Shown here in pieces: positions 1-64,000 of a stretch of DNA of 64,000 nucleotides. A program made the translations under genes and the position numbers. The stretch spans positions 2,057,501 to 2,121,500 of the forward strand of contig NZ_CP041767.1 of the NCBI RefSeq assembly GCF_022026395.1, in the 5' to 3' direction. Each line of letters opens with the position of its first letter. The stretch's first letter is position 1. The notes beneath the pieces were generated by a model. That model made no database searches. It was not told the origin of the DNA and saw nothing but the letters and a program-made list of their open reading frames with translations. Source of the stretch: Brevibacillus brevis. Lineage in GTDB: Bacteria; Bacillota; Bacilli; Brevibacillales; Brevibacillaceae.

Positions 1-7
1 ATTCTTT

Positions 8-61
8 ACCTCCCCCTTTATTTTTGGGGATATTATACAGTCAATAAAGAGTCAACTTCAA
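8..61 (-). promoter_or_regulatory. Promoter and ribosome site of a gene off the left edge
   Basis: Read on the minus strand there is a -35 like TTGAAG (56-61), an 18-base spacer and a perfect TATAAT (32-37), followed by a strong ribosome site AGGGGGAGGT (8-17). The start codon would lie just beyond base 1, so a leftward gene begins outside the window. Confidence 0.6.
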
Positions 62-198
62 TTCGTTTTAGAGTTATTTTTTGCAATTTAAAGAATGTTC
101 GCATTGCTCAAAATACTAAATACCATGGTGAACAATTATGTAGTTAACATGAAAAGCTTGAAGGGATCCAACGAAGAGAGTATGAACAAAATGTGTAC

Positions 199-770
199 TT
201 AGTCAATAACGAAGAAATCATCAGGGAAATAGAGAGCGGCAAAACTATCTTGCAGCCCTGGTAGAATGCGAATGCATGCTTGCTGGAGATTGGTTGGGTG
301 TGGATTTTGATGTCCATATTTAATCTCTGAAAAAATGTTATTGGGTACAAAGGGTTCTGTATGTGGAATTCGGTTCTCAAGAACATCAATTAACCTTTGG
401 ATGTCTTCTTTCGTAGCAAGTTGCTTTTCCAATTTAAGTTGATATCCTAAGTTCCCACTAACTTCAATTGTAGCCCACTCAACATCAGAGATACGTGAGA
501 TTCCAGCTTGCCGTAGTCTCATTTCAAGCTTATCAGCTGTTAGCCTGAGTTTGCGCATGTTACTTTCAACCAATTGCCCATTTTCAATTACATGAACTGC
601 CTTGCCCGTAATAAAAGTTTCGAATCCGTTAGACTTAATCTCCAGGTATTCCATCAACATCATGACCACGACCAAAACTGCTGCTAATAGAAAAGTTTAA
701 TACCTCCGCATTCATGATGGTATAGGTTGCCCAATTGGCAGGAAGAATTTTTAAACCACACGATTTACTA
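199..770 (-). pseudogene. Frameshifted, N-terminally truncated DUF421 (YetF-like) membrane protein
   Basis: The open part (199-675) matches the cytoplasmic DUF421/YetF domain: a hydrophobic stretch, then motifs such as LRQAGISRISDVEWATIE that characterise these Bacillales membrane proteins. Upstream on the same strand, in another frame at about 700-760, lies a segment (ANWATYTIMNAEVL) that reads like the preceding membrane helix. The join is near base 695, where the long frame hits a stop. The first two or so membrane helices are missing altogether. No ribosome site precedes any start in the long frame. I infer a decayed gene, not a functional one. DUF421 proteins are poorly characterised; some are associated with spores or envelope. 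The family call is confident and the pseudogene call fairly so. Confidence 0.7.
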
Positions 771-785
771 AAAGGGGGGAAGACG

Positions 786-851
786 ATGAAAGTATGTAGC
801 AAGGAGACGAGTAGGCAACAAAACAATCGAAACGATAACGGCAGGCAATGA
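786..851 (+). CDS. Possible 21-residue micro-ORF
   Basis: A very strong ribosome site (AAAGGGGGGA, 771-780) lies 5 bases before an ATG that opens a 21-residue frame rich in Asn, Gln and Arg. A 10-bp hairpin follows immediately (856-883). It may be a true micro-protein, a leader peptide, or the surviving 5' end of a lost gene. No homology is recognised. Confidence 0.25.
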   Translation: MKVCSKETSRQQNNRNDNGRQ

Positions 852-855
852 AAGA

Positions 856-883
856 GGCGCTAAGCTTTTATACGCTTAGCGCC
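856..883. terminator. Perfect 10-bp hairpin between opposing genes
   Basis: GGCGCTAAGC pairs exactly with GCTTAGCGCC across an 8-base loop. It has no good T-run on the plus side and a weak TCTTT on the minus side. It most likely ends the leftward DUF1259 transcript. Confidence 0.5.
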
Positions 884-894
884 ACTAGGGTTAG

Positions 895-1275
895 TTATTT
901 CAGTACATTCAAAGCACGTCGTAGCTTCTTTGCAAACTCTATGGGGGGTTCAACGGATTCAATATGCAAATACATGAGACGTGGCTTATCAAAGAGCCAG
1001 TGATTGTGCAGGGCAGAAACGATAAACCCTTCCTTACGAACAGCGTCAATAAATTTTTGGACTTCGTTTTGCAGGAGTGTAAATTCCCCCGTATTCAAGG
1101 TATTTCCTTCTTTATCGAGGGATTCAATGGTAATTTCATGCTCAGTATCATATGGTTTGCCCAAGATTGTTGCATGGAGATTACGCTGAATCGTGATAGA
1201 ACAAGTATCATTTGACATGCCTGTCCCACCCAGAATTTTGGCTATACGATCGCATAAACTTTTCGGTATCTTCAA
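895..1275 (-). CDS. DUF1259 domain protein
   Basis: A 126-residue protein made almost entirely of a DUF1259 domain, recognised from the central SALHNHWLFDKPRLMYLHIE motif and the closing helix with FAKKLRRAL. No signal peptide or membrane segment is visible, so it is probably cytoplasmic. The start is TTG at 1275, 6 bases after the ribosome site AAGGAGGA. The gene stands alone and ends before the hairpin at 856-883. The conserved HNH-like triplet could bind a metal, but the biochemical role of DUF1259 is not established. Confidence 0.8.
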   Translation of the reverse strand: MKIPKSLCDRIAKILGGTGMSNDTCSITIQRNLHATILGKPYDTEHEITIESLDKEGNTLNTGEFTLLQNEVQKFIDAVRKEGFIVSALHNHWLFDKPRLMYLHIESVEPPIEFAKKLRRALNVLK

Positions 1276-1479
1276 GTGTGATCCTCCTTTTCTTGATTTA
1301 ATGCATTCTATGTAGAAGAGAATAAGAGGTTCTGGACAGAGGTAAAAAAGGGTGCATGTACAAGTGAAATGATAATAGCAATGGGATTACTACATTAATT
1401 GCTATTGGAGAAAAGGAATTTGAGACGCGTAGCTGGGGAAGAAGGTATCGAGGAGAAATATCTTAGCTAATCAGGGGTA

Positions 1480-1581
1480 AAAGATATCAATCCTTTATCT
1501 TGAAATGGGTTTGACCAAGGACAGGTATTACGAAAGAAAAAAGATGCTATACGTCAAATTGCTCTGGCACTCGGGATGATC
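1480..1581 (+). pseudogene. Remnant of an ArpU-like phage transcription regulator (C-terminus)
   Basis: Two frames joined across the A-run near 1545 give a segment reading EMGLTKDRYYERKK followed by DAIRQIALALGMI and a stop. This resembles the C-terminal helix-turn-helix of ArpU/sigma-like late phage regulators, whose endings commonly read YYxRKKxAIxxLAxAL. One missing base in the A-run breaks the frame and no upstream open frame survives. A terminator follows directly (1568-1595). I infer a prophage fossil. The family is identified by pattern only. Confidence 0.45.
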
Positions 1582-1595
1582 TGAGTGTTTTTTTT
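1568..1595 (+). terminator. Intrinsic terminator
   Basis: CACTCGG pairs with CTGAGTG (one G-T wobble) across a 6-base loop, followed by eight T. It ends the ArpU-like remnant and overlaps its stop codon. Confidence 0.7.
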
Positions 1596-1667
1596 ATGGC
1601 AGAAAGACCGAAAAAAACCTAGATAAAACCCTGAGAAAATCGGGGATAAAAGGCAGGGCGATTTAAA

Positions 1668-1992
1668 ATGGTGCAATCGGTAATTTTGAGTCAAGAGCAA
1701 GCGAAAGTAGTATTTCGGAGATACCGTCTATCCCTTACAATAGCGTACCTGAGCGAATTCATGGGTGATGAAGAATGTGAACTTACGAACGGGGGACATT
1801 CTGAGCAGAGTAAGTTCTTGGCTCGAGTCGGAGACCTTTGCCGAAAAAAATCCTGGAATAATTTTAAAAAATACACTTGTACTATTTAAGGGCGCGTGTT
1901 ACGATGTTTTTGTAAAAAATGGTAGGAGATGGAAAAAGAAAAAGTTCTCTGTAACATTTGAATGTCGGCAACCAAGTCCACTCCCCCGTTAA
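1668..1992 (+). other. Uncertain coding remnant in two overlapping frames
   Basis: Two overlapping plus-strand frames (1668-1889 and 1765-1992) each look partly protein-like, but neither has a ribosome site or a recognisable family. The second ends in a Lys/Arg-rich stretch. This is probably a frameshifted relic or non-coding DNA between the terminator at 1595 and the secreted protein at 2047. Confidence 0.2.
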
Positions 1993-2046
1993 CTTGCTTC
2001 TCTTCTGAGGGCGGGTAAAAATAAGAAATAGAAGGAGTGTTTTTCG

Positions 2047-2472
2047 ATGAAAAAGTTTCTGACTAGTTTAGCAACATTGGCACTATTGACTTCAGCTGTA
2101 CCTGCATTTGCACAGGAGGGACAGCAATCACCTGCACTTTCTGCAAGCGCTAAATATTCACCATCAAAAATATCTTCTAACGAAGATGAAAAGTATGAAG
2201 ATATGTTTCAAGACATTGGGGTGAAGTTTAATTATATTCCAGGTGCAGATAGATATAAGTGGGTTCGGTACAATGTAACCGATGGATACGAGGATATGAC
2301 TGGTACTTCTTACACTACTAGCTCAAAAATTTATAGTTTGAGAATTGGAAAACTATACAGAATACATGCTTATGCTGTAGACGAAAACAATAGAGTACTC
2401 GCAGTATCAGCTCCGGTGGAAATTAGAGGGGAAAAAGGTTGGGATACGGTTATTAATTTTTGGTTAAAATAA
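2047..2472 (+). CDS. Small secreted protein with fibronectin III-like C-terminus
   Basis: The first 22 residues form a clear Sec signal peptide (MKK start, hydrophobic core, AFA cleavage site before QEG). The mature part, about 119 residues, has a low-complexity Ser/Lys/Asp linker. A beta-rich region follows with the pattern IPGADRYKWVRYN and LYRIHAYAVDENNRV, resembling one fibronectin III-like fold. The start is ATG after the ribosome site GAAGGAGTG. A terminator follows at 2496. It stands alone in the accessory zone. Family unknown; probably extracellular or wall-associated. Confidence 0.7.
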   Translation: MKKFLTSLATLALLTSAVPAFAQEGQQSPALSASAKYSPSKISSNEDEKYEDMFQDIGVKFNYIPGADRYKWVRYNVTDGYEDMTGTSYTTSSKIYSLRIGKLYRIHAYAVDENNRVLAVSAPVEIRGEKGWDTVINFWLK

Positions 2473-2495
2473 TTGCTAACTGAATATATAGACAT

Positions 2496-2523
2496 AAAAG
2501 CACCCACGCGGTGCTTTTTTTTT
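2496..2523 (+). terminator. Intrinsic terminator
   Basis: AAAAGCACC pairs with GGTGCTTTT across a 5-base loop and runs into a T-tract. It ends the secreted protein gene. The same stem sequence recurs at 4078. Confidence 0.85.
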
Positions 2524-2828
2524 GCAAAATTAGCTCATTAGGCAAAGGTTCCAGTCCTAGCCTCTTGTTCTGTACTTCTCATATTTCGAATACGCCGATC
2601 CTGTCACAATGTGCAGATTTATCTTCTGCACCACTTCTTATAACCTGTGGCCGCAATAGGTATAAGGATTGGCTTGCGGCGGAGACTTCTGCCCGGAGGT
2701 TGGATATCTTCGGGGAATTATGGGTGCGATGTAACTTTATTCAAGAAAGGTGCGTCTAACAGATGTATTTTACAAACACCCTTGAAGCAAATTCCGATAC
2801 CCTTGCCCCAATGAGGAGGAACAAATAC
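2524..2828 (+). other. Gene-free stretch, possible coding relic
   Basis: There is no convincing gene here. One frame (2511-2759) is open and its second half looks protein-like, with a helix rich in Ala and Arg around 2660-2715. It begins inside the previous terminator and has no ribosome site. The ribosome site of the next gene, AGGAGGA, lies at 2814-2820. Confidence 0.3.
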
Positions 2829-4019
2829 ATGAAAAAGGTTGTGTTCATCGCTGCAATCGCAGCCGTTCTGTCTGTCGGACAGATCGCCTATCCAATTCAA
2901 GAGGCAGCAGCGGCAACGGTGGCCTCTTATCGCATTGCCTACAAAATGCCAACGGTCAATACACTGGAAGAAAAAGAAGTTTTTCATTATCTCCTAAAAG
3001 GAGCGCTCAAGATCAAAAATCCGCATCCGGCCAGCATCCTGGACAAAAACAGAAGAGACCTCACGGAAATCGTCGGCGATCTAAACGGTACAGACACGCC
3101 GCGCGGTTTCATGATCGATGAATTCAGCGTCTCTAAAGATGGGTATTTACTTGCCCTGTACAATGAGATCGGGATATTGGATCCCGTCTATCCCCAAGGA
3201 TATGATCCGGCCGCCATCAGCAAGCAAATATTGGACCAGCAAGCATCTGGTCAATGGGGAGGCGAGTTGCGGCAAAAGCGGGGGGAAATAGAATTAAAAG
3301 CGCGGATAAACGCACTTGTCCAGGCGGGGTACGTACAGCCTGAGGAACTGAAAGATCAGCGGCTTACGAAGCAATTTGTTGCGGAGACGTTGTACCGCAT
3401 GTACAAGAAAGCGAGGCCTTATAAGGGGAGTGTAGCTCCCAAGGACAGCCAAAGTGAAGCGGTTCGCTGGGCAGTAGAGGTGGGAGTGCCGGGATTCCAG
3501 GTCGATGCAAAAGGGTATGTGTATCCGCAATCACAGCCGTACTACACAAATATGCTCGACTTCATCCATCTGTTTTTGCCTAGTAAAAAAACGGCGACTG
3601 GATGGGAGTATTTTCAATACGAAGTCAATCAAGACTTATTGCTAGAGGCTGTGCACAACTCTTCAGGCGAATTGTTGCATATAAACAACAAGCCGTTGTC
3701 TTCCCTACCCAACTATGTGATGCTATCTGATCTTCCAGAGAAGAAAAAAGCCGAAGCACAGCTCAGCGCCTCTCTTGCACCAAAAGTAATAGAGATGGTG
3801 GAACAGGTCCGGCGAGAAGTCCAAAAACCGCGCGTGTGGGACTGGCGAACAGACGTAATCCGGCATCCTTCCTTCACCAAACTTGTGAGTGAGTACCGGA
3901 AAACGAAGAGCCAAAAAGCGCTGAATCAGGTATATCAAACAGTCAAGGCCCGCTACAATTTATTCGACCGGCAGGACTCGCCGCAGGTCATGAAAAGCGT
4001 CCTGGACCATATTCGGTGA
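2829..4019 (+). CDS. Secreted protein of unknown function, possibly SLH-related
   Basis: A 396-residue protein starting at the ATG at 2829, 8 bases after AGGAGGA; an earlier in-frame ATG lacks a ribosome site. Residues 1-29 are a signal peptide ending in AAAA. The mature part is mostly helical and charged. Around residues 165-240 a stretch (INALVQAGYVQPEELKDQRL, then AVRWAVEVGVPGF) has the spacing of S-layer-homology or SLH-like repeats. No catalytic motif is seen. It is followed by a terminator at 4078. It may be a wall-bound accessory protein; the SLH suggestion is tentative. Confidence 0.65.
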   Translation: MKKVVFIAAIAAVLSVGQIAYPIQEAAAATVASYRIAYKMPTVNTLEEKEVFHYLLKGALKIKNPHPASILDKNRRDLTEIVGDLNGTDTPRGFMIDEFSVSKDGYLLALYNEIGILDPVYPQGYDPAAISKQILDQQASGQWGGELRQKRGEIELKARINALVQAGYVQPEELKDQRLTKQFVAETLYRMYKKARPYKGSVAPKDSQSEAVRWAVEVGVPGFQVDAKGYVYPQSQPYYTNMLDFIHLFLPSKKTATGWEYFQYEVNQDLLLEAVHNSSGELLHINNKPLSSLPNYVMLSDLPEKKKAEAQLSASLAPKVIEMVEQVRREVQKPRVWDWRTDVIRHPSFTKLVSEYRKTKSQKALNQVYQTVKARYNLFDRQDSPQVMKSVLDHIR

Positions 4020-4077
4020 GCTTACGACGCATCTATAAACTTTATGTAAAACATTATGATCTGTACCATTATCAAAC

Positions 4078-4103
4078 AAAAGCACCCGTGTGGTGCTTTT
4101 TTT
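4078..4103 (+). terminator. Intrinsic terminator
   Basis: AAAAGCACC pairs with GGTGCTTTT followed by more T. It is almost identical to the terminator at 2496, in keeping with the two secreted-protein genes sharing an origin or a duplicated 3' flank. Confidence 0.85.
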
Positions 4104-4151
4104 ATGTTTCCTTCCTACTTTTTACAAGCCGTATGAGCGGAGGAGGATGGA

Positions 4152-4192
4152 CAAAAAAAGACCCACCCTATAGCACATTCACTATGGGTGGG
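4152..4192 (-). terminator. Intrinsic terminator (leftward)
   Basis: The minus strand reads CCCACCCATAG, an 8-base loop, then CTATAGGGTGGG with one bulged base, and then a run of seven T. It sits 20 bases beyond the stop of the small gene 4213-4359. Confidence 0.8.
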
Positions 4193-4212
4193 AGTGGGAA
4201 GTGTTACCCTGC

Positions 4213-4359
4213 CTATGGCTCACTCTTTAGGGATTCGATCCAGTCAGCATGACAGGTATCGCATAATAGTTCATCGCGATCCTGCTTACCTTGGAAAAAC
4301 GTGATTTGGCGAACGCTGTCGGTTTCACGTTCACAGTAATAACAGCGATATTTCCCCAA
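4213..4359 (-). CDS. 48-residue zinc-ribbon-like mini-protein
   Basis: The minus strand encodes a 48-residue protein from a TTG start (4357-4359), 5 bases after a perfect ribosome site GGAGGGA. It holds two CxxC pairs, CYYC near residue 6 and CDTC near residue 35, separated by a charged spacer (QGKQDRDE). This is the layout of a small zinc ribbon, similar in style to short Bacillus zinc-ribbon proteins such as YlaI. It is followed by a strong leftward terminator, so it is a complete transcription unit. Start, stop, ribosome site and terminator agree. The function is unknown; nucleic-acid or protein binding is only an inference. Confidence 0.75.
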   Translation of the reverse strand: MGKYRCYYCERETDSVRQITFFQGKQDRDELLCDTCHADWIESLKSEP

Positions 4360-4646
4360 TTCGTTCCCTCCTTGAAGAGTTTTTCAAGAGTAACGATAGT
4401 TATCTTCTCCATCTATGGTGTAATCTAACACACTTGGGATTTTTCAAATGATCACAAACTCACGGTTTAACGACGCTTTTTAATTTTCTCGGGAGTCTTG
4501 TAGAACTGAATCAATGATGAAATGTTTGGCTACTCGTTACCTGCTCAGTATGGGGTGTGATATTTTGTCTAAAAAACTATTGCAGTTACTGAATTGTATA
4601 AATAAACTAAAAATGTAATTAAATGTAAAATAGAGAGAGGGATAAG

Positions 4647-5102
4647 ATGTTGAGAGGCAAATTTAAAAATACTCTGTTATGTGCTGTTGCTGCTTCCGCT
4701 TTAACGATTGGTACTCAAGCTGCATTTGCGAGTGATAGCACACAGAATTCGATCCAGAAACTCAATCAAGAGAAAGTCCAAGCCAATGCCCAAGGTCAGG
4801 TTCTTATTTCTTTTGATATTTCTAGAGTAGATCGTTGGCACAACTCAGAAACATTTACGGTAGACTCTACAAAATCAGTAAAGTTGAAAGTCAATACAGC
4901 TAATATCATTTGGGCTCCGGTTTATCCAGATTCAAAGGTAAGTATTATTAGACTCGGTGACAGAAAAAGTGTGTCTATGTCGATAGTGGCAAGAGATTAT
5001 AAGGAGGAGGACTTTATTCTGGAGCCCGGGACATATTACCTGGAATTTGCTAATTATGCAAGTGTTCCGGTTTATATGAGGGGTTCTGTAGTTGAAAATT
5101 AA
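4647..5102 (+). CDS. Small secreted protein, unknown function
   Basis: A 151-residue protein with a signal peptide of about 28 residues ending in AFA before SDS. The mature part is beta-rich: ITF-like strands, a YYLEFANYASVPVYMRG ending, and no cysteine. The layout suggests a small beta-sandwich with a pre-peptidase C-terminal (PPC)-like pattern (TFTVDSTKSVKLKV then LEPGTYYLEF). The ribosome site is GAGAGGGA before the ATG. The upstream 250 bases are AT-rich with no other gene. It is probably extracellular; function unknown. Confidence 0.7.
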   Translation: MLRGKFKNTLLCAVAASALTIGTQAAFASDSTQNSIQKLNQEKVQANAQGQVLISFDISRVDRWHNSETFTVDSTKSVKLKVNTANIIWAPVYPDSKVSIIRLGDRKSVSMSIVARDYKEEDFILEPGTYYLEFANYASVPVYMRGSVVEN

Positions 5103-5128
5103 TTTTGGGTGACATGGAGTATGCCAGC

Positions 5129-5245
5129 ATGTTCACTCAGCGACAGGGGAAATTTACTACACTGATGAAGTGCTTCGTCGGTCGAGTGAGCGACTGGGCT
5201 GCATATTGGATCAATGTAGAGGACCTCGTGAGTGTAGTGAAGTAA
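5129..5245 (+). CDS. Possible 38-residue ORF or relic
   Basis: A short open frame rich in aromatic and Val residues (ends VEDLVSVVK) lies between the secreted protein and the terminator at 5264. The ribosome site is weak and no family is recognised. It may be a relic. Confidence 0.2.
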   Translation: MFTQRQGKFTTLMKCFVGRVSDWAAYWINVEDLVSVVK

Positions 5246-5263
5246 TTGCAAATAAATGAGCTT

Positions 5264-5310
5264 AAAAAACAAAGGAGGCATGTTGTTTGGACACGTCCCC
5301 TTTGTTTTTT
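5264..5310. terminator. Bidirectional terminator
   Basis: AAAAAACAAAGG pairs with CCTTTGTTTTTT across a 23-base loop. It serves both the rightward transcript and the leftward gene at 5309, whose stop codon touches it. Confidence 0.8.
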
Positions 5311-5602
5311 AATTGTTTTGAAGTTGTTTTTTTCTAAATGTAAGTACTAAGTCAATCAATAGTCCAAACAAGAAGTAAGTAATGACATGCAGTAGATACC
5401 CAGTAGGAAGAATGGTACTATTAGCATCCTGATGCACTTCCATTATCCAATGTTTGAACGATTCCATATAAACGATTTCATTGAGGATGGGGTTTGTCAC
5501 CATAAATAAGATGTGTTTCGTATCATTTGCTAAAAAATCGAATAGGCAAATCAAAATACTGACCAAAGTTAGCCAAAGACTGAACTTTTTAAGCAGGATC
5601 AT
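5309..5602 (-). CDS. Small two-helix membrane protein
   Basis: A 97-residue protein with a hydrophobic helix at about residues 8-26 and another at about residues 66-88, joined by a polar loop with Glu, His and Asp. A basic tail (FRKKQLQNN) fits a positive-inside C-terminus. The ATG follows the ribosome site AGGAGTG. No recognised family. It stands alone and ends in the shared terminator. Function unknown. Confidence 0.6.
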   Translation of the reverse strand: MILLKKFSLWLTLVSILICLFDFLANDTKHILFMVTNPILNEIVYMESFKHWIMEVHQDANSTILPTGYLLHVITYFLFGLLIDLVLTFRKKQLQNN

Positions 5603-5616
5603 TTTGTTCTCACTCC

Positions 5617-5852
5617 TAAATATGGATTCGGATCTTTCGGACTATGGTCATGGACATATCACTTCCGTGCGTGTACCAGCATCTTATTACACCGACATGT
5701 TAGAAAGCAGGTTTTAAACAAGTAAGTGCAGACGATGTCTTAAAAATGAACGAAATAGTTTTGGATATTTTGATACGTTCATTGATTTGTTGCCGAATAC
5801 AGGAAACTGGACGAAAGGTAAAAAGCTACTTCAGACTGACTATGTGAGCCAA
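5617..5852 (+). pseudogene. Decayed gene of unknown family
   Basis: Three plus-strand frames join into one plausible protein tail. HITSVRVPASYYTDMLESRF ends at a stop near 5715. An extra T at about 5712 shifts into KQVSADDVLKMNE. A further shift near 5755 leads to FGYFDTFIDLLPNTGNWTKG and a final stop near 5852. The continuous protein-like composition across frames argues for a recently broken gene whose 5' part is gone. I do not recognise the family. Confidence 0.4.
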
Positions 5853-6171
5853 TAACGATCTTGAATCATGAGTCGGTTTTTTAAAATTGGCACGTTCTTC
5901 TCATGTTCACAGGCTAAGACATGCTATTTAATTATCAGCAAAAAAGAAGCGACTTCCAAGAAGAAATTGGGGACTAGTCGTGAAACAAAAGAGAGAATCA
6001 TTCGTCAAAGTAAGTGGGGGAATTACATATATTTACATGTAGAAATGCTGTAGTGTTCTACCTTTTTAACAAAATAGAAACGGAGGAAGTCTCCGTACGC
6101 TGGATCCAAACTCTTATTACATGGATGATATGAGTTCATGTAAAAAAGAAATGGGAAGGACGAAAAATGAA
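5853..6171 (+). other. Gene-free stretch upstream of the 198-residue protein
   Basis: This contains a 61-codon open frame (5868-6053) rich in Lys and Ser, without a ribosome site or recognised family, and an AT-rich leader. I see no convincing gene. Confidence 0.3.
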
Positions 6172-6768
6172 ATGAAGAATAATAGACAATTTATATTATC
6201 AACACTAATAGTAGGTTTTCTTTTTGGAGGGGGCTATCTATTTTTAGATTCTTATAAAATCCAAACGATTCGTGCTTACGACCAAACATCTCATAAACCA
6301 GCAAAAAGTGATAAGCAGACTATAAAAAAAGTAGATGTATCGGGAGAGGTCGTAGAGGACTTCGACAGTATCCAAAAGCTTAATGAAAGCGCTGAAGTGA
6401 TTGCCAAGGTTGAAATCAATGTATCGGAGAGCTTCCAGTATAAAAACGTCGTATTTACCCTTAGTGATGCAAAAGTCAAACAAGTGTATAAGGGTGATGT
6501 AGAGCCGGAAAATGTGATCAAAATACTAGAGACCGGTGGATATAAAGATGGAACAGAGTATACTTTTGAAGGTAATGAGGTATTCGAAACAGGTGAAAAA
6601 GCGTACGTATACTTAGAAAAATATGAAGGTCCCGTTGCCAAAGATGCGTACGTAATTAAAGGGGTTTATCAAGGGAAATTCCTCGAAGAAGAAGGTGAAT
6701 TGCAGTCTCCTAATGGAGTGGCCAAAGGATTGCAGGTAAATAACGAAAGTCAATTACAACTTGATTAA
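6172..6768 (+). CDS. Membrane-anchored extracellular protein, unknown function
   Basis: A 198-residue protein with a short basic start (MKNNRQF) and one hydrophobic segment at about residues 6-24 that works as a signal anchor. The extracellular part of about 170 residues is acidic and beta-rich, with the pattern ESAEVIAKVEINVSESFQ, then AKVKQVYKGD, then GEKAYVYLEKYEG. Similar small extracytoplasmic proteins occur in Bacillus but I cannot name a family. I chose the ATG at 6172 because GGGAAGGA lies 11 bases upstream; the earlier in-frame ATG at 6121 has no ribosome site. Confidence 0.65.
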   Translation: MKNNRQFILSTLIVGFLFGGGYLFLDSYKIQTIRAYDQTSHKPAKSDKQTIKKVDVSGEVVEDFDSIQKLNESAEVIAKVEINVSESFQYKNVVFTLSDAKVKQVYKGDVEPENVIKILETGGYKDGTEYTFEGNEVFETGEKAYVYLEKYEGPVAKDAYVIKGVYQGKFLEEEGELQSPNGVAKGLQVNNESQLQLD

Positions 6769-6825
6769 AATTAATGACATTAGACACGTTCCCCCCAAAA
6801 AATCGAGAGGGAAAGTGTTTTAATC

Positions 6826-6975
6826 GTGCAAACCTACTTAATCTTTCCGTATATGATTGCAGCAATTGTAACAGACAATTTAACAGTCGTGCATATAGGA
6901 GGACACCGTGACCTGCACAAACATCACAACAAAGCCAGTAATGGTTGGCAGTCCAAAAACGATATGTTCAAATGA
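6826..6975 (+). CDS. Possible 49-residue protein or gene relic
   Basis: A frame from GTG at 6826 (GAGAGGGA about 13 bases upstream) encodes 49 residues with a hydrophobic front and a His-rich part (HIGGHRDLHKHHNKAS). It ends 16 bases before a strong terminator. A competing start with a better ribosome site (AGGAGGA before GTG at about 6909) would give a 24-residue peptide in another frame. It could equally be the 3' end of a lost gene. Confidence 0.3.
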   Translation: MQTYLIFPYMIAAIVTDNLTVVHIGGHRDLHKHHNKASNGWQSKNDMFK

Positions 6976-6991
6976 AATCTAAAAATAGCTA

Positions 6992-7024
6992 ACCCGTCTC
7001 TGTTTTAAGGAGACGGGTATTTTA
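6992..7024 (+). terminator. Intrinsic terminator
   Basis: ACCCGTCTC pairs with GAGACGGGT, followed by ATTTT. It ends a rightward transcript covering 6826-6975. Confidence 0.75.
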
Positions 7025-7071
7025 CTGTGAAGTGTTTATTCGTATCAATGCAAGTTCACAAAATAGAGACC

Positions 7072-7500
7072 TTATTTGACCAAGATTTCAACCTTGGTTC
7101 CGTCTGGAAAATCCTCTAGTTGATTGGAAATCCACGATCCAGCACCGCGATTATCTGAGGGAGATATGTATTCGATATGTGCCCCTGTTCCACCCTCAGC
7201 ACACATTGCCATCGGCCATTCGTCTCGATCGAACCCCTTTTTTGTAGGAATGCCTTTGAGCGATTCTTCGCGATTTTCATGTGCTCCACCGCGGTCAATT
7301 GTGCATACAGCTGACTTCCCAGAGGCAACCGCTTCTTTAATATGCTTTGCAGTCTGAGGGTATCGATCAGACGGAAAAACAATCGTATGGTTTACATTCC
7401 CGTTGCTGACTGTTTTGTTTTCTATTGGCACAAGTCCAAAGAAATAGGCGGCACCGATCAGTAACGCCACAATCAACACCAGCATTTTTTTCTGTGTCAT
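7072..7500 (-). CDS. nucB: NucA/NucB-type secreted DNase
   Basis: A 142-residue non-specific DNase of the NucB family, which degrades extracellular DNA or acts during sporulation and biofilm dispersal. An N-terminal hydrophobic segment (about residues 5-22) gives export or anchoring. The catalytic block is intact: [17 protein letters not shown], then [16 protein letters not shown] with the Asp/Glu pair, then [11 protein letters not shown]. The length fits B. subtilis NucB. The ATG at 7500 follows GGAGG by 10 bases; an upstream in-frame ATG at 7551 has no ribosome site. The gene stands alone. The family is certain, the nucA versus nucB assignment less so. Confidence 0.88.
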
Positions 7501-7684
7501 GCTTTTGTCCTCCAATGTAAGTTCTTTTTCAATAATAACACCGCCAAACATTATATCGAAGCGTTGTGAATGCTTAAAACCCTCTGTTAACCTTTATCAG
7601 AGGTGGGAAGTGTTATGGTTACTTGAGTTATCGTGTGTACTTTTCATTAAGGAAAAAGCTTATTCAAAAAACAGATAAAGACGT

Positions 7685-8082
7685 ATGGTGAATGAAATCA
7701 CCTTAATCGACGTCCTTGGCACAGAAAACCACGAAGTGGTAGACGCAGTACAGCTCAAACTGGGGTCCAATAAAAGTGCGCAGAACTCCATCGTCAACGT
7801 GGAGTTATTTAAAGGGGGTCCGATCACCGTGGGGATTACAAAAACAGGAGCAGCAGATTTTACGAAAGAAGTTAACACGGGGAATCGATCAAAGAATCGA
7901 TAAATACAAAAGAAGGCATAGATTACACGAAGTATATTCGCTTGTTGTATCGTTTCGAAGAGGATATGGCAGAAGATGTCGCGCGTTTTTTGGAGCGAGG
8001 AAAGTTAGCACCCGAACAATATGTGGGGATTACCGGTGAAGGATACGAAGCATCCGTAGTTGATCAGCAGGTTGTCGGATAG
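7685..8082 (+). pseudogene. Frameshifted phage tail-region gene (XkdX-like C-terminus)
   Basis: The first frame (7685-7903) encodes a beta-rich segment, LIDVLGTENHEVVDAVQLK then FKGGPITVGITKTG. After a one-base loss near 7880 the sense continues in another frame as YIRLLYRFEEDMAEDVARF, then GKLAPEQYVGITGEGYEA, ending at 8082. This tail closely resembles the XkdX-type ending (xTAEQYKEITGEDY) of PBSX-like phage tail operons. No phage neighbour survives. I infer a prophage relic. The XkdX part is a fair match and the N-terminal part is unidentified. Confidence 0.5.
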
Positions 8083-8306
8083 TCAAACGGATGCTTGAAA
8101 TAAACTTTGTAATCGATCAAATCCCAAGGAACAATACTTGAAACATCTTGCTGAATAAAAGGAAATGGCGCTCCCATAAGTACATGGTCAAGTTGCTTAA
8201 CGTCAGTAATGGTGACTGGAAAACTAAGTGGAGTGAAAGCGACTAAATCACAAGAAAACCTTGTGAATAGTATTTCAACAAAAAAGTTATTTTGTAGCGG
8301 TGACAT
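8064..8306 (-). pseudogene. Possible coding fragment
   Basis: The C-terminal half of this 80-codon frame has a protein-like composition (FPFIQQDVSSIVPWDLIDY), but it has no ribosome site, no recognised family, and overlaps the end of the phage relic. Listed as a possible fragment only. Confidence 0.2.
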
Positions 8307-8532
8307 AAAACATCTCTGCCAACACGAAAACCTGAAAAGCAGCTACACCAAACAGAGCAAAGGCCATCTTACGGTTTTTCTTCAGTTCAAATGATCCTAA
8401 AGAAGCCATGACAACGGCAAGGCATATCATCGTTACTATTCTTAAAAAAGCCACATGTGTAAAAATATTCACTACTGCAATAGAGAAGGCAACGACTGAA
8501 AAGATATGGAACCAAAGAGGTCTATTTTTCAT
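8287..8532 (-). CDS. Small three-helix membrane protein
   Basis: An 81-residue protein with three hydrophobic segments at about residues 8-25, 27-45 and 56-76, separated by a basic loop (FELKKNRKM). The overall pattern is like the small DUF3953-type membrane proteins of Bacillus, though I cannot confirm the family. The ribosome site is weak (GGTGAT). It lies on the same strand as, and downstream of, the Cys/Trp-rich peptide gene at 8787, separated by a terminator. Role unknown. Confidence 0.55.
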   Translation of the reverse strand: MKNRPLWFHIFSVVAFSIAVVNIFTHVAFLRIVTMICLAVVMASLGSFELKKNRKMAFALFGVAAFQVFVLAEMFYVTATK

Positions 8533-8704
8533 AAAGGATCACCAACAATTCCCTTTTTACAACAATTTTAACAGATAGACTGATTAAGTCCACTTAACAC
8601 AGGGGTAATTATAAATTTTGTCATGGTGAATGCCATTAGACCGATCCATTTAGCAGGTGGATCTGGAAACATAGAAAAATGAAAATGTCAAAGAGAATGG
8701 TGAT

Positions 8705-8733
8705 AAGAAACACTCCCTAATAAGCAGGGAGTG
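8705..8733 (-). terminator. Intrinsic terminator (leftward)
   Basis: CACTCCCT pairs with AGGGAGTG across a 7-base loop, followed on the minus strand by TTTCTT. It ends the Cys/Trp-rich peptide gene. Confidence 0.7.
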
Positions 8734-8786
8734 GTAATAATACAACCAATGCTGGTTAGCATGGTGTTTATTGGAGCAGGCTCACA

Positions 8787-8939
8787 TTACATCTCGCGTT
8801 CTGGACACCACCAACCGCACCCATGACGCATGCAAATCCAGATACACCCTCCAGCTTGAGCTGGATAATAAGATGAATATTGCACCAATTGACCATTTAC
8901 TTTCTTGAATTTCTTAGAATTAGCTTTCTTTTTTTTCAT
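8787..8939 (-). CDS. 50-residue Cys/Trp-rich peptide with Gly-Gly motif
   Basis: This short minus-strand gene has an excellent ribosome site (AGGAGGA, 8 bases before ATG) and its own terminator at 8705. The product starts with a very basic segment of 13 residues (MKKKK, then KKFKK), then a polar, Tyr-rich stretch (YSSYYPAQ). An Ala-Gly-Gly at residues 29-31 leads straight into a C-terminal part of 19 residues. That part has four Cys (32, 36, 41, 45; spacing C-x3-C-x4-C-x3-C) and three Trp. A Gly-Gly step before a Cys-rich core is the layout of many bacteriocin or modified-peptide precursors, but small Cys-rich coat proteins are an alternative. No modification or transport gene lies nearby. 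The gene call is strong; the role is open. Confidence 0.75.
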   Translation of the reverse strand: MKKKKANSKKFKKVNGQLVQYSSYYPAQAGGCIWICMRHGCGWWCPEREM

Positions 8940-9331
8940 GGGATATGTCCTCCTTTAGGATGGGTCTAAAATAAGGTATTAACATAAATTTCCTTTTGAT
9001 TGTACGAGTGTTCTCAAGTGACAAAAATGGACGGAATAAACCGTTTTAAGTAATTTGGATCTTTGTAGTAACGGGCATTATGTATTCAATACAATAAGGC
9101 ACCATCCTGTCTGATAGGAGGTGCCTCTTCGTGTTTTTTGGTATATTCCATCACTTCAAACCAGGCTAATTGAATCGTATACTTTCCCGCTCCTGTTTTT
9201 AGGAGACGGGTTCAAAAGTATCCTATATATCGAAAAGCGAGCGTTAAAGACGTGCTCGTAAAATACACTTTTCATTAATTGACAAGCTTACGGTTGAATT
9301 TTATTAGATAGAAGATGTTTCTCTTGTTTCA
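8940..9331. other. Gene-free stretch with two hairpins
   Basis: This holds the leader and presumed promoter of the Cys/Trp-rich peptide (ribosome site at 8948-8953, minus). A hairpin lies at 9098-9125 (GGCACC-A-TCCT with AGGAGGTGCC), followed on the plus strand by a T-run a few bases later. An imperfect hairpin lies at about 9186-9210 (CCCG..TCCT with AGGA..CGGG). No coding frame is convincing. Confidence 0.4.
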
Positions 9332-10123
9332 CTACTTTGCGTGTGTAAGGGATACTTCAAAGGCATCTAAAATCTCTAAAAAATGCGAGGCTTCTCTAAA
9401 TACATGGTCAGCGAGCAATGGGGGGATTATGCTCTTTATTTTGCATTCCTCAATGAGATCACGAGCTGTTTTTTTGAAGTCACGCAATTGGCGGACAGAT
9501 ACACGATTTTGATCGACAAATTGATTCAGTAACGGTTTCGTTTGAGACTGGGGACGCATGGAATCAAGATCCTGAGCTTGGAACAATAATTGATCAAAAT
9601 CATGGCTGAATTCTCTAGCTTGATCCACTAGCTTTCTTTCGGAAGGATCGAGCAAATGGTTAATAAATTTCGCATGGTCAGCCATGATTCGTAGGAAAAA
9701 GACATTTTCATTAATCACCGCATCTGGTAAGGGATCAAGGTTTCCCGTATTCAATTGTTCTAATCGATTCCGAAAATAGGCAGCTTCCCTGCTCACATGA
9801 TCGACCAACAGCGGAAAGTTGTTACCACCGATTTTGCAATGAATAATAAGTCCGAGTACTTTGCGTTTGAAAACCCAAATATAGGAAACGGCATTGTGAA
9901 CAAGCTGATTAAAGTCATAGATTCGTTGAGGGTCGATGTCAGAAGAAAAGGCAAGTGATTGGTTTTCAATTTCTTCAAAAATACTGTAAAAGCGATTCGC
10001 TTCTTCAATCAATTTTGTGTCTTCGCAGTTAAAGCCCAATTTGAGAAACAGGGAGTGTTCTTTCATGATACGAGACCAAAAACGTATTTCCTCTAATGAT
10101 CGATCAACAAAAACATTTGTCAT
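9332..10123 (-). CDS. DUF2935 protein (paralogue 1)
   Basis: A 263-residue, all-helical protein with two DUF2935 repeats. Each carries the pattern FWSRIMKEHSLFL / FFLRIMADHAKFI near its start and LVDHVSREAAYF / LLADHVFREASHF near its end. The conserved His and Glu residues on these helices would suit metal binding in a four-helix, ferritin-like bundle; that is an inference. I start at ATG 10123, 5 bases after GGAGGT; the longer frame to 10180 lacks a ribosome site. It shares its neighbourhood and strand with a second DUF2935 protein and a His-rich small protein. Function of the family is not established. Confidence 0.85.
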   Translation of the reverse strand: MTNVFVDRSLEEIRFWSRIMKEHSLFLKLGFNCEDTKLIEEANRFYSIFEEIENQSLAFSSDIDPQRIYDFNQLVHNAVSYIWVFKRKVLGLIIHCKIGGNNFPLLVDHVSREAAYFRNRLEQLNTGNLDPLPDAVINENVFFLRIMADHAKFINHLLDPSERKLVDQAREFSHDFDQLLFQAQDLDSMRPQSQTKPLLNQFVDQNRVSVRQLRDFKKTARDLIEECKIKSIIPPLLADHVFREASHFLEILDAFEVSLTHAK

Positions 10124-10271
10124 GTAGTACCTCCGCATAGGATTTGAGCAGTTCATAGCCCATTTTCCACTTTTGATCACACATAATGTATGTCTATGCG
10201 TTTACCCAGTTTCGTGAGTGGGCAGTAGCACAGAATTAAAAAAATTCTGGTGTTTTCTGGCTTGTCCCACG

Positions 10272-10298
10272 AAAAAAACTCCCTGTAACGGGAGTTTT
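10272..10298 (-). terminator. Intrinsic terminator (leftward)
   Basis: The minus strand reads AAAACTCCC, short loop, GGGAGTTTTTTT. It lies directly after the His-rich gene. Confidence 0.85.
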
Positions 10299-10303
10299 CC
10301 ATG

Positions 10304-10492
10304 TCAAAAACGACGCATCGAATGCATTTGCGTTCTGTGGTGATGGGCCCTCATGCGATGGAAGTGTTCTCTTTCTCGAAAGGTATGATGACGCAGTCGA
10401 TCATGACGATGTTCAAAAGCTAGAGAGCGAAAACGTTCTGCTTGCCGCATGTGGTGATGCATACGCTGTCTATGATGCTCAATTGGATCCAT
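10304..10492 (-). CDS. His/Arg/Met-rich 62-residue protein
   Basis: A 62-residue protein that is about one quarter His, one fifth Arg and one tenth Met, with repeating HH and HRM elements (MHHHMRQ, RMRAHHHRTQ). There is no Cys and no membrane segment. The ATG follows AAGGGGGT by 6 bases and a strong terminator follows, so it is a real unit. Such composition fits a spore-coat or core packing protein, or a metal (Ni, Cu, Zn) sink; neither is proven. It lies between two DUF2935 genes on the same strand. Confidence 0.75.
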   Translation of the reverse strand: MDPIEHHRQRMHHHMRQAERFRSLAFEHRHDRLRHHTFREREHFHRMRAHHHRTQMHSMRRF

Positions 10493-10581
10493 GACACTAC
10501 CCCCTTAACGTTGGTACTAATAGGATATGAGGACAGCTTCCTGCTTGCTTATGCATAAGTGGATATCGTAAAGAAAGAATG

Positions 10582-10614
10582 AAAAAAGAGGCGTAAAGCC
10601 TTTCGCTTTCGCCT
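10582..10614 (-). terminator. Intrinsic terminator (leftward)
   Basis: The minus strand reads AGGCGAAAGC, loop, GCTTTACGCCT, then CTTTTTT. It ends the second DUF2935 gene. Confidence 0.7.
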
Positions 10615-10636
10615 GGTGATGAACAAGGTTAATCTT

Positions 10637-11443
10637 TTACTCGATTCGCGGTCTGGTGGGGAAACAGTCTGGTGACGGCACGTCGGAAACCTCAGATAGC
10701 TTCATCAAATAGTAGCATTCTTCTCGAGACATATGGTCGGCCATGAGCGGGGATAAAACTCCAAGCAATTCATCACGCATCCGCATCTCTTCCAATTCAT
10801 GCAAAAATACCTGAAAAAGCTTCATTTCCATTTCTGCTTGATGGTTAAAACGGCGTAATGCCGGGAAGTTATTCAAGTTTGTTCGGAGATACCCGGCTAA
10901 TTCCACCGCTTTTAGGTAAAAATGCTCGAACTGTTTGGTAAATTGTTCACTTTTAAGCTGATAGTCTTTTTCCACCATGTCCAAAAGGGAAGTGATGGTG
11001 GCTGCATGCCCGACCGCATCGGATAGCCACAAAAGATGGAGCTCTACCGGGTGATTGGCAGGTGGCAAGCTTCCGGAGAGAAAAGCATGCAAAATTCGTT
11101 CATACTCTTCTAGTTCATTGACCATGTGGTTCATAAACGTTGGGGGAAGACTGATCGATATTTTACTGATGAGATGCCTTTCCAGAATGTGGAGTTTAAA
11201 ATCGCGCAGTTGCTGCGTGAGTTCACTTGCCTGCTGGTTGAGTGCGTGCAGTTCATCGGAAGACAGATTCTGCCTGGCGTTATCCAGCAAGTTATCGAAT
11301 GACACGATGAAGTATACGGCTCTTTCAATTTCCTGCTCTTCATTCGGAGCGAGTGATTGAAAAATAAAGCGGGCATGATCGCCCAGAATTTGTAGCCAAA
11401 AACGATGCTCAAACAACATACTTTCTCTTAAAGGTTCATTCAC
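10637..11443 (-). CDS. DUF2935 protein (paralogue 2)
   Basis: A 268-residue paralogue of the protein at 9332, with the same two-repeat plan: FEHRFWLQILGDHARFIF and later LHLLWLSDAVGHAATI, closing with LMADHMSREECYYL. In this copy the first repeat's final DHxxRE motif has become NHMVNELEEY, so one half may have lost the putative metal site. The GTG start at 11443 lies 7 bases after AAGGAGGG; the longer frame to 11587 is unsupported. It is divergent from the DUF1648 gene at 11575. Confidence 0.85.
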   Translation of the reverse strand: MNEPLRESMLFEHRFWLQILGDHARFIFQSLAPNEEQEIERAVYFIVSFDNLLDNARQNLSSDELHALNQQASELTQQLRDFKLHILERHLISKISISLPPTFMNHMVNELEEYERILHAFLSGSLPPANHPVELHLLWLSDAVGHAATITSLLDMVEKDYQLKSEQFTKQFEHFYLKAVELAGYLRTNLNNFPALRRFNHQAEMEMKLFQVFLHELEEMRMRDELLGVLSPLMADHMSREECYYLMKLSEVSDVPSPDCFPTRPRIE

Positions 11444-11574
11444 TGTTGTTCCCTCCTTACTCCCCATCAAGATATGTAAAAGCGCCCAGAAGTGTGTGAC
11501 GGATTGACCTTGACTCCCAAATGGACATAAATGGTAAAATACTTGTAGGAGGAGCAGCGGTAAGGGGGGAGAAA

Positions 11575-12069
11575 ATGAAGAGACCAATCAAAAATATACC
11601 AAAGACAGGCAGCGAATGGCTATGGGATGTAGTTGGTTGTTTATTTTTCGTAGGATCGCTATTCTTTTTAGTCTTTGTATGGAATAAGCTTCCTGACGAG
11701 GTGCCTGCCCATTACAATGCTTTGGGGGAAGTAGATCGCTGGGGCTCAAAATGGGAACTGCTTCTTTTACCCGGGATTGGCGTCTTTATTGTTTTCCTCA
11801 TGAAGGTACTCGAAAAACATCCAGAGCTCCATAACTATCCGGCACGCTTCTCTGAATCGAATGCCGAGCAGTTTTATTTGCACAGTCGAAAAATCGTGAA
11901 CCAAATAAAAAATAGTTGCTTAATCATTTTTTCCGTAATCCTGTTGGAGTCAGTTTCTATTGCTCAAGGATGGGGAGGCGGCTTTGGGAAGTGGTTTCTG
12001 CCGATCACCATCATTGGGATGATCGTTCTGCTTGTAATAGGAATCGTGAAACAAAAAAAGATTCAATGA
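11575..12069 (+). CDS. DUF1648 membrane protein
   Basis: A 164-residue integral membrane protein with helices at about residues 15-38, 55-77, 105-125 and 135-157. The DUF1648 signature LPDEVPAHYNALGEVDRWGS lies after the first helix. DUF1648 occurs in SdpI-like immunity proteins and related membrane proteins of unknown role; this one lacks the full SdpI length. The start at ATG 11575 is preceded by AAGGGGGGAG. It stands alone, divergent from the DUF2935 gene. Confidence 0.8.
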   Translation: MKRPIKNIPKTGSEWLWDVVGCLFFVGSLFFLVFVWNKLPDEVPAHYNALGEVDRWGSKWELLLLPGIGVFIVFLMKVLEKHPELHNYPARFSESNAEQFYLHSRKIVNQIKNSCLIIFSVILLESVSIAQGWGGGFGKWFLPITIIGMIVLLVIGIVKQKKIQ

Positions 12070-12135
12070 GAAGCATGAGCGAGGGGGCCTTCTAACGGAA
12101 AGGGCCTCTTCTTGGTTTTTGAAACGAAAATGATG

Positions 12136-12149
12136 AGGACATATGTCCT
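12136..12149. promoter_or_regulatory. 14-bp perfect palindrome, likely Crp/Fnr-family operator
   Basis: AGGACATATGTCCT is an exact palindrome about 58 bases before the first gene of the ydcZ-crp-ydcZ operon. The length and central ATAT fit a dimeric helix-turn-helix site. The operon's own Crp/Fnr regulator is the natural candidate, which is an inference from position. Confidence 0.45.
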
Positions 12150-12206
12150 TCCCTATCTACCTTGCCATCCTTTTTAATTAGGAACAGATTAGTGTGAGGT
12201 GAGAGG

Positions 12207-12632
12207 ATGAAAGGAATTATTTTTGCTATTTTGGGCGGTGTTTTCATTACCTTGCAAGGTGTAGCGAACGCAAGAATCAGTCAAGATATTGGTACTTGGC
12301 AGACCGCGACACTTACGCAGTTAACGGGCTTCCTCACGGCTTTAGTACTCCTGTTGTTTTTTCGAGATGGAAAATGGCAGGCATACAGGCGAGTGAAACC
12401 GTTATATTTGACAGGTGGGGCATTCGCTGCGTTTATCATTTTTAGCAATGTTACGGCTATCCAGCATATCGGGGTAACCATGACGATTTCAGCTCTCTTG
12501 ATTGCGCAGTTAAGCCTGACTTTTCTCATTGATAGCAATGGGTGGTTTGGTGTCGATCAACAAAAGATGAGGTTGCCGCATTTTATCGGGATCGGGATGA
12601 TGATTCTGGGTGTGCTGATTCTGAGGGCCTGA
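12207..12632 (+). CDS. YdcZ/DUF606 family small transporter (subunit 1)
   Basis: A 141-residue membrane protein with five predicted helices, beginning with the typical MKGIIFAILGGVFITLQGVAN and containing SNVTAIQHIGVTMTIS. DUF606 (YdcZ) proteins belong to the drug/metabolite transporter superfamily as half-sized proteins and usually occur in pairs that may form heterodimers. The start follows GTGAGAGG. It is followed 23 bases later by a Crp/Fnr regulator and then a second DUF606 gene, so the three form an operon. Substrate unknown. Confidence 0.85.
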   Translation: MKGIIFAILGGVFITLQGVANARISQDIGTWQTATLTQLTGFLTALVLLLFFRDGKWQAYRRVKPLYLTGGAFAAFIIFSNVTAIQHIGVTMTISALLIAQLSLTFLIDSNGWFGVDQQKMRLPHFIGIGMMILGVLILRA

Positions 12633-12655
12633 TAGCGAGAGGATGAAACAGAGGG

Positions 12656-13354
12656 ATGAAGGAAATCGAAAATCGTGAGCTTTTGCAACAATATCTCCAT
12701 GACCATCAGTTAGCGACTGTCTTTCATGAGCCTTTTCTGCCGCATTTGTCCTTGTACCAATTTGATCAAGGAGAGCTCATTTGTGCCCAGGGTGAAGCGA
12801 CCTGTCACCTGTATGTTTTGGTGAAGGGCAAAGTAAAGATTTTTACGACTTCCCCTGAAGGAAAAACACTGATCCTTTCTTTTAAAAAGCCGCTTGAAGT
12901 GATCGGAGATATTGAGTATGTCAGAGGGATTTCTTATCTTAATTCGGTTGAAGCGGCCTCGTCTGTTCAGATGATCGGGATTCATTATCGCTGGTTGAAA
13001 AAATACGGGACAGACTACGCTCCACTCCTGCAATTTTTACTGCAAATCATTACGAATAAATTTTGTGTGAAGTCCAATACATTAAGCATCAACCTTCTGT
13101 ACCCAGTAGAAGTACGTTTCGCTCGTTATTTGTTGTCCGTTTCGATAGAGGAGTGGAATCCTGCCAACAAAGAGCAGATCCGTACAAGCAATCTCTTGGA
13201 TGCAGCGAATATGATTGGAACGAGCTACAGACATTTGAATCGGGTCATTCAACAGTTCTGCAAGGAGGGACTGATTGAGCGTGCCAATGGATTCCTTCTG
13301 ATCAAGGATAGGGAAGGTTTAGCTAAAATGGCGAGCGAGACTCCGAACGAATAA
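12656..13354 (+). CDS. Crp/Fnr family transcription regulator (YeiL-like)
   Basis: A 232-residue regulator with an N-terminal cyclic-nucleotide-binding-like beta barrel (FDQGELICAQGEATCHLYVLV, residues 35-60) and a C-terminal winged helix (LLDAANMIGTSYRHLNRVIQ, about residues 178-200). It lacks a cluster of N-terminal Cys that would hold an Fe-S centre, so it is not Fnr in the oxygen-sensing sense. Two Cys (C45, C51) lie in the barrel and could be redox-active; that is speculation. The layout between two DUF606 transporters suggests it controls them in response to a substrate. Confidence 0.85.
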   Translation: MKEIENRELLQQYLHDHQLATVFHEPFLPHLSLYQFDQGELICAQGEATCHLYVLVKGKVKIFTTSPEGKTLILSFKKPLEVIGDIEYVRGISYLNSVEAASSVQMIGIHYRWLKKYGTDYAPLLQFLLQIITNKFCVKSNTLSINLLYPVEVRFARYLLSVSIEEWNPANKEQIRTSNLLDAANMIGTSYRHLNRVIQQFCKEGLIERANGFLLIKDREGLAKMASETPNE

Positions 13355-13375
13355 GGAGACAGGAGTGTCAAAATC

Positions 13376-13843
13376 ATGGTAGTCGGGCTATTCTTCGCGT
13401 TACTGGCTGGCTTGTTGGTCAGCCTGCAAAATATTTTCAACAGGAAAGTAAGTGAACAGGCAGGAACGTGGTCTACGACAACTCTCGTGCTTGGGATGGG
13501 ATTTCTGTCGTCTTTGACGATGGGTCTTATTTTTGAAGGCAATCAGTTGTTTTCGTTTCGAGCTATGCAGACGTGGTACTGGTTCAGTGGCATGATCGGC
13601 GTTGGGGTGGTCTTTTGCCTGGTACAAGGAATGAGACTGCTTGGCCCAACGTATGCTATTTCCATTGTTCTCACTGCCCAGCTCGGTTTTGCTTTGTGGT
13701 CGGATTCAATCGGCTGGCTAGGGTTGGTTCAAGTGCCGATGACATTTACGCAATTGTTTGGAGTTTTGGTCATTGTCGGGGGTGTCATTGTATTTAAACT
13801 AGGTGGCGAATGGCAACAGAAACGCTCCATAAGTAAGATGTAA
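13376..13843 (+). CDS. YdcZ/DUF606 family small transporter (subunit 2)
   Basis: A 155-residue DUF606 protein with about five helices, opening with LFFALLAGLLVSLQNIFNRKVSEQ and containing LGPTYAISIVLTAQLGFALWSD. It is homologous to the product at 12207 but divergent in sequence, as in heterodimeric pairs. The ribosome site is AGGAG, with ATG at 13376. It is the last gene of the operon. The substrate is unknown. Confidence 0.85.
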   Translation: MVVGLFFALLAGLLVSLQNIFNRKVSEQAGTWSTTTLVLGMGFLSSLTMGLIFEGNQLFSFRAMQTWYWFSGMIGVGVVFCLVQGMRLLGPTYAISIVLTAQLGFALWSDSIGWLGLVQVPMTFTQLFGVLVIVGGVIVFKLGGEWQQKRSISKM

Positions 13844-13908
13844 ATTTATTGTTGACTTAATTTTAAACGTCATGATAAAATAAAAAATTTTAAATTCGAT
13901 TTTTATGT

Positions 13909-13914
13909 TATAAT
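13909..13914 (+). promoter_or_regulatory. TATAAT -10 element of the CarD gene
   Basis: A perfect TATAAT lies 31 bases before the carD-like start codon in a very AT-rich stretch. No good -35 is seen, which would fit a promoter helped by an activator or UP element. Confidence 0.5.
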
Positions 13915-13945
13915 GGATATAGATTGCTTTGAAGGAGGTGGACGT

Positions 13946-14449
13946 ATGTTTCAAGTTGGAGACAAGGTTTTTTATCCGATGCACGGGGCAGGCGTAATCG
14001 AGGCGATGGAGGAGAAAGAGTTTCTGGGTGAAAAACACCTCTATTATGTGCTCAACATGATGCTGAAAGAGTTAAACATCATGGTCCCGGTTGAAAAGAT
14101 GTCCGCTCTGGGTATTCGAAAGGTGGTTGAAGCCAACATTCTCGAGAATGTTTTGGCCGCCATGCGAGAGGGGCAACGCGACACCGCCTTGAATGCAGCG
14201 CAGCGCTACAAGCTTCATACAGAAAAAATGAAGAGTGGCGATATTTACGAGCAATCTGAGGTCATCCGCGATTTGTTTGGAATGAGTAAAGAAAAAGTAT
14301 TGGGAACGAGTGACAAAGTGATGCTGGATAATGCGCAGCAGCTCTTCATTAGTGAGATTGAACTGGTAAAAGACGTAGATACGGAACAGGCAACAGAAAT
14401 GCTAAAGCAAGCTATTTGCCCAGAAGAAATGTCTGAGATTGTCCCATAA
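13946..14449 (+). CDS. CarD family transcription regulator
   Basis: A 167-residue CarD/CdnL protein. The N-terminal RNA polymerase-interacting domain (residues 1-60) reads FQVGDKVFYPMHGAGVIEAM with ILxMVPVEK-type strands. The C-terminal helical part (about residues 70-160) resembles the DNA-binding helical domain. These proteins bind the beta subunit and stabilise open complexes at sigma-A promoters. The ATG follows AAGGAGGTGG. It stands alone with its own promoter and terminator. The B. subtilis counterpart is YdeB. Confidence 0.88.
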   Translation: MFQVGDKVFYPMHGAGVIEAMEEKEFLGEKHLYYVLNMMLKELNIMVPVEKMSALGIRKVVEANILENVLAAMREGQRDTALNAAQRYKLHTEKMKSGDIYEQSEVIRDLFGMSKEKVLGTSDKVMLDNAQQLFISEIELVKDVDTEQATEMLKQAICPEEMSEIVP

Positions 14450-14468
14450 ATGCCATACAAGGGAAGTA

Positions 14469-14505
14469 AGGGGAGTGATTGTTATTGCAATCGCCCCCCT
14501 TTTTT
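14469..14505 (+). terminator. Intrinsic terminator
   Basis: An imperfect stem between AGGGGAGTGATTG and CAATCGCCCCCCT, followed by TTTTTT. It ends the CarD gene. Confidence 0.75.
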
Positions 14506-14514
14506 GTATATCCG

Positions 14515-15483
14515 TCAGAGCAACAGGCCACGATCCAGGGTAAATTCTTGGCGACTGGCAAACTGGTGGTATCCAGCACGTAAAAAGGCTTTGGCCATTG
14601 GCGTGTTTTTTATATCGGTATCCGCGCGGATGTAAGTTTCGCCAGATTGTACAAGAACGTCTGTGGCCTGTTTCAGCAATTGATCAATATAACCGTGTCC
14701 TCTTTGCTCGGGGAGAACACCGATGTATCCAATCGTAGCAAAGGTAGGGCTGACCGTAGGCATCAAAAATCCAATGAGCTCATTTTTTGCCGTATAGGCA
14801 AGTTGCCACCATTCCGGTTCGTATTTCATATGTTGCAAATCTTGGAACATTTCCTGTGCCTGTGTTCGAGGGCCTTTTTTCAAGCGCTCCTCTGTTATTT
14901 GTTGATCATGGGTGAATTGCGAGACACGCAAGATGGCATCCACAAATGCAGCCTCGCCAACCTCAGGAAGAGTGCGGTACACAATCGGATCATGCGTTTT
15001 GTTTGACGGTATAGCAGTTGCCTCAATCGGAGCATGCCATTCGAATCGGTTTGTTTCCCGGCTAATCCGAAAGCCAAGCGCTTCCAGAACATTTCTTTGC
15101 TCTTGGTGATCCGTTTGCCATTGGGGAGAGGAGGAAGGTGAATCCAGAACATAGCCGATTTTCTCCGTGAGGTTTCCTGCCATGAGCGTGAAGACTTCGC
15201 GTAAGAAATGAGCTGCGAGCGAAGGGCATTCTGTCTCTTTCCATGGAAGCTCCCACAATACCAAATCAGTCGCCTCTTTACTGCCAGGCAATGTCCAGAA
15301 AGCAAGACGACCAGCGATCTCACCTTGTACCTCCAGAACGAAGCACCAGTCCTGACGCATGGCTCCTTGTGTGAACATTTTATCGAGGTAAGCAGCGATA
15401 TCATCCCGCACGGATGCAGGGTGATCCGGGTAGGCAAGAAATGCAGGTAAATCCTCCGGGTGGATACGGCGAACGGTGGTCAA
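14515..15483 (-). CDS. Double-domain GNAT acetyltransferase
   Basis: A 322-residue protein with two GNAT-like halves. The C-terminal half has the acetyl-CoA motif IGVLPEQRGHGYIDQLL (about residues 245-262). The N-terminal half is degenerate, without a clear Q/RxxGxG motif, as in other tandem GNAT proteins. The TTG start at 15483 lies 8 bases after AGGAGAGA. It is leftward, convergent with CarD. Substrate unknown. Confidence 0.8.
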   Translation of the reverse strand: MTTVRRIHPEDLPAFLAYPDHPASVRDDIAAYLDKMFTQGAMRQDWCFVLEVQGEIAGRLAFWTLPGSKEATDLVLWELPWKETECPSLAAHFLREVFTLMAGNLTEKIGYVLDSPSSSPQWQTDHQEQRNVLEALGFRISRETNRFEWHAPIEATAIPSNKTHDPIVYRTLPEVGEAAFVDAILRVSQFTHDQQITEERLKKGPRTQAQEMFQDLQHMKYEPEWWQLAYTAKNELIGFLMPTVSPTFATIGYIGVLPEQRGHGYIDQLLKQATDVLVQSGETYIRADTDIKNTPMAKAFLRAGYHQFASRQEFTLDRGLLL

Positions 15484-15632
15484 GCAGTCATCTCTCCTTT
15501 GTAACCATCTAAAGTGAAATGGTTAGTTACAAGTGGATTTTACCAAAATGTTCTGTCAATCGTCAATCGTCGCCTATGTAGAAAAGAGGAAGGGTAGGGA
15601 GCATCCTGCCGGCTCCCTCGTTTGCTCCTGTG

Positions 15633-16700
15633 TTATTCAATCAATACGCCCCGCGCCCTACCTATGATGCGGGTGGCGCGACTCCATAGCAACTGGAGCT
15701 TTTTTCTCTGCAGGGGGCGCACATACAGATCAGGGCTTTTCAGGTAGGAACGCATGGGGATGACGCGAAAGCATACACGTCCTTGACTTACATACCGTTG
15801 CGAAAACGTCGGAATGACCGAAATTTGCTCGAGTGAAACCTGATTCCTCTCATCTTTTTCGACGGTAAATCGCAGGATTGCTCCGCACTGGGATTGATCA
15901 AACGAGAGCATTTTCTCTGATGTAAAATTGCCCAAAGAATACGCGACTAGTGTTTGTCTCTTTGTCCCGTGAGGAGTCATGATACTCGGGGTGACAACAG
16001 GCTGCAGAACATGTGGGTGAGCCCCGAGGATGACATCAGCACCGTTGTCGAGCAGGCTTTGTACGAGCTGCCGCTGGCGCGTCGTCGGTGTATAGCGGAA
16101 TTCAATCCCAAAATGAAGGGAGATGATCACAACATCGACGTGAGGACGAACTTTTCTCAGGTCGGATAATATTGTGTCAAGATGAAGCAGTCGGACGATC
16201 CATGGTGTATGAGCGGGGATCACCTGCTTGTTTGTCCCGTAGGTGTAAGCAAGCAGGGCGATGCGAATGCCGTTTACCTCCTTGATCAGGTAGGTATTTG
16301 CCTCCTCAAGGCTTCGATAGGTTCCGGTATGGGCAAGCTTGTATCGATCCAAAACATCAAGGGTTCGGCATAGTCCGGTTACTCCGCCATCCAGACAGTG
16401 ATTATTCACTGTAGTCAATACGTCAAATCCAGATGCTTTCAAGTCCCGAGCCAATTCATCTGGACAGTTGAAGCGAGGGTAACCGGTTCGTGCCGAACCG
16501 ATTTGATAGGGCTGTGTTTTCCCGGAAAAAGTGGTTTCTAAATTGCCTATTGTGAGATCTGCCGCTGAGAGAATCGGTGTCACGGGGTGAAACATATCTG
16601 TAAAAGTGAATTGATCTGTACCAGGCAGTCTGGCAGTTGCCACCTGCTCTTTCCACATCAGGATGTCGCCTACAGCGGCGATGGTGGCCTTCTTTTTCAT
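15633..16700 (-). CDS. CapA-family metallophosphatase-like protein
   Basis: A 355-residue CapA (poly-gamma-glutamate synthesis PgsA-like) protein, a calcineurin-fold family. The motifs are in order: AVGDILM near residue 7, IGNLETTF near residue 50, TVNNHCLDGG near 95, ISLHFGIEF near 190 and GAHPHVLQP near 220. No signal peptide or membrane anchor is seen at the chosen start, unlike classical PgsA/CapA, so the protein may be cytoplasmic or use another route. The ATG at 16700 follows GGAGGGGAGGTG; the frame extends to 16952 without support. It is divergent from a MurF-like ligase at 16861, which suggests a shared role. Confidence 0.85.
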   Translation of the reverse strand: MKKKATIAAVGDILMWKEQVATARLPGTDQFTFTDMFHPVTPILSAADLTIGNLETTFSGKTQPYQIGSARTGYPRFNCPDELARDLKASGFDVLTTVNNHCLDGGVTGLCRTLDVLDRYKLAHTGTYRSLEEANTYLIKEVNGIRIALLAYTYGTNKQVIPAHTPWIVRLLHLDTILSDLRKVRPHVDVVIISLHFGIEFRYTPTTRQRQLVQSLLDNGADVILGAHPHVLQPVVTPSIMTPHGTKRQTLVAYSLGNFTSEKMLSFDQSQCGAILRFTVEKDERNQVSLEQISVIPTFSQRYVSQGRVCFRVIPMRSYLKSPDLYVRPLQRKKLQLLWSRATRIIGRARGVLIE

Positions 16701-16860
16701 GCGCTTCACCTCCCCTCCTACTCTATTCCAGAAGTCGTCCGTCTGATTTGGATAGTAGCGGAACGTTTTCATAGATAATGGTCTATACAGGCTGTCTATG
16801 TCGTTCATACAATAGGAAAGCTGATCGAGAGAAGAAGAACGAGGCAAAGGGGTGATACCC

Positions 16861-18021
16861 GTGAAAAAGAAGAGAAGAGCTGTAGCACCTGTAAAGACGC
16901 TGATTCTCGACAAGCCAGTTATTGCTGTGACGGGAAGCGCAGGGAAGACCACGACAAAAGAAATGATCTACACCATCCTGAATCTGCGCATGCCCACATA
17001 TAAATCGATGTACAACAAGAACTTCCTGGGAAATACAAGAGCGCATACCAAAAGAATTCGGGACGAGCACAAGGCCGTTGTGCTTGAGTATGGAATTTAT
17101 CGAAGCGGTCATTTGCGACAGCACTGCAAAATCATCCAGCCGTCGATGGGAGTCATCACGAATATTGGCACGGCTCATATCGGAAATTTTGGCGGAGATG
17201 CCAGACGGCTGGCATTAGCAAAAACGGAGTTAATTCGCCATATGAAACCCACGGGAACCATTTTTCTGAATTGGGATTGTCCTTATTCTCGCGAGTTTAT
17301 TCAACAGCCTTACCTAGGGTCGTTCACGGGAAAAATCGTGACATTTGGCAAGGAGCAGGAGGCGGACTATAAGGCGGGGCGAACGAAAATAGAAGGCAAT
17401 GGGTTTCGATTCGAATGTTCTTTGCGTGGAGAAAAGGAGTCATTTTTTGTTCCTATTCCTGGCGAGCATAATTTATACAACGCATTGGCTGCTATCGCAG
17501 TTGCACATACGATGGGGATTCCCGTCGATGACATTCGTCGCGGGTTGAGTCAGTTTCGCGGACAGCGAAAACGCCTTACCAGCTATCGGCTCGCGAATAA
17601 CATTCAGGTGCTGGATGATACCTTTAGCTCGAATCCGGATGCGGCCAAGGCAGCGATTGATGTGTTAAGTCAAGTCGGGCATACCACAAAGATCGCCGTT
17701 CTCGCCAGTATGCTGGAAATGGGCAAATACGATGTGAAAGGTCACGAGGATGTCGGGAAATATTTGAGTCAAAAAAATGTAGACTACTTGTATACGCTGG
17801 GAAGTAGTGCCAGGTATATTGCAAGAGCAGCGATTCGCTCCGGATTTCCGGCAAATCGGGTGAGGCATTGCTTAAGTAAGGCAGGCCTGCATCGGCGTCT
17901 AGCAAAACAGCTGCAGCCAAATACAGCCTTTCTCGTAAAAGGATCAAATCGGTTGAAAATGGGAGAGACTGTACAATTTTTGTGCAGGGTAACTGCGAAG
18001 CAAAGCACTGGAAAAAGATAA
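16861..18021 (+). CDS. MurF-like Mur ligase lacking the N-terminal domain
   Basis: A 386-residue ATP-dependent amide ligase of the Mur family. The P-loop AVTGSAGKTTTKEM sits at about residues 22-35; the MurF-like INIGxAHIG and VLDDTFSSNPDA blocks follow at about residues 102 and 257. The usual MurF N-terminal substrate-binding domain (about 80 residues) is missing, so the UDP-MurNAc tripeptide is an unlikely substrate. Start at GTG 16861 after AAAGGGGTG; a GTG at 16852 is possible. Divergent pairing with a CapA protein suggests the two make or modify an envelope or spore polymer. That is inference. Confidence 0.8.
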   Translation: MKKKRRAVAPVKTLILDKPVIAVTGSAGKTTTKEMIYTILNLRMPTYKSMYNKNFLGNTRAHTKRIRDEHKAVVLEYGIYRSGHLRQHCKIIQPSMGVITNIGTAHIGNFGGDARRLALAKTELIRHMKPTGTIFLNWDCPYSREFIQQPYLGSFTGKIVTFGKEQEADYKAGRTKIEGNGFRFECSLRGEKESFFVPIPGEHNLYNALAAIAVAHTMGIPVDDIRRGLSQFRGQRKRLTSYRLANNIQVLDDTFSSNPDAAKAAIDVLSQVGHTTKIAVLASMLEMGKYDVKGHEDVGKYLSQKNVDYLYTLGSSARYIARAAIRSGFPANRVRHCLSKAGLHRRLAKQLQPNTAFLVKGSNRLKMGETVQFLCRVTAKQSTGKR

Positions 18022-18155
18022 AAAGAGTGGGGACGCCTGCGGATTTATAAACAGGCTATTGCGGAAAAAATAGGTGAATGACGGCGGGCAAACGCACATA
18101 CCATCTGTGCGTTTGCTGCATTTCCTATAGGGAGACTAGTAGGAGGTGACACGTC

Positions 18156-18497
18156 ATGTCATATCAATTTCCCCCTGGCGGCCGAGATGGTTCCCCAGGT
18201 TTTCCAGGCTCCCCCGGATCACCGGGAGGATTTCCCCCTCCACCACCAGGTCCTCCACCGAGCAGGACGCCAAGTGCACCGGGAGCAAGAGGCTATGGCG
18301 GAACACGCCGGATTGATGCTGGCGGATTCTATCCCTGTTTATATCGTTACACGTACGTGTGGTTGCGAAATGGTCGTTCTTTTTGGTTTTACCCCGTCTA
18401 TGTCAGTCGTCACTCTGTAACCGGCTATCGCTGGAGAGGGTATCGATGGGAGTATTACGGGACAGACTTGGATCGAATCGCTTATTTTACATGTTAA
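18156..18497 (+). CDS. Pro/Gly-rich collagen-like protein with Tyr/Arg-rich C-terminal domain
   Basis: A 113-residue protein. Residues 5-47 are Pro/Gly rich with collagen-like GSPG and PPPPPGPPP runs. Residues 55-113 form a compact Tyr/Trp/Arg-rich domain (CLYRYTYVWLRNGRSFWFYP, then WRGYRWEYYG) ending in Cys. There is no signal peptide. The ATG follows AGGAGGTGA by 6 bases. Such proteins are common in spore coats or exosporium of Paenibacillaceae, but I cannot name the family. It lies just after the MurF-like ligase and before a bidirectional terminator. Confidence 0.75.
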   Translation: MSYQFPPGGRDGSPGFPGSPGSPGGFPPPPPGPPPSRTPSAPGARGYGGTRRIDAGGFYPCLYRYTYVWLRNGRSFWFYPVYVSRHSVTGYRWRGYRWEYYGTDLDRIAYFTC

Positions 18498-18511
18498 TTC
18501 CATTCACGAGC

Positions 18512-18548
18512 AAAAAGGCCATTCCCTGAGAGGATGGCCTTTTTATTT
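18512..18548. terminator. Bidirectional terminator
   Basis: AAAAAGGCCATT pairs with GGATGGCCTTTTT (one wobble) with T-runs on both sides. It separates convergent genes at 18497 and 18557. Confidence 0.85.
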
Positions 18549-18556
18549 TGGAGGAC

Positions 18557-19318
18557 TTATTTTATGGAGAGTGAGAAATCCTTGTGATCATGAATGTCTC
18601 CTTTTTCCACATGGACCTTCACTGTATAATCCCCCGCAGCAGGGAATTGTGCGCTGGCTTCATACTGGCCTGCCGCAGTTTCCGTTGCATCAACAAAGCT
18701 GTGCTTCTCGTCATTTCCCAGCCAGAACTCGAATTTGACTGTCGCTTTGTCCAACGCTTTGTTGTCTTTCATCAGATGAACAGTGAGAGCAGATGGTGTT
18801 GCGACTTGAATATTGTCGGCTGGAGAGAAATGATAATCAACGGTCTCAACATTCGCGTGACCTGCTGCCCCATGATCGTGTGACTGACCTGCGTCAGCTT
18901 GAGGGGAAGATGGCGTCGCCCCAGTCTTGCTGTTTACGGTAAACGGGGTCTTCTGCATGTTGTGGAAATCTCGTGCTGTTACATGGTAGTAGACAAAATA
19001 AGAGCCTGGCTCGTTAATGGTTTGTTGGGCCGTGTAGACACCGTCTCCTTGCAGAGAAGCCGGGATCGTTTCATGCTTTTCTTGCCCATCTTTCCACCAT
19101 TCGAATTTTACTTCCTTGGCATCATCCACGGGTTGGCCATCGTGTGTGACTTTAACGGAGAAGGTAACTGTGTCGCCCGCTACGAGCTCCTTTGGTTCCA
19201 ATGTAAAGGCAGCCTTAACGGGAGCTCCGGGTTGAAAAGCTTGTTGCTCGTTTTCTTTTCCACAAGCGGCCAAAAGGAGCATAAGCATGGATAAGAGCAA
19301 AATCATCGTACGTTTCAT
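18557..19318 (-). CDS. FixH/YtkA-like lipoprotein with two domains
   Basis: A 253-residue lipoprotein (signal peptide with lipobox LLAAC, Cys at residue 19) carrying two YtkA/FixH-type beta domains at about residues 35-125 and 165-250. Each has the pattern PKELVAGDTVTFSVKVTHDG...VKFEWWKDG...GDGVYTAQ. A His-rich linker (QSHDHGAAGH) joins them. FixH-like proteins take part in oxidase assembly or copper handling. It is the last gene of a leftward operon after a CtaG and an SCO protein, which supports cytochrome oxidase copper insertion. Copper binding by the linker is inferred. Confidence 0.85.
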   Translation of the reverse strand: MKRTMILLLSMLMLLLAACGKENEQQAFQPGAPVKAAFTLEPKELVAGDTVTFSVKVTHDGQPVDDAKEVKFEWWKDGQEKHETIPASLQGDGVYTAQQTINEPGSYFVYYHVTARDFHNMQKTPFTVNSKTGATPSSPQADAGQSHDHGAAGHANVETVDYHFSPADNIQVATPSALTVHLMKDNKALDKATVKFEFWLGNDEKHSFVDATETAAGQYEASAQFPAAGDYTVKVHVEKGDIHDHKDFSLSIK

Positions 19319-19324
19319 GTTGGA

Positions 19325-19939
19325 TTACCCCTCCTTTTTCAATTTCAACAATTCCTGATAAATTTGTTCGGGATCGAAGTCGTCGCCCATGCCAAATTTT
19401 TGAATGACGGTATTGTTATCATCCACGAGATACGTACTCGATGTATGAGAGATAAACCCATCATCCATCTTATTGGCAAAAAAGCCGAGCGAATTTGTAA
19501 CCGTTTTGATCGTTTCGTCATCACCCCGAAGCAAGGTCCAGCCTTGTTCTTGAATCCCCAACTGCTTGGCATAGTAGCGCATGACATCAGGGGTGTCGTT
19601 TTGCGGATCAATCGTGATGGTCAAAAACTCAACGTCTTGCCCCATCAGGTTTGCTTCGAGCAAACGCTTTTGCAGTTGAACCATTTTTACCGTTGTCGTG
19701 GGACAAATATCCGGGCAACGGGTATAAATCAGCTCCACCAAGCGAAATGTTTTCTTTTGCGGTGCTAGCGAATAGGATTGTCCATCGATAGTTTGCAGAG
19801 TCACATCATCAGGCAATTTCGCCTGGGCGTTTTTGGGCCCGAACCAAACCCAAGAAGCGACAAGAGCAACAAGGACAAGGACGGGTAACAACAAGAGCAA
19901 CCGTCTGATTCGGATAGCGGTAGCAGGGGCGATATTCAC
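19325..19939 (-). CDS. SCO family copper chaperone
   Basis: A 204-residue SCO1/SenC/PrrC protein that delivers copper to the CuA site of cytochrome oxidase. An N-terminal membrane anchor (about residues 11-32) precedes a thioredoxin-like fold with the copper motif CPDICP (about residues 74-79), and the conserved His appears near residue 165 (FISHTSSTYLV). The GTG start follows AAAGGAGGCG by 10 bases. It sits 7 bases from the FixH-like gene and 34 from ctaG. The B. subtilis relative is YpmQ. Confidence 0.9.
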   Translation of the reverse strand: MNIAPATAIRIRRLLLLLPVLVLVALVASWVWFGPKNAQAKLPDDVTLQTIDGQSYSLAPQKKTFRLVELIYTRCPDICPTTTVKMVQLQKRLLEANLMGQDVEFLTITIDPQNDTPDVMRYYAKQLGIQEQGWTLLRGDDETIKTVTNSLGFFANKMDDGFISHTSSTYLVDDNNTVIQKFGMGDDFDPEQIYQELLKLKKEG

Positions 19940-19972
19940 GTGTGTGTAACGCCTCCTTTCTGATTCTTTTGG

Positions 19973-20842
19973 CTATGGCGTTATGAGGCCGTCCTCTTCC
20001 TGATTCTTTTCTTTTCGATACCAGGTAGAGAAAATGTAAGCCAGGACGACTCCGTACGTCAGCTCCTGCATGAGCTTCATCACGATTCCACCCAGCCGTT
20101 GATCGTCCAGAGGGAGCAGTGGAACGGCAAACATCGATTTATCGATCGGCGTGGAAAAGAATGGAGCGCAGAGCATGGAAGGACCGTCTACATATGTTGC
20201 ATACAAAGGTGTTGCTGAAAAAATAATCAGTGCGCATGCAGGCGTAATCAAAACGCCGTTCGCAAAAATGTAGGCAAGCTTTTGCAGTTCCGACAGACGG
20301 TGAATTTCCGGTATCGGTGCGACAACAGGCATCCACATCAAAATTGCAGTCACCAAAAGCAGTAAATGAATCAAATTATGCAGGGCCAGGTTGTTCATTG
20401 CCAGGTCTAAAATAACAGGCATATGGTAAAACGAGAACAGGGCATTAAACATGAGAATAGCAGGTATCGGGTGACTCGCTATGCGCATGAAAAGCTTGAG
20501 CCCCCGGCGATAAAACAGGGAACGGATCAACCATGACGGGGTCCCTGCCAAGAGCAGCAAGGGCATGACAAGATAAAGCAACGATTGCTGCAACATATGG
20601 GCACTAAACAAAAAATGCCCGGCTACGTTCAAGGGACTCCCCATACTAAAGTAAAAACCAAGTAAGCCGAGCGTGAAAAAAGTCTTTTGCTTGCGTGTGA
20701 CAGGTGTGGAGTCTTGAAAAGTTTGGCGTAATGGTCCGGTTAGTGAAAAATAAGCCAGACCGATCAAGAAAGTCAAAAGAATCAGCTCTGGATTCCATGT
20801 CGCCCGAAAGCCAAAGGTTTCAGTGAAATAAGTGAGGGTCAT
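19973..20842 (-). CDS. ctaG: Cytochrome c oxidase assembly factor CtaG (caa3 type)
   Basis: A 289-residue membrane protein with about seven helices and the family's conserved blocks: FSAHMLQQSLLYLVMPLLLL, FYHMPVIL, HNLIHLLLLVTAILMW and LYATYVDGPSM. CtaG of Bacilli is needed for the caa3 oxidase. It heads the operon ctaG-sco-fixH-like on the minus strand. The oxidase structural genes are not in this window. Confidence 0.92.
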   Translation of the reverse strand: MTLTYFTETFGFRATWNPELILLTFLIGLAYFSLTGPLRQTFQDSTPVTRKQKTFFTLGLLGFYFSMGSPLNVAGHFLFSAHMLQQSLLYLVMPLLLLAGTPSWLIRSLFYRRGLKLFMRIASHPIPAILMFNALFSFYHMPVILDLAMNNLALHNLIHLLLLVTAILMWMPVVAPIPEIHRLSELQKLAYIFANGVLITPACALIIFSATPLYATYVDGPSMLCAPFFSTPIDKSMFAVPLLPLDDQRLGGIVMKLMQELTYGVVLAYIFSTWYRKEKNQEEDGLITP

Positions 20843-20983
20843 GCGATTACCTCCGTTTTCAAGGATTATCCCCAGTACTCATTATAGGCAAATAACTGGA
20901 AAAGCCTAATGACTCGTTCGGGCTATTTCTTCCACGGGAACGGAATTCTTCACATATTTGTCACGTATGTCCAATATGAAAAG

Positions 20984-21008
20984 AGCCTCCCGCAAATCAA
21001 GGGAGGCT
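20984..21008 (-). terminator. Intrinsic terminator (leftward)
   Basis: AGCCTCCC pairs with GGGAGGCT; the minus strand runs into CTTTT. It ends the thioredoxin/BdbC operon. Confidence 0.75.
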
Positions 21009-21015
21009 GCTATCG

Positions 21016-21486
21016 TTATGATTTTTTCTGTTCTTCCAACCAAGCTTTCCATTCGCTTGCTTCGCGTCCACCGACGAGTCGAGCTACTTCCTTGCCGCCC
21101 TTGTAATGAACGAGGGTCGGGGTAAACTCGATCTGATAATCCTGGTAGCTGGCATTGAATTCGAGCAGGTTGTGCTTTTTCATGTCGATATCCAGGCTTT
21201 TGACAATCGGCACCAAGACAGGCGTAGTTGCTTTGCAGTGCACGCAGAGTGGACTGTAGAAGTATACAAACATGTCTTCCTGATTATCGAGCTTGGCTTT
21301 GAGCTCGTCAGGCATAATGAGATTATCGTACAGAGGGTCACTCAATTGTTCGATAGTAGCCGGGTTCAAATTGGCTTTGCCGTATGGGTTTCCTTCCGCG
21401 AGCTGACGGTTCGAAATGTCAGCGTACACGATCGCACCGATCAGGAGCGCAGCCACAAGGATGGATAGAAAGATGACTTTCTTCAT
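21016..21486 (-). CDS. Membrane-anchored thioredoxin-like protein
   Basis: A 156-residue thiol oxidoreductase: N-terminal anchor (about residues 4-22), then a thioredoxin fold with active site CVHC (about residues 82-85) in FVYFYSPLCVHC, and the cis-Pro block FTPTLVHYKGG. The CxxC with Val-His resembles BdbA/BdbD-type oxidases. It follows a DsbB-like gene 4 bases away, so the pair likely forms disulfide bonds outside the membrane. Confidence 0.88.
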   Translation of the reverse strand: MKKVIFLSILVAALLIGAIVYADISNRQLAEGNPYGKANLNPATIEQLSDPLYDNLIMPDELKAKLDNQEDMFVYFYSPLCVHCKATTPVLVPIVKSLDIDMKKHNLLEFNASYQDYQIEFTPTLVHYKGGKEVARLVGGREASEWKAWLEEQKKS

Positions 21487-21489
21487 GAA

Positions 21490-21918
21490 TCATTTCTCCT
21501 TTGCATTTTTCATTACGATGACAAGCAGGATGCTGATCAAGGTGAAGGCAATGAGAGCAAGGAACGGAATCGTGATAAATCCTAGCCAGTTAATATAGTC
21601 CGTGTTGCATGGCACAATGCCGCAAGCGCTGCCCAGATCTTGCAGGGCAGGTATTTTTTGAATCGAGTAATGATACAGCGATGTGAGTCCTCCGATAATG
21701 GAGAGAATCAAGGCGTACGACGCGATCTTGTCATCTTTCTTCGCGGAGGCAACCCCGAGCAAGATGACGAGCGGGTACATCAAGATTCGCTGGTACCAAC
21801 ACAGGTCACACGGTATGTACTTTAACACCTCTGAAAAAAACAAACTGCCTCCTGTTGCGATGAGGGAGACTCCCCATGCGGCAAACATGGCTTGTTCCAC
21901 GATTTGCTGACGTTTCAT
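21490..21918 (-). CDS. bdbC: DsbB/BdbC-type disulfide oxidoreductase
   Basis: A 142-residue four-helix membrane protein of the DsbB family, which reoxidises a periplasmic-side thioredoxin using quinone. Two Cys pairs are present: CDLC (about residues 37-40) and a second pair C-x5-C in GSACGIVPCNTDY (about residues 97-103). The start is ATG at 21918 after GAGGTG; the frame to 21945 has no ribosome site. It is paired with the thioredoxin-like gene downstream. A single pair outside the com cluster could serve competence pilins or general folding. Confidence 0.88.
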   Translation of the reverse strand: MKRQQIVEQAMFAAWGVSLIATGGSLFFSEVLKYIPCDLCWYQRILMYPLVILLGVASAKKDDKIASYALILSIIGGLTSLYHYSIQKIPALQDLGSACGIVPCNTDYINWLGFITIPFLALIAFTLISILLVIVMKNAKEK

Positions 21919-22087
21919 ATAAACACCTCGTCCATATCTTAACATATTACAAATCGAAAGTAGATTATAAAAAGTAATAATTTATTGAACGAATAGGCTT
22001 GTCTCCTGCACCAGACTGGATGCACTACCCGATGCGCTTGCAGCAGGTAGGAACCAGTGCGAAAGCTCCCAGTTTTCCCGAGCATGA

Positions 22088-22873
22088 TCAGTAGACCCGT
22101 ACTTGTGGAGAGGATTGCCTATCCCGAATCGGTACGAACATGGTTTGAAGAGAAGGCCATTCGACGAGCATGACGCCTCGCCAGTATCCCGCGCCACCAT
22201 CAATGCCGATCATATTGTCTCTGCGCCAAGGACCGTTGCCTGCGTATTGAGGCAATCCTGGAACAGGGGTATGGCCAAAGATGACAGGGAGGTCTCCATC
22301 ATAATAAAGGTAGAAAGGCTCGCGAATCCATAGTAAATCTTGCGGATTTTGTTCCTGCAAGGGGATGCCGGGTCGAATGCCTGCGTGTACCAAAAGTGCG
22401 GCTGGAGCTCCTGTTCGCGGATCGGCTGGCAGCTCAATATACAAAGGAAGAGACGACAAGGCTGGCAAAATTGTTGGATAGCGAGAAAGGATGAATTGCC
22501 GGGCTTCTTCTTGCTCCTCCAAAGAAGGCATCCGATTAAGAAAAGCTCGCCGAAGCGGGTGATTTCTTAAGAAAGATCGAATGGTGGCATCACCGCCGTT
22601 GTAGCGCAGGTATAACTCCGGATTGCCGTTGCCGGATAGCCAATCTGCAAGCATTTGCTCGTGGTTGCCTTTTAAGAGATAGACTTGGTTCGGATACGCC
22701 TGCCGAAGAGCGAGTAAATCGAGCAATACTTCCTTTGATTCAGGTCCTCGATCGATCATGTCCCCCAATACGAACAGATGATCACCAGCTTGGGGGGAGA
22801 AGGAAACGTCCCGCAGCGCCTTTTGAAAAGCCTGATTCTGACCATGTATGTCCGAGACCAAATAAGTAGCCAA
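22088..22873 (-). CDS. PPP-type metallophosphoesterase
   Basis: A 261-residue phosphoesterase with the motifs in order: SDIHG (residues 7-11), GDMIDRGPES (about 37-46), KGNHEQM (about 69-75) and two later His (LLVHAG, IFGHTP). This resembles bacterial PrpA/ApaH-type serine/threonine phosphatases or diadenosine tetraphosphatases; the exact substrate cannot be read from sequence. The TTG start follows AGGAGGG by 9 bases. It stands alone. Confidence 0.85.
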   Translation of the reverse strand: MATYLVSDIHGQNQAFQKALRDVSFSPQAGDHLFVLGDMIDRGPESKEVLLDLLALRQAYPNQVYLLKGNHEQMLADWLSGNGNPELYLRYNGGDATIRSFLRNHPLRRAFLNRMPSLEEQEEARQFILSRYPTILPALSSLPLYIELPADPRTGAPAALLVHAGIRPGIPLQEQNPQDLLWIREPFYLYYDGDLPVIFGHTPVPGLPQYAGNGPWRRDNMIGIDGGAGYWRGVMLVEWPSLQTMFVPIRDRQSSPQVRVY

Positions 22874-23051
22874 ACAAAATCACCCTCCTCGATAACCCGT
22901 TATGCCTTTTAGTAGGATATGTTTGTGCAAAGTAGAGGGTGAAAGGGTGTGTCTCTTTCTCCGGCGTATAAATGGGTGCACATCTTTTGTGAATGGGAAT
23001 AGAGATGCAGAATGAATCAAATACCCATACGGTGGGAGGATCAAACGACAG

Positions 23052-23807
23052 ATGGCTACTTCCTATCGAGACTATACATCGCCGAATACTCAGTTCACGT
23101 ACGATATGAGAAATAATCTGTTTTTTAAAAAGGACGATCGGAATTTTATCGATGCCTTGGGGATTGCACAATTAAATACATTGGGAAACAGCTCGCTGCT
23201 GGATATTTTCCTGACAACCGGAAATGTTGTCGAGCCACATATTCATCAAAATGCGGCTGAGCTGGTGTATTGCATCGCTGGTGAGGCCATTGTGTCCCTG
23301 ATTAATCCTTTTACGAATCAATTGCTCAACTACCATGTTAAACCGAGACAAGTTGCCAATATCCCGCAGGGCTGGTGGCATTATGAAATGGCTTTGACAG
23401 ACGATACGCATCTACTGGCTATTTTTGATGCGCCTGTTCCTGAGGTGATCTTTGGCTCCGATATTTTGCGTCTGACTCCTGCGAGTGTGTGGGCACATAC
23501 GTATTGTTTAGGCGAAGCAAAGGTAAAAGAAACATTTGCGCCTATTACCAAAACAGTTGTGATTGGCCCGCCAGCAGGATGTCAGCAACAGGGGCAGATG
23601 CCAGATCGAGCTGCTACAAGCCAGTACCCGTACTATGGCTATTCGAGTCAGTTGCCTGATAGTTACGGTTATTACGATGCCAACTATGTGCAGCAGGGTG
23701 GGTATGGACAACACCCAGTCTATCAACAGCCGACTGGTTATTTGCAATATGGTACGGACACTTACCATACCGGATATCCGCCACAACCCATTTATCCATC
23801 CTATTGA
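23052..23807 (+). CDS. Cupin protein with Tyr/Gln/Gly/Pro-rich tail
   Basis: A 251-residue protein. Residues about 40-150 form a cupin beta-barrel with metal-site motifs (PHIHQNAAELVYCIAG, then H in WWHYEM). After residue 175 a low-complexity tail of about 75 residues is rich in Tyr, Gln, Gly and Pro (YPYYGYSSQ, GGYGQHPVYQ). Such tails are typical of spore coat and exosporium proteins, so I suspect a spore-surface enzyme of the oxalate decarboxylase type; this is inference. The start follows AGGA at moderate spacing. Confidence 0.8.
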   Translation: MATSYRDYTSPNTQFTYDMRNNLFFKKDDRNFIDALGIAQLNTLGNSSLLDIFLTTGNVVEPHIHQNAAELVYCIAGEAIVSLINPFTNQLLNYHVKPRQVANIPQGWWHYEMALTDDTHLLAIFDAPVPEVIFGSDILRLTPASVWAHTYCLGEAKVKETFAPITKTVVIGPPAGCQQQGQMPDRAATSQYPYYGYSSQLPDSYGYYDANYVQQGGYGQHPVYQQPTGYLQYGTDTYHTGYPPQPIYPSY

Positions 23808-23902
23808 AGTGAAAGATCGTATCCTGATGGGCAGGTCTCCCAAATCCGGCATTCTTCTATTACAATCAGGAGAAGTACATTTTCAAAGAAGAAGGGGAGA
23901 CC

Positions 23903-24628
23903 ATGATGGATCATCTGGCATACTGGTTGCGGACATCTTCCTTTACCGTTGTATTCACCGGAGCAGGCATGTCGACGGAGAGTGGCTTGCCTGATTTTCG
24001 CTCGCAGTCTGGACTATGGCGCGGCAAAGATCCGATGCAACTCGCGAGTACACGCGCGATGATGGAAAATCGGGAAGCATTTGTAGAGTTTTATCAGATG
24101 CGCATTCAAGGACTGTTGTCTTGCAAGCCACACGCCGGACACGAATGGTTAGCAGAGTGGGAGCGTCGTGGATTGGTTCATGGGATCATTACACAAAATG
24201 TAGATGGCTTTCATCAAGAGGCGGGAAGCTTGGCTGTAGCCGAACTCCATGGCTCTCTTGCGAAAATCCGCTGTCTAGCCTGTGGGACCGAGTATGCACA
24301 TACACGTTATCTGGAGGATCAAGGGACGATTTGCGCATGCGGAGGATTTTTGCGTCCAGGTGTTGTCCTGTTTGGCGAATCATTGCCGCAATCGCAAGTC
24401 GATCAGGCCATCTCGTGGACGGAACAAGCCGATTTGTTCATCGTATTAGGCTCTTCACTTACTGTGAGTCCAGCCAATTGGTTTCCGCAGCATGCAAAAG
24501 AAAGAGGAGCCAAACTGGTCATTGTCAATCAGGAACCAACCCCATTGGATGCGTGGGCAGATGAGGTCATCCAAAAGGAGCGGATCGGCGACGTACTGCA
24601 AAGAATAGGACAGTCGTTAGGAGAATAA
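23903..24628 (+). CDS. cobB: Sirtuin, NAD-dependent protein deacylase
   Basis: A 241-residue Sir2 protein. NAD-binding motif FTGAGMSTESGLPDFRS at about residues 18-34, QNVDGFH at about 98-104 with catalytic His in ELHGS, and a zinc module of four Cys (CLAC, then CAC). The spacing of the last two Cys (CxC) is compact. It removes acetyl or acyl groups from lysines. The ATG follows GAAGGGGAGACC. Monocistronic, with a hairpin at 24633. Confidence 0.92.
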   Translation: MMDHLAYWLRTSSFTVVFTGAGMSTESGLPDFRSQSGLWRGKDPMQLASTRAMMENREAFVEFYQMRIQGLLSCKPHAGHEWLAEWERRGLVHGIITQNVDGFHQEAGSLAVAELHGSLAKIRCLACGTEYAHTRYLEDQGTICACGGFLRPGVVLFGESLPQSQVDQAISWTEQADLFIVLGSSLTVSPANWFPQHAKERGAKLVIVNQEPTPLDAWADEVIQKERIGDVLQRIGQSLGE

Positions 24629-24632
24629 AAGC

Positions 24633-24669
24633 AGGCGTGCTCGATGGAAAGAGTACGCCTCTTCTGTTT
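24633..24669 (+). terminator. Probable intrinsic terminator
   Basis: AGGCGTGCTC pairs with GAGTACGCCT (one G-T wobble) across 8 bases, followed by a broken T-run. It ends the sirtuin gene. Confidence 0.55.
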
Positions 24670-24892
24670 GGGCCGGTTGACCTGCCTGATTGCTGGTGAC
24701 GCTTCCTATTTTATTTTTGTACATGCGCCAATATTACTTACTATTCAATATTTTACCATTAATGAGATACTATTCCAATATTTGCTCCATCCAGTTGAAT
24801 CACCCTAGAGCTTGCGCGAAAAACATGATACCATCGAGTGTAAGATTCATATGGCTTCTCGATAAGCAAATAGAAAAGTACAGGTGACGTTC

Positions 24893-26809
24893 ATGCAAAT
24901 ATTATCAGTAGAAAACCTCTCCAAAGGCTATGGAGAAAAAGTATTGTTCGATAACATTTCCTTCCATATTGCAGAGCAAGAGCGCATTGGTCTGATCGGG
25001 GTAAATGGGACGGGAAAATCCTCGCTCTTAAAAATCGTGGCGGGCTTGGATACAGCGGATAGCGGGAAAATTGTTCACGCGAATCATTTTCACGTGGAGT
25101 ATTTGCCGCAAAATCCCGATTTTGACGAAAACTCCACGGTACTGGAACAAGTATTTTACGGTGATTCTCCGCTCATTCAGCTTTTGCGTGATTATGAAAC
25201 AGCGCTAGAGGCTGTTCAGGAATCGCCTGACGACGAGAAAAAGCAGGCGCGATTGTTTGCTGTTCAAAACAGGATGGATGCGGCTGATGCGTGGGAGAGC
25301 AACACGCAAGCCAAAATGATCCTGACCAAGCTTGGCCTACACAATTTTTCGCAAAAGGTAGGAGAGCTCTCAGGTGGACAAAAAAAGCGGGTAGCAATGG
25401 CACGTGCTTTGATCCAACCAGCAGATCTGCTCATTTTGGATGAGCCTACGAACCATATTGACAATGAGACAGTCGAGTGGCTGGAAGAGTATTTGTCCCG
25501 CTACAAGGGCGCTTTGCTGCTCGTCACCCATGATCGTTACTTCCTGGACCGCGTGACGAACCGCACGTTTGAGCTGGATCGCGGCAAACTCTACAGCTAT
25601 GAAGGCAACTACGCGATGTTCCTGGAGAAAAAGGCGGATCGTGAAGAAAACGAAGCGGCTGTAGAGAGCAAGCGGCAAAATCTGCTTCGACGCGAGCTGG
25701 CATGGCTGCGTCGCGGTGCAAAAGCACGGACGACTAAACAAAAGGCACGTGTGCAACGGGCTGAGGAGTTGCGAGATAAAGTCGTAGATGGACCTGCTGC
25801 CAAGATGGAGATGGCACTCGGGGCCAGCCGTCTTGGCAAAAAGGTGATCGAGCTTACAAACATCCATAAAGCGTACGGTGAGCGAAAACTGATCAACGAT
25901 TTCAGCTACATTGTCCTGCCGGGTGATCGAGTGGGGATTATCGGGCCAAACGGAAGCGGAAAAACGACGCTCTTGAACATGCTCGCAGGAAGAATTCAAC
26001 CGGATAGCGGTTCATTGGAAATTGGGACGACCGTTAAAATCGCCTACTACACGCAGGATAACGTCGAGATGGACGAAAAGCTGCGCGTCATCGAATATGT
26101 AAAGGAAGCCGCAGAGGTTATTCAGACGAGCAACGGAGAGTCGATCACGGCCTCGCAAATGCTGGAGCGGTTCCTGTTCTCGCCGCATATGCAATGGACA
26201 CCGATTTCCCGTCTGTCTGGGGGAGAGCGGAGACGTCTGTATCTGCTTCGTACGCTCATGGGAGAGCCAAATGTGCTGTTTTTAGATGAGCCTACGAATG
26301 ATTTGGATATTCAAACGCTCAGTATTTTGGAGGATTATCTCGAGCAGTTCCCTGGCGCAGTCATCACGGTATCGCATGACCGGTATTTCCTTGATCGTAC
26401 CGTAGATCATTTGTTTGCTTTTGAGGGGCAAGGAAACATCCGTCACTACTACGGCAACTACTCCGAGTACCTGGAAGAAAGACGCCAGGAAAAAGCAACA
26501 CAGGTGCAAGAAGCGGATCAACAGGCAGAAAAGGCGCAAAGCAACAGCGGGGCTAATCGCGGCAACAACCGCACACGCAAACTGTCTTACAAGGATCAGA
26601 AGGAATGGGATGCGATTGAAGGCAAGATCGCGGCTTTGGAAGAGCGCAGCGTCAAGCTGAAGCAAGAGATTGCAGCGTCAGGCAGCGATTACGGCAAAAT
26701 TGAAAAGCTCTACGCAGAAGAACAGCAAGTGGCGGCAGAGCTCGAAGCCACCATTGAGCGTTGGGCGGAATTATCTGCACTGGTAGAGGAATTGGAGCAA
26801 GGGAAATAA
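24893..26809 (+). CDS. yfmR: ABC-F ATPase (YfmR/Uup type)
   Basis: A 638-residue soluble protein with two ABC domains: Walker A GVNGTGKSS and GPNGSGKTT, signatures LSGGQKKR and LSGGERRR, Walker B LLILDEPTNH and VLFLDEPTND. A linker between them has a basic helix (RRELAWLRRGAKAR). A C-terminal coiled coil (about residues 560-638) with repeated Glu, Ala and Lys is the Uup-type domain. ABC-F proteins act on ribosomes; YfmR in B. subtilis helps clear stalls with EF-P. The ATG at 24893 follows AGGTGA. Confidence 0.9.
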   Translation: MQILSVENLSKGYGEKVLFDNISFHIAEQERIGLIGVNGTGKSSLLKIVAGLDTADSGKIVHANHFHVEYLPQNPDFDENSTVLEQVFYGDSPLIQLLRDYETALEAVQESPDDEKKQARLFAVQNRMDAADAWESNTQAKMILTKLGLHNFSQKVGELSGGQKKRVAMARALIQPADLLILDEPTNHIDNETVEWLEEYLSRYKGALLLVTHDRYFLDRVTNRTFELDRGKLYSYEGNYAMFLEKKADREENEAAVESKRQNLLRRELAWLRRGAKARTTKQKARVQRAEELRDKVVDGPAAKMEMALGASRLGKKVIELTNIHKAYGERKLINDFSYIVLPGDRVGIIGPNGSGKTTLLNMLAGRIQPDSGSLEIGTTVKIAYYTQDNVEMDEKLRVIEYVKEAAEVIQTSNGESITASQMLERFLFSPHMQWTPISRLSGGERRRLYLLRTLMGEPNVLFLDEPTNDLDIQTLSILEDYLEQFPGAVITVSHDRYFLDRTVDHLFAFEGQGNIRHYYGNYSEYLEERRQEKATQVQEADQQAEKAQSNSGANRGNNRTRKLSYKDQKEWDAIEGKIAALEERSVKLKQEIAASGSDYGKIEKLYAEEQQVAAELEATIERWAELSALVEELEQGK

Positions 26810-26899
26810 TTAGTGACGTAGCCAGTAATTGAGGGCTGGGAATGCGACGCATCCACCTGTAGACTAGAGTAGATTACTAGAGTAGAGGAGTCGCTGTCG

Positions 26900-27121
26900 T
26901 TGCCTGCCTATAAGTTAGACCCGGAATGGGTTATGTCTTACCTAGAGCTGCAAGAACATCAGCTCTCTTCCGAAATGCATCCAGAGGATAAAGAAGTGAT
27001 CATGAACAAGATCAGGGAAATGACGTTATCGATCATGTACAAGCAAGCGAGAAGATTTCTTGTATACTTGGAATCGGATGAAACGGAAGCAGATAGAACG
27101 AAAAAGACTCATCTTATGTAA
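26900..27121 (+). CDS. Small conserved-looking protein, unknown
   Basis: A 73-residue acidic helical protein (MSYLELQEHQL, then MHPEDKEVIMNKIREM) with no membrane segment or motif I recognise. The TTG start lies 9 bases after AGAGGAG. A terminator follows immediately, so it is a complete unit between yfmR and the convergent L,D-transpeptidase. Confidence 0.65.
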   Translation: MPAYKLDPEWVMSYLELQEHQLSSEMHPEDKEVIMNKIREMTLSIMYKQARRFLVYLESDETEADRTKKTHLM

Positions 27122-27125
27122 AGAA

Positions 27126-27159
27126 GACCCGCCTTGGATAAAAAAGAGGCGGGTTTTTT
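27126..27159 (+). terminator. Intrinsic terminator
   Basis: ACCCGCC pairs with GGCGGGT, followed by TTTTTT. It ends the small gene at 26900. Confidence 0.85.
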
Positions 27160-27170
27160 CATGTTTATGT

Positions 27171-27554
27171 TTATTGCTGTCTGATTCGAACGGGCGTACC
27201 AATGGGCACGATTTTTGCCAGAGCATTCACGTCCTCATTGTACATGCGAATACAGCCGTGAGATACATACTTGCCGATAGAGGAAGGATTGTTCGTGCCG
27301 TGAATGCCGTAGTGTGGCTTGCTCAGTCCCATCCAGATGGTGCCGAATACACTTAAAGGACCTCCTGGATAGGAGTTCGGATAGGGGACTTTGTTGATGA
27401 TGGTAAAATCCCCTCGTGGTGTCGATGTGGCAATTTTGCCCAAGGCAACAGGATAAGAGCGGATGAGTTGGTTCCCATCGAATAGATCGAGACGTAACCT
27501 CGCAATCGAGATGCGGATGTTGTAGGACGGCAGCTTCTTCACCTCCCAGCACAA
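27171..27554 (-). CDS. L,D-transpeptidase (YkuD)
   Basis: A YkuD-domain enzyme that links peptidoglycan stems or attaches proteins. The catalytic block [10 protein letters not shown] followed by SHGCIRM is intact (His and Cys). The substrate groove elements GDFTIINKV and [10 protein letters not shown] are present. At about 120 residues it is a minimal domain with no visible signal peptide or LysM; similar minimal YkuD proteins in Bacilli act in the spore coat. The start is unsure: the best ribosome site (GGGAGGTG) sits 6 bases before a CTG at 27533, whereas TTG at 27554 and GTG at 27542 have none. Confidence 0.85.
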
Positions 27555-27620
27555 ACGATACGAAATGCCGCTCTTACCATCTTATGAAAACCAACGGAAC
27601 CGGTACCTTTTCTCTCGTGA

Positions 27621-27866
27621 TTAATGTAGCTTGAAATCTAACGAAAACGTATCCGGATAGCGCAGACCGTCACGATAGAACAAGGTTCGCACCCAGACGT
27701 ACATCCGTAAAGGAATGGAAGGAAAGACGATGGCGAGCTTTCCTTCCTCCAAGACAGGCAAATCGAGTGGGGATTGAATTTCATAGGGGACACCTTCTTG
27801 ATCAAGCAACGTTTTGTAATGTTGGGCCTCGCTCCAGCTAACAGGATAATAAAATGATTTCTCCAT
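27621..27866 (-). CDS. Small protein of unknown function
   Basis: An 81-residue protein with a DUF2007-like feel: MEKSFYYPVSWSEAQHYKTLLDQEGVPYEI resembles the start of proteins where a residue range of a partner is read as an alternative, but I cannot name the family. The ribosome site AAAGGTG is about 10 bases upstream. No membrane segment. It follows the L,D-transpeptidase on the same strand in map order (upstream in transcription). Confidence 0.55.
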   Translation of the reverse strand: MEKSFYYPVSWSEAQHYKTLLDQEGVPYEIQSPLDLPVLEEGKLAIVFPSIPLRMYVWVRTLFYRDGLRYPDTFSLDFKLH

Positions 27867-28067
27867 CCAATTCCAACACCTTTCCAGGTTTCACTGCTTC
27901 CCATTGTATGTAAAACATTTGAGATAAAAAAAGAAACAAACGCCACAGGCATTGAAAAATAGGCAGTCCAATTATGTTTGTAAAGTGTCGACTGGGCAAA
28001 AAACGTCATGATTTTCCCAGAAAATGCGTGTAAAGTGGAAGTAAGCACAAACTGGAGGGACAAGGGA

Positions 28068-28826
28068 ATGAAGCAGACGCACTTGCACTTTAACATGCAA
28101 ATAGGCAGAAAAAAGCCAGTGAGTGTAAACAACACAGAAACGGCCTGTCCCTTTTGTGATCGAAACAGTCTCACCGATGTTTTGGAGCAGCGGGGCTCCA
28201 TGATTTGGCTCATGAACAAATTCCCTGTTCTGGAGGATACACATCAAACTGTTTTGATTGAGTCGGATGAATGCCAAGGGGATTGGTCTGTTTACTCCAA
28301 AGAACATGTACGTGCATTGCTGGCATTCGGGGTAGAGAAGTGGCTTGAAATGGAGCAAAGCAAGTCTTATCGTTCCGTTCTGTTTTTCAAAAACCACGGT
28401 CCGTATTCCGGAGGGAGCATCCGTCATCCGCACATGCAGATCGTCGGACTAAACGACTACAACTATCTGGATCAAGTAAAAGACAGTGATTTTATGGGCA
28501 TGATTATCGATCAAGAGGCGGGGGTTGAATGCAATCTGTCTACGCATCCGCGTGCAGGTTTTTTTGAATACAATGTCATTCTATCGGACTTTGATCGATT
28601 GCCGAAAATGGCAGACTACTTACAAATTTTAGCACATTGGATACTGACTCATGTCAATCCGCGTAACCAAAGCTACAATTTTTTCTTTTACCATTGGGGA
28701 GAAAAGCTGATCGCCAAAGTGGTTCCGAGGTTTGTTACCTCGCCTCTTTACGTAGGCTATTCGATTCCGCAGGTCGCCAATAATTTGGAAGATATGGTCG
28801 CCCAATTGCAACGACGATACTTCTAA
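28068..28826 (+). CDS. DUF4931 protein, GalT/HIT-like nucleotidyl hydrolase or transferase
   Basis: A 252-residue protein with a HIT-superfamily (GalT-like) fold. An N-terminal CPFC (about residues 26-29) may bind zinc; HPHMQI (about residues 123-128) is the HxHxQ catalytic block of galactose-1-phosphate uridylyltransferases. A second His-rich strand (FFYHWGEK) is near residue 206. DUF4931 has no agreed function. ATG at 28068 after GGAGGG; the frame to 28008 is unsupported. It is followed 22 bases later by a GNAT gene. Confidence 0.8.
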   Translation: MKQTHLHFNMQIGRKKPVSVNNTETACPFCDRNSLTDVLEQRGSMIWLMNKFPVLEDTHQTVLIESDECQGDWSVYSKEHVRALLAFGVEKWLEMEQSKSYRSVLFFKNHGPYSGGSIRHPHMQIVGLNDYNYLDQVKDSDFMGMIIDQEAGVECNLSTHPRAGFFEYNVILSDFDRLPKMADYLQILAHWILTHVNPRNQSYNFFFYHWGEKLIAKVVPRFVTSPLYVGYSIPQVANNLEDMVAQLQRRYF

Positions 28827-28848
28827 TCATAGAAAGGGTGCTTACGCT

Positions 28849-29709
28849 ATGACGTATACGATCACGGCAAAAAAAACACTCACCTCAGAGGAACTGGCAC
28901 AGATTAAAGAGCTGGTTGCGATTTGCAATGAACAGGATGGGATTGATCTCAAAGTAAACCCGGGGATGCTGGAAAAGCGTTCAGGAGAGCATGAAGAAGA
29001 CTTTGTCTGTTATGCGGATGGAAAGCTGGTTGGCTTTTTAGGGCTCTACGTGTTTCATGGCGGTGAGGCAGAAGTGAGCGGTATGGTCCATCCAGCCTAC
29101 AGAAGAAAAGGCATATTTACAGCGTTGCAAGCACAAGCCGCTGACGCATGCAGACGAAGAGGGATTCCGGCGCAGTTGTTTATCGTTCAGCGAGATTCGG
29201 AAAACGGTAAGTCATATATGGAGCGAATCGGCGGGGAATATCAATTCTCGGAATACTGGATGGATTTAGGGGACAAGCAAAGAGCAACGGTTTCTGGAAA
29301 CGTGCTGCTTCGACCTGAGATCGCCAGTGACTACGAAACATTGATTTGGCTGAACGTCCATGGTTTTCAAATGGAAGAAGAACGCGCAAGGGAAATGGCC
29401 GAGAACATGGCGGGTGATCCCAAGGCTACCACGCATTTGATGATAGTCGATGATAAGGCCATTGGCAAAATAAGCGTAAACAAGGATGAGGGCAAGGCGT
29501 TTATTTATGGATTTTGTGTCCACCCAGATTACCAAGGGAAAGGATATGGACGCCAGGCATTGGCACAAACAATCGAGATGCTGGTGAAAGAGGGATATCA
29601 CCACGTATCACTGGAAGTAGCCTGTGAAAACAGCAATGCCTTGGGGTTGTATGAATCATGCGGCTTTTTTGTAAAGTCGGCCAATGATTACTACAAGCTG
29701 GCATTGTAG
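28849..29709 (+). CDS. Tandem GNAT acetyltransferase
   Basis: A 286-residue protein with two GNAT domains. The first has VHPAYRRKGIFTALQ (about residues 82-96); the second has VHPDYQGKGYGRQAL (about residues 225-239) and the C-terminal block LGLYESCGFF. This resembles MshD-like tandem acetyltransferases. The ribosome site is AAAGGGTG. It likely forms an operon with the DUF4931 gene. Substrate unknown. Confidence 0.85.
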   Translation: MTYTITAKKTLTSEELAQIKELVAICNEQDGIDLKVNPGMLEKRSGEHEEDFVCYADGKLVGFLGLYVFHGGEAEVSGMVHPAYRRKGIFTALQAQAADACRRRGIPAQLFIVQRDSENGKSYMERIGGEYQFSEYWMDLGDKQRATVSGNVLLRPEIASDYETLIWLNVHGFQMEEERAREMAENMAGDPKATTHLMIVDDKAIGKISVNKDEGKAFIYGFCVHPDYQGKGYGRQALAQTIEMLVKEGYHHVSLEVACENSNALGLYESCGFFVKSANDYYKLAL

Positions 29710-29811
29710 CGCGCAAACTGCTTTTGAACATCTCCCAGGTTGGAAAACGCAATAGCTTCCATGCTACGATAAGAGAGAAGCAAGGAGCGTTGTAAAAAGG
29801 AGTGACTCACT

Positions 29812-30942
29812 ATGAAACTGTTGTCCATCGAACCGACGCCCAGTCCAAATGTCATGAAGCTGAATGTCGACGAGCGTTTGCCGGATGGGGTCCAACATGT
29901 TTATACAAAAAAAGATGCGAGTAAAGCACCAGAACTCATGAACAAGCTCTTGGAGATCGAAGGGGTAACCTCGATTTTTCATACGGCAGACTTTCTCGCG
30001 CTGGAGCGAAAGTCCAATGCAGATTGGCAGCGTATTTTGACTGTCGCCCGCGAGATTTTGCAAGCAGGTGGAGGAGCGGCTGTTCCTGATATGTCTGCGG
30101 AGGATGCGGGGGCATTTGGAGAGGCGCAAGTGTATATTCAAATGTTCCGCGGTGTACCGATGCAGGTCAAGGTGACCATGGGGACAGAGCAGATTCGTGC
30201 AGCGCTGCCAGAGCGTTTTGGACAGGCAGCCGTGCGGGCGGGATCTGCGTCGCCCAACCTTATCATGGAGCGAAAATGGGTCGAGCATGGCGTGCGCTAT
30301 GGCGATTTGCGCGAGATTGGCGAGGAGGTCGCATTGGAAGTCGATGCCTCCTATCCAGAGAGCCGTGTGGAAGAAATCGTGCAACAGGCCATGGCGCTTG
30401 GTCCCGGGGAAACTCCAGAGCCAATCGTGCGTGAAAAGAAAGTCGTTACGCTGGAGATGCTCGATGATCCAGATTGGCAAAAAAGATATGAAGCGCTGGA
30501 TCGGATGGAGCCTACCGAAGAGGATTTGCCTGTTTTGGAAAAAGCGCTTCGTGACGGCAAACCGTCGATTCGCAGGCTGGCGGTTGTGTATCTGGGCATG
30601 ATTGGCGGCGATGATGTTTTCCCGCTGCTGTTTGAAGTGCTCCGAGATGATTCCGTCTCTGTACGACGTACAGCAGGCGATACCTTGTCTGACTTGGGTG
30701 ACACCCGCGCAATTCTGCCGATGTGTGAGGCGTTGAAGGATAAAAACAAGCTGGTACGCTGGCGTGCTGCTCGCTACTTGTTTGAGGTGGGGGATGAAAC
30801 CGCCTTGGACGCTTTGCGTGCCGCACAGAACGATCCCGAGTTCGAGGTCAGCTTGCAAGTCCAAATGGCCGTCCAGCGCATTGAAAGCGGCGAGGCGGCT
30901 AGCGGTACCGTTTGGCAGCAAATGACTCGCCGAAACGATTAG
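29812..30942 (+). CDS. cvfC: Conserved virulence factor C family protein
   Basis: A 376-residue CvfC-type protein. Residues 1-90 form an Nfu N-terminal-like domain (TPSPNVMKLNVDERLP and FHTADFLALERKSNADW). A middle scaffold follows, and residues 210-365 form HEAT/PBS-like repeats (KRYEALDRM, RRLAVVYLGMIG, VRRTAGDTLSDLGD, VRWRAARYLFEVGD). The Nfu CxxC iron-sulfur motif is not in this part. CvfC affects virulence and haemolysin expression in Staphylococcus, mechanism unclear. ATG after AAAAAGGAG. Confidence 0.85.
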   Translation: MKLLSIEPTPSPNVMKLNVDERLPDGVQHVYTKKDASKAPELMNKLLEIEGVTSIFHTADFLALERKSNADWQRILTVAREILQAGGGAAVPDMSAEDAGAFGEAQVYIQMFRGVPMQVKVTMGTEQIRAALPERFGQAAVRAGSASPNLIMERKWVEHGVRYGDLREIGEEVALEVDASYPESRVEEIVQQAMALGPGETPEPIVREKKVVTLEMLDDPDWQKRYEALDRMEPTEEDLPVLEKALRDGKPSIRRLAVVYLGMIGGDDVFPLLFEVLRDDSVSVRRTAGDTLSDLGDTRAILPMCEALKDKNKLVRWRAARYLFEVGDETALDALRAAQNDPEFEVSLQVQMAVQRIESGEAASGTVWQQMTRRND

Positions 30943-30963
30943 TCGCTGCTTCCAGTTGAATAA

Positions 30964-31018
30964 GAGCCCTCTATCAAGCAGGCTGAAGTGAAGTGCCCCC
31001 TGCTAAGAGGGCTTTTTT
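30964..31018 (+). terminator. Intrinsic terminator
   Basis: AGCCCTCT pairs with AGAGGGCT (with a further inner GCAG/CTGC pairing), followed by TTTTTT. It ends cvfC. Confidence 0.8.
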
Positions 31019-31235
31019 GTTCGTGTGTTCGTTGGTTGGATATACGGCGAATAGCGGGGCATACTGCTTCAAGAAGAGTGGTAAACAAGTTGGTTTATTA
31101 GGTAAATATTGGTATAAGTCAGTATAAAAATAGACACAGTTCAATAATAGTTGACTTCCACCTTATCCATCCCTTAGACTAGGAAAGGGTTTAGCTTATG
31201 TTATCAACATCGCTAGTGCGTAGGGGAGATTGTGT

Positions 31236-32531
31236 ATGACAACCAATCACTATGACGTTGTTATTGTAGGTGGGGGACTTGCTGGTCTTTCCAGTGCCGC
31301 CTACCTGTCGTCGAAAGGCAAAAAAGTTGCAGTTTTGGAACGCGGTCAATTGGGTGGACGTGCCGTTACACTGAAGATCAAAGGATTTAACTTCAACTTC
31401 GGTGCCCACGCCATTTATGCTCGCGACAGCTCCGTTTTGAGAACGTTTGAAAAAGAATTGGGTCTGAGCATCGATTGGCAGGATTTCAATCCGACAAAAG
31501 CCAAGTACGATATTGGTAGCGATCTGACTGCAGTTCCGGCGAATGTACAAGGACTTTTCCAAACGAAGCTCTTAAAAGGCATGGACAAAGTATTGTTTAC
31601 GTTTGAGATTTTGAAAACGATGCTAAAAATGGAGAAAGGCCATCCACATATGTCGATTCAAAAGTGGATGGAGAAAAAGCAAGTCAACGAAGAAGTGCGA
31701 GAAATGATGTTGACGCTTGCTTCTTCCAACTTTTTCACACGTGAACCTGAAAAGATTCCTTCTGACGTCTTCTTTTCTTACTACAGCCGTTTGTTTACAA
31801 CGAATAAACCGGTAGCGTATATCGGTGGTGGCTGGCAAGCATTGATCAATGAATTCGTGCGTGTGATTGAAGCAAATCAGGGTACGATTCTGATCAAAAC
31901 CAAAGTAGAAAAGTTCCAAGTAGAGAATGATCGTGTGGTTGGAGTGGTGACACCGGAGGGCGAATTTACGGCGGATGAATTTATTTGCTGTATTCCGCCG
32001 AAGGAGATGGCGAAAGTCTTTGCAGAGACTCGCCTGGAACATGCAATTGCACAGCATGCTGAATACGAGCCAACGGTTGTTATGGTGTATGACATTGGCT
32101 TGAAAGAGCGAATTGACGTACCGTTCTCCTACATCTACGAAAAAGCAAACAATATTTTCATTACCGATATCTCGTATTATGACCGCACTTGTGTACCTGA
32201 AGGCGGGCAGTTGCTGCAGGCGACTGCTTACATGCGTCAGGATGAAGTAGGAAACAAGGAAGCGGCCGAAATCCGCAAACAAGAGATTGAAAACCTGTAT
32301 GACAAACATTTCCCGGGCTGGCGTGAACAACTGGTTGTGCCACGCGTTTCTGCTCGTGCAGTCGTACAGGAGATCAAATGGACCATGAATCAGAAGCCAA
32401 TGCCGATTTTCATGCCAGATTACCGCAACCTGTTCTTCGCGGGTGACTGGTGTGAAGGACAAGGCCAGCTGTCTGAGCTGTCTTTCTCTAGCGCAATGAA
32501 CGTTGCCAAGCTGATTTTGGAAAAAGAATAA
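31236..32531 (+). CDS. FAD-dependent amine oxidase/phytoene desaturase-like protein
   Basis: A 431-residue flavoprotein with an N-terminal Rossmann motif VVIVGGGLAGLSSAAYLSSKG (dinucleotide binding), a GG-doublet ERGQLGGRAVT and a C-terminal FAD block LFFAGDWCEGQGQLSELS. This belongs to the phytoene desaturase/protoporphyrinogen oxidase-like group. Substrate not assigned. No carotenoid genes are nearby. ATG at 31236 after AGGGGAGA. Confidence 0.85.
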   Translation: MTTNHYDVVIVGGGLAGLSSAAYLSSKGKKVAVLERGQLGGRAVTLKIKGFNFNFGAHAIYARDSSVLRTFEKELGLSIDWQDFNPTKAKYDIGSDLTAVPANVQGLFQTKLLKGMDKVLFTFEILKTMLKMEKGHPHMSIQKWMEKKQVNEEVREMMLTLASSNFFTREPEKIPSDVFFSYYSRLFTTNKPVAYIGGGWQALINEFVRVIEANQGTILIKTKVEKFQVENDRVVGVVTPEGEFTADEFICCIPPKEMAKVFAETRLEHAIAQHAEYEPTVVMVYDIGLKERIDVPFSYIYEKANNIFITDISYYDRTCVPEGGQLLQATAYMRQDEVGNKEAAEIRKQEIENLYDKHFPGWREQLVVPRVSARAVVQEIKWTMNQKPMPIFMPDYRNLFFAGDWCEGQGQLSELSFSSAMNVAKLILEKE

Positions 32532-32541
32532 GTCAATGACG

Positions 32542-32582
32542 AGCGGGTGTTCCTTGAAGAAGGAATGCCTGCTTGTTTTTTC
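32542..32582 (+). terminator. Intrinsic terminator
   Basis: AGCGGGTGTTCCTT pairs with AAGGAATGCCTGCT through wobbles, followed by TTTTTT. It ends the flavoprotein gene. Confidence 0.75.
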
Positions 32583-32602
32583 TCAGTCAACGTTTCAAAA
32601 AG

Positions 32603-32629
32603 AAAAGCCCGCCAATGTAGATGGCAGGC
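32603..32629 (-). terminator. Intrinsic terminator (leftward)
   Basis: GCCCGCCA pairs with TGGCAGGC (one G-T wobble); the minus strand then reads CTTTTCTTTTT. It ends the serine hydrolase gene. Confidence 0.75.
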
Positions 32630-32637
32630 CACATGGA

Positions 32638-33450
32638 TTACGCTTTCTGACTATATACGTGATAAACGAGATTGCCGATTTGCGCCATGACGTTGGCAGC
32701 ATCCTTTTGTTCGAGTCCCTTGTTTAAAATGGACAAAGTGACAGCATGAGAACCGGTGTAGAGGATGCCGACATCATGCGTGATTTTGGTCACAGAGCCA
32801 GTCTTGTTGGCGAATTCCCATTTCGGAATCATCCCGATCACATCGCCGTCTGGGTCAGGCAAAAGGAAGGGAATGCGGTCACGGTGCTGCTGAGCCTTCA
32901 AGATGGCGACCATTTTTAAACAGCTGTCGTAGGAGATGACTTTTCCTGTTGCCACGTATCGGAGGTGACTTCCCATGTCTTTTGCCGTTACCTCATTGTA
33001 TCCTTCCAATTCGGCTGGGACGACCATGAGCTTGTTGTAGAAGTGACTGTTTGTCATTTCGGTTTTTTGCATCGCATTGCGGATGCTCTCTGTTCCGACG
33101 AGATCAATCATCATGTTCGTGGCTGTATTGTCGCTTTGGATGATCATCAGGGTAACCAGGTCGCGAATCGTAAATTCAGTGCCGGGGGTCATATGCTGAA
33201 GAACACCTGCACCGCCAACGAGATCCTCTGCACGCAGTTTCATTTTGTCCTCTAAGGCAAACTTGCCTGCATACGCCTCTGCAAAAACAGCTGTCATGAT
33301 CGGGACTTTGATTACACTGGCTGCATAAAAGCGTTGATCTTCGTTGATGGATAATGTTTCACCGGTTTGCAAATCTTCGAAAAAGATTCCCCATTCTCCT
33401 CCAGCGTCCTTGATCAGACTGGATATTTGGGCAAAAAGACTGGATAACAT
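32638..33450 (-). CDS. Serine hydrolase related to class A beta-lactamase
   Basis: A 270-residue protein with the class A order of motifs: SxxK in AASVIKVP, SDN in IIQSDNTATN, and KTG in NKTGSVT. The omega-loop ExxLN motif carrying the general base Glu166 is not evident; the loop region reads VPAELEGYNEVTAKDMG and is short. No signal peptide is present, so it may be cytoplasmic. It may thus be an esterase or D,D-peptidase-like enzyme. ATG at 33450 after AGGAGA. Confidence 0.8.
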   Translation of the reverse strand: MLSSLFAQISSLIKDAGGEWGIFFEDLQTGETLSINEDQRFYAASVIKVPIMTAVFAEAYAGKFALEDKMKLRAEDLVGGAGVLQHMTPGTEFTIRDLVTLMIIQSDNTATNMMIDLVGTESIRNAMQKTEMTNSHFYNKLMVVPAELEGYNEVTAKDMGSHLRYVATGKVISYDSCLKMVAILKAQQHRDRIPFLLPDPDGDVIGMIPKWEFANKTGSVTKITHDVGILYTGSHAVTLSILNKGLEQKDAANVMAQIGNLVYHVYSQKA

Positions 33451-33561
33451 GCAGACCCATCTCCTTTTGTTTCGATGTAGACAAAATTTTCTCAAGATAA
33501 TATTATTTAGTCATGCTCCTAACAAGCAAGAAGAATTATTCCTAAGATGGGGGTTTTGCTG

Positions 33562-35187
33562 TTGCATAAGTGGAAGAAACTATCATTTTGTGCTGTTCTG
33601 TTAACCAGTTTAGCGTTCGCTGGCTGTGGAACACCGCAAGCAAGCACCACGGGGGAGACGACAGGTGCGAAGCAGGAGCAGAGTAGCGCCCCCCAAGTGA
33701 TGCAGGTCAACCTGAACACTGGTGAGCCAAGCACGATCGACCCTGGACTGGCAGAAGATATCCCTTCGATGTCTGTTGCCCGTGCAGCATTTGATGGCCT
33801 CCTGCGCTTGAATGAAAAAGGCGAGCTGAAAGAGGCGGTCGCAGAGAAGTATGAGGTTTCCGCTGATGGTCTCACGTACACCTTCCATTTGCGAGAGTCC
33901 AAATGGACCAATGGAGATCCGGTTACGGCTCATGACTTCGAGTACGCATGGAAACGGGTTCTCGACCCGAAAACCGCTTCCAGTTACGCGTATCAGATGT
34001 ACTATTTGAAAAATGGGCAAGCTTTTAACGCCAACAAGGCAAAAGCCGAAGATGTCGGCGTGAAGGCAACTGACGACAAGACACTGGTTGTTACACTGGA
34101 AAACCCGGCACCGTTTTTCCCGGAACTAGTTGCGTCTGTCACCTATTTCCCAGTCAACAAAAAAGCGGTTGAGGCCGACAAAGAGTGGGCTTCGAAGCCA
34201 GAGACGTACATTACAAACGGGCCATTCAGCTTGAAAAATTGGGAGCACAAATCAAAGATTGAATTCGAAAAGAGCGATTCTTACTGGGATAAGGACACTG
34301 TCAAATTGTCCAAGCTGACGTTGAACATGATCGAGGATGCCAATACAGAGCTGTCGATGTTTGAAAAAGGTGATCTGGACTGGGCGGGCTCGCCACTGGG
34401 CGATTTGCCACTGGATGCATTGGATGCTCTAAAACAATCCGGAAAGATGCAAGCTCAAGCGACAGCGGGTACGTACTGGTACATTTTTAATACGACGCAA
34501 AAGCCGTTTGACAACAAAAAGATTCGTCAGGCATTTGCTACGGCAGTCAATCGTCAGGAAATTTCCGATAATGTCGTACCATACAAGAGCACGCCAGCGA
34601 CGGGTATTCTCCCGCCGACCATGGCACTCACGCCAGAGGGCTACATCAAAGACGGCGATGTAGAGACCGCGAAGAAGCTATTGGCAGAAGGTATGAAAGA
34701 AGCGGGGATCAAAGAGTTGCCACCGATTACGATTGCATACAATACGTCAGAGGTCAATTCACGTATTGCGACAGTCATTCAGGATCAATGGCGCAAAGCG
34801 TTTGGCATCGAAGTCAAACTGGTTAACAAAGAGAACAAGGTTCACCGTGAAGACATGAAGCAAGGAAACTTCACCATCGGTCGTGGTAGCTGGATTGGCG
34901 ATTTCAACGATCCGATCAACTTCCTGGAGGTATTCAAGGGTGGACTGAATACATCCAAATGGGAAAACAAGGAGTTCCTCGATTTGCTCGCGCAATCTGC
35001 CAAAGAAGGGGATGCAGCGAAGCGTAAGGAAATCCTCAAGAAAGCTGAACAAATCGTCATGGATGAAATGCCTGCGTTGCCAATCTACTATTTCACCTAT
35101 GCGTGGGTGAAGCAGGATAGCGTAAAAGATGTGGTAGTAGATGCACTCGGGTTCATCGACTTCAAGTATGCTTCCAATCAAAAGTAA
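33562..35187 (+). CDS. Oligopeptide-binding lipoprotein (OppA/DppE type)
   Basis: A 541-residue extracellular solute-binding protein family 5 lipoprotein. Signal peptide with lipobox LAFAGC (Cys about residue 21), then blocks AKYEVSADGLTYTFHLRES and DWLVxFExAWK-type segments (THDFEYAWKRVLDPKT, FDNKKIRQAFATAVNRQEI). It binds peptides for an ABC importer; the permease genes are not adjacent. The next gene, 27 bases on, is a gamma-glutamyl hydrolase. I chose TTG at 33562 because GGGGG lies 7-10 bases upstream. Confidence 0.88.
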   Translation: MHKWKKLSFCAVLLTSLAFAGCGTPQASTTGETTGAKQEQSSAPQVMQVNLNTGEPSTIDPGLAEDIPSMSVARAAFDGLLRLNEKGELKEAVAEKYEVSADGLTYTFHLRESKWTNGDPVTAHDFEYAWKRVLDPKTASSYAYQMYYLKNGQAFNANKAKAEDVGVKATDDKTLVVTLENPAPFFPELVASVTYFPVNKKAVEADKEWASKPETYITNGPFSLKNWEHKSKIEFEKSDSYWDKDTVKLSKLTLNMIEDANTELSMFEKGDLDWAGSPLGDLPLDALDALKQSGKMQAQATAGTYWYIFNTTQKPFDNKKIRQAFATAVNRQEISDNVVPYKSTPATGILPPTMALTPEGYIKDGDVETAKKLLAEGMKEAGIKELPPITIAYNTSEVNSRIATVIQDQWRKAFGIEVKLVNKENKVHREDMKQGNFTIGRGSWIGDFNDPINFLEVFKGGLNTSKWENKEFLDLLAQSAKEGDAAKRKEILKKAEQIVMDEMPALPIYYFTYAWVKQDSVKDVVVDALGFIDFKYASNQK

Positions 35188-35214
35188 TCATGAGTCTGTG
35201 AGGGAGTGACTGGC

Positions 35215-35952
35215 GTGCGTCCGATCATTGGTGTGGCATGTACGAAAATGTATTTTCCAAAGAACGATCTCGACCAGTTTTTCTATGTAGGTTCAGGCTA
35301 TGTGAACGGAATTGCCCGCAGTGGCGGTACTCCACTGATCTTGCCACTGCTGACGATTCAGGATGCTCCGTTTCGTGAGATGATCGAATCCCTGGACGGC
35401 TTGATTTTGTCCGGCGGTGAAGATCCTGCGCCACATTTGTACGGCGAAGACCCGCAGCAAGGGCTGGGCGATATCAATTACGAAAGAGACATCACAGAGC
35501 TTGAGATTATCAAGATTGCGCTGGAGCTGAAAAAGCCAATCCTGGGCATTTGCCGCGGAATGCAAATTTTGAATGTGGCGTGTGGCGGCACCCTCATTCA
35601 AGATATCCCGAGCCAAGTACCAGGAGCATTACAGCATGCACAGAAGGGTTCACGGCAATACGGGGTGCACAAGATTACGCTGCAACCTGGCTTTGTAGCG
35701 GATGCCCTCGGAAAGACAGAGGTGCTCGTGAACACCTCTCACCACCAAGCAGTCAAAGACATAGCACCGGGCTTTAAAGTCACAGGATGCGCGGCTGATG
35801 GTGTGATTGAGGCGATGGAAAGCCTCGACGGGCTACATGTGGGCGTACAGTGGCATCCAGAACGGATGTGGGCACACGACGACGACATGTTGAAGATTGC
35901 CGAGGCATTTGTTGCTCGGGCAAAGCAGTTGAAGCTGCAAACGACTAATTAG
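35215..35952 (+). CDS. Gamma-glutamyl-gamma-aminobutyrate hydrolase family (class I glutamine amidotransferase-like)
   Basis: A 245-residue PuuD/PF07722-type hydrolase with the catalytic elbow GICRGMQILN (Cys about residue 110), SHHQAVKD and VGVQWHPERM (His/Glu). It cleaves gamma-glutamyl bonds and is likely cytoplasmic. GTG at 35215 lies 8 bases after GAGGGAG. The gap to the preceding peptide-binding lipoprotein is short and has no terminator, so the two are co-transcribed. That suggests uptake and hydrolysis of gamma-glutamyl compounds. Confidence 0.88.
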   Translation: MRPIIGVACTKMYFPKNDLDQFFYVGSGYVNGIARSGGTPLILPLLTIQDAPFREMIESLDGLILSGGEDPAPHLYGEDPQQGLGDINYERDITELEIIKIALELKKPILGICRGMQILNVACGGTLIQDIPSQVPGALQHAQKGSRQYGVHKITLQPGFVADALGKTEVLVNTSHHQAVKDIAPGFKVTGCAADGVIEAMESLDGLHVGVQWHPERMWAHDDDMLKIAEAFVARAKQLKLQTTN

Positions 35953-35968
35953 AATAGCAATGAGAGAA

Positions 35969-35999
35969 ACCGTTTTGGGATTGCCCAGAGCGGTTTTTT
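35969..35999 (+). terminator. Intrinsic terminator
   Basis: ACCGTTTTGGG pairs with CCCAGAGCGGT (imperfect), followed by TTTTTT. It ends the peptide-binding/hydrolase operon. Confidence 0.75.
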
Positions 36000-36165
36000 G
36001 CATGCGGGAGGGCTTCACCGTGCGGGTTGCTCCAGCCAATGGTAGAAGTGTAGTCAAACAAGGATAAATGACAGGCAGGCAGAATCGAACTTCACGTAAG
36101 AGAATGGATTTTCGTGAGGTGAGTTTTTGAAGAAAATAATTGTAGTTATTTTGCTGAACGCGAAA

Positions 36166-36180
36166 TGAAAATGATTTTGA
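36166..36180 (+). promoter_or_regulatory. Fur-like 7-1-7 operator overlapping the peroxiredoxin promoter
   Basis: TGAAAAT G ATTTTGA differs from the Fur consensus (TGATAAT N ATTATCA) at three positions and is close to the PerR/Zur type. It overlaps a -35 TTGACA (36177-36182) that pairs with TATACT (36198-36203). Repression by a Fur-family protein (Fur, Zur or PerR) is inferred. Confidence 0.45.
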
Positions 36181-36222
36181 CATTCCGGAAGCCCTTGTAT
36201 ACTGAGCATAGAGGTGAGAGAA

Positions 36223-36663
36223 ATGTTAAAGGTCGGAGACTCGGCTCCCGTCTTTACTGCGGCGAGTACAAAAGGAACCGTTGATCTTAGGGATCACATC
36301 GGCAAAGAAAATATCGTCCTCATTTTCTATCCGGGAGATGACACCCCGATTTGCACGAAGCAGCTATGTGCGGTTCAGGATCACTACACCAAAATCGAAC
36401 GAGCAAACACAGTCGTTTTTGGCGTCAATCCAGGTGGCATGGACAAAAAGCGCTCATTCGCCGATAAGTTCCGCTATGAATTTCCATTGATCATGGATGA
36501 AGATGAATCCATTCGAAAAGCGTACGATGTTGGAAAAGTTCTCGGGCTGTTTTTCCAACAACGCATCGTGTACATCATCGGAAAAAACGGAACAATCTTA
36601 TCTGCCAAAAAAGGAAATCCTCCAGTATCAGAGCTGCTACAGGTAATCGAAAACCAAACCTAG
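36223..36663 (+). CDS. Peroxiredoxin (BCP/AhpC-TSA family)
   Basis: A 146-residue thioredoxin-fold peroxidase. The active site FYPGDDTPICTKQLCAV holds the peroxidatic Cys (about residue 46) and a second Cys five residues later, as in BCP enzymes. It reduces hydroperoxides using thioredoxin. ATG at 36223 after GAGGTGAG. A Fur-like box lies over its promoter, which fits metal- or peroxide-responsive control. Confidence 0.88.
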   Translation: MLKVGDSAPVFTAASTKGTVDLRDHIGKENIVLIFYPGDDTPICTKQLCAVQDHYTKIERANTVVFGVNPGGMDKKRSFADKFRYEFPLIMDEDESIRKAYDVGKVLGLFFQQRIVYIIGKNGTILSAKKGNPPVSELLQVIENQT

Positions 36664-36736
36664 GACGTTCTCGCTTGCGTCAATGGAAAAAAACAGGGAT
36701 AATAGAAATGAGAATGTATGTTTGGTGGGTATCCCT

Positions 36737-37789
36737 ATGAAAAAAATTCTTCACTTGGATATTGACGCATTTTTTGCGAGTGTAGAGCAGTTAGATCGTC
36801 CAGAACTGCGGGGGAAGCCGGTCATTGTCGGGGGAACTGGCAATCGAGGTGTGGTATCGACCTGCAGCTACGAGGCACGCAAATACGGTGTTCGCTCCGC
36901 AATGCCTATCGCCATGGCGAGGAAAAAATGTCCGCAAGGCTTTTATTTGCCTGTCCGCTATAGCCGTTATATCGAAAAATCTGTTGAAGTCAGACAGATA
37001 TTTACTTCTTATACAGAGCGTTATCAAACAGTAGGTTTAGACGAGGCTTATTTAGACGTGTCCCATTATGAAAATGCGGTACCCATTGCCCGTGATATCA
37101 AGAGGCGAATCAAACGAGAGACCGGACTTACTTGCAGCATCGGACTTTCCTACAATATGTCGTTGGCGAAAATCGCCAGTGATTTGAAAAAGCCGGATGC
37201 CTTTGTCATCATCCGACCAGAGCAGGCTTTGGATGTGCTGCGGTCGTTGCCAATTGGTACCTTGCATGGAGTTGGTAAAAAGTCACAAGAGCTGCTCGCG
37301 AAAAAGGGGATTGAGACGGTAGAGGATTTTTGGCGGCTTTCACTTGATGAGGCCACTACGCTATTTGGGAAGTTTGGTCGTTCTCTCTATTACCGGGCGA
37401 GAGGAGAAGACAATCGCGAAATCGAAATGGACCGCGCTCCGAAATCATTGAGCCGTGAAACGACACTGCCATTTGATTTGTTTGACAGGGATGCGATTGC
37501 TCCGATTGCCATCTCCCTCTTGCGTGAGGTCGAAGAGGACATCCGCGAAGAAGGGGTTGAACCCCAGACGATAACGCTCAAAATCAAGTACGCGGACTTT
37601 ACCCAGCGGACCAAGCAGCACAAGGCTGTGGCAGGGGCTAACTGGCAGGAGCTGTTGGACGATTTGCTCGACGCTTTTGACTATACAGCGGGCGTTCGAT
37701 TAGTTGGCGTAGGGTTTTCGAATTTTGCCGAGCAACAAGGGGAGCGGTACGAGCAGCTATCGATGTTTTCGTGGAAGCTCGGAAAGTAA
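36737..37789 (+). CDS. dinB: DNA polymerase IV
   Basis: A 350-residue Y-family polymerase. The catalytic residues are in LHLDIDAFFASVEQ (Asp near residue 6) and GLDEAYLDVS (Asp-Glu near residue 103); the thumb HhH GVGKKSQELLAKKGI and little finger follow. It performs translesion synthesis. ATG at 36737 follows GGTGGG. I saw no canonical LexA box (CGAAC-N4-GTTCG) in the short upstream gap. A Cys-rich small gene follows 13 bases later. Confidence 0.93.
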   Translation: MKKILHLDIDAFFASVEQLDRPELRGKPVIVGGTGNRGVVSTCSYEARKYGVRSAMPIAMARKKCPQGFYLPVRYSRYIEKSVEVRQIFTSYTERYQTVGLDEAYLDVSHYENAVPIARDIKRRIKRETGLTCSIGLSYNMSLAKIASDLKKPDAFVIIRPEQALDVLRSLPIGTLHGVGKKSQELLAKKGIETVEDFWRLSLDEATTLFGKFGRSLYYRARGEDNREIEMDRAPKSLSRETTLPFDLFDRDAIAPIAISLLREVEEDIREEGVEPQTITLKIKYADFTQRTKQHKAVAGANWQELLDDLLDAFDYTAGVRLVGVGFSNFAEQQGERYEQLSMFSWKLGK

Positions 37790-37802
37790 GGGAGGGAGAA
37801 CG

Positions 37803-37991
37803 GTGGAGACAGAGAATGCCTTTCATTGCTGTGCGACCTGTATTCATTTTCGTGTGGAAAAAGGGGCGGGAGGAGTCAGCTATCGATGCTCTCGTCTAAC
37901 CTATGAGACACGTCCGGACTATCGATTCCAATGCTGGACTCCGACAGAGAAGGTCAAGCGACTGATGGAAGCACGGAAAAGTCAACGATAG
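37803..37991 (+). CDS. 62-residue Cys-rich protein downstream of dinB
   Basis: A 62-residue protein with four or five Cys arranged as CCATCxHF (residues 9-13), YRCSR (about 30) and FQCWTP (about 45), suited to a zinc knuckle. The GTG start overlaps a GGAGGGAG ribosome site by a short gap. It is co-transcribed with dinB and ends before a bidirectional terminator. Role unknown; a link to DNA repair is only suggested by position. Confidence 0.7.
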   Translation: METENAFHCCATCIHFRVEKGAGGVSYRCSRLTYETRPDYRFQCWTPTEKVKRLMEARKSQR

Positions 37992-37996
37992 CGACA

Positions 37997-38043
37997 AAAA
38001 GAGGCACCCCCTTCGTTCTGATCGACAAAGGAGGTGCCTTTTC
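37997..38043. terminator. Bidirectional terminator
   Basis: AGGCACC-CCCTT pairs with AAAGGAGGTGCCT with A-run and T-run flanks. It serves dinB operon and the leftward GNAT gene. Confidence 0.8.
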
Positions 38044-38053
38044 TATTCATGTG

Positions 38054-38491
38054 TCAGGTCGAGAGGACCATCACTTCCTCCGAACCATCCATTTCGCCAT
38101 TTGAAATAAAGCCGAACGACTCATACAGCTTGCGAGCGAACTCGTTTTCAGGATGAATACTCAAGTAAATGCGCGTACAGCTGTAGCGTCTGCACATTTC
38201 TTCAACGAGCATGTTCAAAAATTGTTTGGCGTAACCCTTACCCTGATGGCGAACATCAATCATAAAGCGGTCCAGCCAAATTCGGCCATTCTCTACTTCG
38301 ATTCCGTGCATGGCATAACCGACAGCGATGTCTTTGTCATACAGACCGCATGATATCCATTCCGGTTCAAAACCTGATTGGGCGATGGAAAAAGCGTTGC
38401 TCTCGATGAAGGAGTGTTGACCTTCCTTTACAGTCAAGCAGGCAATTTGGCGCCAATTTTCTTTCGTAATTTCACGAATAGACAAGCTCAA
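38054..38491 (-). CDS. GNAT acetyltransferase (spermidine acetyltransferase-like)
   Basis: A 145-residue single-domain GNAT protein with MIDVRHQGKGYAKQFL (acetyl-CoA loop) and FARKLYESFGF. The N-terminal IREITKENWRQIACLTV pattern is shared with polyamine acetyltransferases of the BltD/PaiA type. The TTG start overlaps the stop codon of the MFS gene upstream in transcription, so it is translationally coupled to the exporter. In Bacillus, blt-bltD similarly couples an exporter and an acetyltransferase. Confidence 0.82.
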   Translation of the reverse strand: MSLSIREITKENWRQIACLTVKEGQHSFIESNAFSIAQSGFEPEWISCGLYDKDIAVGYAMHGIEVENGRIWLDRFMIDVRHQGKGYAKQFLNMLVEEMCRRYSCTRIYLSIHPENEFARKLYESFGFISNGEMDGSEEVMVLST

Positions 38492-39705
38492 AATTTCATC
38501 TCGCTTTCCTTTGTGCCAAGACTGGCGGAATTGCTTGCTTTTAATTGGACAAAAAGGAAAATGCCGAAGCCTAGGATGGATGCTGCCACAATCAGGAGGG
38601 CAGAGGATACAGGAAATAAATCCGTCAATATTCCCCCTGCCAGTGGGCCTGCCACCATTCCGATTCCGTGAAACATATTAAAGAGAGAGTACGCCGTGCC
38701 GTATGCGCCGCTTCCACCTTGGTCAATGATGGCTCCCAATGTAGCCAAGGTTGGCGATAAGGTAAAACCGATGCTCGCGCCAACCAGGGCCATTGCGAGC
38801 ATTGCTTGCCAGAGGGAGTCCGCCCACGCCAAAAATGGCAGAAACACAGCCAACGTCAAGATTCCGCCAAACATGAGTTTGTACGGATTCATGCGGCTGG
38901 AAAGGGAGCCGGCAACTGGAGCGATCAATCCGTATGCGAGTGTCATGACCCCAAACAAAAGACCAATCGATGTCGGCGTCATGCTGAGCTTCTCTGTAAA
39001 AAATACGGGCAACGTCGGTTCCAGCAAACAAAGGGAAATTTCAGCCAACAGGACGATTCCAGCGATAAAAATGACTTGCGGATTGCGGATGAATCCACCG
39101 ACATGAAGCTTTTCACTGACACTTCTCGTCGCGTCTTCCTTCAAGAACAAGTAAACCAGCACAATGTTGATCACGGTAAAGGCTGCTGCTGCCAGGAAAG
39201 GCATACGATGGTCACTGATTTCAAACAACCATCCGCCAATCGGCGCTCCGAGCAAGGTACCGGTCGAAATCGCCGTCAATGCAATTCCCATAACAGCTCC
39301 GCGCATTTTGGATGGGAACAAATCCGCCAGGAGGGCAAGGGCAGTTGGCCAAGTAGCCGCAGCAGCAATGCCTTGAACAAAGCGCGCGGTAATCAACAAG
39401 GCCATTGTTTCAGAGAAAGCAAACAATAACGTGGAAGCGGCGAGACCGAGCAACCCGACCAAAAGCATGGTCCGTCTGCCGATCCGATCAGATATCGGCC
39501 CGAAAATAGGGGTGGCAATGAGCATCGCGACCGCATAGCTGCTAAACAGCACGCCCATCATCGTGGAGGATGGCTGCAGCTTTTCCGTAAAATAAGGAAC
39601 AATCGGAATCAACAAGCTGTACAGCAGCATGTCGATGAAAAGGATCAGGATGACAAACAGTAGTCCGATTCGTTGTTGTTTGGTCATTTGTGTAAAAATA
39701 GACAT
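38488..39705 (-). CDS. MFS multidrug-type exporter
   Basis: A 405-residue transporter with twelve predicted helices. The loop 2-3 motif A GPISDRIGRRTMLLVG and the antiporter motif C-like region (ISTGTLLGAPIGG) mark a 12-helix drug/H+ antiporter close to Bmr/Blt and TetA(L)-like relatives. ATG at 39705 follows AGAGGTG. It is transcribed with the GNAT gene and lies beside its likely TetR repressor; a matching operator lies in its promoter (39729-39756). Confidence 0.88.
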   Translation of the reverse strand: MSIFTQMTKQQRIGLLFVILILFIDMLLYSLLIPIVPYFTEKLQPSSTMMGVLFSSYAVAMLIATPIFGPISDRIGRRTMLLVGLLGLAASTLLFAFSETMALLITARFVQGIAAAATWPTALALLADLFPSKMRGAVMGIALTAISTGTLLGAPIGGWLFEISDHRMPFLAAAAFTVINIVLVYLFLKEDATRSVSEKLHVGGFIRNPQVIFIAGIVLLAEISLCLLEPTLPVFFTEKLSMTPTSIGLLFGVMTLAYGLIAPVAGSLSSRMNPYKLMFGGILTLAVFLPFLAWADSLWQAMLAMALVGASIGFTLSPTLATLGAIIDQGGSGAYGTAYSLFNMFHGIGMVAGPLAGGILTDLFPVSSALLIVAASILGFGIFLFVQLKASNSASLGTKESEMKF

Positions 39706-39728
39706 GATGGAACACCTCTTAACTATAT

Positions 39729-39756
39729 AAACTATTTTTGTTTTATTGGTTTTCTT
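39729..39756 (-). promoter_or_regulatory. TetR operator at the MFS promoter
   Basis: AAACTATTTTTG TTTT ATTGGTTTTCTT matches, base for base over most of its length, the complement of the palindrome at 40403-40434. It sits just before the MFS start. The shared sequence at two promoters of one regulator and its target supports an operator. Confidence 0.6.
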
Positions 39757-39811
39757 GCATAGAACAATATCGTGGTCTTCCAAAGGTAGCGGGATGACCA
39801 CGAATCATTTG

Positions 39812-40384
39812 TTATCTTTTATCTGCTGGTACCAATCCAAACAAGAGGACATCTACAATAGCGGAAAGCGCCTCTGAGACAGTAATCTGGTTTTTCATGT
39901 AAAAGCGCTGGTCGAGTGTAGAATTCAGCGCATCGACAATAACCTTCAGCATGAGGGTGACGTCCATATTGACGATGAGCCCTTCTCGAATCGCTTGCTC
40001 GAGAAGAACGCGCAGGGTTTGCCAATCCTCGGATAAAGACGCCTCGACTTGGGCATATTGCTCAGGATAATATCGCTTCATCTGTTCGAGGATGCGCAAA
40101 TCATAAAATTCATAGTGTGTCGGTAAAACCATCATGACGCCTTTGATTTTATCGATAAGAGAGAGACTGTCGTCTGCGAGAATTTGCTGTGTTTTTTCAT
40201 CGCCCTCTTCAAAGGACTGTTGAATGATTGTTTCCAGAATTTCCACCTTGGATGAGAAGTGCTCGTACAACGTGCGTTTGCTGATCCCGAGCCGCTTCGC
40301 CAAATCATCCATGGAGAATTTCATGCCTTTATCGCGAATCTCTTCAATAAAACCTTTCATGATCCGGTTTTTAATTGCAATCAA
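39812..40384 (-). CDS. TetR/AcrR family repressor
   Basis: A 190-residue TetR protein. The N-terminal helix-turn-helix reads FSMDDLAKRLGISKRTLYEHFSSK (residues 23-46) and the ligand-binding helices follow to residue 185. It probably represses the MFS exporter/GNAT operon and itself; two matching sites lie in the two promoters. The start codon is TTG (40384) with GGGGGG touching it, which is unusually close; a later ATG (residue 9) lacks a ribosome site. Confidence 0.88.
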   Translation of the reverse strand: MIAIKNRIMKGFIEEIRDKGMKFSMDDLAKRLGISKRTLYEHFSSKVEILETIIQQSFEEGDEKTQQILADDSLSLIDKIKGVMMVLPTHYEFYDLRILEQMKRYYPEQYAQVEASLSEDWQTLRVLLEQAIREGLIVNMDVTLMLKVIVDALNSTLDQRFYMKNQITVSEALSAIVDVLLFGLVPADKR

Positions 40385-40402
40385 CCCCCCAGCTCAGCAT
40401 AA

Positions 40403-40434
40403 AAGAAAACTATAAAAACAAAAATAGTTTTCTT
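40403..40434 (-). promoter_or_regulatory. TetR operator at its own promoter
   Basis: AAGAAAACTAT and ATAGTTTTCTT form a perfect 11-base inverted repeat around a 10-base A-rich spacer, 18 bases before the tetR start. This is the size expected for a TetR dimer site. Confidence 0.65.
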
Positions 40435-40571
40435 GGTAACATTATTTTACACAGGTTGGCAGAGCAATGCAAGTGGTGATCATGCTTTTTGTTTTGCAAC
40501 CAAGTGGTCGATTATGGTATAGTAGGTGCCGAAATCGCGGTTGATTGCTTCACATCATTTGGAGGTGCCCC

Positions 40572-41096
40572 GTGTTTTTAGAGAAGCTGATGCCTAGTCA
40601 GTTCGTCGAATCAATCCATCACATTGACATAGATCAATTGAAACGAAATAACATCCGTGCGGTGATTACAGACTTGGATAATACCTTGGTGGAATGGGAC
40701 AGGCCACATGCAACCCAGGAGGTCATTAACTGGCTTGCTCGCATGCATGAGGCAGGTATACAGGTCACTGTTGTCTCCAATAACAACAAGGAGCGTGTAG
40801 ACCGCTTCTGTGCCCCATTAAATCTCGGGTTTATTTATGCGGCTAAAAAGCCGACAAACCGTGCCTTTTTGCAGGCAGTGCGGCAGATGAATGTAACCAT
40901 CGCTGAGACTGTTGTCATTGGCGATCAATTGTTTACCGATGTGCTGGGAGGAAATCGATTAGGATTTCATACGATCCTGGTTGTTCCTGTAGCCCAGACG
41001 GATGGTTTTTGGACGCGCTTTAATCGTCAGATGGAGCGTGTGGCCCTTATTTGGATGGAGAGGAAAGGAATGGTTTCGTGGAGGAGAAAAGCATGA
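40572..41096 (+). CDS. yqeG: HAD-superfamily phosphatase YqeG
   Basis: A 174-residue HAD IIIA phosphatase with VITDLDNTLVEW (nucleophile Asp near residue 29), a TVVSNN block and a GDQLFTDVLGG block. In Bacilli yqeG is the first gene of the cluster with yqeH, aroE and nadD. GTG at 40572 after GGAGGTG. The substrate is not known. The stop overlaps the start of yqeH. Confidence 0.9.
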   Translation: MFLEKLMPSQFVESIHHIDIDQLKRNNIRAVITDLDNTLVEWDRPHATQEVINWLARMHEAGIQVTVVSNNNKERVDRFCAPLNLGFIYAAKKPTNRAFLQAVRQMNVTIAETVVIGDQLFTDVLGGNRLGFHTILVVPVAQTDGFWTRFNRQMERVALIWMERKGMVSWRRKA

Positions 41097-42214
41097 CGGA
41101 ACAAACGCATGGCTCCTGTGCTGGATGTGGGATTGCCATTCAGACAGCAGATGCAAAAAAGCCTGGCTATGCACCTGAATCCGCGCTTGGCAGAAAGGTA
41201 GTCATTTGCCAGCGGTGTTATCGCATCAAGCATTATAATGAAGTAGCTCCTGTAGGGATGGGCGATGACGACTTCCTCAAGATTTTGGATGGTATCGGTT
41301 CTACGGAGTCGCTTGTCGTGATGGTGGTCGATATCTTTGATTTCCAGGGCTCCTGGCTCAAGGGTTTGCCACGATTTGTCGGGAAAAATCCGATTTTGCT
41401 CGTGGGTAACAAGGTCGATCTGCTGCCAAGAAACATCAACCTGAACCGCGTGCGTAACTGGATGCAGCACGAAGCAAAAGAACGCGGACTGCGCCCAGAG
41501 GATGTCGTACTGATCAGTGCGCAAAAAGGGCTTCATATCGATGAACTGTTGAATCGCATTGGAGAGCTGCGCAAAGGCCGAGATGTTTACATTGTCGGTG
41601 TGACCAACGTAGGAAAGTCGACCATGATCAACCGCATCTTGCATGACTACGGTGCGGCTGAGCTGGAGATTACGACTTCGCCATTCCCTGGTACAACACT
41701 GGACAAAATTGAGATTCCGCTTGAGGATGGCCGCTCCATTTTCGATACGCCGGGAATTATTAATCGCGACCAGATTGGACATATGGTATCCCCAACTGAT
41801 CTGAGAAAGATTACCCCGACTAGCCGGATCAACTCCAAAGTGTATCAGCTCGATAATGGACAATCACTCTTTTTGGGTGGTTTGGCCCGTATCGACTTCG
41901 TACGCGGGGAGAGACAGCCGTTCATCATCTATGTGGACAACGACCTGTACATTCACCGGACGAAGCTGGAGAAAGCAGACGAAGTAATGCAAAAGCACCA
42001 TGGAACCTTGCTGGTACCGCCAACAGGGGAGGAAGCTGCGAAAGCACTTCCGCCATTTGTGAAGCACACCTTTAAAATCAACAAGTCCACCACGACAACT
42101 GACATCGTAATTTCCGGCTTGGGCTGGGTCAGCATCCAAGGAAAACACGAAGCGAGTGTTGTCGTGCATGCACCTAAAGGCGTAAGTGTTGGGATGCGCA
42201 AAGGGCTGATCTAG
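41093..42214 (+). CDS. yqeH: Ribosome biogenesis GTPase YqeH
   Basis: A 373-residue circularly permuted GTPase needed for 30S assembly. An N-terminal zinc module (CAGC, then CQRC, about residues 9-42) precedes the permuted domain: NKVDLLP (G4) comes before GVTNVGKSTM (G1) and DTPG (G3). The ATG overlaps the yqeG stop (ATGA) and follows GGAGG. Confidence 0.95.
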   Translation: MTEQTHGSCAGCGIAIQTADAKKPGYAPESALGRKVVICQRCYRIKHYNEVAPVGMGDDDFLKILDGIGSTESLVVMVVDIFDFQGSWLKGLPRFVGKNPILLVGNKVDLLPRNINLNRVRNWMQHEAKERGLRPEDVVLISAQKGLHIDELLNRIGELRKGRDVYIVGVTNVGKSTMINRILHDYGAAELEITTSPFPGTTLDKIEIPLEDGRSIFDTPGIINRDQIGHMVSPTDLRKITPTSRINSKVYQLDNGQSLFLGGLARIDFVRGERQPFIIYVDNDLYIHRTKLEKADEVMQKHHGTLLVPPTGEEAAKALPPFVKHTFKINKSTTTTDIVISGLGWVSIQGKHEASVVVHAPKGVSVGMRKGLI

Positions 42215-42289
42215 CTTACACAAGAAAAGTCGAGATAGCCTTGCCCCTTGCCATATGCTAGAGAGAGACGTCCGGGGAGGAAGAGCTCC

Positions 42290-43141
42290 ATGATTACAAG
42301 CAAAACACAACTGGTTGGCCTGTTTGGGCATCCAGTTTCCCACTCGCAATCACCGATGATGCACAATACAGCTTTTTCCGAGACCGGGTTGGGGTTTGCC
42401 TATGCTGCGTTCGATGTTGAACCGGAAAATCTGGAAGATGCAGTCGCGGGTATTCGCGCGTTAGGCTTGAAAGGGATTAACGTCACGATCCCCCACAAGG
42501 TTGCGATCATGCCGATGCTGGATGAAATCGATCCGCTTGCCAAGCGAATCGGTGCCGTCAATACCGTCGTTTCTCGTGATGGACGCTTGATCGGCTACAA
42601 CACAGATGGTATGGGCTATGTTCGTTCGCTTGTGGAAGAGACGGGAATCGTTCTTGAAAAGCAAGTGGTAACCATGGTAGGGGCTGGTGGCGCTGCCCGT
42701 GCAGTCGCGTTTACCTTGGCTGAACAAGGAGTCAAGGAAATTCGCATCATCAATCGTTCCAGGGAAAGAGCCGCGGTATTGGCTGAGCATGTCGGAACGA
42801 TTGTACCTACGAAAATCGTAGAACAGGGCGAAGGGGAAGCAGCTATCGCGGACTCATCGCTGTTGATCAATACGACATCGATCGGAATGCTGCCAAACGT
42901 ACAGGAGACCCCTGTGTCAGCAGAATGGCTTCATTCTGGTTTAACTGTTAGCGATCTGATTTATAACCCGCTCGAAACACGTCTGCTCAAAGAAGCGCGT
43001 GCCATCGGAGCCACTGTTCATTCCGGAATCGGCATGTTCGTGAATCAAGGTGCACTGGCATTCGAACTGTGGACGGGCGAACGAGCACCGACTGGGGTTA
43101 TGCGTGAGGTCGTCTTGCAACAATTAAAGAAAACAACCTGA
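42290..43141 (+). CDS. aroE: Shikimate dehydrogenase
   Basis: A 283-residue enzyme that reduces 3-dehydroshikimate with NADPH. It carries [12 protein letters not shown] (shikimate site), [10 protein letters not shown] with catalytic Lys, NTDGMGY with the Asp, and [18 protein letters not shown] for the cofactor. ATG at 42290 after GGAGG. Part of the yqeG-yqeM cluster. Confidence 0.95.
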
Positions 43142-43170
43142 TTGGCAGGATGTAAAAGGAGGCATTGCCG

Positions 43171-43461
43171 ATGTTGACTGGCAAGCAAAAGCGCTTTTTG
43201 CGCGCAGAAGCACATCATCTCACCCCTATTTTCCAAGTTGGAAAAGGCGGCGTAAATGAAAACATGATCACGCAGATCAAAGAAGCGTTAGAAGTACGTG
43301 AATTGATCAAGGTAGCGATTTTGCAAAACAATAATGACGATAAACATCAAGTGGCAGAAGATCTGGCAGCAGGTGCTGGAGCAGAGCTTGTGCAGTTGAT
43401 TGGCCATACAGTTGTCTTGTACAAAGAGTCCCGGGAGAACAAGACGATCAAGCTGCCATAA
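43171..43461 (+). CDS. yhbY: CRS1/YhbY-type RNA-binding protein
   Basis: A 96-residue KH-like single-domain protein (B. subtilis YqeI) with LTGKQKRFLRAEAHHLTPIFQVGKGG at the start and GHTVVLYKESREN at the end. It associates with pre-ribosomes. ATG at 43171 after AGGAGG. It lies between aroE and nadD as in other Bacilli. Confidence 0.93.
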   Translation: MLTGKQKRFLRAEAHHLTPIFQVGKGGVNENMITQIKEALEVRELIKVAILQNNNDDKHQVAEDLAAGAGAELVQLIGHTVVLYKESRENKTIKLP

Positions 43462-43475
43462 GTGACCTGCATGCG

Positions 43476-44069
43476 ATGAGACAGCCAATCAAGCAAGTAG
43501 GGATCATGGGAGGAACGTTTGACCCGATTCATTGCGGGCACTTGCTGGCGGCTGAACAAGCCAGAGAGCAAGCGGGGCTGGATGAAGTCTGGTTTATGCC
43601 TACACACGTTCCACCGCACAAAAAGAGAGAGAGTCTGACGCTGGCGCATCACCGCTTGCAAATGGTTCAGCTTGCCGTGTCTGATCACGAAGTGTTTCGT
43701 GTAACAGATGTGGAGTTCGAAAGAAAAGGCCCATCGTACACGTACGATACGATGGCTCAGCTCATCAGGCAGTTCCCGGATTGCCGGTTTTCCTTTATCA
43801 TGGGGGGAGATATGGTAAAAATCTTGCCCAAATGGTACCAGTACCAAGAGCTGATTCATATGGTACGCTTTATAGGTCTGGCGAGGCCAGGAACCGAACT
43901 GGACCTGAAATCGAGCGAGGACGTCACATTTGTGGAGATGCCTGTTTGGGACATTTCCTCCACGATGATTCGCGAGAAGGTAGCTGCCAGGAAAAGCATC
44001 CGTTATCTTGTACCTGATGCCGTGGAGCGCTATATAAAGGAGAACCGAATCTATGAGACTTTTGGATAA
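43476..44069 (+). CDS. nadD: Nicotinate-nucleotide adenylyltransferase
   Basis: A 197-residue enzyme of NAD synthesis. GGTFDPIHCGHLL holds the HxGH motif, MPTHVPPHKKRES the second block, and DISSTMIREKV the C-terminal SxTxxR. The ribosome site is weak for the ATG at 43476. Its 3' end overlaps the start of yqeK by 17 bases. Confidence 0.95.
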   Translation: MRQPIKQVGIMGGTFDPIHCGHLLAAEQAREQAGLDEVWFMPTHVPPHKKRESLTLAHHRLQMVQLAVSDHEVFRVTDVEFERKGPSYTYDTMAQLIRQFPDCRFSFIMGGDMVKILPKWYQYQELIHMVRFIGLARPGTELDLKSSEDVTFVEMPVWDISSTMIREKVAARKSIRYLVPDAVERYIKENRIYETFG

Positions 44070-44643
44070 TCGGGAAGAGCTTCTCGTTCGCGTACGGCAA
44101 CAAATGCATGAAAAACGCTACAAGCACACGCTAGGGGTCGCTGCGTCGGCTCGCGAACTGGCTGAGAGATTCGGGGCTGATCCCGACAAAGCCGAGCTTG
44201 CTGGACTGTTGCACGATTACTGTAAGTGCTGGCCAGTGGAAAAAATGTTTGAGATACTCGTTCGCCACGATATGCCTACAGAGCTTTTGGAAGGGGAAAA
44301 AGAGCTGTGGCACGCCTTTGCAGCAGCGATTGTGATCCAGACAGATCTAGGCGTAACGGATGCAGATATTTTACAAGCCGTTCGCTACCATACAACGGGT
44401 CGGGCTGGCATGTCCCTGTTAGAAAAAGTCGTTTGTGTGGCAGACTATATAGAACCGAACCGAGTTTACCCTGGTGTCGATTTTATTCGCGCCAAAGCCA
44501 TGTATGATTTGGATGCCGCCCTGGCCCTCGCCTTGGGAGGCACGATTCAATTTTTGATAGAGAAGCAAAAGACGGTTTTCCCGTTGACATTGACGGCATA
44601 TAACGATTTGGTTTCCCGCAAAGGGAGAGAAGGAGGGTTTTGA
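44053..44643 (+). CDS. yqeK: HD-domain symmetric Ap4A hydrolase YqeK
   Basis: A 196-residue HD hydrolase that splits Ap4A into two ADP. Metal ligands: H in KRYKHTLGVA, HD in LLHDYCK, and later HTTGRAGM and D in VCVADYIEPNR. It starts inside nadD behind AAAGGAGA and its stop overlaps the rsfS start. Confidence 0.93.
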   Translation: MRLLDNREELLVRVRQQMHEKRYKHTLGVAASARELAERFGADPDKAELAGLLHDYCKCWPVEKMFEILVRHDMPTELLEGEKELWHAFAAAIVIQTDLGVTDADILQAVRYHTTGRAGMSLLEKVVCVADYIEPNRVYPGVDFIRAKAMYDLDAALALALGGTIQFLIEKQKTVFPLTLTAYNDLVSRKGREGGF

Positions 44644-44999
44644 TGGTTAAAACAGTAGAAGATTTGGCCCAATTGGTTGTGAAGGCAGCGGAGGACAAGA
44701 AAGCAGAGAACTTGAAGGTGCTCGATATTAAAAAGCTGTCCGTGATCGCAGACTATTTCATGATTTGCCACGGAAACAACGAGCGTCAAGTACAGGCAAT
44801 TGTTCGCGAAATCCGTGACCAAGCCCACAAAAACGGCTTTGACGTCCGCGGTATCGAGGGAGCGGATGAAGGTCGCTGGGTACTGGTTGATCTGGGCGAT
44901 ATCGTCATTCATGTTTTCCATCGCGAAGATCGCGAGTTTTACAACCTGGAGCGCCTGTGGAAGGACGCAGAGGAAGTTTCCTTCAGCGAGCAAGGGTAA
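44643..44999 (+). CDS. rsfS: Ribosomal silencing factor RsfS
   Basis: A 118-residue protein that binds uL14 and blocks subunit joining. Motifs: DKKAENLKVLDI, DYFMICHGNNERQVQAI and WVLVDLGDIVIHVF near the C-terminus. ATG overlaps the yqeK stop, after GGAGGG. B. subtilis counterpart is YqeL. Confidence 0.95.
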   Translation: MVKTVEDLAQLVVKAAEDKKAENLKVLDIKKLSVIADYFMICHGNNERQVQAIVREIRDQAHKNGFDVRGIEGADEGRWVLVDLGDIVIHVFHREDREFYNLERLWKDAEEVSFSEQG

Positions 45000-45005
45000 G
45001 GTCAG

Positions 45006-45755
45006 ATGGCATACGCACACATGGCCGCTGTATATGACAGGCTGATGGCGGATACTCCTTATGACCAGTGGCTCGACTGGGTCGAGCGTCATTGGGCAAA
45101 GGGAGAGAAGCCTGTGCGGGTCATTGATCTTGGTTGTGGGACGGGCACGATTGCGATCCCACTCGCCAAGCGGGGATACCGCGTTACTGGAGTGGATCTC
45201 TCTACAGAAATGCTTGCGATTGCCTATGACAAAATGAGGCAGGAGCAAGTGGATGTAGCGTGGGTGGAGCAGGATATGCGGGAGCTGTCCTTGCCGGAAG
45301 CGGATGCGGTCATCTCCTTGTGTGATTCATTGAGCTATCTTACAGAGGAAGCGGATGTGCAGGAAACGTTCAAGCGCGTTTTCGCTCATCTCGCGCCTGG
45401 TGGGAGCTTTCTGTTTGATGTGCACAGTCCGTACAAGATGCTGCACATTTTCGGAGACGAGACGTTCACACATGTAGAAGATGAAGTTTCGTACATTTGG
45501 CAATGTTTTTGCGACCCACTGCGTCTCGAGGTAGAGCATCAGTTAACGTTTTTCATTCGTCAGCCAAACGGATTGTACGAGCGGATGGAAGAAGAGCATT
45601 GGCAACGGGCTTATCAGCCTGTCCAACTGATGCGCTGGCTGACAGATGCCGGCTTCACAGACATCGTCATCACTGCTGATTACTCGGATATGCCGCCACA
45701 AGAAGCGAGTGAGCGCCTATTTTTCTCAGCCCGCAAGCCGAAAAGTTTGACATGA
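45006..45755 (+). CDS. yqeM: SAM-dependent methyltransferase YqeM
   Basis: A 249-residue class I methyltransferase: VIDLGCGTGTIAIPLAKRGY for SAM binding, then D in VTGVDLSTEM and a NPPF-less active centre. Length and position after rsfS match yqeM. The substrate is unknown. The promoter of the leuS T-box overlaps its last codons. Confidence 0.85.
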   Translation: MAYAHMAAVYDRLMADTPYDQWLDWVERHWAKGEKPVRVIDLGCGTGTIAIPLAKRGYRVTGVDLSTEMLAIAYDKMRQEQVDVAWVEQDMRELSLPEADAVISLCDSLSYLTEEADVQETFKRVFAHLAPGGSFLFDVHSPYKMLHIFGDETFTHVEDEVSYIWQCFCDPLRLEVEHQLTFFIRQPNGLYERMEEEHWQRAYQPVQLMRWLTDAGFTDIVITADYSDMPPQEASERLFFSARKPKSLT

Positions 45756-45776
45756 TTGGTTCGGATTGACTATAAT
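45747..45776 (+). promoter_or_regulatory. Promoter of the leuS T-box transcript
   Basis: TTGACA (45747-45752) and TATAAT (45771-45776) with an 18-base spacer, starting inside the yqeM coding end. Confidence 0.8.
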
Positions 45777-45782
45777 GGCGTT

Positions 45783-46070
45783 ATAACTACAGATTTCGAC
45801 GCGTTTAAGAGGAATAGTAGGTATAGGATTCGAGCATTCACAGAGAGTTGACGGATGGTGCAAGTCAACCCGAATCTATCTGAACTCACCTCCCAGCACT
45901 TGCCCCCAAGGTCATTTACGCCATGATTGTGTAAGGGTGAGCGGCTTATCCCCGATACGGATGAAACAAGTGGGTGAATGCTTGTCATTTGCCAATCTGG
46001 GTGGTACCGCGGGAATGTAAACAACCTCTCGTCCCTTTCGCAAGAGCGATCTGGGATGTGAGGTTTTTTT
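45783..46070 (+). ncRNA. Leucine T-box leader of leuS
   Basis: A tRNA-sensing leader. It contains an AGAGAG/GTTGAC stem base, a specifier loop GAA-CTC-ACC with the Leu codon CTC at 45885-45887, the T-box TGGTACCGCGG at 46002-46012 and a terminator AACCTC/GAGGTT followed by seven T at about 46022-46070. Uncharged leucine tRNA would pair with CTC and the T-box and open the terminator. It controls leuS. Confidence 0.93.
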
Positions 46071-46213
46071 ATAATATCGGAAAGTATATTCTTCTTTGGG
46101 TTTCTTCCCGATATTACGGAAACCATTCCGCTCATACGCGATCGCTCAACCTTGAGCAATCCTCGATAGAGGTTTTCTTATTTTCACCTATTTTAAGATG
46201 GGAGTGCTTTACC

Positions 46214-48631
46214 ATGGTATTCAGTCATCAAAATGTCGAAAAGAAGTGGCAGCAATATTGGGAGCAGAACAAGACCTTCAAAACCTCCGAGGATGAAGGC
46301 AAGAAAAAGTTTTACGCACTCGACATGTTCCCGTATCCATCTGGAGCTGGCCTGCACGTAGGACATCCAGAGGGCTATACGGCTACTGATATTTTGTCCC
46401 GCATGAAGCGGATGCAAGGATATAACGTTCTCCATCCAATGGGCTGGGATGCGTTTGGTTTGCCAGCGGAGCAATACGCGCTCGATACAGGAAACGATCC
46501 AGCGGAATTCACCGAGCACAATATTAACACCTTCCGCCGCCAAATTAAGTCGCTCGGATTTTCCTACGACTGGGATCGCGAAATCAATACGACCGATCCG
46601 AACTACTACAAGTGGACACAGTGGATTTTTACGAAGCTGTATGAGCACGGCTTGGCTTATATTGACGAAGTAGCTGTAAACTGGTGCCCTGCTTTGGGAA
46701 CGGTTTTGGCAAACGAAGAAGTCATTGACGGAAAAAGTGAGCGTGGCGGACACCCAGTAGAACGCCGCCCAATGAAGCAATGGGTCCTGAAAATTACTGC
46801 ATATGCGGAAAGACTGCTCGCTGACCTGGATGAACTGGATTGGCCAGAGAGCATCAAGGAAATGCAACGCAACTGGATCGGTCGTTCTGAAGGGGCAGAA
46901 GTAACCTTTGGTATCGAAGGTCATGACGAAACCTTTACCGTCTTTACGACTCGTCCAGACACTCTCTACGGAGCAACTTATGCGGTACTGGCTCCTGAGC
47001 ACAAGCTGGTTGAGCAAATTACCGTACCAACTCAAAAAGAAGCAGTGGAAGCGTACCTGGATCAAGCGAAACGCAAGAGCGATCTGGAGCGTACTGATCT
47101 GGCGAAAGAAAAGACAGGAGTATTTACCGGAGCGTATGCGATCAACCCGGTTAACGGCGAGCGTCTGCCAATCTGGATTGCAGATTATGTGCTGATCAGC
47201 TACGGAACAGGCTCCATCATGGCAGTTCCAGCGCACGATGAACGCGACTATGAGTTCGCGAAAACGTTTGATCTGCCAATCAAGCAAGTAATCGCTGGTG
47301 GTGATATCTCCAAGGAAGCATATACTGGCGACGGAGAGCACATCAACTCCGGCATGCTCGATGGTTTGAACAAAGAACAGGCTATCAGCAAAATGATCGA
47401 GTGGCTGGAAGCGGAAGGCAAAGGAAATCGCAAGGTAACGTACCGACTGCGCGACTGGCTGTTCAGCCGTCAACGCTACTGGGGTGAGCCAATTCCGATT
47501 CTCCATCTGGAAGACGGCACGATGAAAGTCGTTCCGGAATCCGAACTGCCAATCATGTTGCCAAAAACAAAAGAAATCAAACCATCCGGTACAGGTGAAT
47601 CGCCATTGGCAAACATCTCGGAGTGGGTTAACACTATCGATCCGGAAACAGGCATGAAAGCACGTCGTGAGACAAACACGATGCCGCAATGGGCGGGTAG
47701 CTGCTGGTACTTCCTGCGCTTCATCGATCCACACAACGACAAGGCATTGGCTGATCCAGACAAACTGAAAGAATGGCTGCCAATCGACATTTACATTGGT
47801 GGTGCAGAGCACGCGGTACTGCACTTGCTCTACTCTCGCTTCTGGCACAAGTTCCTGTACGATATCGGTGTCGTACCAACCAAGGAACCATTCCAAAAGC
47901 TGTTTAACCAAGGGATGATCTTGGGTGAAAACAACGAGAAAATGAGTAAATCCAAAGGCAACGTCGTAAATCCTGACGATATCATCAACAGCCATGGTGC
48001 CGACACACTGCGCATGTACGAAATGTTCATGGGACCATTGGATGCTTCGATCGCTTGGTCGACAAAAGGCTTGGATGGCGCACGCCGCTTCTTGGATCGC
48101 GTATATCGTCTGTTTGTGGGCGACAACGGTGAACTGAACGAAAAAATCGTGGAAACCTCCAACGTGGCTGGCATGGAGCGCGTGTACCACCAAACTGTGA
48201 AAAAAGTAACAGAAGACTACGAGGGCCTGCGATTCAATACAGGTATCTCTCAGTTGATGGTATTCGTCAACGAAGCATACAAAGCGGAAGTTCTGCCGAA
48301 GAAATTCATGGAGGACTTTGTGAAAATGCTGTCTCCTATCGCTCCGCACTTGGGTGAAGAGCTGTGGGAAAAACTCGGTCACAGCGAGAGTCTGGCTTAC
48401 GCAGCATGGCCTACGTATGACGAAGCGAAGCTGGTTGAAGACGAGGTAGAAATCGTCCTGCAAATTAACGGCAAAAACAAAGAGAAGCTACTCATCGCTT
48501 CTGATTCGACCAAAGAACAGATGGAAGAGATGGCGAAAAACAACGAGATGATTAAAGAGCTGATTGAAGGAAAAACGATCGTCAAAGTCATCGCTGTTCC
48601 AGGCAAACTGGTGAATATCGTCGTTCGTTAA
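46214..48631 (+). CDS. leuS: Leucyl-tRNA synthetase
   Basis: An 805-residue class Ia synthetase, typical bacterial length. HIGH-type motif [15 protein letters not shown] near residue 40, CP1 editing domain in the middle, LxSYG- and [22 protein letters not shown] editing core, and KMSKSKGN near residue 577. Start ATG at 46214 after GGGAGTG. It is controlled by the upstream T-box and ends with a terminator at 48658. Confidence 0.97.
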
Positions 48632-48657
48632 GAAAAGGACGGCACGGAAATAAGAAG

Positions 48658-48698
48658 AGGAGTGGGGCCTGCGAGTGACAGGTATCCACTCCTTTTTT
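48658..48698 (+). terminator. Intrinsic terminator of leuS
   Basis: AGGAGTGG...CCTG pairs with CAGG...CCACTCCT, followed by TTTTTT. Confidence 0.8.
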
Positions 48699-48723
48699 GT
48701 AAATATCGCTTCTTCGTTTTGCG

Positions 48724-49557
48724 CTAATGCGGCTGATTGTTTAAATTTCGTGCAACCAGTTCCTGATCCTCGGCAAACTTCGCTTGTGTGCGGCGAAACA
48801 CTTGGGCGAAAAGCCCGGGAATCCCGTCTTGCAAAGGAATCAGACCTTCCCCCGTAATTCCACCGGGCACGCAGACCCTCTTTTGCAAAGTAGGGAGGGT
48901 GAATGCTTCTTCGCGTAAAAGATCTGCCATTCCAATTAGCATTTGCGTGGTCATGTAAGTAGCAGCTTCTGCGGAAATGCCAGTTTCTTCAACAGCTTCT
49001 TGAATCATTTGCTGCAAAATATAGCTGATAAACGCAGGACCACAACTGACAATGTCAGAAGTAATTCGTAAAAATGGCTCCGAAATCTCTACAGGGGAGC
49101 TAATGTGGGCAAACAGACTTCGTATAAAATGACGTTGTTCCTCTTGGATACGTGATCCAAATTCACATAAGCTGACTCCGCTCATTACAGCATTTGTTAT
49201 TGAAGGAACAACTCTGGCAACGGCACAAGGAACTTGAGACTCCAAATCGGCCAGCTTGATCGGACTGGTGATTGTAATCAACAGGTGTTCCGGCGTTAGT
49301 GCGGGAGCAATTTGTTCGAGCATCACGCTATATTCCAGTGGCTTGACGCACAGAACGATTGTAGCAGCTTCTTTGACCAAATCGGCATTACTGTGCGCGA
49401 CAATGAGCCCGGGATGTTTTTCTGCCAGTTGCTGCGCCTTCGCAGGGGTTCTGTTGCTGATAATGATATGACCAGGACTAAGCGCCTTGGCCGACAGCAA
49501 TGATTCAATCAAGATACTGCCCATGCTGCCCGTACCAATGAACCCAATTCTATTCAT
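48724..49557 (-). CDS. comER: Late competence protein ComER (P5C reductase-like)
   Basis: A 277-residue pyrroline-5-carboxylate reductase family protein with IGFIGTGSMGSILIESLL for NAD(P), VLCVKPLEYSVML, and GPAFISYILQQMIQEA. In B. subtilis ComER lies divergent from comEA; here it is downstream of comEA on the same strand. It probably lacks the proline role and affects sporulation/biofilm entry. ATG at 49557 after GGAGGGAGGT. Confidence 0.88.
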   Translation of the reverse strand: MNRIGFIGTGSMGSILIESLLSAKALSPGHIIISNRTPAKAQQLAEKHPGLIVAHSNADLVKEAATIVLCVKPLEYSVMLEQIAPALTPEHLLITITSPIKLADLESQVPCAVARVVPSITNAVMSGVSLCEFGSRIQEEQRHFIRSLFAHISSPVEISEPFLRITSDIVSCGPAFISYILQQMIQEAVEETGISAEAATYMTTQMLIGMADLLREEAFTLPTLQKRVCVPGGITGEGLIPLQDGIPGLFAQVFRRTQAKFAEDQELVARNLNNQPH

Positions 49558-49623
49558 GGGCATACCTCCCTCCAATATTCTTTTCCCATTCTATGTAGGA
49601 GTGTCTATGATCATGACCAGATC

Positions 49624-50328
49624 TCATTGTACCACCAGCCGATCCTTTATCCGTGTAAACATCTTGTCGCCAATTCCTTCAATCTGTTTCAGGTCATCCG
49701 CCGAACGAAATGGACCTTGTTTTGACCGGTAATCCACGATTGCCTTGGCACGCGCTTCTCCAATGCCGGGAAGGCTCATGAGCTCTTCTGCAGTTGCCGT
49801 GTTGAGATTAATGGCTGAGGAGGCACCAGTGGTGGATACGCTGGCAGCAGATTGTACAAGGCCAATGGATGTAGAGACTGGCTCGCTTGCCCCTTTAGCC
49901 GGGATGACAAGAGCTGCTCCATCTGTGAGCGGCGCTGCCAAATTGATCTGGACAAGGTCAGCGTCAGGTAGTGCTCCTCCTGCTTTTTCGATGGCATTTG
50001 CGACACGTGTACCTGGTTCAAATTGGTACAAACCGGGATTTTTTACTCGCCCTTTCACATCGACAAAGAGAGGAGGGGAGAGTTGTTTCTTATCCTTATC
50101 TATTTCCGGTGTCGTTTTTACAGGCTTGGCAGGTTGAGCAGTTGCTGAATCATCCGTCCCTTCTTTTGTTTCAACATCCGATGCTGCATAAGCAGGAGAA
50201 TGCAACGGTAGTTCGCCAGTCTTATGCGATTGGTCGCGTTGATATAACCAAAAGCTACAACCGACAAACAGAACAGCCGAAGTCAACAAGATGAAACGAC
50301 GATAACGCTCCCACCACTCCAGCACCAT
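49624..50328 (-). CDS. comEA: Competence DNA receptor ComEA
   Basis: A 234-residue DNA-binding membrane protein. N-terminal anchor (about residues 12-28), a Pro/Lys/Thr-rich linker, an SLBB domain (FVDVKGRVKNPGLYQF, about 88-150) and a C-terminal helix-hairpin-helix pair (INLNTATAEELMSLPGIGEARAKAI, then FRSADDLKQIEGIGDKMF). It brings DNA to the ComEC channel. It lies 67 bases upstream of comER. Confidence 0.93.
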   Translation of the reverse strand: MVLEWWERYRRFILLTSAVLFVGCSFWLYQRDQSHKTGELPLHSPAYAASDVETKEGTDDSATAQPAKPVKTTPEIDKDKKQLSPPLFVDVKGRVKNPGLYQFEPGTRVANAIEKAGGALPDADLVQINLAAPLTDGAALVIPAKGASEPVSTSIGLVQSAASVSTTGASSAINLNTATAEELMSLPGIGEARAKAIVDYRSKQGPFRSADDLKQIEGIGDKMFTRIKDRLVVQ

Positions 50329-50371
50329 AACAAAAAACCCTCCCGTCCTTCACATAGCAATACGTGCATAG

Positions 50372-50387
50372 AGAGAACTTGTTCTCT
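50372..50387. repeat. Short palindrome between asnB and comEA
   Basis: AGAGAAC-TT-GTTCTCT is a 7-base inverted repeat in the 120-base gap between two leftward genes. It could be an operator or small hairpin for comEA. It does not match the LexA box, which needs a 4-base spacer. Confidence 0.4.
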
Positions 50388-50448
50388 ATTAACGATGCTA
50401 CGAAAAGTAAGAGAGGGTCTGCAAATTTATTTATTGTGTTTGCGCTGT

Positions 50449-52374
50449 TTAGCCGATATGCTGCAGCGAATTTTTCTTGCGACGAAGGTCTACATTCGGG
50501 CTGACATAAGGCTCAAAATTGTGCTTTTGCTCAATGAAGATTTGATGCCACAGCATGAAGACCAGGATCGTCCAGATTTTGCGGCTGTAATCCGCATTGC
50601 CTTCGCGGTGTTCATCGAGCATGTACAGCACATAGGCCTTATTGATCAAATTATCCACCTTGGATTCGAAAATGATCTCTTTTGCCCATTTGTAAAATTC
50701 GTTTTTGAGCCAATGACGAGTCGGAACAGGGAAGCCCAGTTTCTTTCTCGTTTGGATCTCAGGTGGCAAGAAGTCTTTCATCGCTTCACGAAGCACGTGC
50801 TTGGTCGTGCCGTTGGCAATTTTGTACTTCGTTGGAATGGTAGCGGCGAATTCAAACACCTTCAGATCAATGAAAGGCACTCGCAACTCCAAAGAATTGG
50901 CCATGGTCATCTTGTCGGCCTTCATCAAAATGTTGCCTCTGAGCCATGTATGAATGTCCAAGTATTGCATCTTGGTCACATCGTCGTATTCAGAAGCGCG
51001 TTTGTAAATCTCTTCAGTAATGGTGAAAGGAGATACATACGATTCCGAACGGGTAATATCTTCCATGACGACACGCTTTTTCATCTCTTCGCTGAAAATC
51101 AGTGCGTTTCCGAAGAAGCGTTGTTCAACCGTTTTCGATCCGCGAATGAGGAAGTTTTTCCCTTTTACCTGATCGGGGAGGCGTTCTGCCATGTATCCGA
51201 TGGATTGACGCATCCAGCCCGGCATCCCGGAAAACATTTTGAGAGAATGAGGCTCTCTGTAAATATTGTATCCGCCAAAAAATTCATCTGCACCTTCACC
51301 GGACAATACGACGGTTACGTGTTCACTCGCCATCTGTGCTACGAAATAGAGCAGGATGGCAGATGGGTCCGCTACCGGTTCGTCTTGATGCCAGATCAGT
51401 CGTGGCAATTCATCCATGTACTGCTTGGCGTTTATCACGCGCTCGAAATGCTCCGATCCCAAATATGCTGCGGTTCGCTTCGCATAATCGAGCTCGCTAT
51501 AGCCAGGAATATCTGAGCCGACAGAAAAAGATTTGACTGGCTCGAATGTACGCAGCATCCCAACGATACTGCTAGAGTCAACACCACTAGACAAGAAGGC
51601 ACCACGAGAAACTTCGCTAATCCGGTGTTTGTCGACAGATTCGAGCATGACACTGCGCGTACCCTCAACAAAATAAGAGAACGGCTTGCTTTCATCAGGC
51701 TTGAATTCTACATCCCAGTACCTTTCCAGCTTGATCTGGTCGTTTTCAATTACGAACGAGTGTGCAGGCGGTATACGGTAAATGCCAGCAAACATCGTTT
51801 CAGGATCAGGTACATATTGGAACGTCAAATAGTGATAAAAAGCGGTTGGATTCACTTCACGCTTGAATCCTGGCAGCTCCAGCAAACTCTTAATCTCGCT
51901 GGCAACCCCGATCGAATCATTCGTCTCGACATAGTAGAGAGGCTTGATTCCAAAATGGTCACGTGCCCCAAACAGACGTTTTTTACGGGAGTCGTAGATT
52001 GTAAAGCCAAACATCCCGCGTAAATGCTTAGGTGCATCTGTTCCTACCTCTTCATAAAGGTGGAGGATGGTTTCAATATCAGAATCGGTATGGAAAACGT
52101 GACCGATGTCCTTTAACCATTGTTGTAACTCTTTGTAATTGTAGATTTCGCCGTTACCAATAATCCAGATGTCACGTGTTTCGTTAAACAGCGGTTGATG
52201 TCCGCCTTCCACGTCAATGATGCTTAAACGACGAAAGCCCAGGGCGATGTTGTCTTCAAGGTGAAAACCATCGTCATCTGGACCACGGTGCAGGATGACA
52301 CCCGTCATTGCACTAATCGCTTCTTGTTGAACAGGCTTTTGCCGCTTGTTATAGAGTGATACGATTCCGCACAT
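50449..52374 (-). CDS. asnB: Asparagine synthase (glutamine-hydrolysing)
   Basis: A 641-residue enzyme. The N-terminal Cys2 (MCGIVS) is the glutaminase nucleophile; the C-terminal synthetase PP-loop reads FLSSGVDSSSIVG near residue 263. It makes asparagine from aspartate, glutamine and ATP. The ATG follows AGAGGAAGAG. It lies between comEA and comEC, which is not its place in B. subtilis. B. subtilis has three paralogues (AsnB, AsnH, AsnO); which one this matches is unsure. Confidence 0.92.
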   Translation of the reverse strand: MCGIVSLYNKRQKPVQQEAISAMTGVILHRGPDDDGFHLEDNIALGFRRLSIIDVEGGHQPLFNETRDIWIIGNGEIYNYKELQQWLKDIGHVFHTDSDIETILHLYEEVGTDAPKHLRGMFGFTIYDSRKKRLFGARDHFGIKPLYYVETNDSIGVASEIKSLLELPGFKREVNPTAFYHYLTFQYVPDPETMFAGIYRIPPAHSFVIENDQIKLERYWDVEFKPDESKPFSYFVEGTRSVMLESVDKHRISEVSRGAFLSSGVDSSSIVGMLRTFEPVKSFSVGSDIPGYSELDYAKRTAAYLGSEHFERVINAKQYMDELPRLIWHQDEPVADPSAILLYFVAQMASEHVTVVLSGEGADEFFGGYNIYREPHSLKMFSGMPGWMRQSIGYMAERLPDQVKGKNFLIRGSKTVEQRFFGNALIFSEEMKKRVVMEDITRSESYVSPFTITEEIYKRASEYDDVTKMQYLDIHTWLRGNILMKADKMTMANSLELRVPFIDLKVFEFAATIPTKYKIANGTTKHVLREAMKDFLPPEIQTRKKLGFPVPTRHWLKNEFYKWAKEIIFESKVDNLINKAYVLYMLDEHREGNADYSRKIWTILVFMLWHQIFIEQKHNFEPYVSPNVDLRRKKNSLQHIG

Positions 52375-52554
52375 AAGAAATGACTCTTCCTCTCACTGGA
52401 TTGCTCCTGCTAACTCTATCATGTATCGACCATCAGCGCAATCTCTTATGAGTGCCAGTGATTGACCTCGAAAACGCTGATTCTACAAGGGAATTAGCCT
52501 TTCTTCTTTTCTATTTTTGTCCCCATTCGGTTAGATATACTCCCTGAGGAGACC

Positions 52555-54981
52555 ATGAATCGTTCGACAAAACGGTTCATGAAAGAACAGGACGGGGGGA
52601 TTGCAGTGTCAGTATGGATAGCAAGCCTAGCGATGATGATCGGTCTTATTCTGTCCGCCTATTTGCATCCTGCTTGGCTGCTGTTGGCTGCGGGCGTATC
52701 ATGGGCACTCGTTGCATGTATCCCGTTACCATACCGCAAATACGTCGCATACTACTCACTGATTTCTATTCTAGCAGGTCTCTTTTTTTATGGGTACGAG
52801 AATCTCCACAGCTCTGAAGTGAAACCATTGGCAGAAAGGGAGCAGAGCATCTGGATAGAAGGAGTCATTGATTCGCCTGTGAGACGGGACGGGGATGTAG
52901 CACGTTTTTTTGTCACGATAACATCTTGGGGTGAAAACGAGCGTGATCAAAATGAGCATCGGTCTTTCGAAAAAATCGCGCTTCGTGTTAAACTTGCTTC
53001 TTTCCAGGAAGCTGTACAAATAGAGCAGTGGAGACGTGGCAGTGTTGTCGTGGCACCGATTCGACTATCCTTACCGGCTCCCGCGCGCAATCCTTATGCG
53101 TTCGACTACGCTAGCTACTTGTATTGGCAAGGTGTCCATGTCACAGGGGAAACAAGCTTTCAATCGGTAGCGATGACACCTGCTTTTTCCGTGTGGGCGA
53201 GCTTCCAAGAATGGCAGGACTCGGGTGCCAAGCGAATTGAATCATTATTTACAGATACAGAAACGGCGGGATACATGAAGTCGCTCCTGCTTGGTCTTGG
53301 ACAAGAGGTGAACCCTGAGCTTGCGGCGATGTATTCGAATTTGGGCTTAAGTCATATCCTCGCGATTTCCGGTTTGCATGTGACATTGGTCAGTTCCATG
53401 TTTATGTGGTGTTTGGAGCGGATTGGAATCAGACGCAGACTGGCATTTGTCGTAACGATTTTGTTCTTGATCGGGTATGTTCTCCTGGTGGGAGCAAGCG
53501 CGTCCGCGATTCGATCTGGATTGATGGGAAGTGTAGGTCTTCTCTGTCAAGTAATTGGAAAGAGGTTGGATGGCAAGGACGTTTGGGCTGGGGCACTTAT
53601 TCTGATGCTGGTGGTAAATCCGTATCAGCTGTGGCATGTCGGTTTTCAGCTTTCTTTTGCGGTGACACTTGGTCTGATTATTTTTGTTCCATATAGCTTG
53701 CATGTGTTTATCCGGGTACCCGTCTGGATTCGTACACTTGTGGCGGTTACTTTGTCAGCCCAGCTCGTTTCTTTTCCGTTTCTCATCTACCATTTTCATC
53801 TGTTTTCACCTGTGTCATGGCTGGTCAATTTGGTGGTGACACCGATTCTTTCGGCCATAGCGCTACCATTCGGGTATATCGCGGTTGTCCTCGATTTCGT
53901 CCACCCGTTTTTGGCGGTGCTCCCTGTTTGGATATCGACGGCAATGTTGAAATGGATTCATCTCCCGTTGTTTGCTATTGAAAAAATAAGGCTCCCCTTC
54001 ACTTATTGGCCGCATCCTTCGTGGTGGTGGCTTGCTTTGTATACCTGTTTTTTGGGGGTACTGCCCATTGCATGGAGGTTGGGCTATCATCGAAAGCGTG
54101 ATATAATGCTTACTTTCGTTATATTTCTCTCGTTCATAGTAGTGGCCAGACAGCCGTTTTCAGGAGTCGAAGAAGTGCGAATTACCTTCCTTGATGTCGG
54201 ACAAGGGGATTCCATCGTTGTCGAAATTGGTGATAAGAAGGTATACTTAATGGATGCGGGTGGGACAATGCGGTTCCCAGCGGCTGAACCATGGATGGAA
54301 AAGCGTGACCCATTTGAGGTGGGGAAAGACGTCGTTCTGCCGTTTTTGATGGCCAGAGGAATCGAGAAAATCGATCGTGTCATCATGACGCATGGCGATC
54401 TGGATCACATCGGGGGATTCAAATCGCTTGTTCCTCATTTTTCTTTTGGAGAGGTATTGGTGAATGGAACAGTACCTTCGAAATTGGAGGGCGAGATTGT
54501 CCGGCTTTTCCAACAGGAAGGAGTTCCGATACTAACCGGGCTTCCGGGTCAATCATGGTCAGATGGACCGGGAATCGAGTGGAAGTGGCTGCACCCAGGC
54601 GAATCGACCTTCTCAGGAAATGATGCATCCGTAGTACTCCAGCTGACTGCTTTCAACAAGTCTGTATTGTTTACGGGTGACATTGAAAAGGATGGAGAAA
54701 GTCAGCTTGTTCAAAACGGTTTGACTTCTGTGGATGTTTTGAAAGTAGCTCATCATGGAAGCAATACATCGAGTACCGAAGAGCTCCTTGCAGTCATAGC
54801 ACCAAAAGCTGCTGTCATCTCTGCCGGGGTGAAAAATCGATACGGGCATCCTTCGTCCGAAGTGCTGCTTCGCTTAAAAAAATCGGGTTCTGCTGTGTAC
54901 AGAACGGATGCTCATGGAGCGATTACGCTGGTTATTACACCTGCGGGATTGTATTGGCAGACCCAAATAATGGATACATAA
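52555..54981 (+). CDS. comEC: ComEC/Rec2 competence channel
   Basis: An 808-residue membrane protein that carries single-stranded DNA across the membrane. N-terminal OB-type (DUF4131) region, then the ComEC/Rec2 core (LGLSHILAISGLHVTLV near residue 270), many helices, and a C-terminal metallo-beta-lactamase-like nuclease domain with FLDVGQGDSIVVE, THGDLDHIGG and AHHGSNTS. The ATG follows TGAGGAGACC. comEB is absent upstream; comEA is on the opposite strand beyond asnB. Confidence 0.93.
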   Translation: MNRSTKRFMKEQDGGIAVSVWIASLAMMIGLILSAYLHPAWLLLAAGVSWALVACIPLPYRKYVAYYSLISILAGLFFYGYENLHSSEVKPLAEREQSIWIEGVIDSPVRRDGDVARFFVTITSWGENERDQNEHRSFEKIALRVKLASFQEAVQIEQWRRGSVVVAPIRLSLPAPARNPYAFDYASYLYWQGVHVTGETSFQSVAMTPAFSVWASFQEWQDSGAKRIESLFTDTETAGYMKSLLLGLGQEVNPELAAMYSNLGLSHILAISGLHVTLVSSMFMWCLERIGIRRRLAFVVTILFLIGYVLLVGASASAIRSGLMGSVGLLCQVIGKRLDGKDVWAGALILMLVVNPYQLWHVGFQLSFAVTLGLIIFVPYSLHVFIRVPVWIRTLVAVTLSAQLVSFPFLIYHFHLFSPVSWLVNLVVTPILSAIALPFGYIAVVLDFVHPFLAVLPVWISTAMLKWIHLPLFAIEKIRLPFTYWPHPSWWWLALYTCFLGVLPIAWRLGYHRKRDIMLTFVIFLSFIVVARQPFSGVEEVRITFLDVGQGDSIVVEIGDKKVYLMDAGGTMRFPAAEPWMEKRDPFEVGKDVVLPFLMARGIEKIDRVIMTHGDLDHIGGFKSLVPHFSFGEVLVNGTVPSKLEGEIVRLFQQEGVPILTGLPGQSWSDGPGIEWKWLHPGESTFSGNDASVVLQLTAFNKSVLFTGDIEKDGESQLVQNGLTSVDVLKVAHHGSNTSSTEELLAVIAPKAAVISAGVKNRYGHPSSEVLLRLKKSGSAVYRTDAHGAITLVITPAGLYWQTQIMDT

Positions 54982-55034
54982 TCTGTTTGCAACTTTTTCA
55001 ATGAGCGAACCGTCTGTAGGGGGGAGAAGCGAAT

Positions 55035-55580
55035 ATGCATGAGGCAGAGTTGATCAGGATGGCGCAATCCGGGGATCATGACGCGCTAGTCGAACTGCTT
55101 CGATCTATTGAGACCTCCGTTTACCGAAGCGCTTATTATATTCTAGGGAACGAACAAGACGCGCTTGATGCCTCCCAGGAAGTCCTCATTCGAATTTATC
55201 GAAAGTTGGACACCTATCAGGAAAAAGCAAAGTTCTCTACCTGGGTACAACGCATTGTCAGCAACGTCTGTATGGATAAATTTCGCGCGAAGAAGGAAAC
55301 GGTCTCAATTGACGAGCACGAGTTGATCATTCCTGATCGTAACAACGTAGAAGAAGAAATCCTTCTCACCGGGCTGTCGAATGACATTCAGGAAGCCATC
55401 GGAAGATTGCCAAAGCAATATCGGATGGTTGTAGTACTCCGCTATCTGGAGGATTTGTCCTATCAAGAAATAGCGGAGGCGCTAGATTTGCCGCTTAACA
55501 CGGTAAAGTCGTACTTATTTCGGGCTAGGCAACAGTTACAGGAGCTGTTGTACGACTACCAGAAAGGGGGGATCGGTTGA
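55035..55580 (+). CDS. ECF sigma factor (SigW-like)
   Basis: A 181-residue ECF sigma factor. Region 2: DALDASQEVLIRIYRKLDTYQEKAKFSTWVQRI; region 4: LPKQYRMVVVLRYLEDLSYQEIAEALDLPLNTVKSYLFRARQQL (C-terminal helix-turn-helix). The ATG follows GGGGGAGAAG. Its stop overlaps the next gene, an anti-sigma-like membrane protein. Which stress triggers it cannot be read. Confidence 0.92.
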   Translation: MHEAELIRMAQSGDHDALVELLRSIETSVYRSAYYILGNEQDALDASQEVLIRIYRKLDTYQEKAKFSTWVQRIVSNVCMDKFRAKKETVSIDEHELIIPDRNNVEEEILLTGLSNDIQEAIGRLPKQYRMVVVLRYLEDLSYQEIAEALDLPLNTVKSYLFRARQQLQELLYDYQKGGIG

Positions 55581-56431
55581 TGACCAACGAAGAGATTTTT
55601 GAACTCATGCAGCGGGATCTGGATGGAGATCTGTCGGAGTCCGAGCAAGAACTGCTCCTACGTTTGATCCAGAAAGATGCTGATCTGCAGCTTATGTACA
55701 ACCGTTTGAAAGATGTGTCACAACAATTAGAACATCTGCCCCCTGTCGTACCTCCGATCAGCATCGTAGATTCTATCCTGCCCAAGCTGGAGTTAGCCGC
55801 TGCAAAGCCTGTTGCGGTGAAATCTACGGTGAACGAGGAAATCCTGCCCACTCTGGAAGTTAAGCGCGAGTCGTCTTCGCTGCCGGAATCAAAAAAGTGG
55901 AAGCGGATGAAAGTGTGGATGGCCAGTCTTGGTAGTACGGCCGTCGCTGCTAGCTTATTGGTTGGCGTGCTGTTTTCGGGCGGTGATGGTAAGAAGCATG
56001 AAGTCGATTCGTTCCAGAACGGAACGGACATGACGCCAGCGGTCGTGGAACAACCCAAAGTTCCAGTCGATCCTACTCCTCAAAGCAATAATCCAATACC
56101 TTCAAATCCAAAAGAGGAAGAGGGCAAGGCCAAAAAGTCTACTGGAGCGGCTACTCAGACAAAGAGTAAAAAGCCACCGGCAAAGAACGTTCAAAAGCAA
56201 ACACAGCCACCGAAGAAAACGAATCCGACACCACCACCAAAGAAAGCTGTACCTCCAACTCCAGTAGTTACAGAGGATCAACCAACGGGATGGCCGATCG
56301 GACTGGACGAGAATCCGGACAGAGAAGACAAAGAACCTGCTAATGACGATAAGGACGACGGCGGGGACAAGCAAGAGGAGAAAGACAAGGGAAAAAATAA
56401 AGAGAAGAAAAAAAATAAAGATAATGACTAA
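55580..56431 (+). CDS. Putative transmembrane anti-sigma factor
   Basis: A 283-residue protein translated from an ATG that overlaps the sigma-factor stop (TGATG), so it is coupled. Residues 1-60 form an acidic helical domain, an anti-sigma-like bundle but without the HxxxCxxC zinc motif. A helix at about residues 115-135 spans the membrane. The extracellular part of about 140 residues is Pro, Lys, Thr and Glu/Asp-rich (KKTNPTPPPKKA) and looks disordered. It should hold the sigma factor and release it upon cleavage. Inference from position and layout. Confidence 0.75.
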   Translation: MTNEEIFELMQRDLDGDLSESEQELLLRLIQKDADLQLMYNRLKDVSQQLEHLPPVVPPISIVDSILPKLELAAAKPVAVKSTVNEEILPTLEVKRESSSLPESKKWKRMKVWMASLGSTAVAASLLVGVLFSGGDGKKHEVDSFQNGTDMTPAVVEQPKVPVDPTPQSNNPIPSNPKEEEGKAKKSTGAATQTKSKKPPAKNVQKQTQPPKKTNPTPPPKKAVPPTPVVTEDQPTGWPIGLDENPDREDKEPANDDKDDGGDKQEEKDKGKNKEKKKNKDND

Positions 56432-56569
56432 CTTTTTTCCGCGTATGGACCGGCACCGCTTGCGGGGATTTTGCGTATAGTACATTATCAAGCACCCCCT
56501 GCTTACCGTTTGGGGAGGAGGAATCCCGGGGCTTTTCCCTAAACGTTTACATAGAGGTGCCAACGGATG

Positions 56570-56607
56570 AAAAAACCGCTACTGATTCACTGGTGGCGGT
56601 TTTTTTT
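56570..56607 (+). terminator. Intrinsic terminator
   Basis: AAAAACCGC pairs with GCGGTTTTT across a long loop, followed by more T. It ends the sigma/anti-sigma operon. Confidence 0.7.
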
Positions 56608-56673
56608 CGCTTTGCCCTGATCAACATGTGCTATAATAACGCAGGTAAGAAGGAAGGAAAGGGGAGAAAACGT

Positions 56674-57711
56674 ATGCCACTCCTATCGGCTATTCGCGAA
56701 ATACGGCAAAAACAATTCTCGCCGATCTACGTCTTATACGGTCCAGAGTCTTTTATGGCCGAAGATTTATTGGCGTTGGCTCGCAAAGAAATGATTGATC
56801 CAGAATTTACGGATTTGAATTTGAGTGTGTACGATTGTACGGAAACAGGATTGAGTGAAATTTTGCAGGATGCGGAGACCTTGCCGTTTATGGGTGAGCA
56901 TCGATTGGTGATTGCCAGACAAGCCTACTTTTTAACAGGAAGTAAGCCTTCGACCAAGGTAGAAAGCGATCCGGATGCTCTGCTCGATTATTTGCAAAAT
57001 CCACCTCCGTATACCACACTTATTCTACATACAGAAGCTGACAAGCTCGATGAAAGAAAAAAGCTGGTCAAAACACTGCAACAAAAGGCGAAAGTGATCC
57101 CATTTCCGTTGCTAAAAGACGGAGATTTGTACGGCTGGGTGGAGAGGCAAGCAGGTAAATACCAGGCGAAAATCGATCGTCAGCAAGCCATGAAGCTTGT
57201 GGAGCGAGTGGGAGCCGAGCTGCGTCTTCTGGACAAGGAAATCGAAAAGATGGCTCTGTTTGTCGGGGTGGGTGAAAGCATCACGGACGACGTCATCGAG
57301 CTGCTCGGGGCACGTACGCTGGAGCAGGATGTATTCGCCCTGATTGAACAGGTCGCTTCGGGGAGATTGGACAAGGCACTCCGGATGATGTACGACTGCA
57401 TGAAAACAGGAGAGGAGCCGATCAAGCTGCTGGCACTCTTGGCGAGACAGTTCCGCATGCTGTTGCATGTTAAGCAATTGGCTCCACGAGGTTATTCGCA
57501 GCAACAAATGGCAGGCATGATTAAAATGCATCCTTACGCGGTGAAAAAAGCAATGGAGCAAGCGCGTCATTTTTCCGAGGAGTCGTTGAAAAAGCTGTTG
57601 GGCATTCTGGCAGAAGAAGATTTTCGGATGAAGTCGGGGCAAGTGGACAAGCGTCTCGCCCTCGAATTATTCGTTGCACGTGCACACGACGAACGAACAA
57701 AACGGTCGTGA
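56674..57711 (+). CDS. holA: DNA polymerase III delta subunit
   Basis: A 345-residue clamp-loader subunit. IYVLYGPESFMAEDLL at the start is the modified Walker-like region; ELRLLDKEIEKMALF and ALIEQVASGRLDKALRM follow as in HolA. It opens the beta clamp. ATG at 56674 after AAAGGGGAG. The B. subtilis name is yqeN. Confidence 0.92.
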   Translation: MPLLSAIREIRQKQFSPIYVLYGPESFMAEDLLALARKEMIDPEFTDLNLSVYDCTETGLSEILQDAETLPFMGEHRLVIARQAYFLTGSKPSTKVESDPDALLDYLQNPPPYTTLILHTEADKLDERKKLVKTLQQKAKVIPFPLLKDGDLYGWVERQAGKYQAKIDRQQAMKLVERVGAELRLLDKEIEKMALFVGVGESITDDVIELLGARTLEQDVFALIEQVASGRLDKALRMMYDCMKTGEEPIKLLALLARQFRMLLHVKQLAPRGYSQQQMAGMIKMHPYAVKKAMEQARHFSEESLKKLLGILAEEDFRMKSGQVDKRLALELFVARAHDERTKRS

Positions 57712-57723
57712 TATTTTTACAGT

Positions 57724-57760
57724 AAAAAACCCCTAGAACTAGATGTTCGCGGGGTTTTTT
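57724..57760. terminator. Bidirectional terminator
   Basis: AAAAAACCCC pairs with GGGGTTTTTT between the convergent holA and rpsT genes. Confidence 0.85.
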
Positions 57761-57772
57761 GCGCTTGGTCTC

Positions 57773-58048
57773 TTACGCTACAGGAGCGCTCAGAACGTTA
57801 AGCTTTTTCATCAAACGAGACTTTTGACGGTTTGCTGCGTTTTTATGAATGAGACCTTTCGAAGCGGCCTTGTCCAGCTTTTTCACAGCCACCAGAAGAG
57901 TAGATTTCGCTAATGCTACATCGGAAGCAGCGACAGCTTTCTCAAAGCTCTTGATGGAAGTACGCAGATCAGACTTTTGAGAAGCACGGTGTGCGCGACG
58001 CTTTTCGATTGTTTTGGTGCGTTTAATCGCGGATTTAATGTTTGGCAT
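57773..58048 (-). CDS. rpsT: 30S ribosomal protein S20
   Basis: A 91-residue bS20 protein: [28 protein letters not shown] at the start and [25 protein letters not shown] at the end. ATG at 58048 after AAGGAGGTG. It is opposite to holA and to gpr, as in B. subtilis. Confidence 0.97.
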
Positions 58049-58226
58049 GTGTGTCACCTCCTTAATACGACCATAGACATACAGTCATACAACAAAGTAA
58101 TTCTAGCATGGGGCGAACCCATTTGCAAGAAAGGATTCGGAATAAAAATGAAGGATTCAAGCAAGCTAGTAGCAGGAACAAAATGGTCAGTACTTTTTTC
58201 ACTTCGGATCAAAGGAGCTGAAGAAC

Positions 58227-59327
58227 ATGGCACATAACATTGACTTGTCTAGTTATTCCATTCGAACGGATCTGGCTTTGGAGGCCCACGAGCTTGCCCA
58301 GCAGCAAAACCAGAGTGATATTGAGGGGATTTGGCTGCAAGCTGACGACAGCGAGCCGAATGTGAAAGTAACGAGATTGCATGTGGAAACAGAGGAAGCG
58401 GGGAAGGAAATCGGCAAGCTCCCGGGGCATTACCTTACGATTGAAGTGCCCAAGCTGCGGGATAACGATACATCGATCGAGGAGCAGGTGGCCAAACGAT
58501 TCTCCGTCGAATTTGCAATGTTCCTCAAGCAACTGGGAATCACCCCAGACAAAAAGGCTCTCGTCGTTGGTCTGGGTAACTGGAATGTGACTCCCGATGC
58601 GCTTGGACCAATGGTTGTAGAAAATTTGTTGATTACACGCCATCTGTACACGCTGGCGCCTGAAACCGTTGGAGAAGGGTATCGGGAAGTCAGTGCGCTA
58701 TCACCGGGTGTCCTTGGGATAACAGGTATAGAAACGAGTGAGATTATTTTTGGTGTCGTGGAAAAAAGCAAACCCGATTTTGTCATCTGTATCGATGCTC
58801 TTGCGTCCCGCGCCTTGCACCGGGTCAACACGACAGTTCAAATATCGGATACAGGGATTCATCCCGGATCAGGGGTCGGAAACAAGCGCAAAGCGATTGA
58901 TCAGAAGACACTTGGTGTGCCTGTGATTGCGATAGGAGTCCCTACGGTCGTTTTTGCCTCCACGATTGTAAATGATGCGATTACATATTTGCTGGGGCAT
59001 TTTGGACAATCGATGGTGGAGAGCAAGCGGGCGTTTAACAAACTGGCATTGAGTACGCTGCCCGAGCGGAAGGAACCGTATACGGAAGAGGATTTGCCTG
59101 ACTTGGAATCCCGCAAGACATTCATGGGATTGGTAGGTTCACTGCCGGAAGAAGAGAAACGGCAACTGATTCATGAGGTCCTCCGACCGCTGGGACAGGA
59201 TCTGGTCGTCACCCCAAAAGAAATTGATGATTTTATTGAAGGCGTGGCGAATGTGATCGCAACAGGTCTGAATCGCGCCTTGCACAGTGCTGTAAATGCA
59301 GAAAATAGCGGCTCGTATACCCACTAA
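58227..59327 (+). CDS. gpr: GPR, spore germination protease
   Basis: A 366-residue aspartic-type A25 protease that degrades small acid-soluble proteins when spores germinate. The N-terminal 16 or so residues are the propeptide. Conserved blocks: VVGLGNWNVTPDALGP, VSALSPGVLGITGIET, and CIDALASRALHRVNTTVQISDTGIHPGSGVGNKR. The ATG follows GGAGCTGAAG. Its upstream has a weak sigma-G-like match (GGAATA at 58139, CAAGCTA at 58162). It shows that the organism makes spores. Confidence 0.95.
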   Translation: MAHNIDLSSYSIRTDLALEAHELAQQQNQSDIEGIWLQADDSEPNVKVTRLHVETEEAGKEIGKLPGHYLTIEVPKLRDNDTSIEEQVAKRFSVEFAMFLKQLGITPDKKALVVGLGNWNVTPDALGPMVVENLLITRHLYTLAPETVGEGYREVSALSPGVLGITGIETSEIIFGVVEKSKPDFVICIDALASRALHRVNTTVQISDTGIHPGSGVGNKRKAIDQKTLGVPVIAIGVPTVVFASTIVNDAITYLLGHFGQSMVESKRAFNKLALSTLPERKEPYTEEDLPDLESRKTFMGLVGSLPEEEKRQLIHEVLRPLGQDLVVTPKEIDDFIEGVANVIATGLNRALHSAVNAENSGSYTH

Positions 59328-59467
59328 GCCGTGAAAAGCTAGAGTGAGAGAGAAAAGCTAGAAAAGGGTTCTATCGTCTCTATGAGCCTCATAAGCTAAA
59401 GCATAGACAAGCGCGAGGGAAAGTTCTCCCGACGTGCAACCATGCTACAGCTAGAGGAGTGAGACAG

Positions 59468-60646
59468 ATGGCGACTCTCATTCAACGCCAATTCGTTGTT
59501 CTTTCATTTATAACCGCCTTCCTGTTTGTCATGACAGGAGTGCTTTCGCTCGGCGGTAACCGAATCGCAATTTCGTCCTCAGCCATTCAACAGGCCGCTT
59601 CTCATATTTCCAGTCTGGCGATTTTGGGATGGATGGGGCAGGAGATTCCGGTTTTGTCCGAAACCGTGCAAGCACAGGCCGATGATCGCACGAATAGCGT
59701 AACCGGTTTTCTCTTTCGCTTGGCAACCAATATACAGCCGGGAGACTTGCGTAGCCTGTTAGGCAGGGAATTGCCTGGGATGGTGACGACAGAGGATGCC
59801 AGATTTGTCGTACAGGGAAAGGGAGCTTCTCTCGCAGATTTTTACTTGGAGTATCCCGCCCATCCGGGACAGGTAGCAGATCAATCGCAAGTAGTTCCAA
59901 TCGTAGAGCCAAAGCCGGAGGATACCACAAAGTCAGGCGAAGCAAAGCCAGCACCTGTTCCCAATTCAATTACGGATGGCAAGAAAATCGTGTACATCTA
60001 CAACTCGCACAACCGGGAATCGTGGTTTAGTGAGACAAAGTCAGTGGGAACCTCGGTCGATCATCCTACGAGAAATATATCGTTAATCAGCAAGCATTTA
60101 TCAGAAGCGTTGAATGACAGAGGAATTGGTTCCGATGTGAGCACCGACGACATCTATCAGCAGCTGTTGAACAAAAAAATGCATTACTCTTTCTCCTACG
60201 CGGAATCTTTGCAAGTGGTCAAAGCCGCAACGGAGAAAAACAAGGAACTGTATTACTTCTTTGATTTGCATCGAGACACAGCGCCACGAGAGCGTACGAC
60301 GGTCACAATCAAAGGAAAAACGTATGGAAGAGTATTGTTTGTCATCGGAAAAAGGAACAAAAGCTACGAGAAAAATGAGGCATTTGCGACTGAACTACAT
60401 GAGTTGATGGAAAAAATGTACCCAGAGCTTTCGCGTGGCGTAATGGAAAAAGGCGCAAAAACGGATCATGGCGAGTATAATCAGTCCCTCTCCCCGGGAA
60501 GCCTGTTAATAGAAATAGGTGGTACGGAAAACAGCGTGCAAGAAAGCAAGAATACGGCAGAGGCACTGGCTGACGTTTTCGCAGCCTATTATCAGCAAGC
60601 TGAAAAAGTAGGCAAAACAGTTTCTGACGAGCCTGCAAAGAGGTGA
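59468..60646 (+). CDS. spoIIP: Stage II sporulation protein P
   Basis: A 392-residue membrane-anchored murein amidase/endopeptidase that thins septal wall for engulfment. N-terminal helix (about residues 8-30), then a Ser/Thr/Pro-rich linker, then the catalytic domain with YIYNSHNRESW, YYFFDLHRDTAPR and LLIEIGGTENS (His and Glu). ATG at 59468 follows AGAGGAG by 8 bases. It is followed by yqxA. Confidence 0.95.
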   Translation: MATLIQRQFVVLSFITAFLFVMTGVLSLGGNRIAISSSAIQQAASHISSLAILGWMGQEIPVLSETVQAQADDRTNSVTGFLFRLATNIQPGDLRSLLGRELPGMVTTEDARFVVQGKGASLADFYLEYPAHPGQVADQSQVVPIVEPKPEDTTKSGEAKPAPVPNSITDGKKIVYIYNSHNRESWFSETKSVGTSVDHPTRNISLISKHLSEALNDRGIGSDVSTDDIYQQLLNKKMHYSFSYAESLQVVKAATEKNKELYYFFDLHRDTAPRERTTVTIKGKTYGRVLFVIGKRNKSYEKNEAFATELHELMEKMYPELSRGVMEKGAKTDHGEYNQSLSPGSLLIEIGGTENSVQESKNTAEALADVFAAYYQQAEKVGKTVSDEPAKR

Positions 60647-60651
60647 CGGGC

Positions 60652-60960
60652 ATGAACGTGACGATGAAGCTGACTGGACTGTTAATCATCTTGCTGGTCG
60701 GGGTAGTTTTGGGATTGCAAACGGCTGAGCGCGGAATATCCAAGGTGAGTGGAGTGCCTGAGGGGCAAGCGCAAACCTTTTCCATCAAAAAAGTGGACCA
60801 AGGTCAAGTGGAGATTGCGGTAATGGGAAAGCAGGTTCAGACTGCTAATCCGAAGGAAATGGTCAACTACGTCAGTCGGATCGGTTTGACTTTGGGCGGA
60901 AGCATTAAAAGTGGGGCGCAGAGTTTTGTCGATTGGGTCGGGAGTTTTTTTGAACCGTGA
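60652..60960 (+). CDS. yqxA: DUF3679 protein YqxA
   Basis: A 102-residue protein with one N-terminal helix (MKLTGLLIILLVGVVLGLQTAERG) and a short charged tail. The DUF3679/YqxA family sits next to spoIIP in Bacilli. ATG at 60652 after AGAGGTGACG. Role unknown, likely sporulation. In B. subtilis lepA follows; here it does not. Confidence 0.85.
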   Translation: MNVTMKLTGLLIILLVGVVLGLQTAERGISKVSGVPEGQAQTFSIKKVDQGQVEIAVMGKQVQTANPKEMVNYVSRIGLTLGGSIKSGAQSFVDWVGSFFEP

Positions 60961-61006
60961 AAATGGTTTATGCGCAAAAAGAAGGGGTGCAGAAAGCCCC
61001 AGTGAC

Positions 61007-61032
61007 AAAAGACCCGTACAGGCGGGTCTTTT
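61007..61032 (+). terminator. Intrinsic terminator
   Basis: AAAAGACCCG pairs with CGGGTCTTTT across a 6-base loop. It ends the spoIIP-yqxA transcript. Confidence 0.9.
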
Positions 61033-61193
61033 GCATGTGACCACAGATACATCATACGATCTGCTAAAACAGTGCAAGTGAGGCTACATCAACAATGAAA
61101 GGGCTATCATAAAATTCCCCTAGATCATTTTTTAGTGCAAGCAAAATATTCTTTTTAGTCAGTAAAGAGCTAATAGTTTGAATTTATTGTGTT

Positions 61194-61221
61194 GCGAAAA
61201 AATTGAATAAATGTCATAATG
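61194..61221 (+). promoter_or_regulatory. Possible promoter of the peptide ABC operon
   Basis: TTGCGA, a 17-base spacer, then CATAAT, in an AT-rich leader about 50 bases before the first gene. It is a moderate match. Confidence 0.4.
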
Positions 61222-61273
61222 TCTATTGATAGGGCTATTTTGGAAGTATATATCGGTGAGAGAGGTGAGCCAC

Positions 61274-62242
61274 GTGTCACATCCTGTCCTGCAAATCGAA
61301 AACCTGCAAACGCACTTTTTCACGGACCGCGGCCAAATCCCTGCCGTTGATGGCGTGACGATCACGGTACAAAAAGGAGAAGTAGTCGGTATCGTAGGCG
61401 AATCCGGCTGCGGAAAGAGCGTTACCTCCCTTTCCGTTATGAAGCTAGTACCCAACCCCCCAGGGAGAATCGTGGGAGGCTCGATTAAATTCAAGGGGGA
61501 GGACCTCGTATCTGTTGACGAAAAGCGAATGAGAGACATCCGCGGAAATGAAATTGCGATGATCTTCCAGGAGCCGATGACGTCTTTAAATCCGGTGTTT
61601 ACGATTGGAGACCAGATAGGAGAATCAGTCCGATTACATACGAAGGCGAGCAAAAAGGACGCAAGAGCACGTGCTATTGAGATGTTGAAAAAAGTCGGAA
61701 TTCCTCGAGCGGAAGCGATTGTCGATGAATACCCGCACCAGCTTTCCGGAGGCATGCGGCAGCGTGTCATGATTGCGATGGCAATGGCCTGCAATCCAGC
61801 GCTTCTGATTGCAGACGAGCCTACTACTGCGCTCGACGTGACGATTCAAGCGCAGATTTTGGACCTGATGCGCCAACTCAACCGAGAAGCTGACACAGCC
61901 ATTCTCCTCATCACCCACGATCTTGGGGTCGTCGCGGAAATGTGTCACCGCGTCGTGGTGATGTACGCAGGGAACGTGATTGAACAAGGAGATGTTCGTA
62001 CGATTTTAAAAAATCCGAAGCATCCTTATACGATCGGCTTGTTGAATTCGTTGCCGAAGCTGGAAGGATCACAGGAGCGTCTCTATTCGATTCCAGGCAA
62101 CGTCCCGATTCCGGGTTCTCTTACTGTCGGATGCCGTTTTGCACCAAGATGCGATAAAGTATCAGACCGATGCCGCAGTGAGATGCCAGAATTAAAAGTG
62201 GTAGGGGACAATCACCTTTCCCGTTGCTGGCTGACCGAATAA
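61274..62242 (+). CDS. Peptide ABC transporter ATPase (DppD/OppD type)
   Basis: A 322-residue ATPase with Walker [13 protein letters not shown], signature LSGGMRQR, Walker B LLIADEPTTALDVT and the C-terminal oligopeptide block GCRFAPRC with Cys residues. It pairs with the next ATPase to power a di- or oligopeptide importer. GTG at 61274 after AGAGGTGA. First gene of the operon. Confidence 0.92.
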   Translation: MSHPVLQIENLQTHFFTDRGQIPAVDGVTITVQKGEVVGIVGESGCGKSVTSLSVMKLVPNPPGRIVGGSIKFKGEDLVSVDEKRMRDIRGNEIAMIFQEPMTSLNPVFTIGDQIGESVRLHTKASKKDARARAIEMLKKVGIPRAEAIVDEYPHQLSGGMRQRVMIAMAMACNPALLIADEPTTALDVTIQAQILDLMRQLNREADTAILLITHDLGVVAEMCHRVVVMYAGNVIEQGDVRTILKNPKHPYTIGLLNSLPKLEGSQERLYSIPGNVPIPGSLTVGCRFAPRCDKVSDRCRSEMPELKVVGDNHLSRCWLTE

Positions 62243-62260
62243 CCCGAGAGGAGCATGCAG

Positions 62261-63232
62261 GTGGCTGAAGATCTTCTGATTGTAAAAAATTTAAAAAAAT
62301 ACTATCCAATCACAGGCGGTGTTCTTGGAGGGGAAATAGGTGTAGTAAAGGCGGTAGATGACGTATCGTTTACCGTTAAGAGTGGCGAAACTTTGGGGCT
62401 GGTAGGGGAGAGCGGCTGTGGAAAGTCCACGACGGGGCGTTCCTTGCTGCGACTGATAGAACCGACCTCAGGTGAAATCAACTTTGACGGGACAGATGTC
62501 ATGTCACTTTCCACAGATGCAATGAGAAAGATGAGACGTGACATGCAAATTGTCTTTCAGGATCCGTTTGCTTCACTTAATCCTAGACATAATATTGAGA
62601 AGATATTGGAAGAGCCTCTGATTGTACATGGTTTGGGTTCTTCGGCAGAGCGAAAAAAGCGCGTGCAGGAAATGCTGGAGATCGTTGGTCTGAGCAGCTA
62701 TCACGCGAGCCGCTATCCGCATCAATTCAGTGGAGGACAGAGGCAGCGGATCGGCATTGCGAGAGCACTGATGCTCAAACCCAAATTGATCGTTGCGGAT
62801 GAGCCTGTGTCTGCACTGGACGTGTCGATTCAGTCGCAGGTGCTCAATCTCATGCAGGATTTGCAACGCGAATTCGGCCTTACATACTTGTTCATTGCCC
62901 ACGATTTGAGTGTAGTGCGTCATATCAGTGATCGGGTAGGCGTGATGTACCTCGGCAGAATTGTCGAGCTGACGACGAGCAGCCAATTGTACGCCAATCC
63001 GCTCCATCCGTACACGAAAGCATTACTGTCGGCGGTACCTTCGCCAGACCCTGATGCAGTACGTGAAAGAGTTATCCTCCAGGGAGATGTGCCGAGCCCT
63101 GCAAAGCCTCCGAGTGGCTGTACATTCCATACGAGGTGTCCCCATGTGACAGAGGAGTGTCGTACTGTCCGACCAGAATTTGCGGATACAGGCGACGGTC
63201 ACTTTGTTGCTTGTCACTTATACAAGTCCTAA
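62261..63232 (+). CDS. Peptide ABC transporter ATPase (DppF/OppF type)
   Basis: A 323-residue partner ATPase with [36 protein letters not shown] and the same C-terminal block (GCTFHTRCP). GTG at 62261 is 7 bases after GGAG; an ATG at 62255 is too close to it. It follows the DppD-type gene by 18 bases. Confidence 0.92.
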
Positions 63233-63361
63233 TCGACAAAAGGGAGTTTGCCTGCCGAATAGGAAGTCTTGTAAAGGGGGGATGCAAAGCAGGAGGTATT
63301 GTATCGACCATCTACCAAAAAGGAACATGCGACCATTCATTAGAAAAAGGGGGATGTTTTC

Positions 63362-64000
63362 ATGAAGAAGAGGGTTCTCTCCGCAACCATGACTAGCCTG
63401 GTGGCGCTGGCCATGTTGATTGCTGGATGCTCTAGCACTTCTACGACACAAGCGCCGGCAGAACAACCAAAGACAGAAACTCCGGCACCTGCAACTGAGC
63501 CTGCAAAAACTGGACCGAAGCAATTAATCGTCGGTCGCGGTGCAGACACAAAAGGGCTTGACCCAATCACGCAAACAGATGGTGAGACATTTAAGGTAAC
63601 CGAGAACGTTATGGATACATTGATTGGCTTTGCGGATGGCTCAACAGAGCTCGCTCCATCGTTGGCTGAGAAATGGGAAGTAACTCCTGATGGTCTCGTT
63701 TATACGCTGAAACTGAGATCAGGCGTGAAATTCCACGATGGAACTGATTTCAATGCAGAGGCGGTCAAATACAACTTTGAACGCTGGAGCGACAAGAGCC
63801 ATCCACAGCATTCACCAGAGGGCTTCGAGTACTACGTAAGCCAATTTGGTGGTTACAAGGGTGACGCGACTCATATCATCAAATCCGTGGAAGCAGTCGA
63901 TCCGACCACTGTAAAATTCACGTTGAATCGTCCACTGGCTCCATTCCTTGCCAACCTGGCAATGTCTCCTTTCGCGATTGGCTCGCCTGAGGCATTGAAA
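63362..64000 (+). CDS. Peptide-binding lipoprotein of the ABC operon (cut by window end)
   Basis: The first 213 codons of a solute-binding family 5 lipoprotein. Signal peptide with lipobox LIAGC (Cys at residue 23), a Pro/Thr/Glu-rich linker, then the mature fold: GRGADTKGLDPITQTDGETF, LAPSLAEKWEVTPDGLVYTL and LRSGVKFHDGTDFNAEAVKYNFERW. The reading frame runs off the right edge, so no stop is seen. ATG after AAAGGGGGATG. The ATPases precede it; permeases probably follow beyond the window. Confidence 0.92.
   Translation, partial: MKKRVLSATMTSLVALAMLIAGCSSTSTTQAPAEQPKTETPAPATEPAKTGPKQLIVGRGADTKGLDPITQTDGETFKVTENVMDTLIGFADGSTELAPSLAEKWEVTPDGLVYTLKLRSGVKFHDGTDFNAEAVKYNFERWSDKSHPQHSPEGFEYYVSQFGGYKGDATHIIKSVEAVDPTTVKFTLNRPLAPFLANLAMSPFAIGSPEALK

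Follow-up and report, generated by a model that had tools for sequence, protein, structure and literature searches.

A candidate spore-shell mini-protein of Brevibacillus brevis and its unnamed cysteine-rich cassette family

The gene and its family

On the minus strand of the window (the whole 64,000-nucleotide stretch of Brevibacillus brevis DNA analysed here) lies a 50-codon gene whose product, read from the ATG at 8939, is MKKKKANSKKFKKVNGQLVQYSSYYPAQAGGCIWICMRHGCGWWCPEREM (Table 1). The gene is real. Relatives of the peptide at 92, 88, 74 and 68% identity are found in four other Brevibacillus genomes by six-frame genome searches, and 50 of the 53 within-group pairs of the family have a dN lower than dS (read from two-decimal values), so it is more than a chance reading frame. 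An initial annotation of this DNA had pointed to the AGGAGGA ribosome-binding site with its 8-base spacing, the ATG, the 50 codons and the stop, and all are present. It had also credited the gene with a terminator of its own; one is indeed found, against a mean of 0.3 in shuffled sequences, but it starts 53 nt beyond the stop. The product, too, is built as had been described, with a lysine-rich head, a tyrosine-rich middle, Gly-Gly at residues 30-31, cysteines at 32, 36, 41 and 45 (C-x3-C-x4-C-x3-C) and tryptophans at 34, 43 and 44.

Table 1. Features of the peptide gene and its upstream region (window coordinates).
Feature	Position	Strand	Description or support
50-codon gene of the head and Cys-tail family	8787..8939	minus	open reading frame, relatives, dN below dS
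Ribosome-binding site AGGAGGA	8948..8954	minus	8-base spacer to ATG
Intrinsic terminator	8711..8733	minus	9-pair stem and T-rich tail
75-bp upstream block kept between paralogue groups	8940..9014	minus	mean identity 66% vs 52% shuffled
-10-like element AATACCTTA (MATANNNTA)	8972..8980	minus	
-35-like element AATCA	8997..9001	minus	C at fourth position
Conserved Lys-rich head, residues 1-21 (KKFKKV-NG-QLVQ)	8877..8939	minus	predicted beta-hairpin; alignments and low-confidence model
Tyr/Gln/Pro linker, residues 22-31	8847..8876	minus	ends in non-conserved Gly-Gly
CX3C-X4-CX3C tail core, residues 32-46	8802..8846	minus	predicted hairpin

A profile of the head (about the first 23 residues) recovers 28 genes from 12 of the 39 genomes of the order, all in one taxonomic family: 11 of 26 Brevibacillus genomes and 1 of 13 from sister genera. 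Excluded were a weak head match in genome G021 (E 0.07), because it lacks a Cys-rich tail, and the matches L003, L005, L016, L022, L026 and L029, as unrelated frames. The same 12 genomes are the only carriers among 398 drawn from the class, and no other taxonomic family is represented. The genome of the window holds three members: the window gene, an 82-residue type at 3,495,191 and an 80-residue type at 806,211. In another genome (G023:C1:2930576-2968787), four members with different tails sit inside about 38 kb.

The family has no name. The window peptide has no match in Pfam or PHROGs and none over the cut-off in NCBIfam, and a single-sequence search of 5.8 billion proteins returned its own cluster alone, at 98% identity. 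Members occur in records of B. porteri, B. formosus and B. fortis. A profile search found eight proteins, of which the six named ones (three from B. laterosporus and one each from B. porteri, B. fortis and Brevibacillus sp. BC25) are all called “hypothetical protein.” Full-text literature searches with head and tail strings and locus names found no paper, and the spore-related literature held nothing on the window protein among the matches listed. A mobile or phage gene was rejected because PHROGs has no match and searches against plasmids and phages gave nothing up to E 1, and an anti-phage gene because the sole PADLOC match is at chance level (E 0.026).

Constant head, changing tails

On visual sorting, the 28 genes, which encode proteins of 46-101 aa, fall into groups A-F, with genes X and Y standing alone. 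Their heads are nearly constant (in the window peptide, eight of the first 13 residues are lysine), and their tails vary in length and in cysteine number, from four to eight. Shared cysteines allow A, C, D, E, X and Y, the short types, to be aligned, and type B (82-89 residues) and type F (80 residues) carry other tails. With cysteine allowed at X, as it occurs in some members with an extra Cys within the motif, 24 of 28 members have a paired CX3C, the others being the three of type F and gene Y; with cysteine disallowed, the count is 14 of 28. The exact CX3C-X4-CX3C of the window peptide is found in 13 of 28. The conservation of Cys spacing, which the initial annotation had proposed as a check, thus holds in part. 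The linker is longer in two B. laterosporus relatives (P0004, P0005) and has QYPxQY-type repeats.

At the DNA level, identity between group representatives runs from 58 to 92% over the first 60 coding bases and from 57 to 84% over the 75 bp upstream, where it averages 66 against 52 for shuffled sequence. Farther out, from -130 to -76, identity between the same representatives is near the shuffle level (54 against 52). Of the 28 group pairs, 23 have tail DNA no more than 5 points from its shuffle, with A-C, A-D, A-X, A-Y and C-D above this. Since the upstream block and the head are kept and the tail DNA is near shuffle, the promoter, leader and head form one cassette, behind which the tail was either replaced or diverged extensively. 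Selection on the family is, on the evidence of the substitution rates, generally purifying, though several pairs show slower change in the head than in the rest of the protein (for the window gene and its G023 relative, dN is 0.07 in the head and 0.33 in the rest).

Promoter-like elements upstream

All 28 genes align on an RTCA block (TTCA or TTCC in three), a gap of 15 or 16 nt and then a MATANNNTA nonamer, 37-41 nt before the start. In the window gene, AATCA is followed after 15 nt by the ten bases TAATACCTTA (tAATACCTTA). The core T and C of the -35 block are kept in 28 of 28 genes, and the nonamer scores 6/6 in 17 genes, 5/6 in nine and 4/6 in two. Types E and F keep both blocks despite quite different spacers. 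When the nonamer is anchored on RTCA at this spacing, 26 of 28 genes score 5 or 6 of 6 against one of 177 control ORFs (at score 5, none at 6), a contrast to be read in the light of the test having been framed after the alignment was seen and of the 28 promoters sharing descent and so not being independent. The controls were ORFs of 150 or more codons with mechanical starts, taken from the window and ten loci. Among shuffled sequences, 1.3% score at least 5 of 6, with a maximum of three in a set of 28. An unanchored count does not separate the family from chance (26 of 28, compared with 18.4 for shuffled sequences, whose maximum is 24).

The two-block pattern occurs 14 times in the window's own genome, compared to three times for a reversed control. 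One of the 13 matches outside the window precedes a small gene of the YjcZ family (PF09680; G000:C1:2374966-2375099, L112 and L124), which thus shares the pattern. The other 12, judged by eye, have no clear sporulation gene behind them and precede other kinds of ORF, or none with a clear ribosome site. This genome has five further YjcZ genes, of which two score 9/10 and three score 7, the shuffle mean being about 7. A looser form of the pattern was set aside as near its control genome-wide (104+91 against 79+87), and its extra 1-mismatch match has no family ORF behind it.

The sigma-K -10 consensus letters are CATANNNTA, and sigma-K promoters mostly have A as the third -35 base. The window gene has T at this third base and begins its -10 with A instead of C. 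In PMC517825, the -10 element is described as common to sigma-E and sigma-K promoters, and sigma-K as having a 5-nt -35 element, a gap of 14-16 nt and, in contrast to the T of sigma-E, a C as the fourth base of the -35. This C, a 15-nt gap and a -10 of the generally known consensus layout are all present in the window gene. The upstream block looks sigma-K/E-like, and its -35 cytosine and spacing fit those reported for sigma-K in PMC517825; sigma-E may be an alternative driver.

Gene neighbourhood

None of the 21 ORFs of 90 or more aa in window positions 1-20000 matches a peptidase, a peptide exporter or a RiPP or other modification enzyme in Pfam. Around five other family loci, 20 hand-picked neighbours were scanned as well. 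Two ABC-type exporters lie about 3 kb from the member in G030, and an ABC-2 transporter system is near the 80-residue member of the window's genome, at neither locus with a peptidase domain over the cut-off; a BtrH_N/DUF4872 protein, with a C39-like match below the cut-off, is about 2 kb from one of the G023 members. These transporters vary from locus to locus.

Several other genes of the region can be described. Two DUF2935 proteins, each with two matched stretches (9332-10180 and 10637-11587, minus strand), adjoin the peptide gene, and similar ORFs are also found beside its relative in G007. A NucA/NucB-type nuclease is encoded at 7072-7551 (minus), and an ORF with a very similar start is present near the G023 family cluster (L103:15071-15514). 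Two YdcZ-type exporters with a Crp-type regulator between them occupy 12207-13843 (plus). At 15633-18021, a PGA_cap capsule-type protein (minus) overlaps a Mur-ligase-type ORF (plus), perhaps a polyglutamate locus, and at 18156-18497 (plus) there is a collagen-like, Gly/Pro-rich ORF of 113 residues with no Pfam match, perhaps a spore-surface protein.

Predicted folds and known look-alikes

AlphaFold models of the window peptide without Met1 (mean pLDDT 62.5) and of the 82-residue paralogue (70.0) are both weak, and both place a hairpin at KKFKKV-NG-QLVQ, with strands at 10-13 and 16-19 in the window peptide. The window tail is modelled as two strands, and the tail of the 82-residue type mainly as helices. 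Searches of solved structures gave no usable fold match for either model, and a sequence search of the PDB gave weak matches alone (E 0.15 and above).

The window tail has the identical CX3C-X4-CX3C spacing of tachyplesin I, whose sequence and two disulfides are given in the portion of PMC6747087 cited here, and it is likewise predicted to be a two-strand hairpin. The likeness is in spacing only; tachyplesin carries a charge of +7, and the window tail is about neutral. The family also shares its paired CX3C grammar with the plant alpha-hairpinins, whose 4C motif, as defined in the cited part of PMC11591084, is CX3C-X4-20-CX3C with X not Cys; the window tail falls within it at n = 4. Helices are predicted in the 82-aa paralogue type (mean pLDDT 70) and strands in the window tail, and one member (P0007) matches the vicilin N-terminal region (Vicilin_N, PF04702) at E 8e-4, below the cut-off. 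However, alpha-hairpinins are plant proteins, and the bacterial family has its tails fused to a Lys-rich head, some with extra cysteines within CX3C. Both likenesses are a resemblance of scaffold, not membership.

In their proposed role, the closest counterparts are CotY, CotZ and ExsY (PF10612), small Cys-rich spore-shell proteins that are cross-linked by disulfides (for CotY, see the relevant section of PMC4950064). These are about 160 aa long, compared to 46-101 aa for the present family with its head and changing tails, and the PF10612 profile matches neither the window peptide nor five other family proteins. The profile also has no match in 25 of 26 Brevibacillus genomes and, in the remaining one, a weak match with two in-frame stops. 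Because no intact match exists in the 26 genomes, the role of a disulfide lattice may be vacant in this genus. The portion of PMC5335551 on the Brevibacillus spore surface that was drawn on names ExsC, CHRD, CpbA and CpbB; of these, CpbA and CpbB, about 28 and 16 kDa by fusion size less GST, are larger than any family member.

Weighing the explanations

The window gene is best seen as one member of a small, Cys-rich family of putative spore proteins with an unusual cassette design. It is probably transcribed by sigma-K in the mother cell late in sporulation, and its product is predicted to be part of the coat or exosporium, with the head docking and the tail locked by disulfides. The sigma-K-like promoter, the conservation of the cassette and the lack of a peptidase or RiPP enzyme nearby all argue for this, as do the QYPxQY-type linker repeats, which are of a kind found in structural proteins. 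Also in its favour are the genome-wide excess of the two-block pattern over its reversed control, with one copy before a YjcZ-family gene, and the missing PF10612 lattice protein; the transporters near some paralogues and the weakness of both structure models count against it. The sequences establish the gene, its head, the promoter-like elements, the variety of tails and the cysteine grammar, and from there timing, location and bonding are inferences. The initial annotation had offered a spore-coat mini-protein as its main alternative, and the putatively sigma-K/E-like promoter shared across the family lends that alternative support. As the family is missing from 15 of 26 Brevibacillus genomes, it is not an essential coat part.

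In the proposed sequence of events, the peptide would be made in the mother cell through sigma-K RNA polymerase and be docked by its Lys-rich hairpin head on the spore shell as this grows. The Tyr/Gln linker would give it reach, and the stapled CX3C-X4-CX3C hairpin would cross-link it, its cysteines forming disulfides rather than binding metal or staying as free thiols. Disulfide and isopeptide cross-links are both known coat chemistry according to the part of PMC4950064 used here. A further cross-link from head lysine to linker glutamine by the spore transglutaminase Tgl is possible: the peptide holds both residues as potential substrates, a Tgl gene is present in 26 of 26 Brevibacillus genomes, and PMC6490927 deals with cross-linking by Tgl in B. 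subtilis.

The first reading given to this gene was that of a bacteriocin-like or modified peptide, with a leader ending in Gly-Gly before a Cys-rich core. The window copy does resemble such precursors in being short and in having Gly-Gly before its cysteines, but Gly-Gly precedes the tail in three of 28 members, which all belong to the group of five that includes the window gene. Elsewhere the position holds GS, AD, IG, TG, RR or something else, and type F terminates in Gly-Gly. The Gly-Gly leader is rejected on this lack of conservation, an outcome that the initial annotation had itself named as refuting, and the absence of a maturation gene near the window gene is a further difference. The thioether rings that had been suggested are rejected as well, as the 19-residue tail (residues 32-50) holds no Ser or Thr for lanthionine.

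A broader version, in which the peptide is a secreted or spore-borne antimicrobial or signal with the head as leader and the disulfide hairpin as active core, is rather unlikely. Toxin and defence-peptide families do evolve by joining a constant 5' cassette to diversified Cys cores, which favours it, and so do the ABC exporters near two paralogues, the BtrH_N/DUF4872 protein near a third and the tail's tachyplesin I spacing and place within the 4C motif (PMC6747087 and PMC11591084, in the parts cited). Against it are the scarcity of Gly-Gly, the 21 window ORFs without a peptidase or peptide exporter, the changing identity of the paralogue-side transporters, a tail that is about neutral, a sporulation-type promoter and the excess of dS over dN, which gives no general sign of diversifying selection. 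Less probable still is a Lys-rich sporulation protein that acts in the mother cell or spore by binding a polyanion such as DNA or RNA, its Cys tail serving as a metal site or redox sensor. The lysines of the head, the sporulation-type promoter and four cysteines that could hold zinc would all suit such a binder; however, CX3C-X4-CX3C is, to our knowledge, not a usual zinc-finger spacing, the tail type differs between paralogues, and Pfam and NCBIfam hold no match over the cut-off. A vegetative or stress protein, for which the upstream block would be a sigma-A or other promoter, is very improbable, given that a scan of window 8500-9200 showed nothing of the sigma-70 type ahead of the gene on its own, minus strand and that the two-block sporulation-type element is kept between groups.

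Possible significance for Brevibacillus spores

A bolder extension of the spore-shell reading, which we regard as doubtful, likens the family to the conotoxins: one sporulation promoter and one docking head would have been refitted repeatedly with disulfide-stapled tails, among them tachyplesin-spaced hairpins and tandem CX3C modules, yielding species-specific sets of spore-surface peptides in a genus that lacks an intact lattice protein of the CotY/CotZ kind. If the spore-shell reading is right, the head would be a spore-targeting tag of about 20 residues that comes with its own promoter and tolerates very different Cys-rich payloads. It would help to explain the disulfide shell of spores in a genus without an intact PF10612 protein, and it would provide spore display with a short tag of natural origin.
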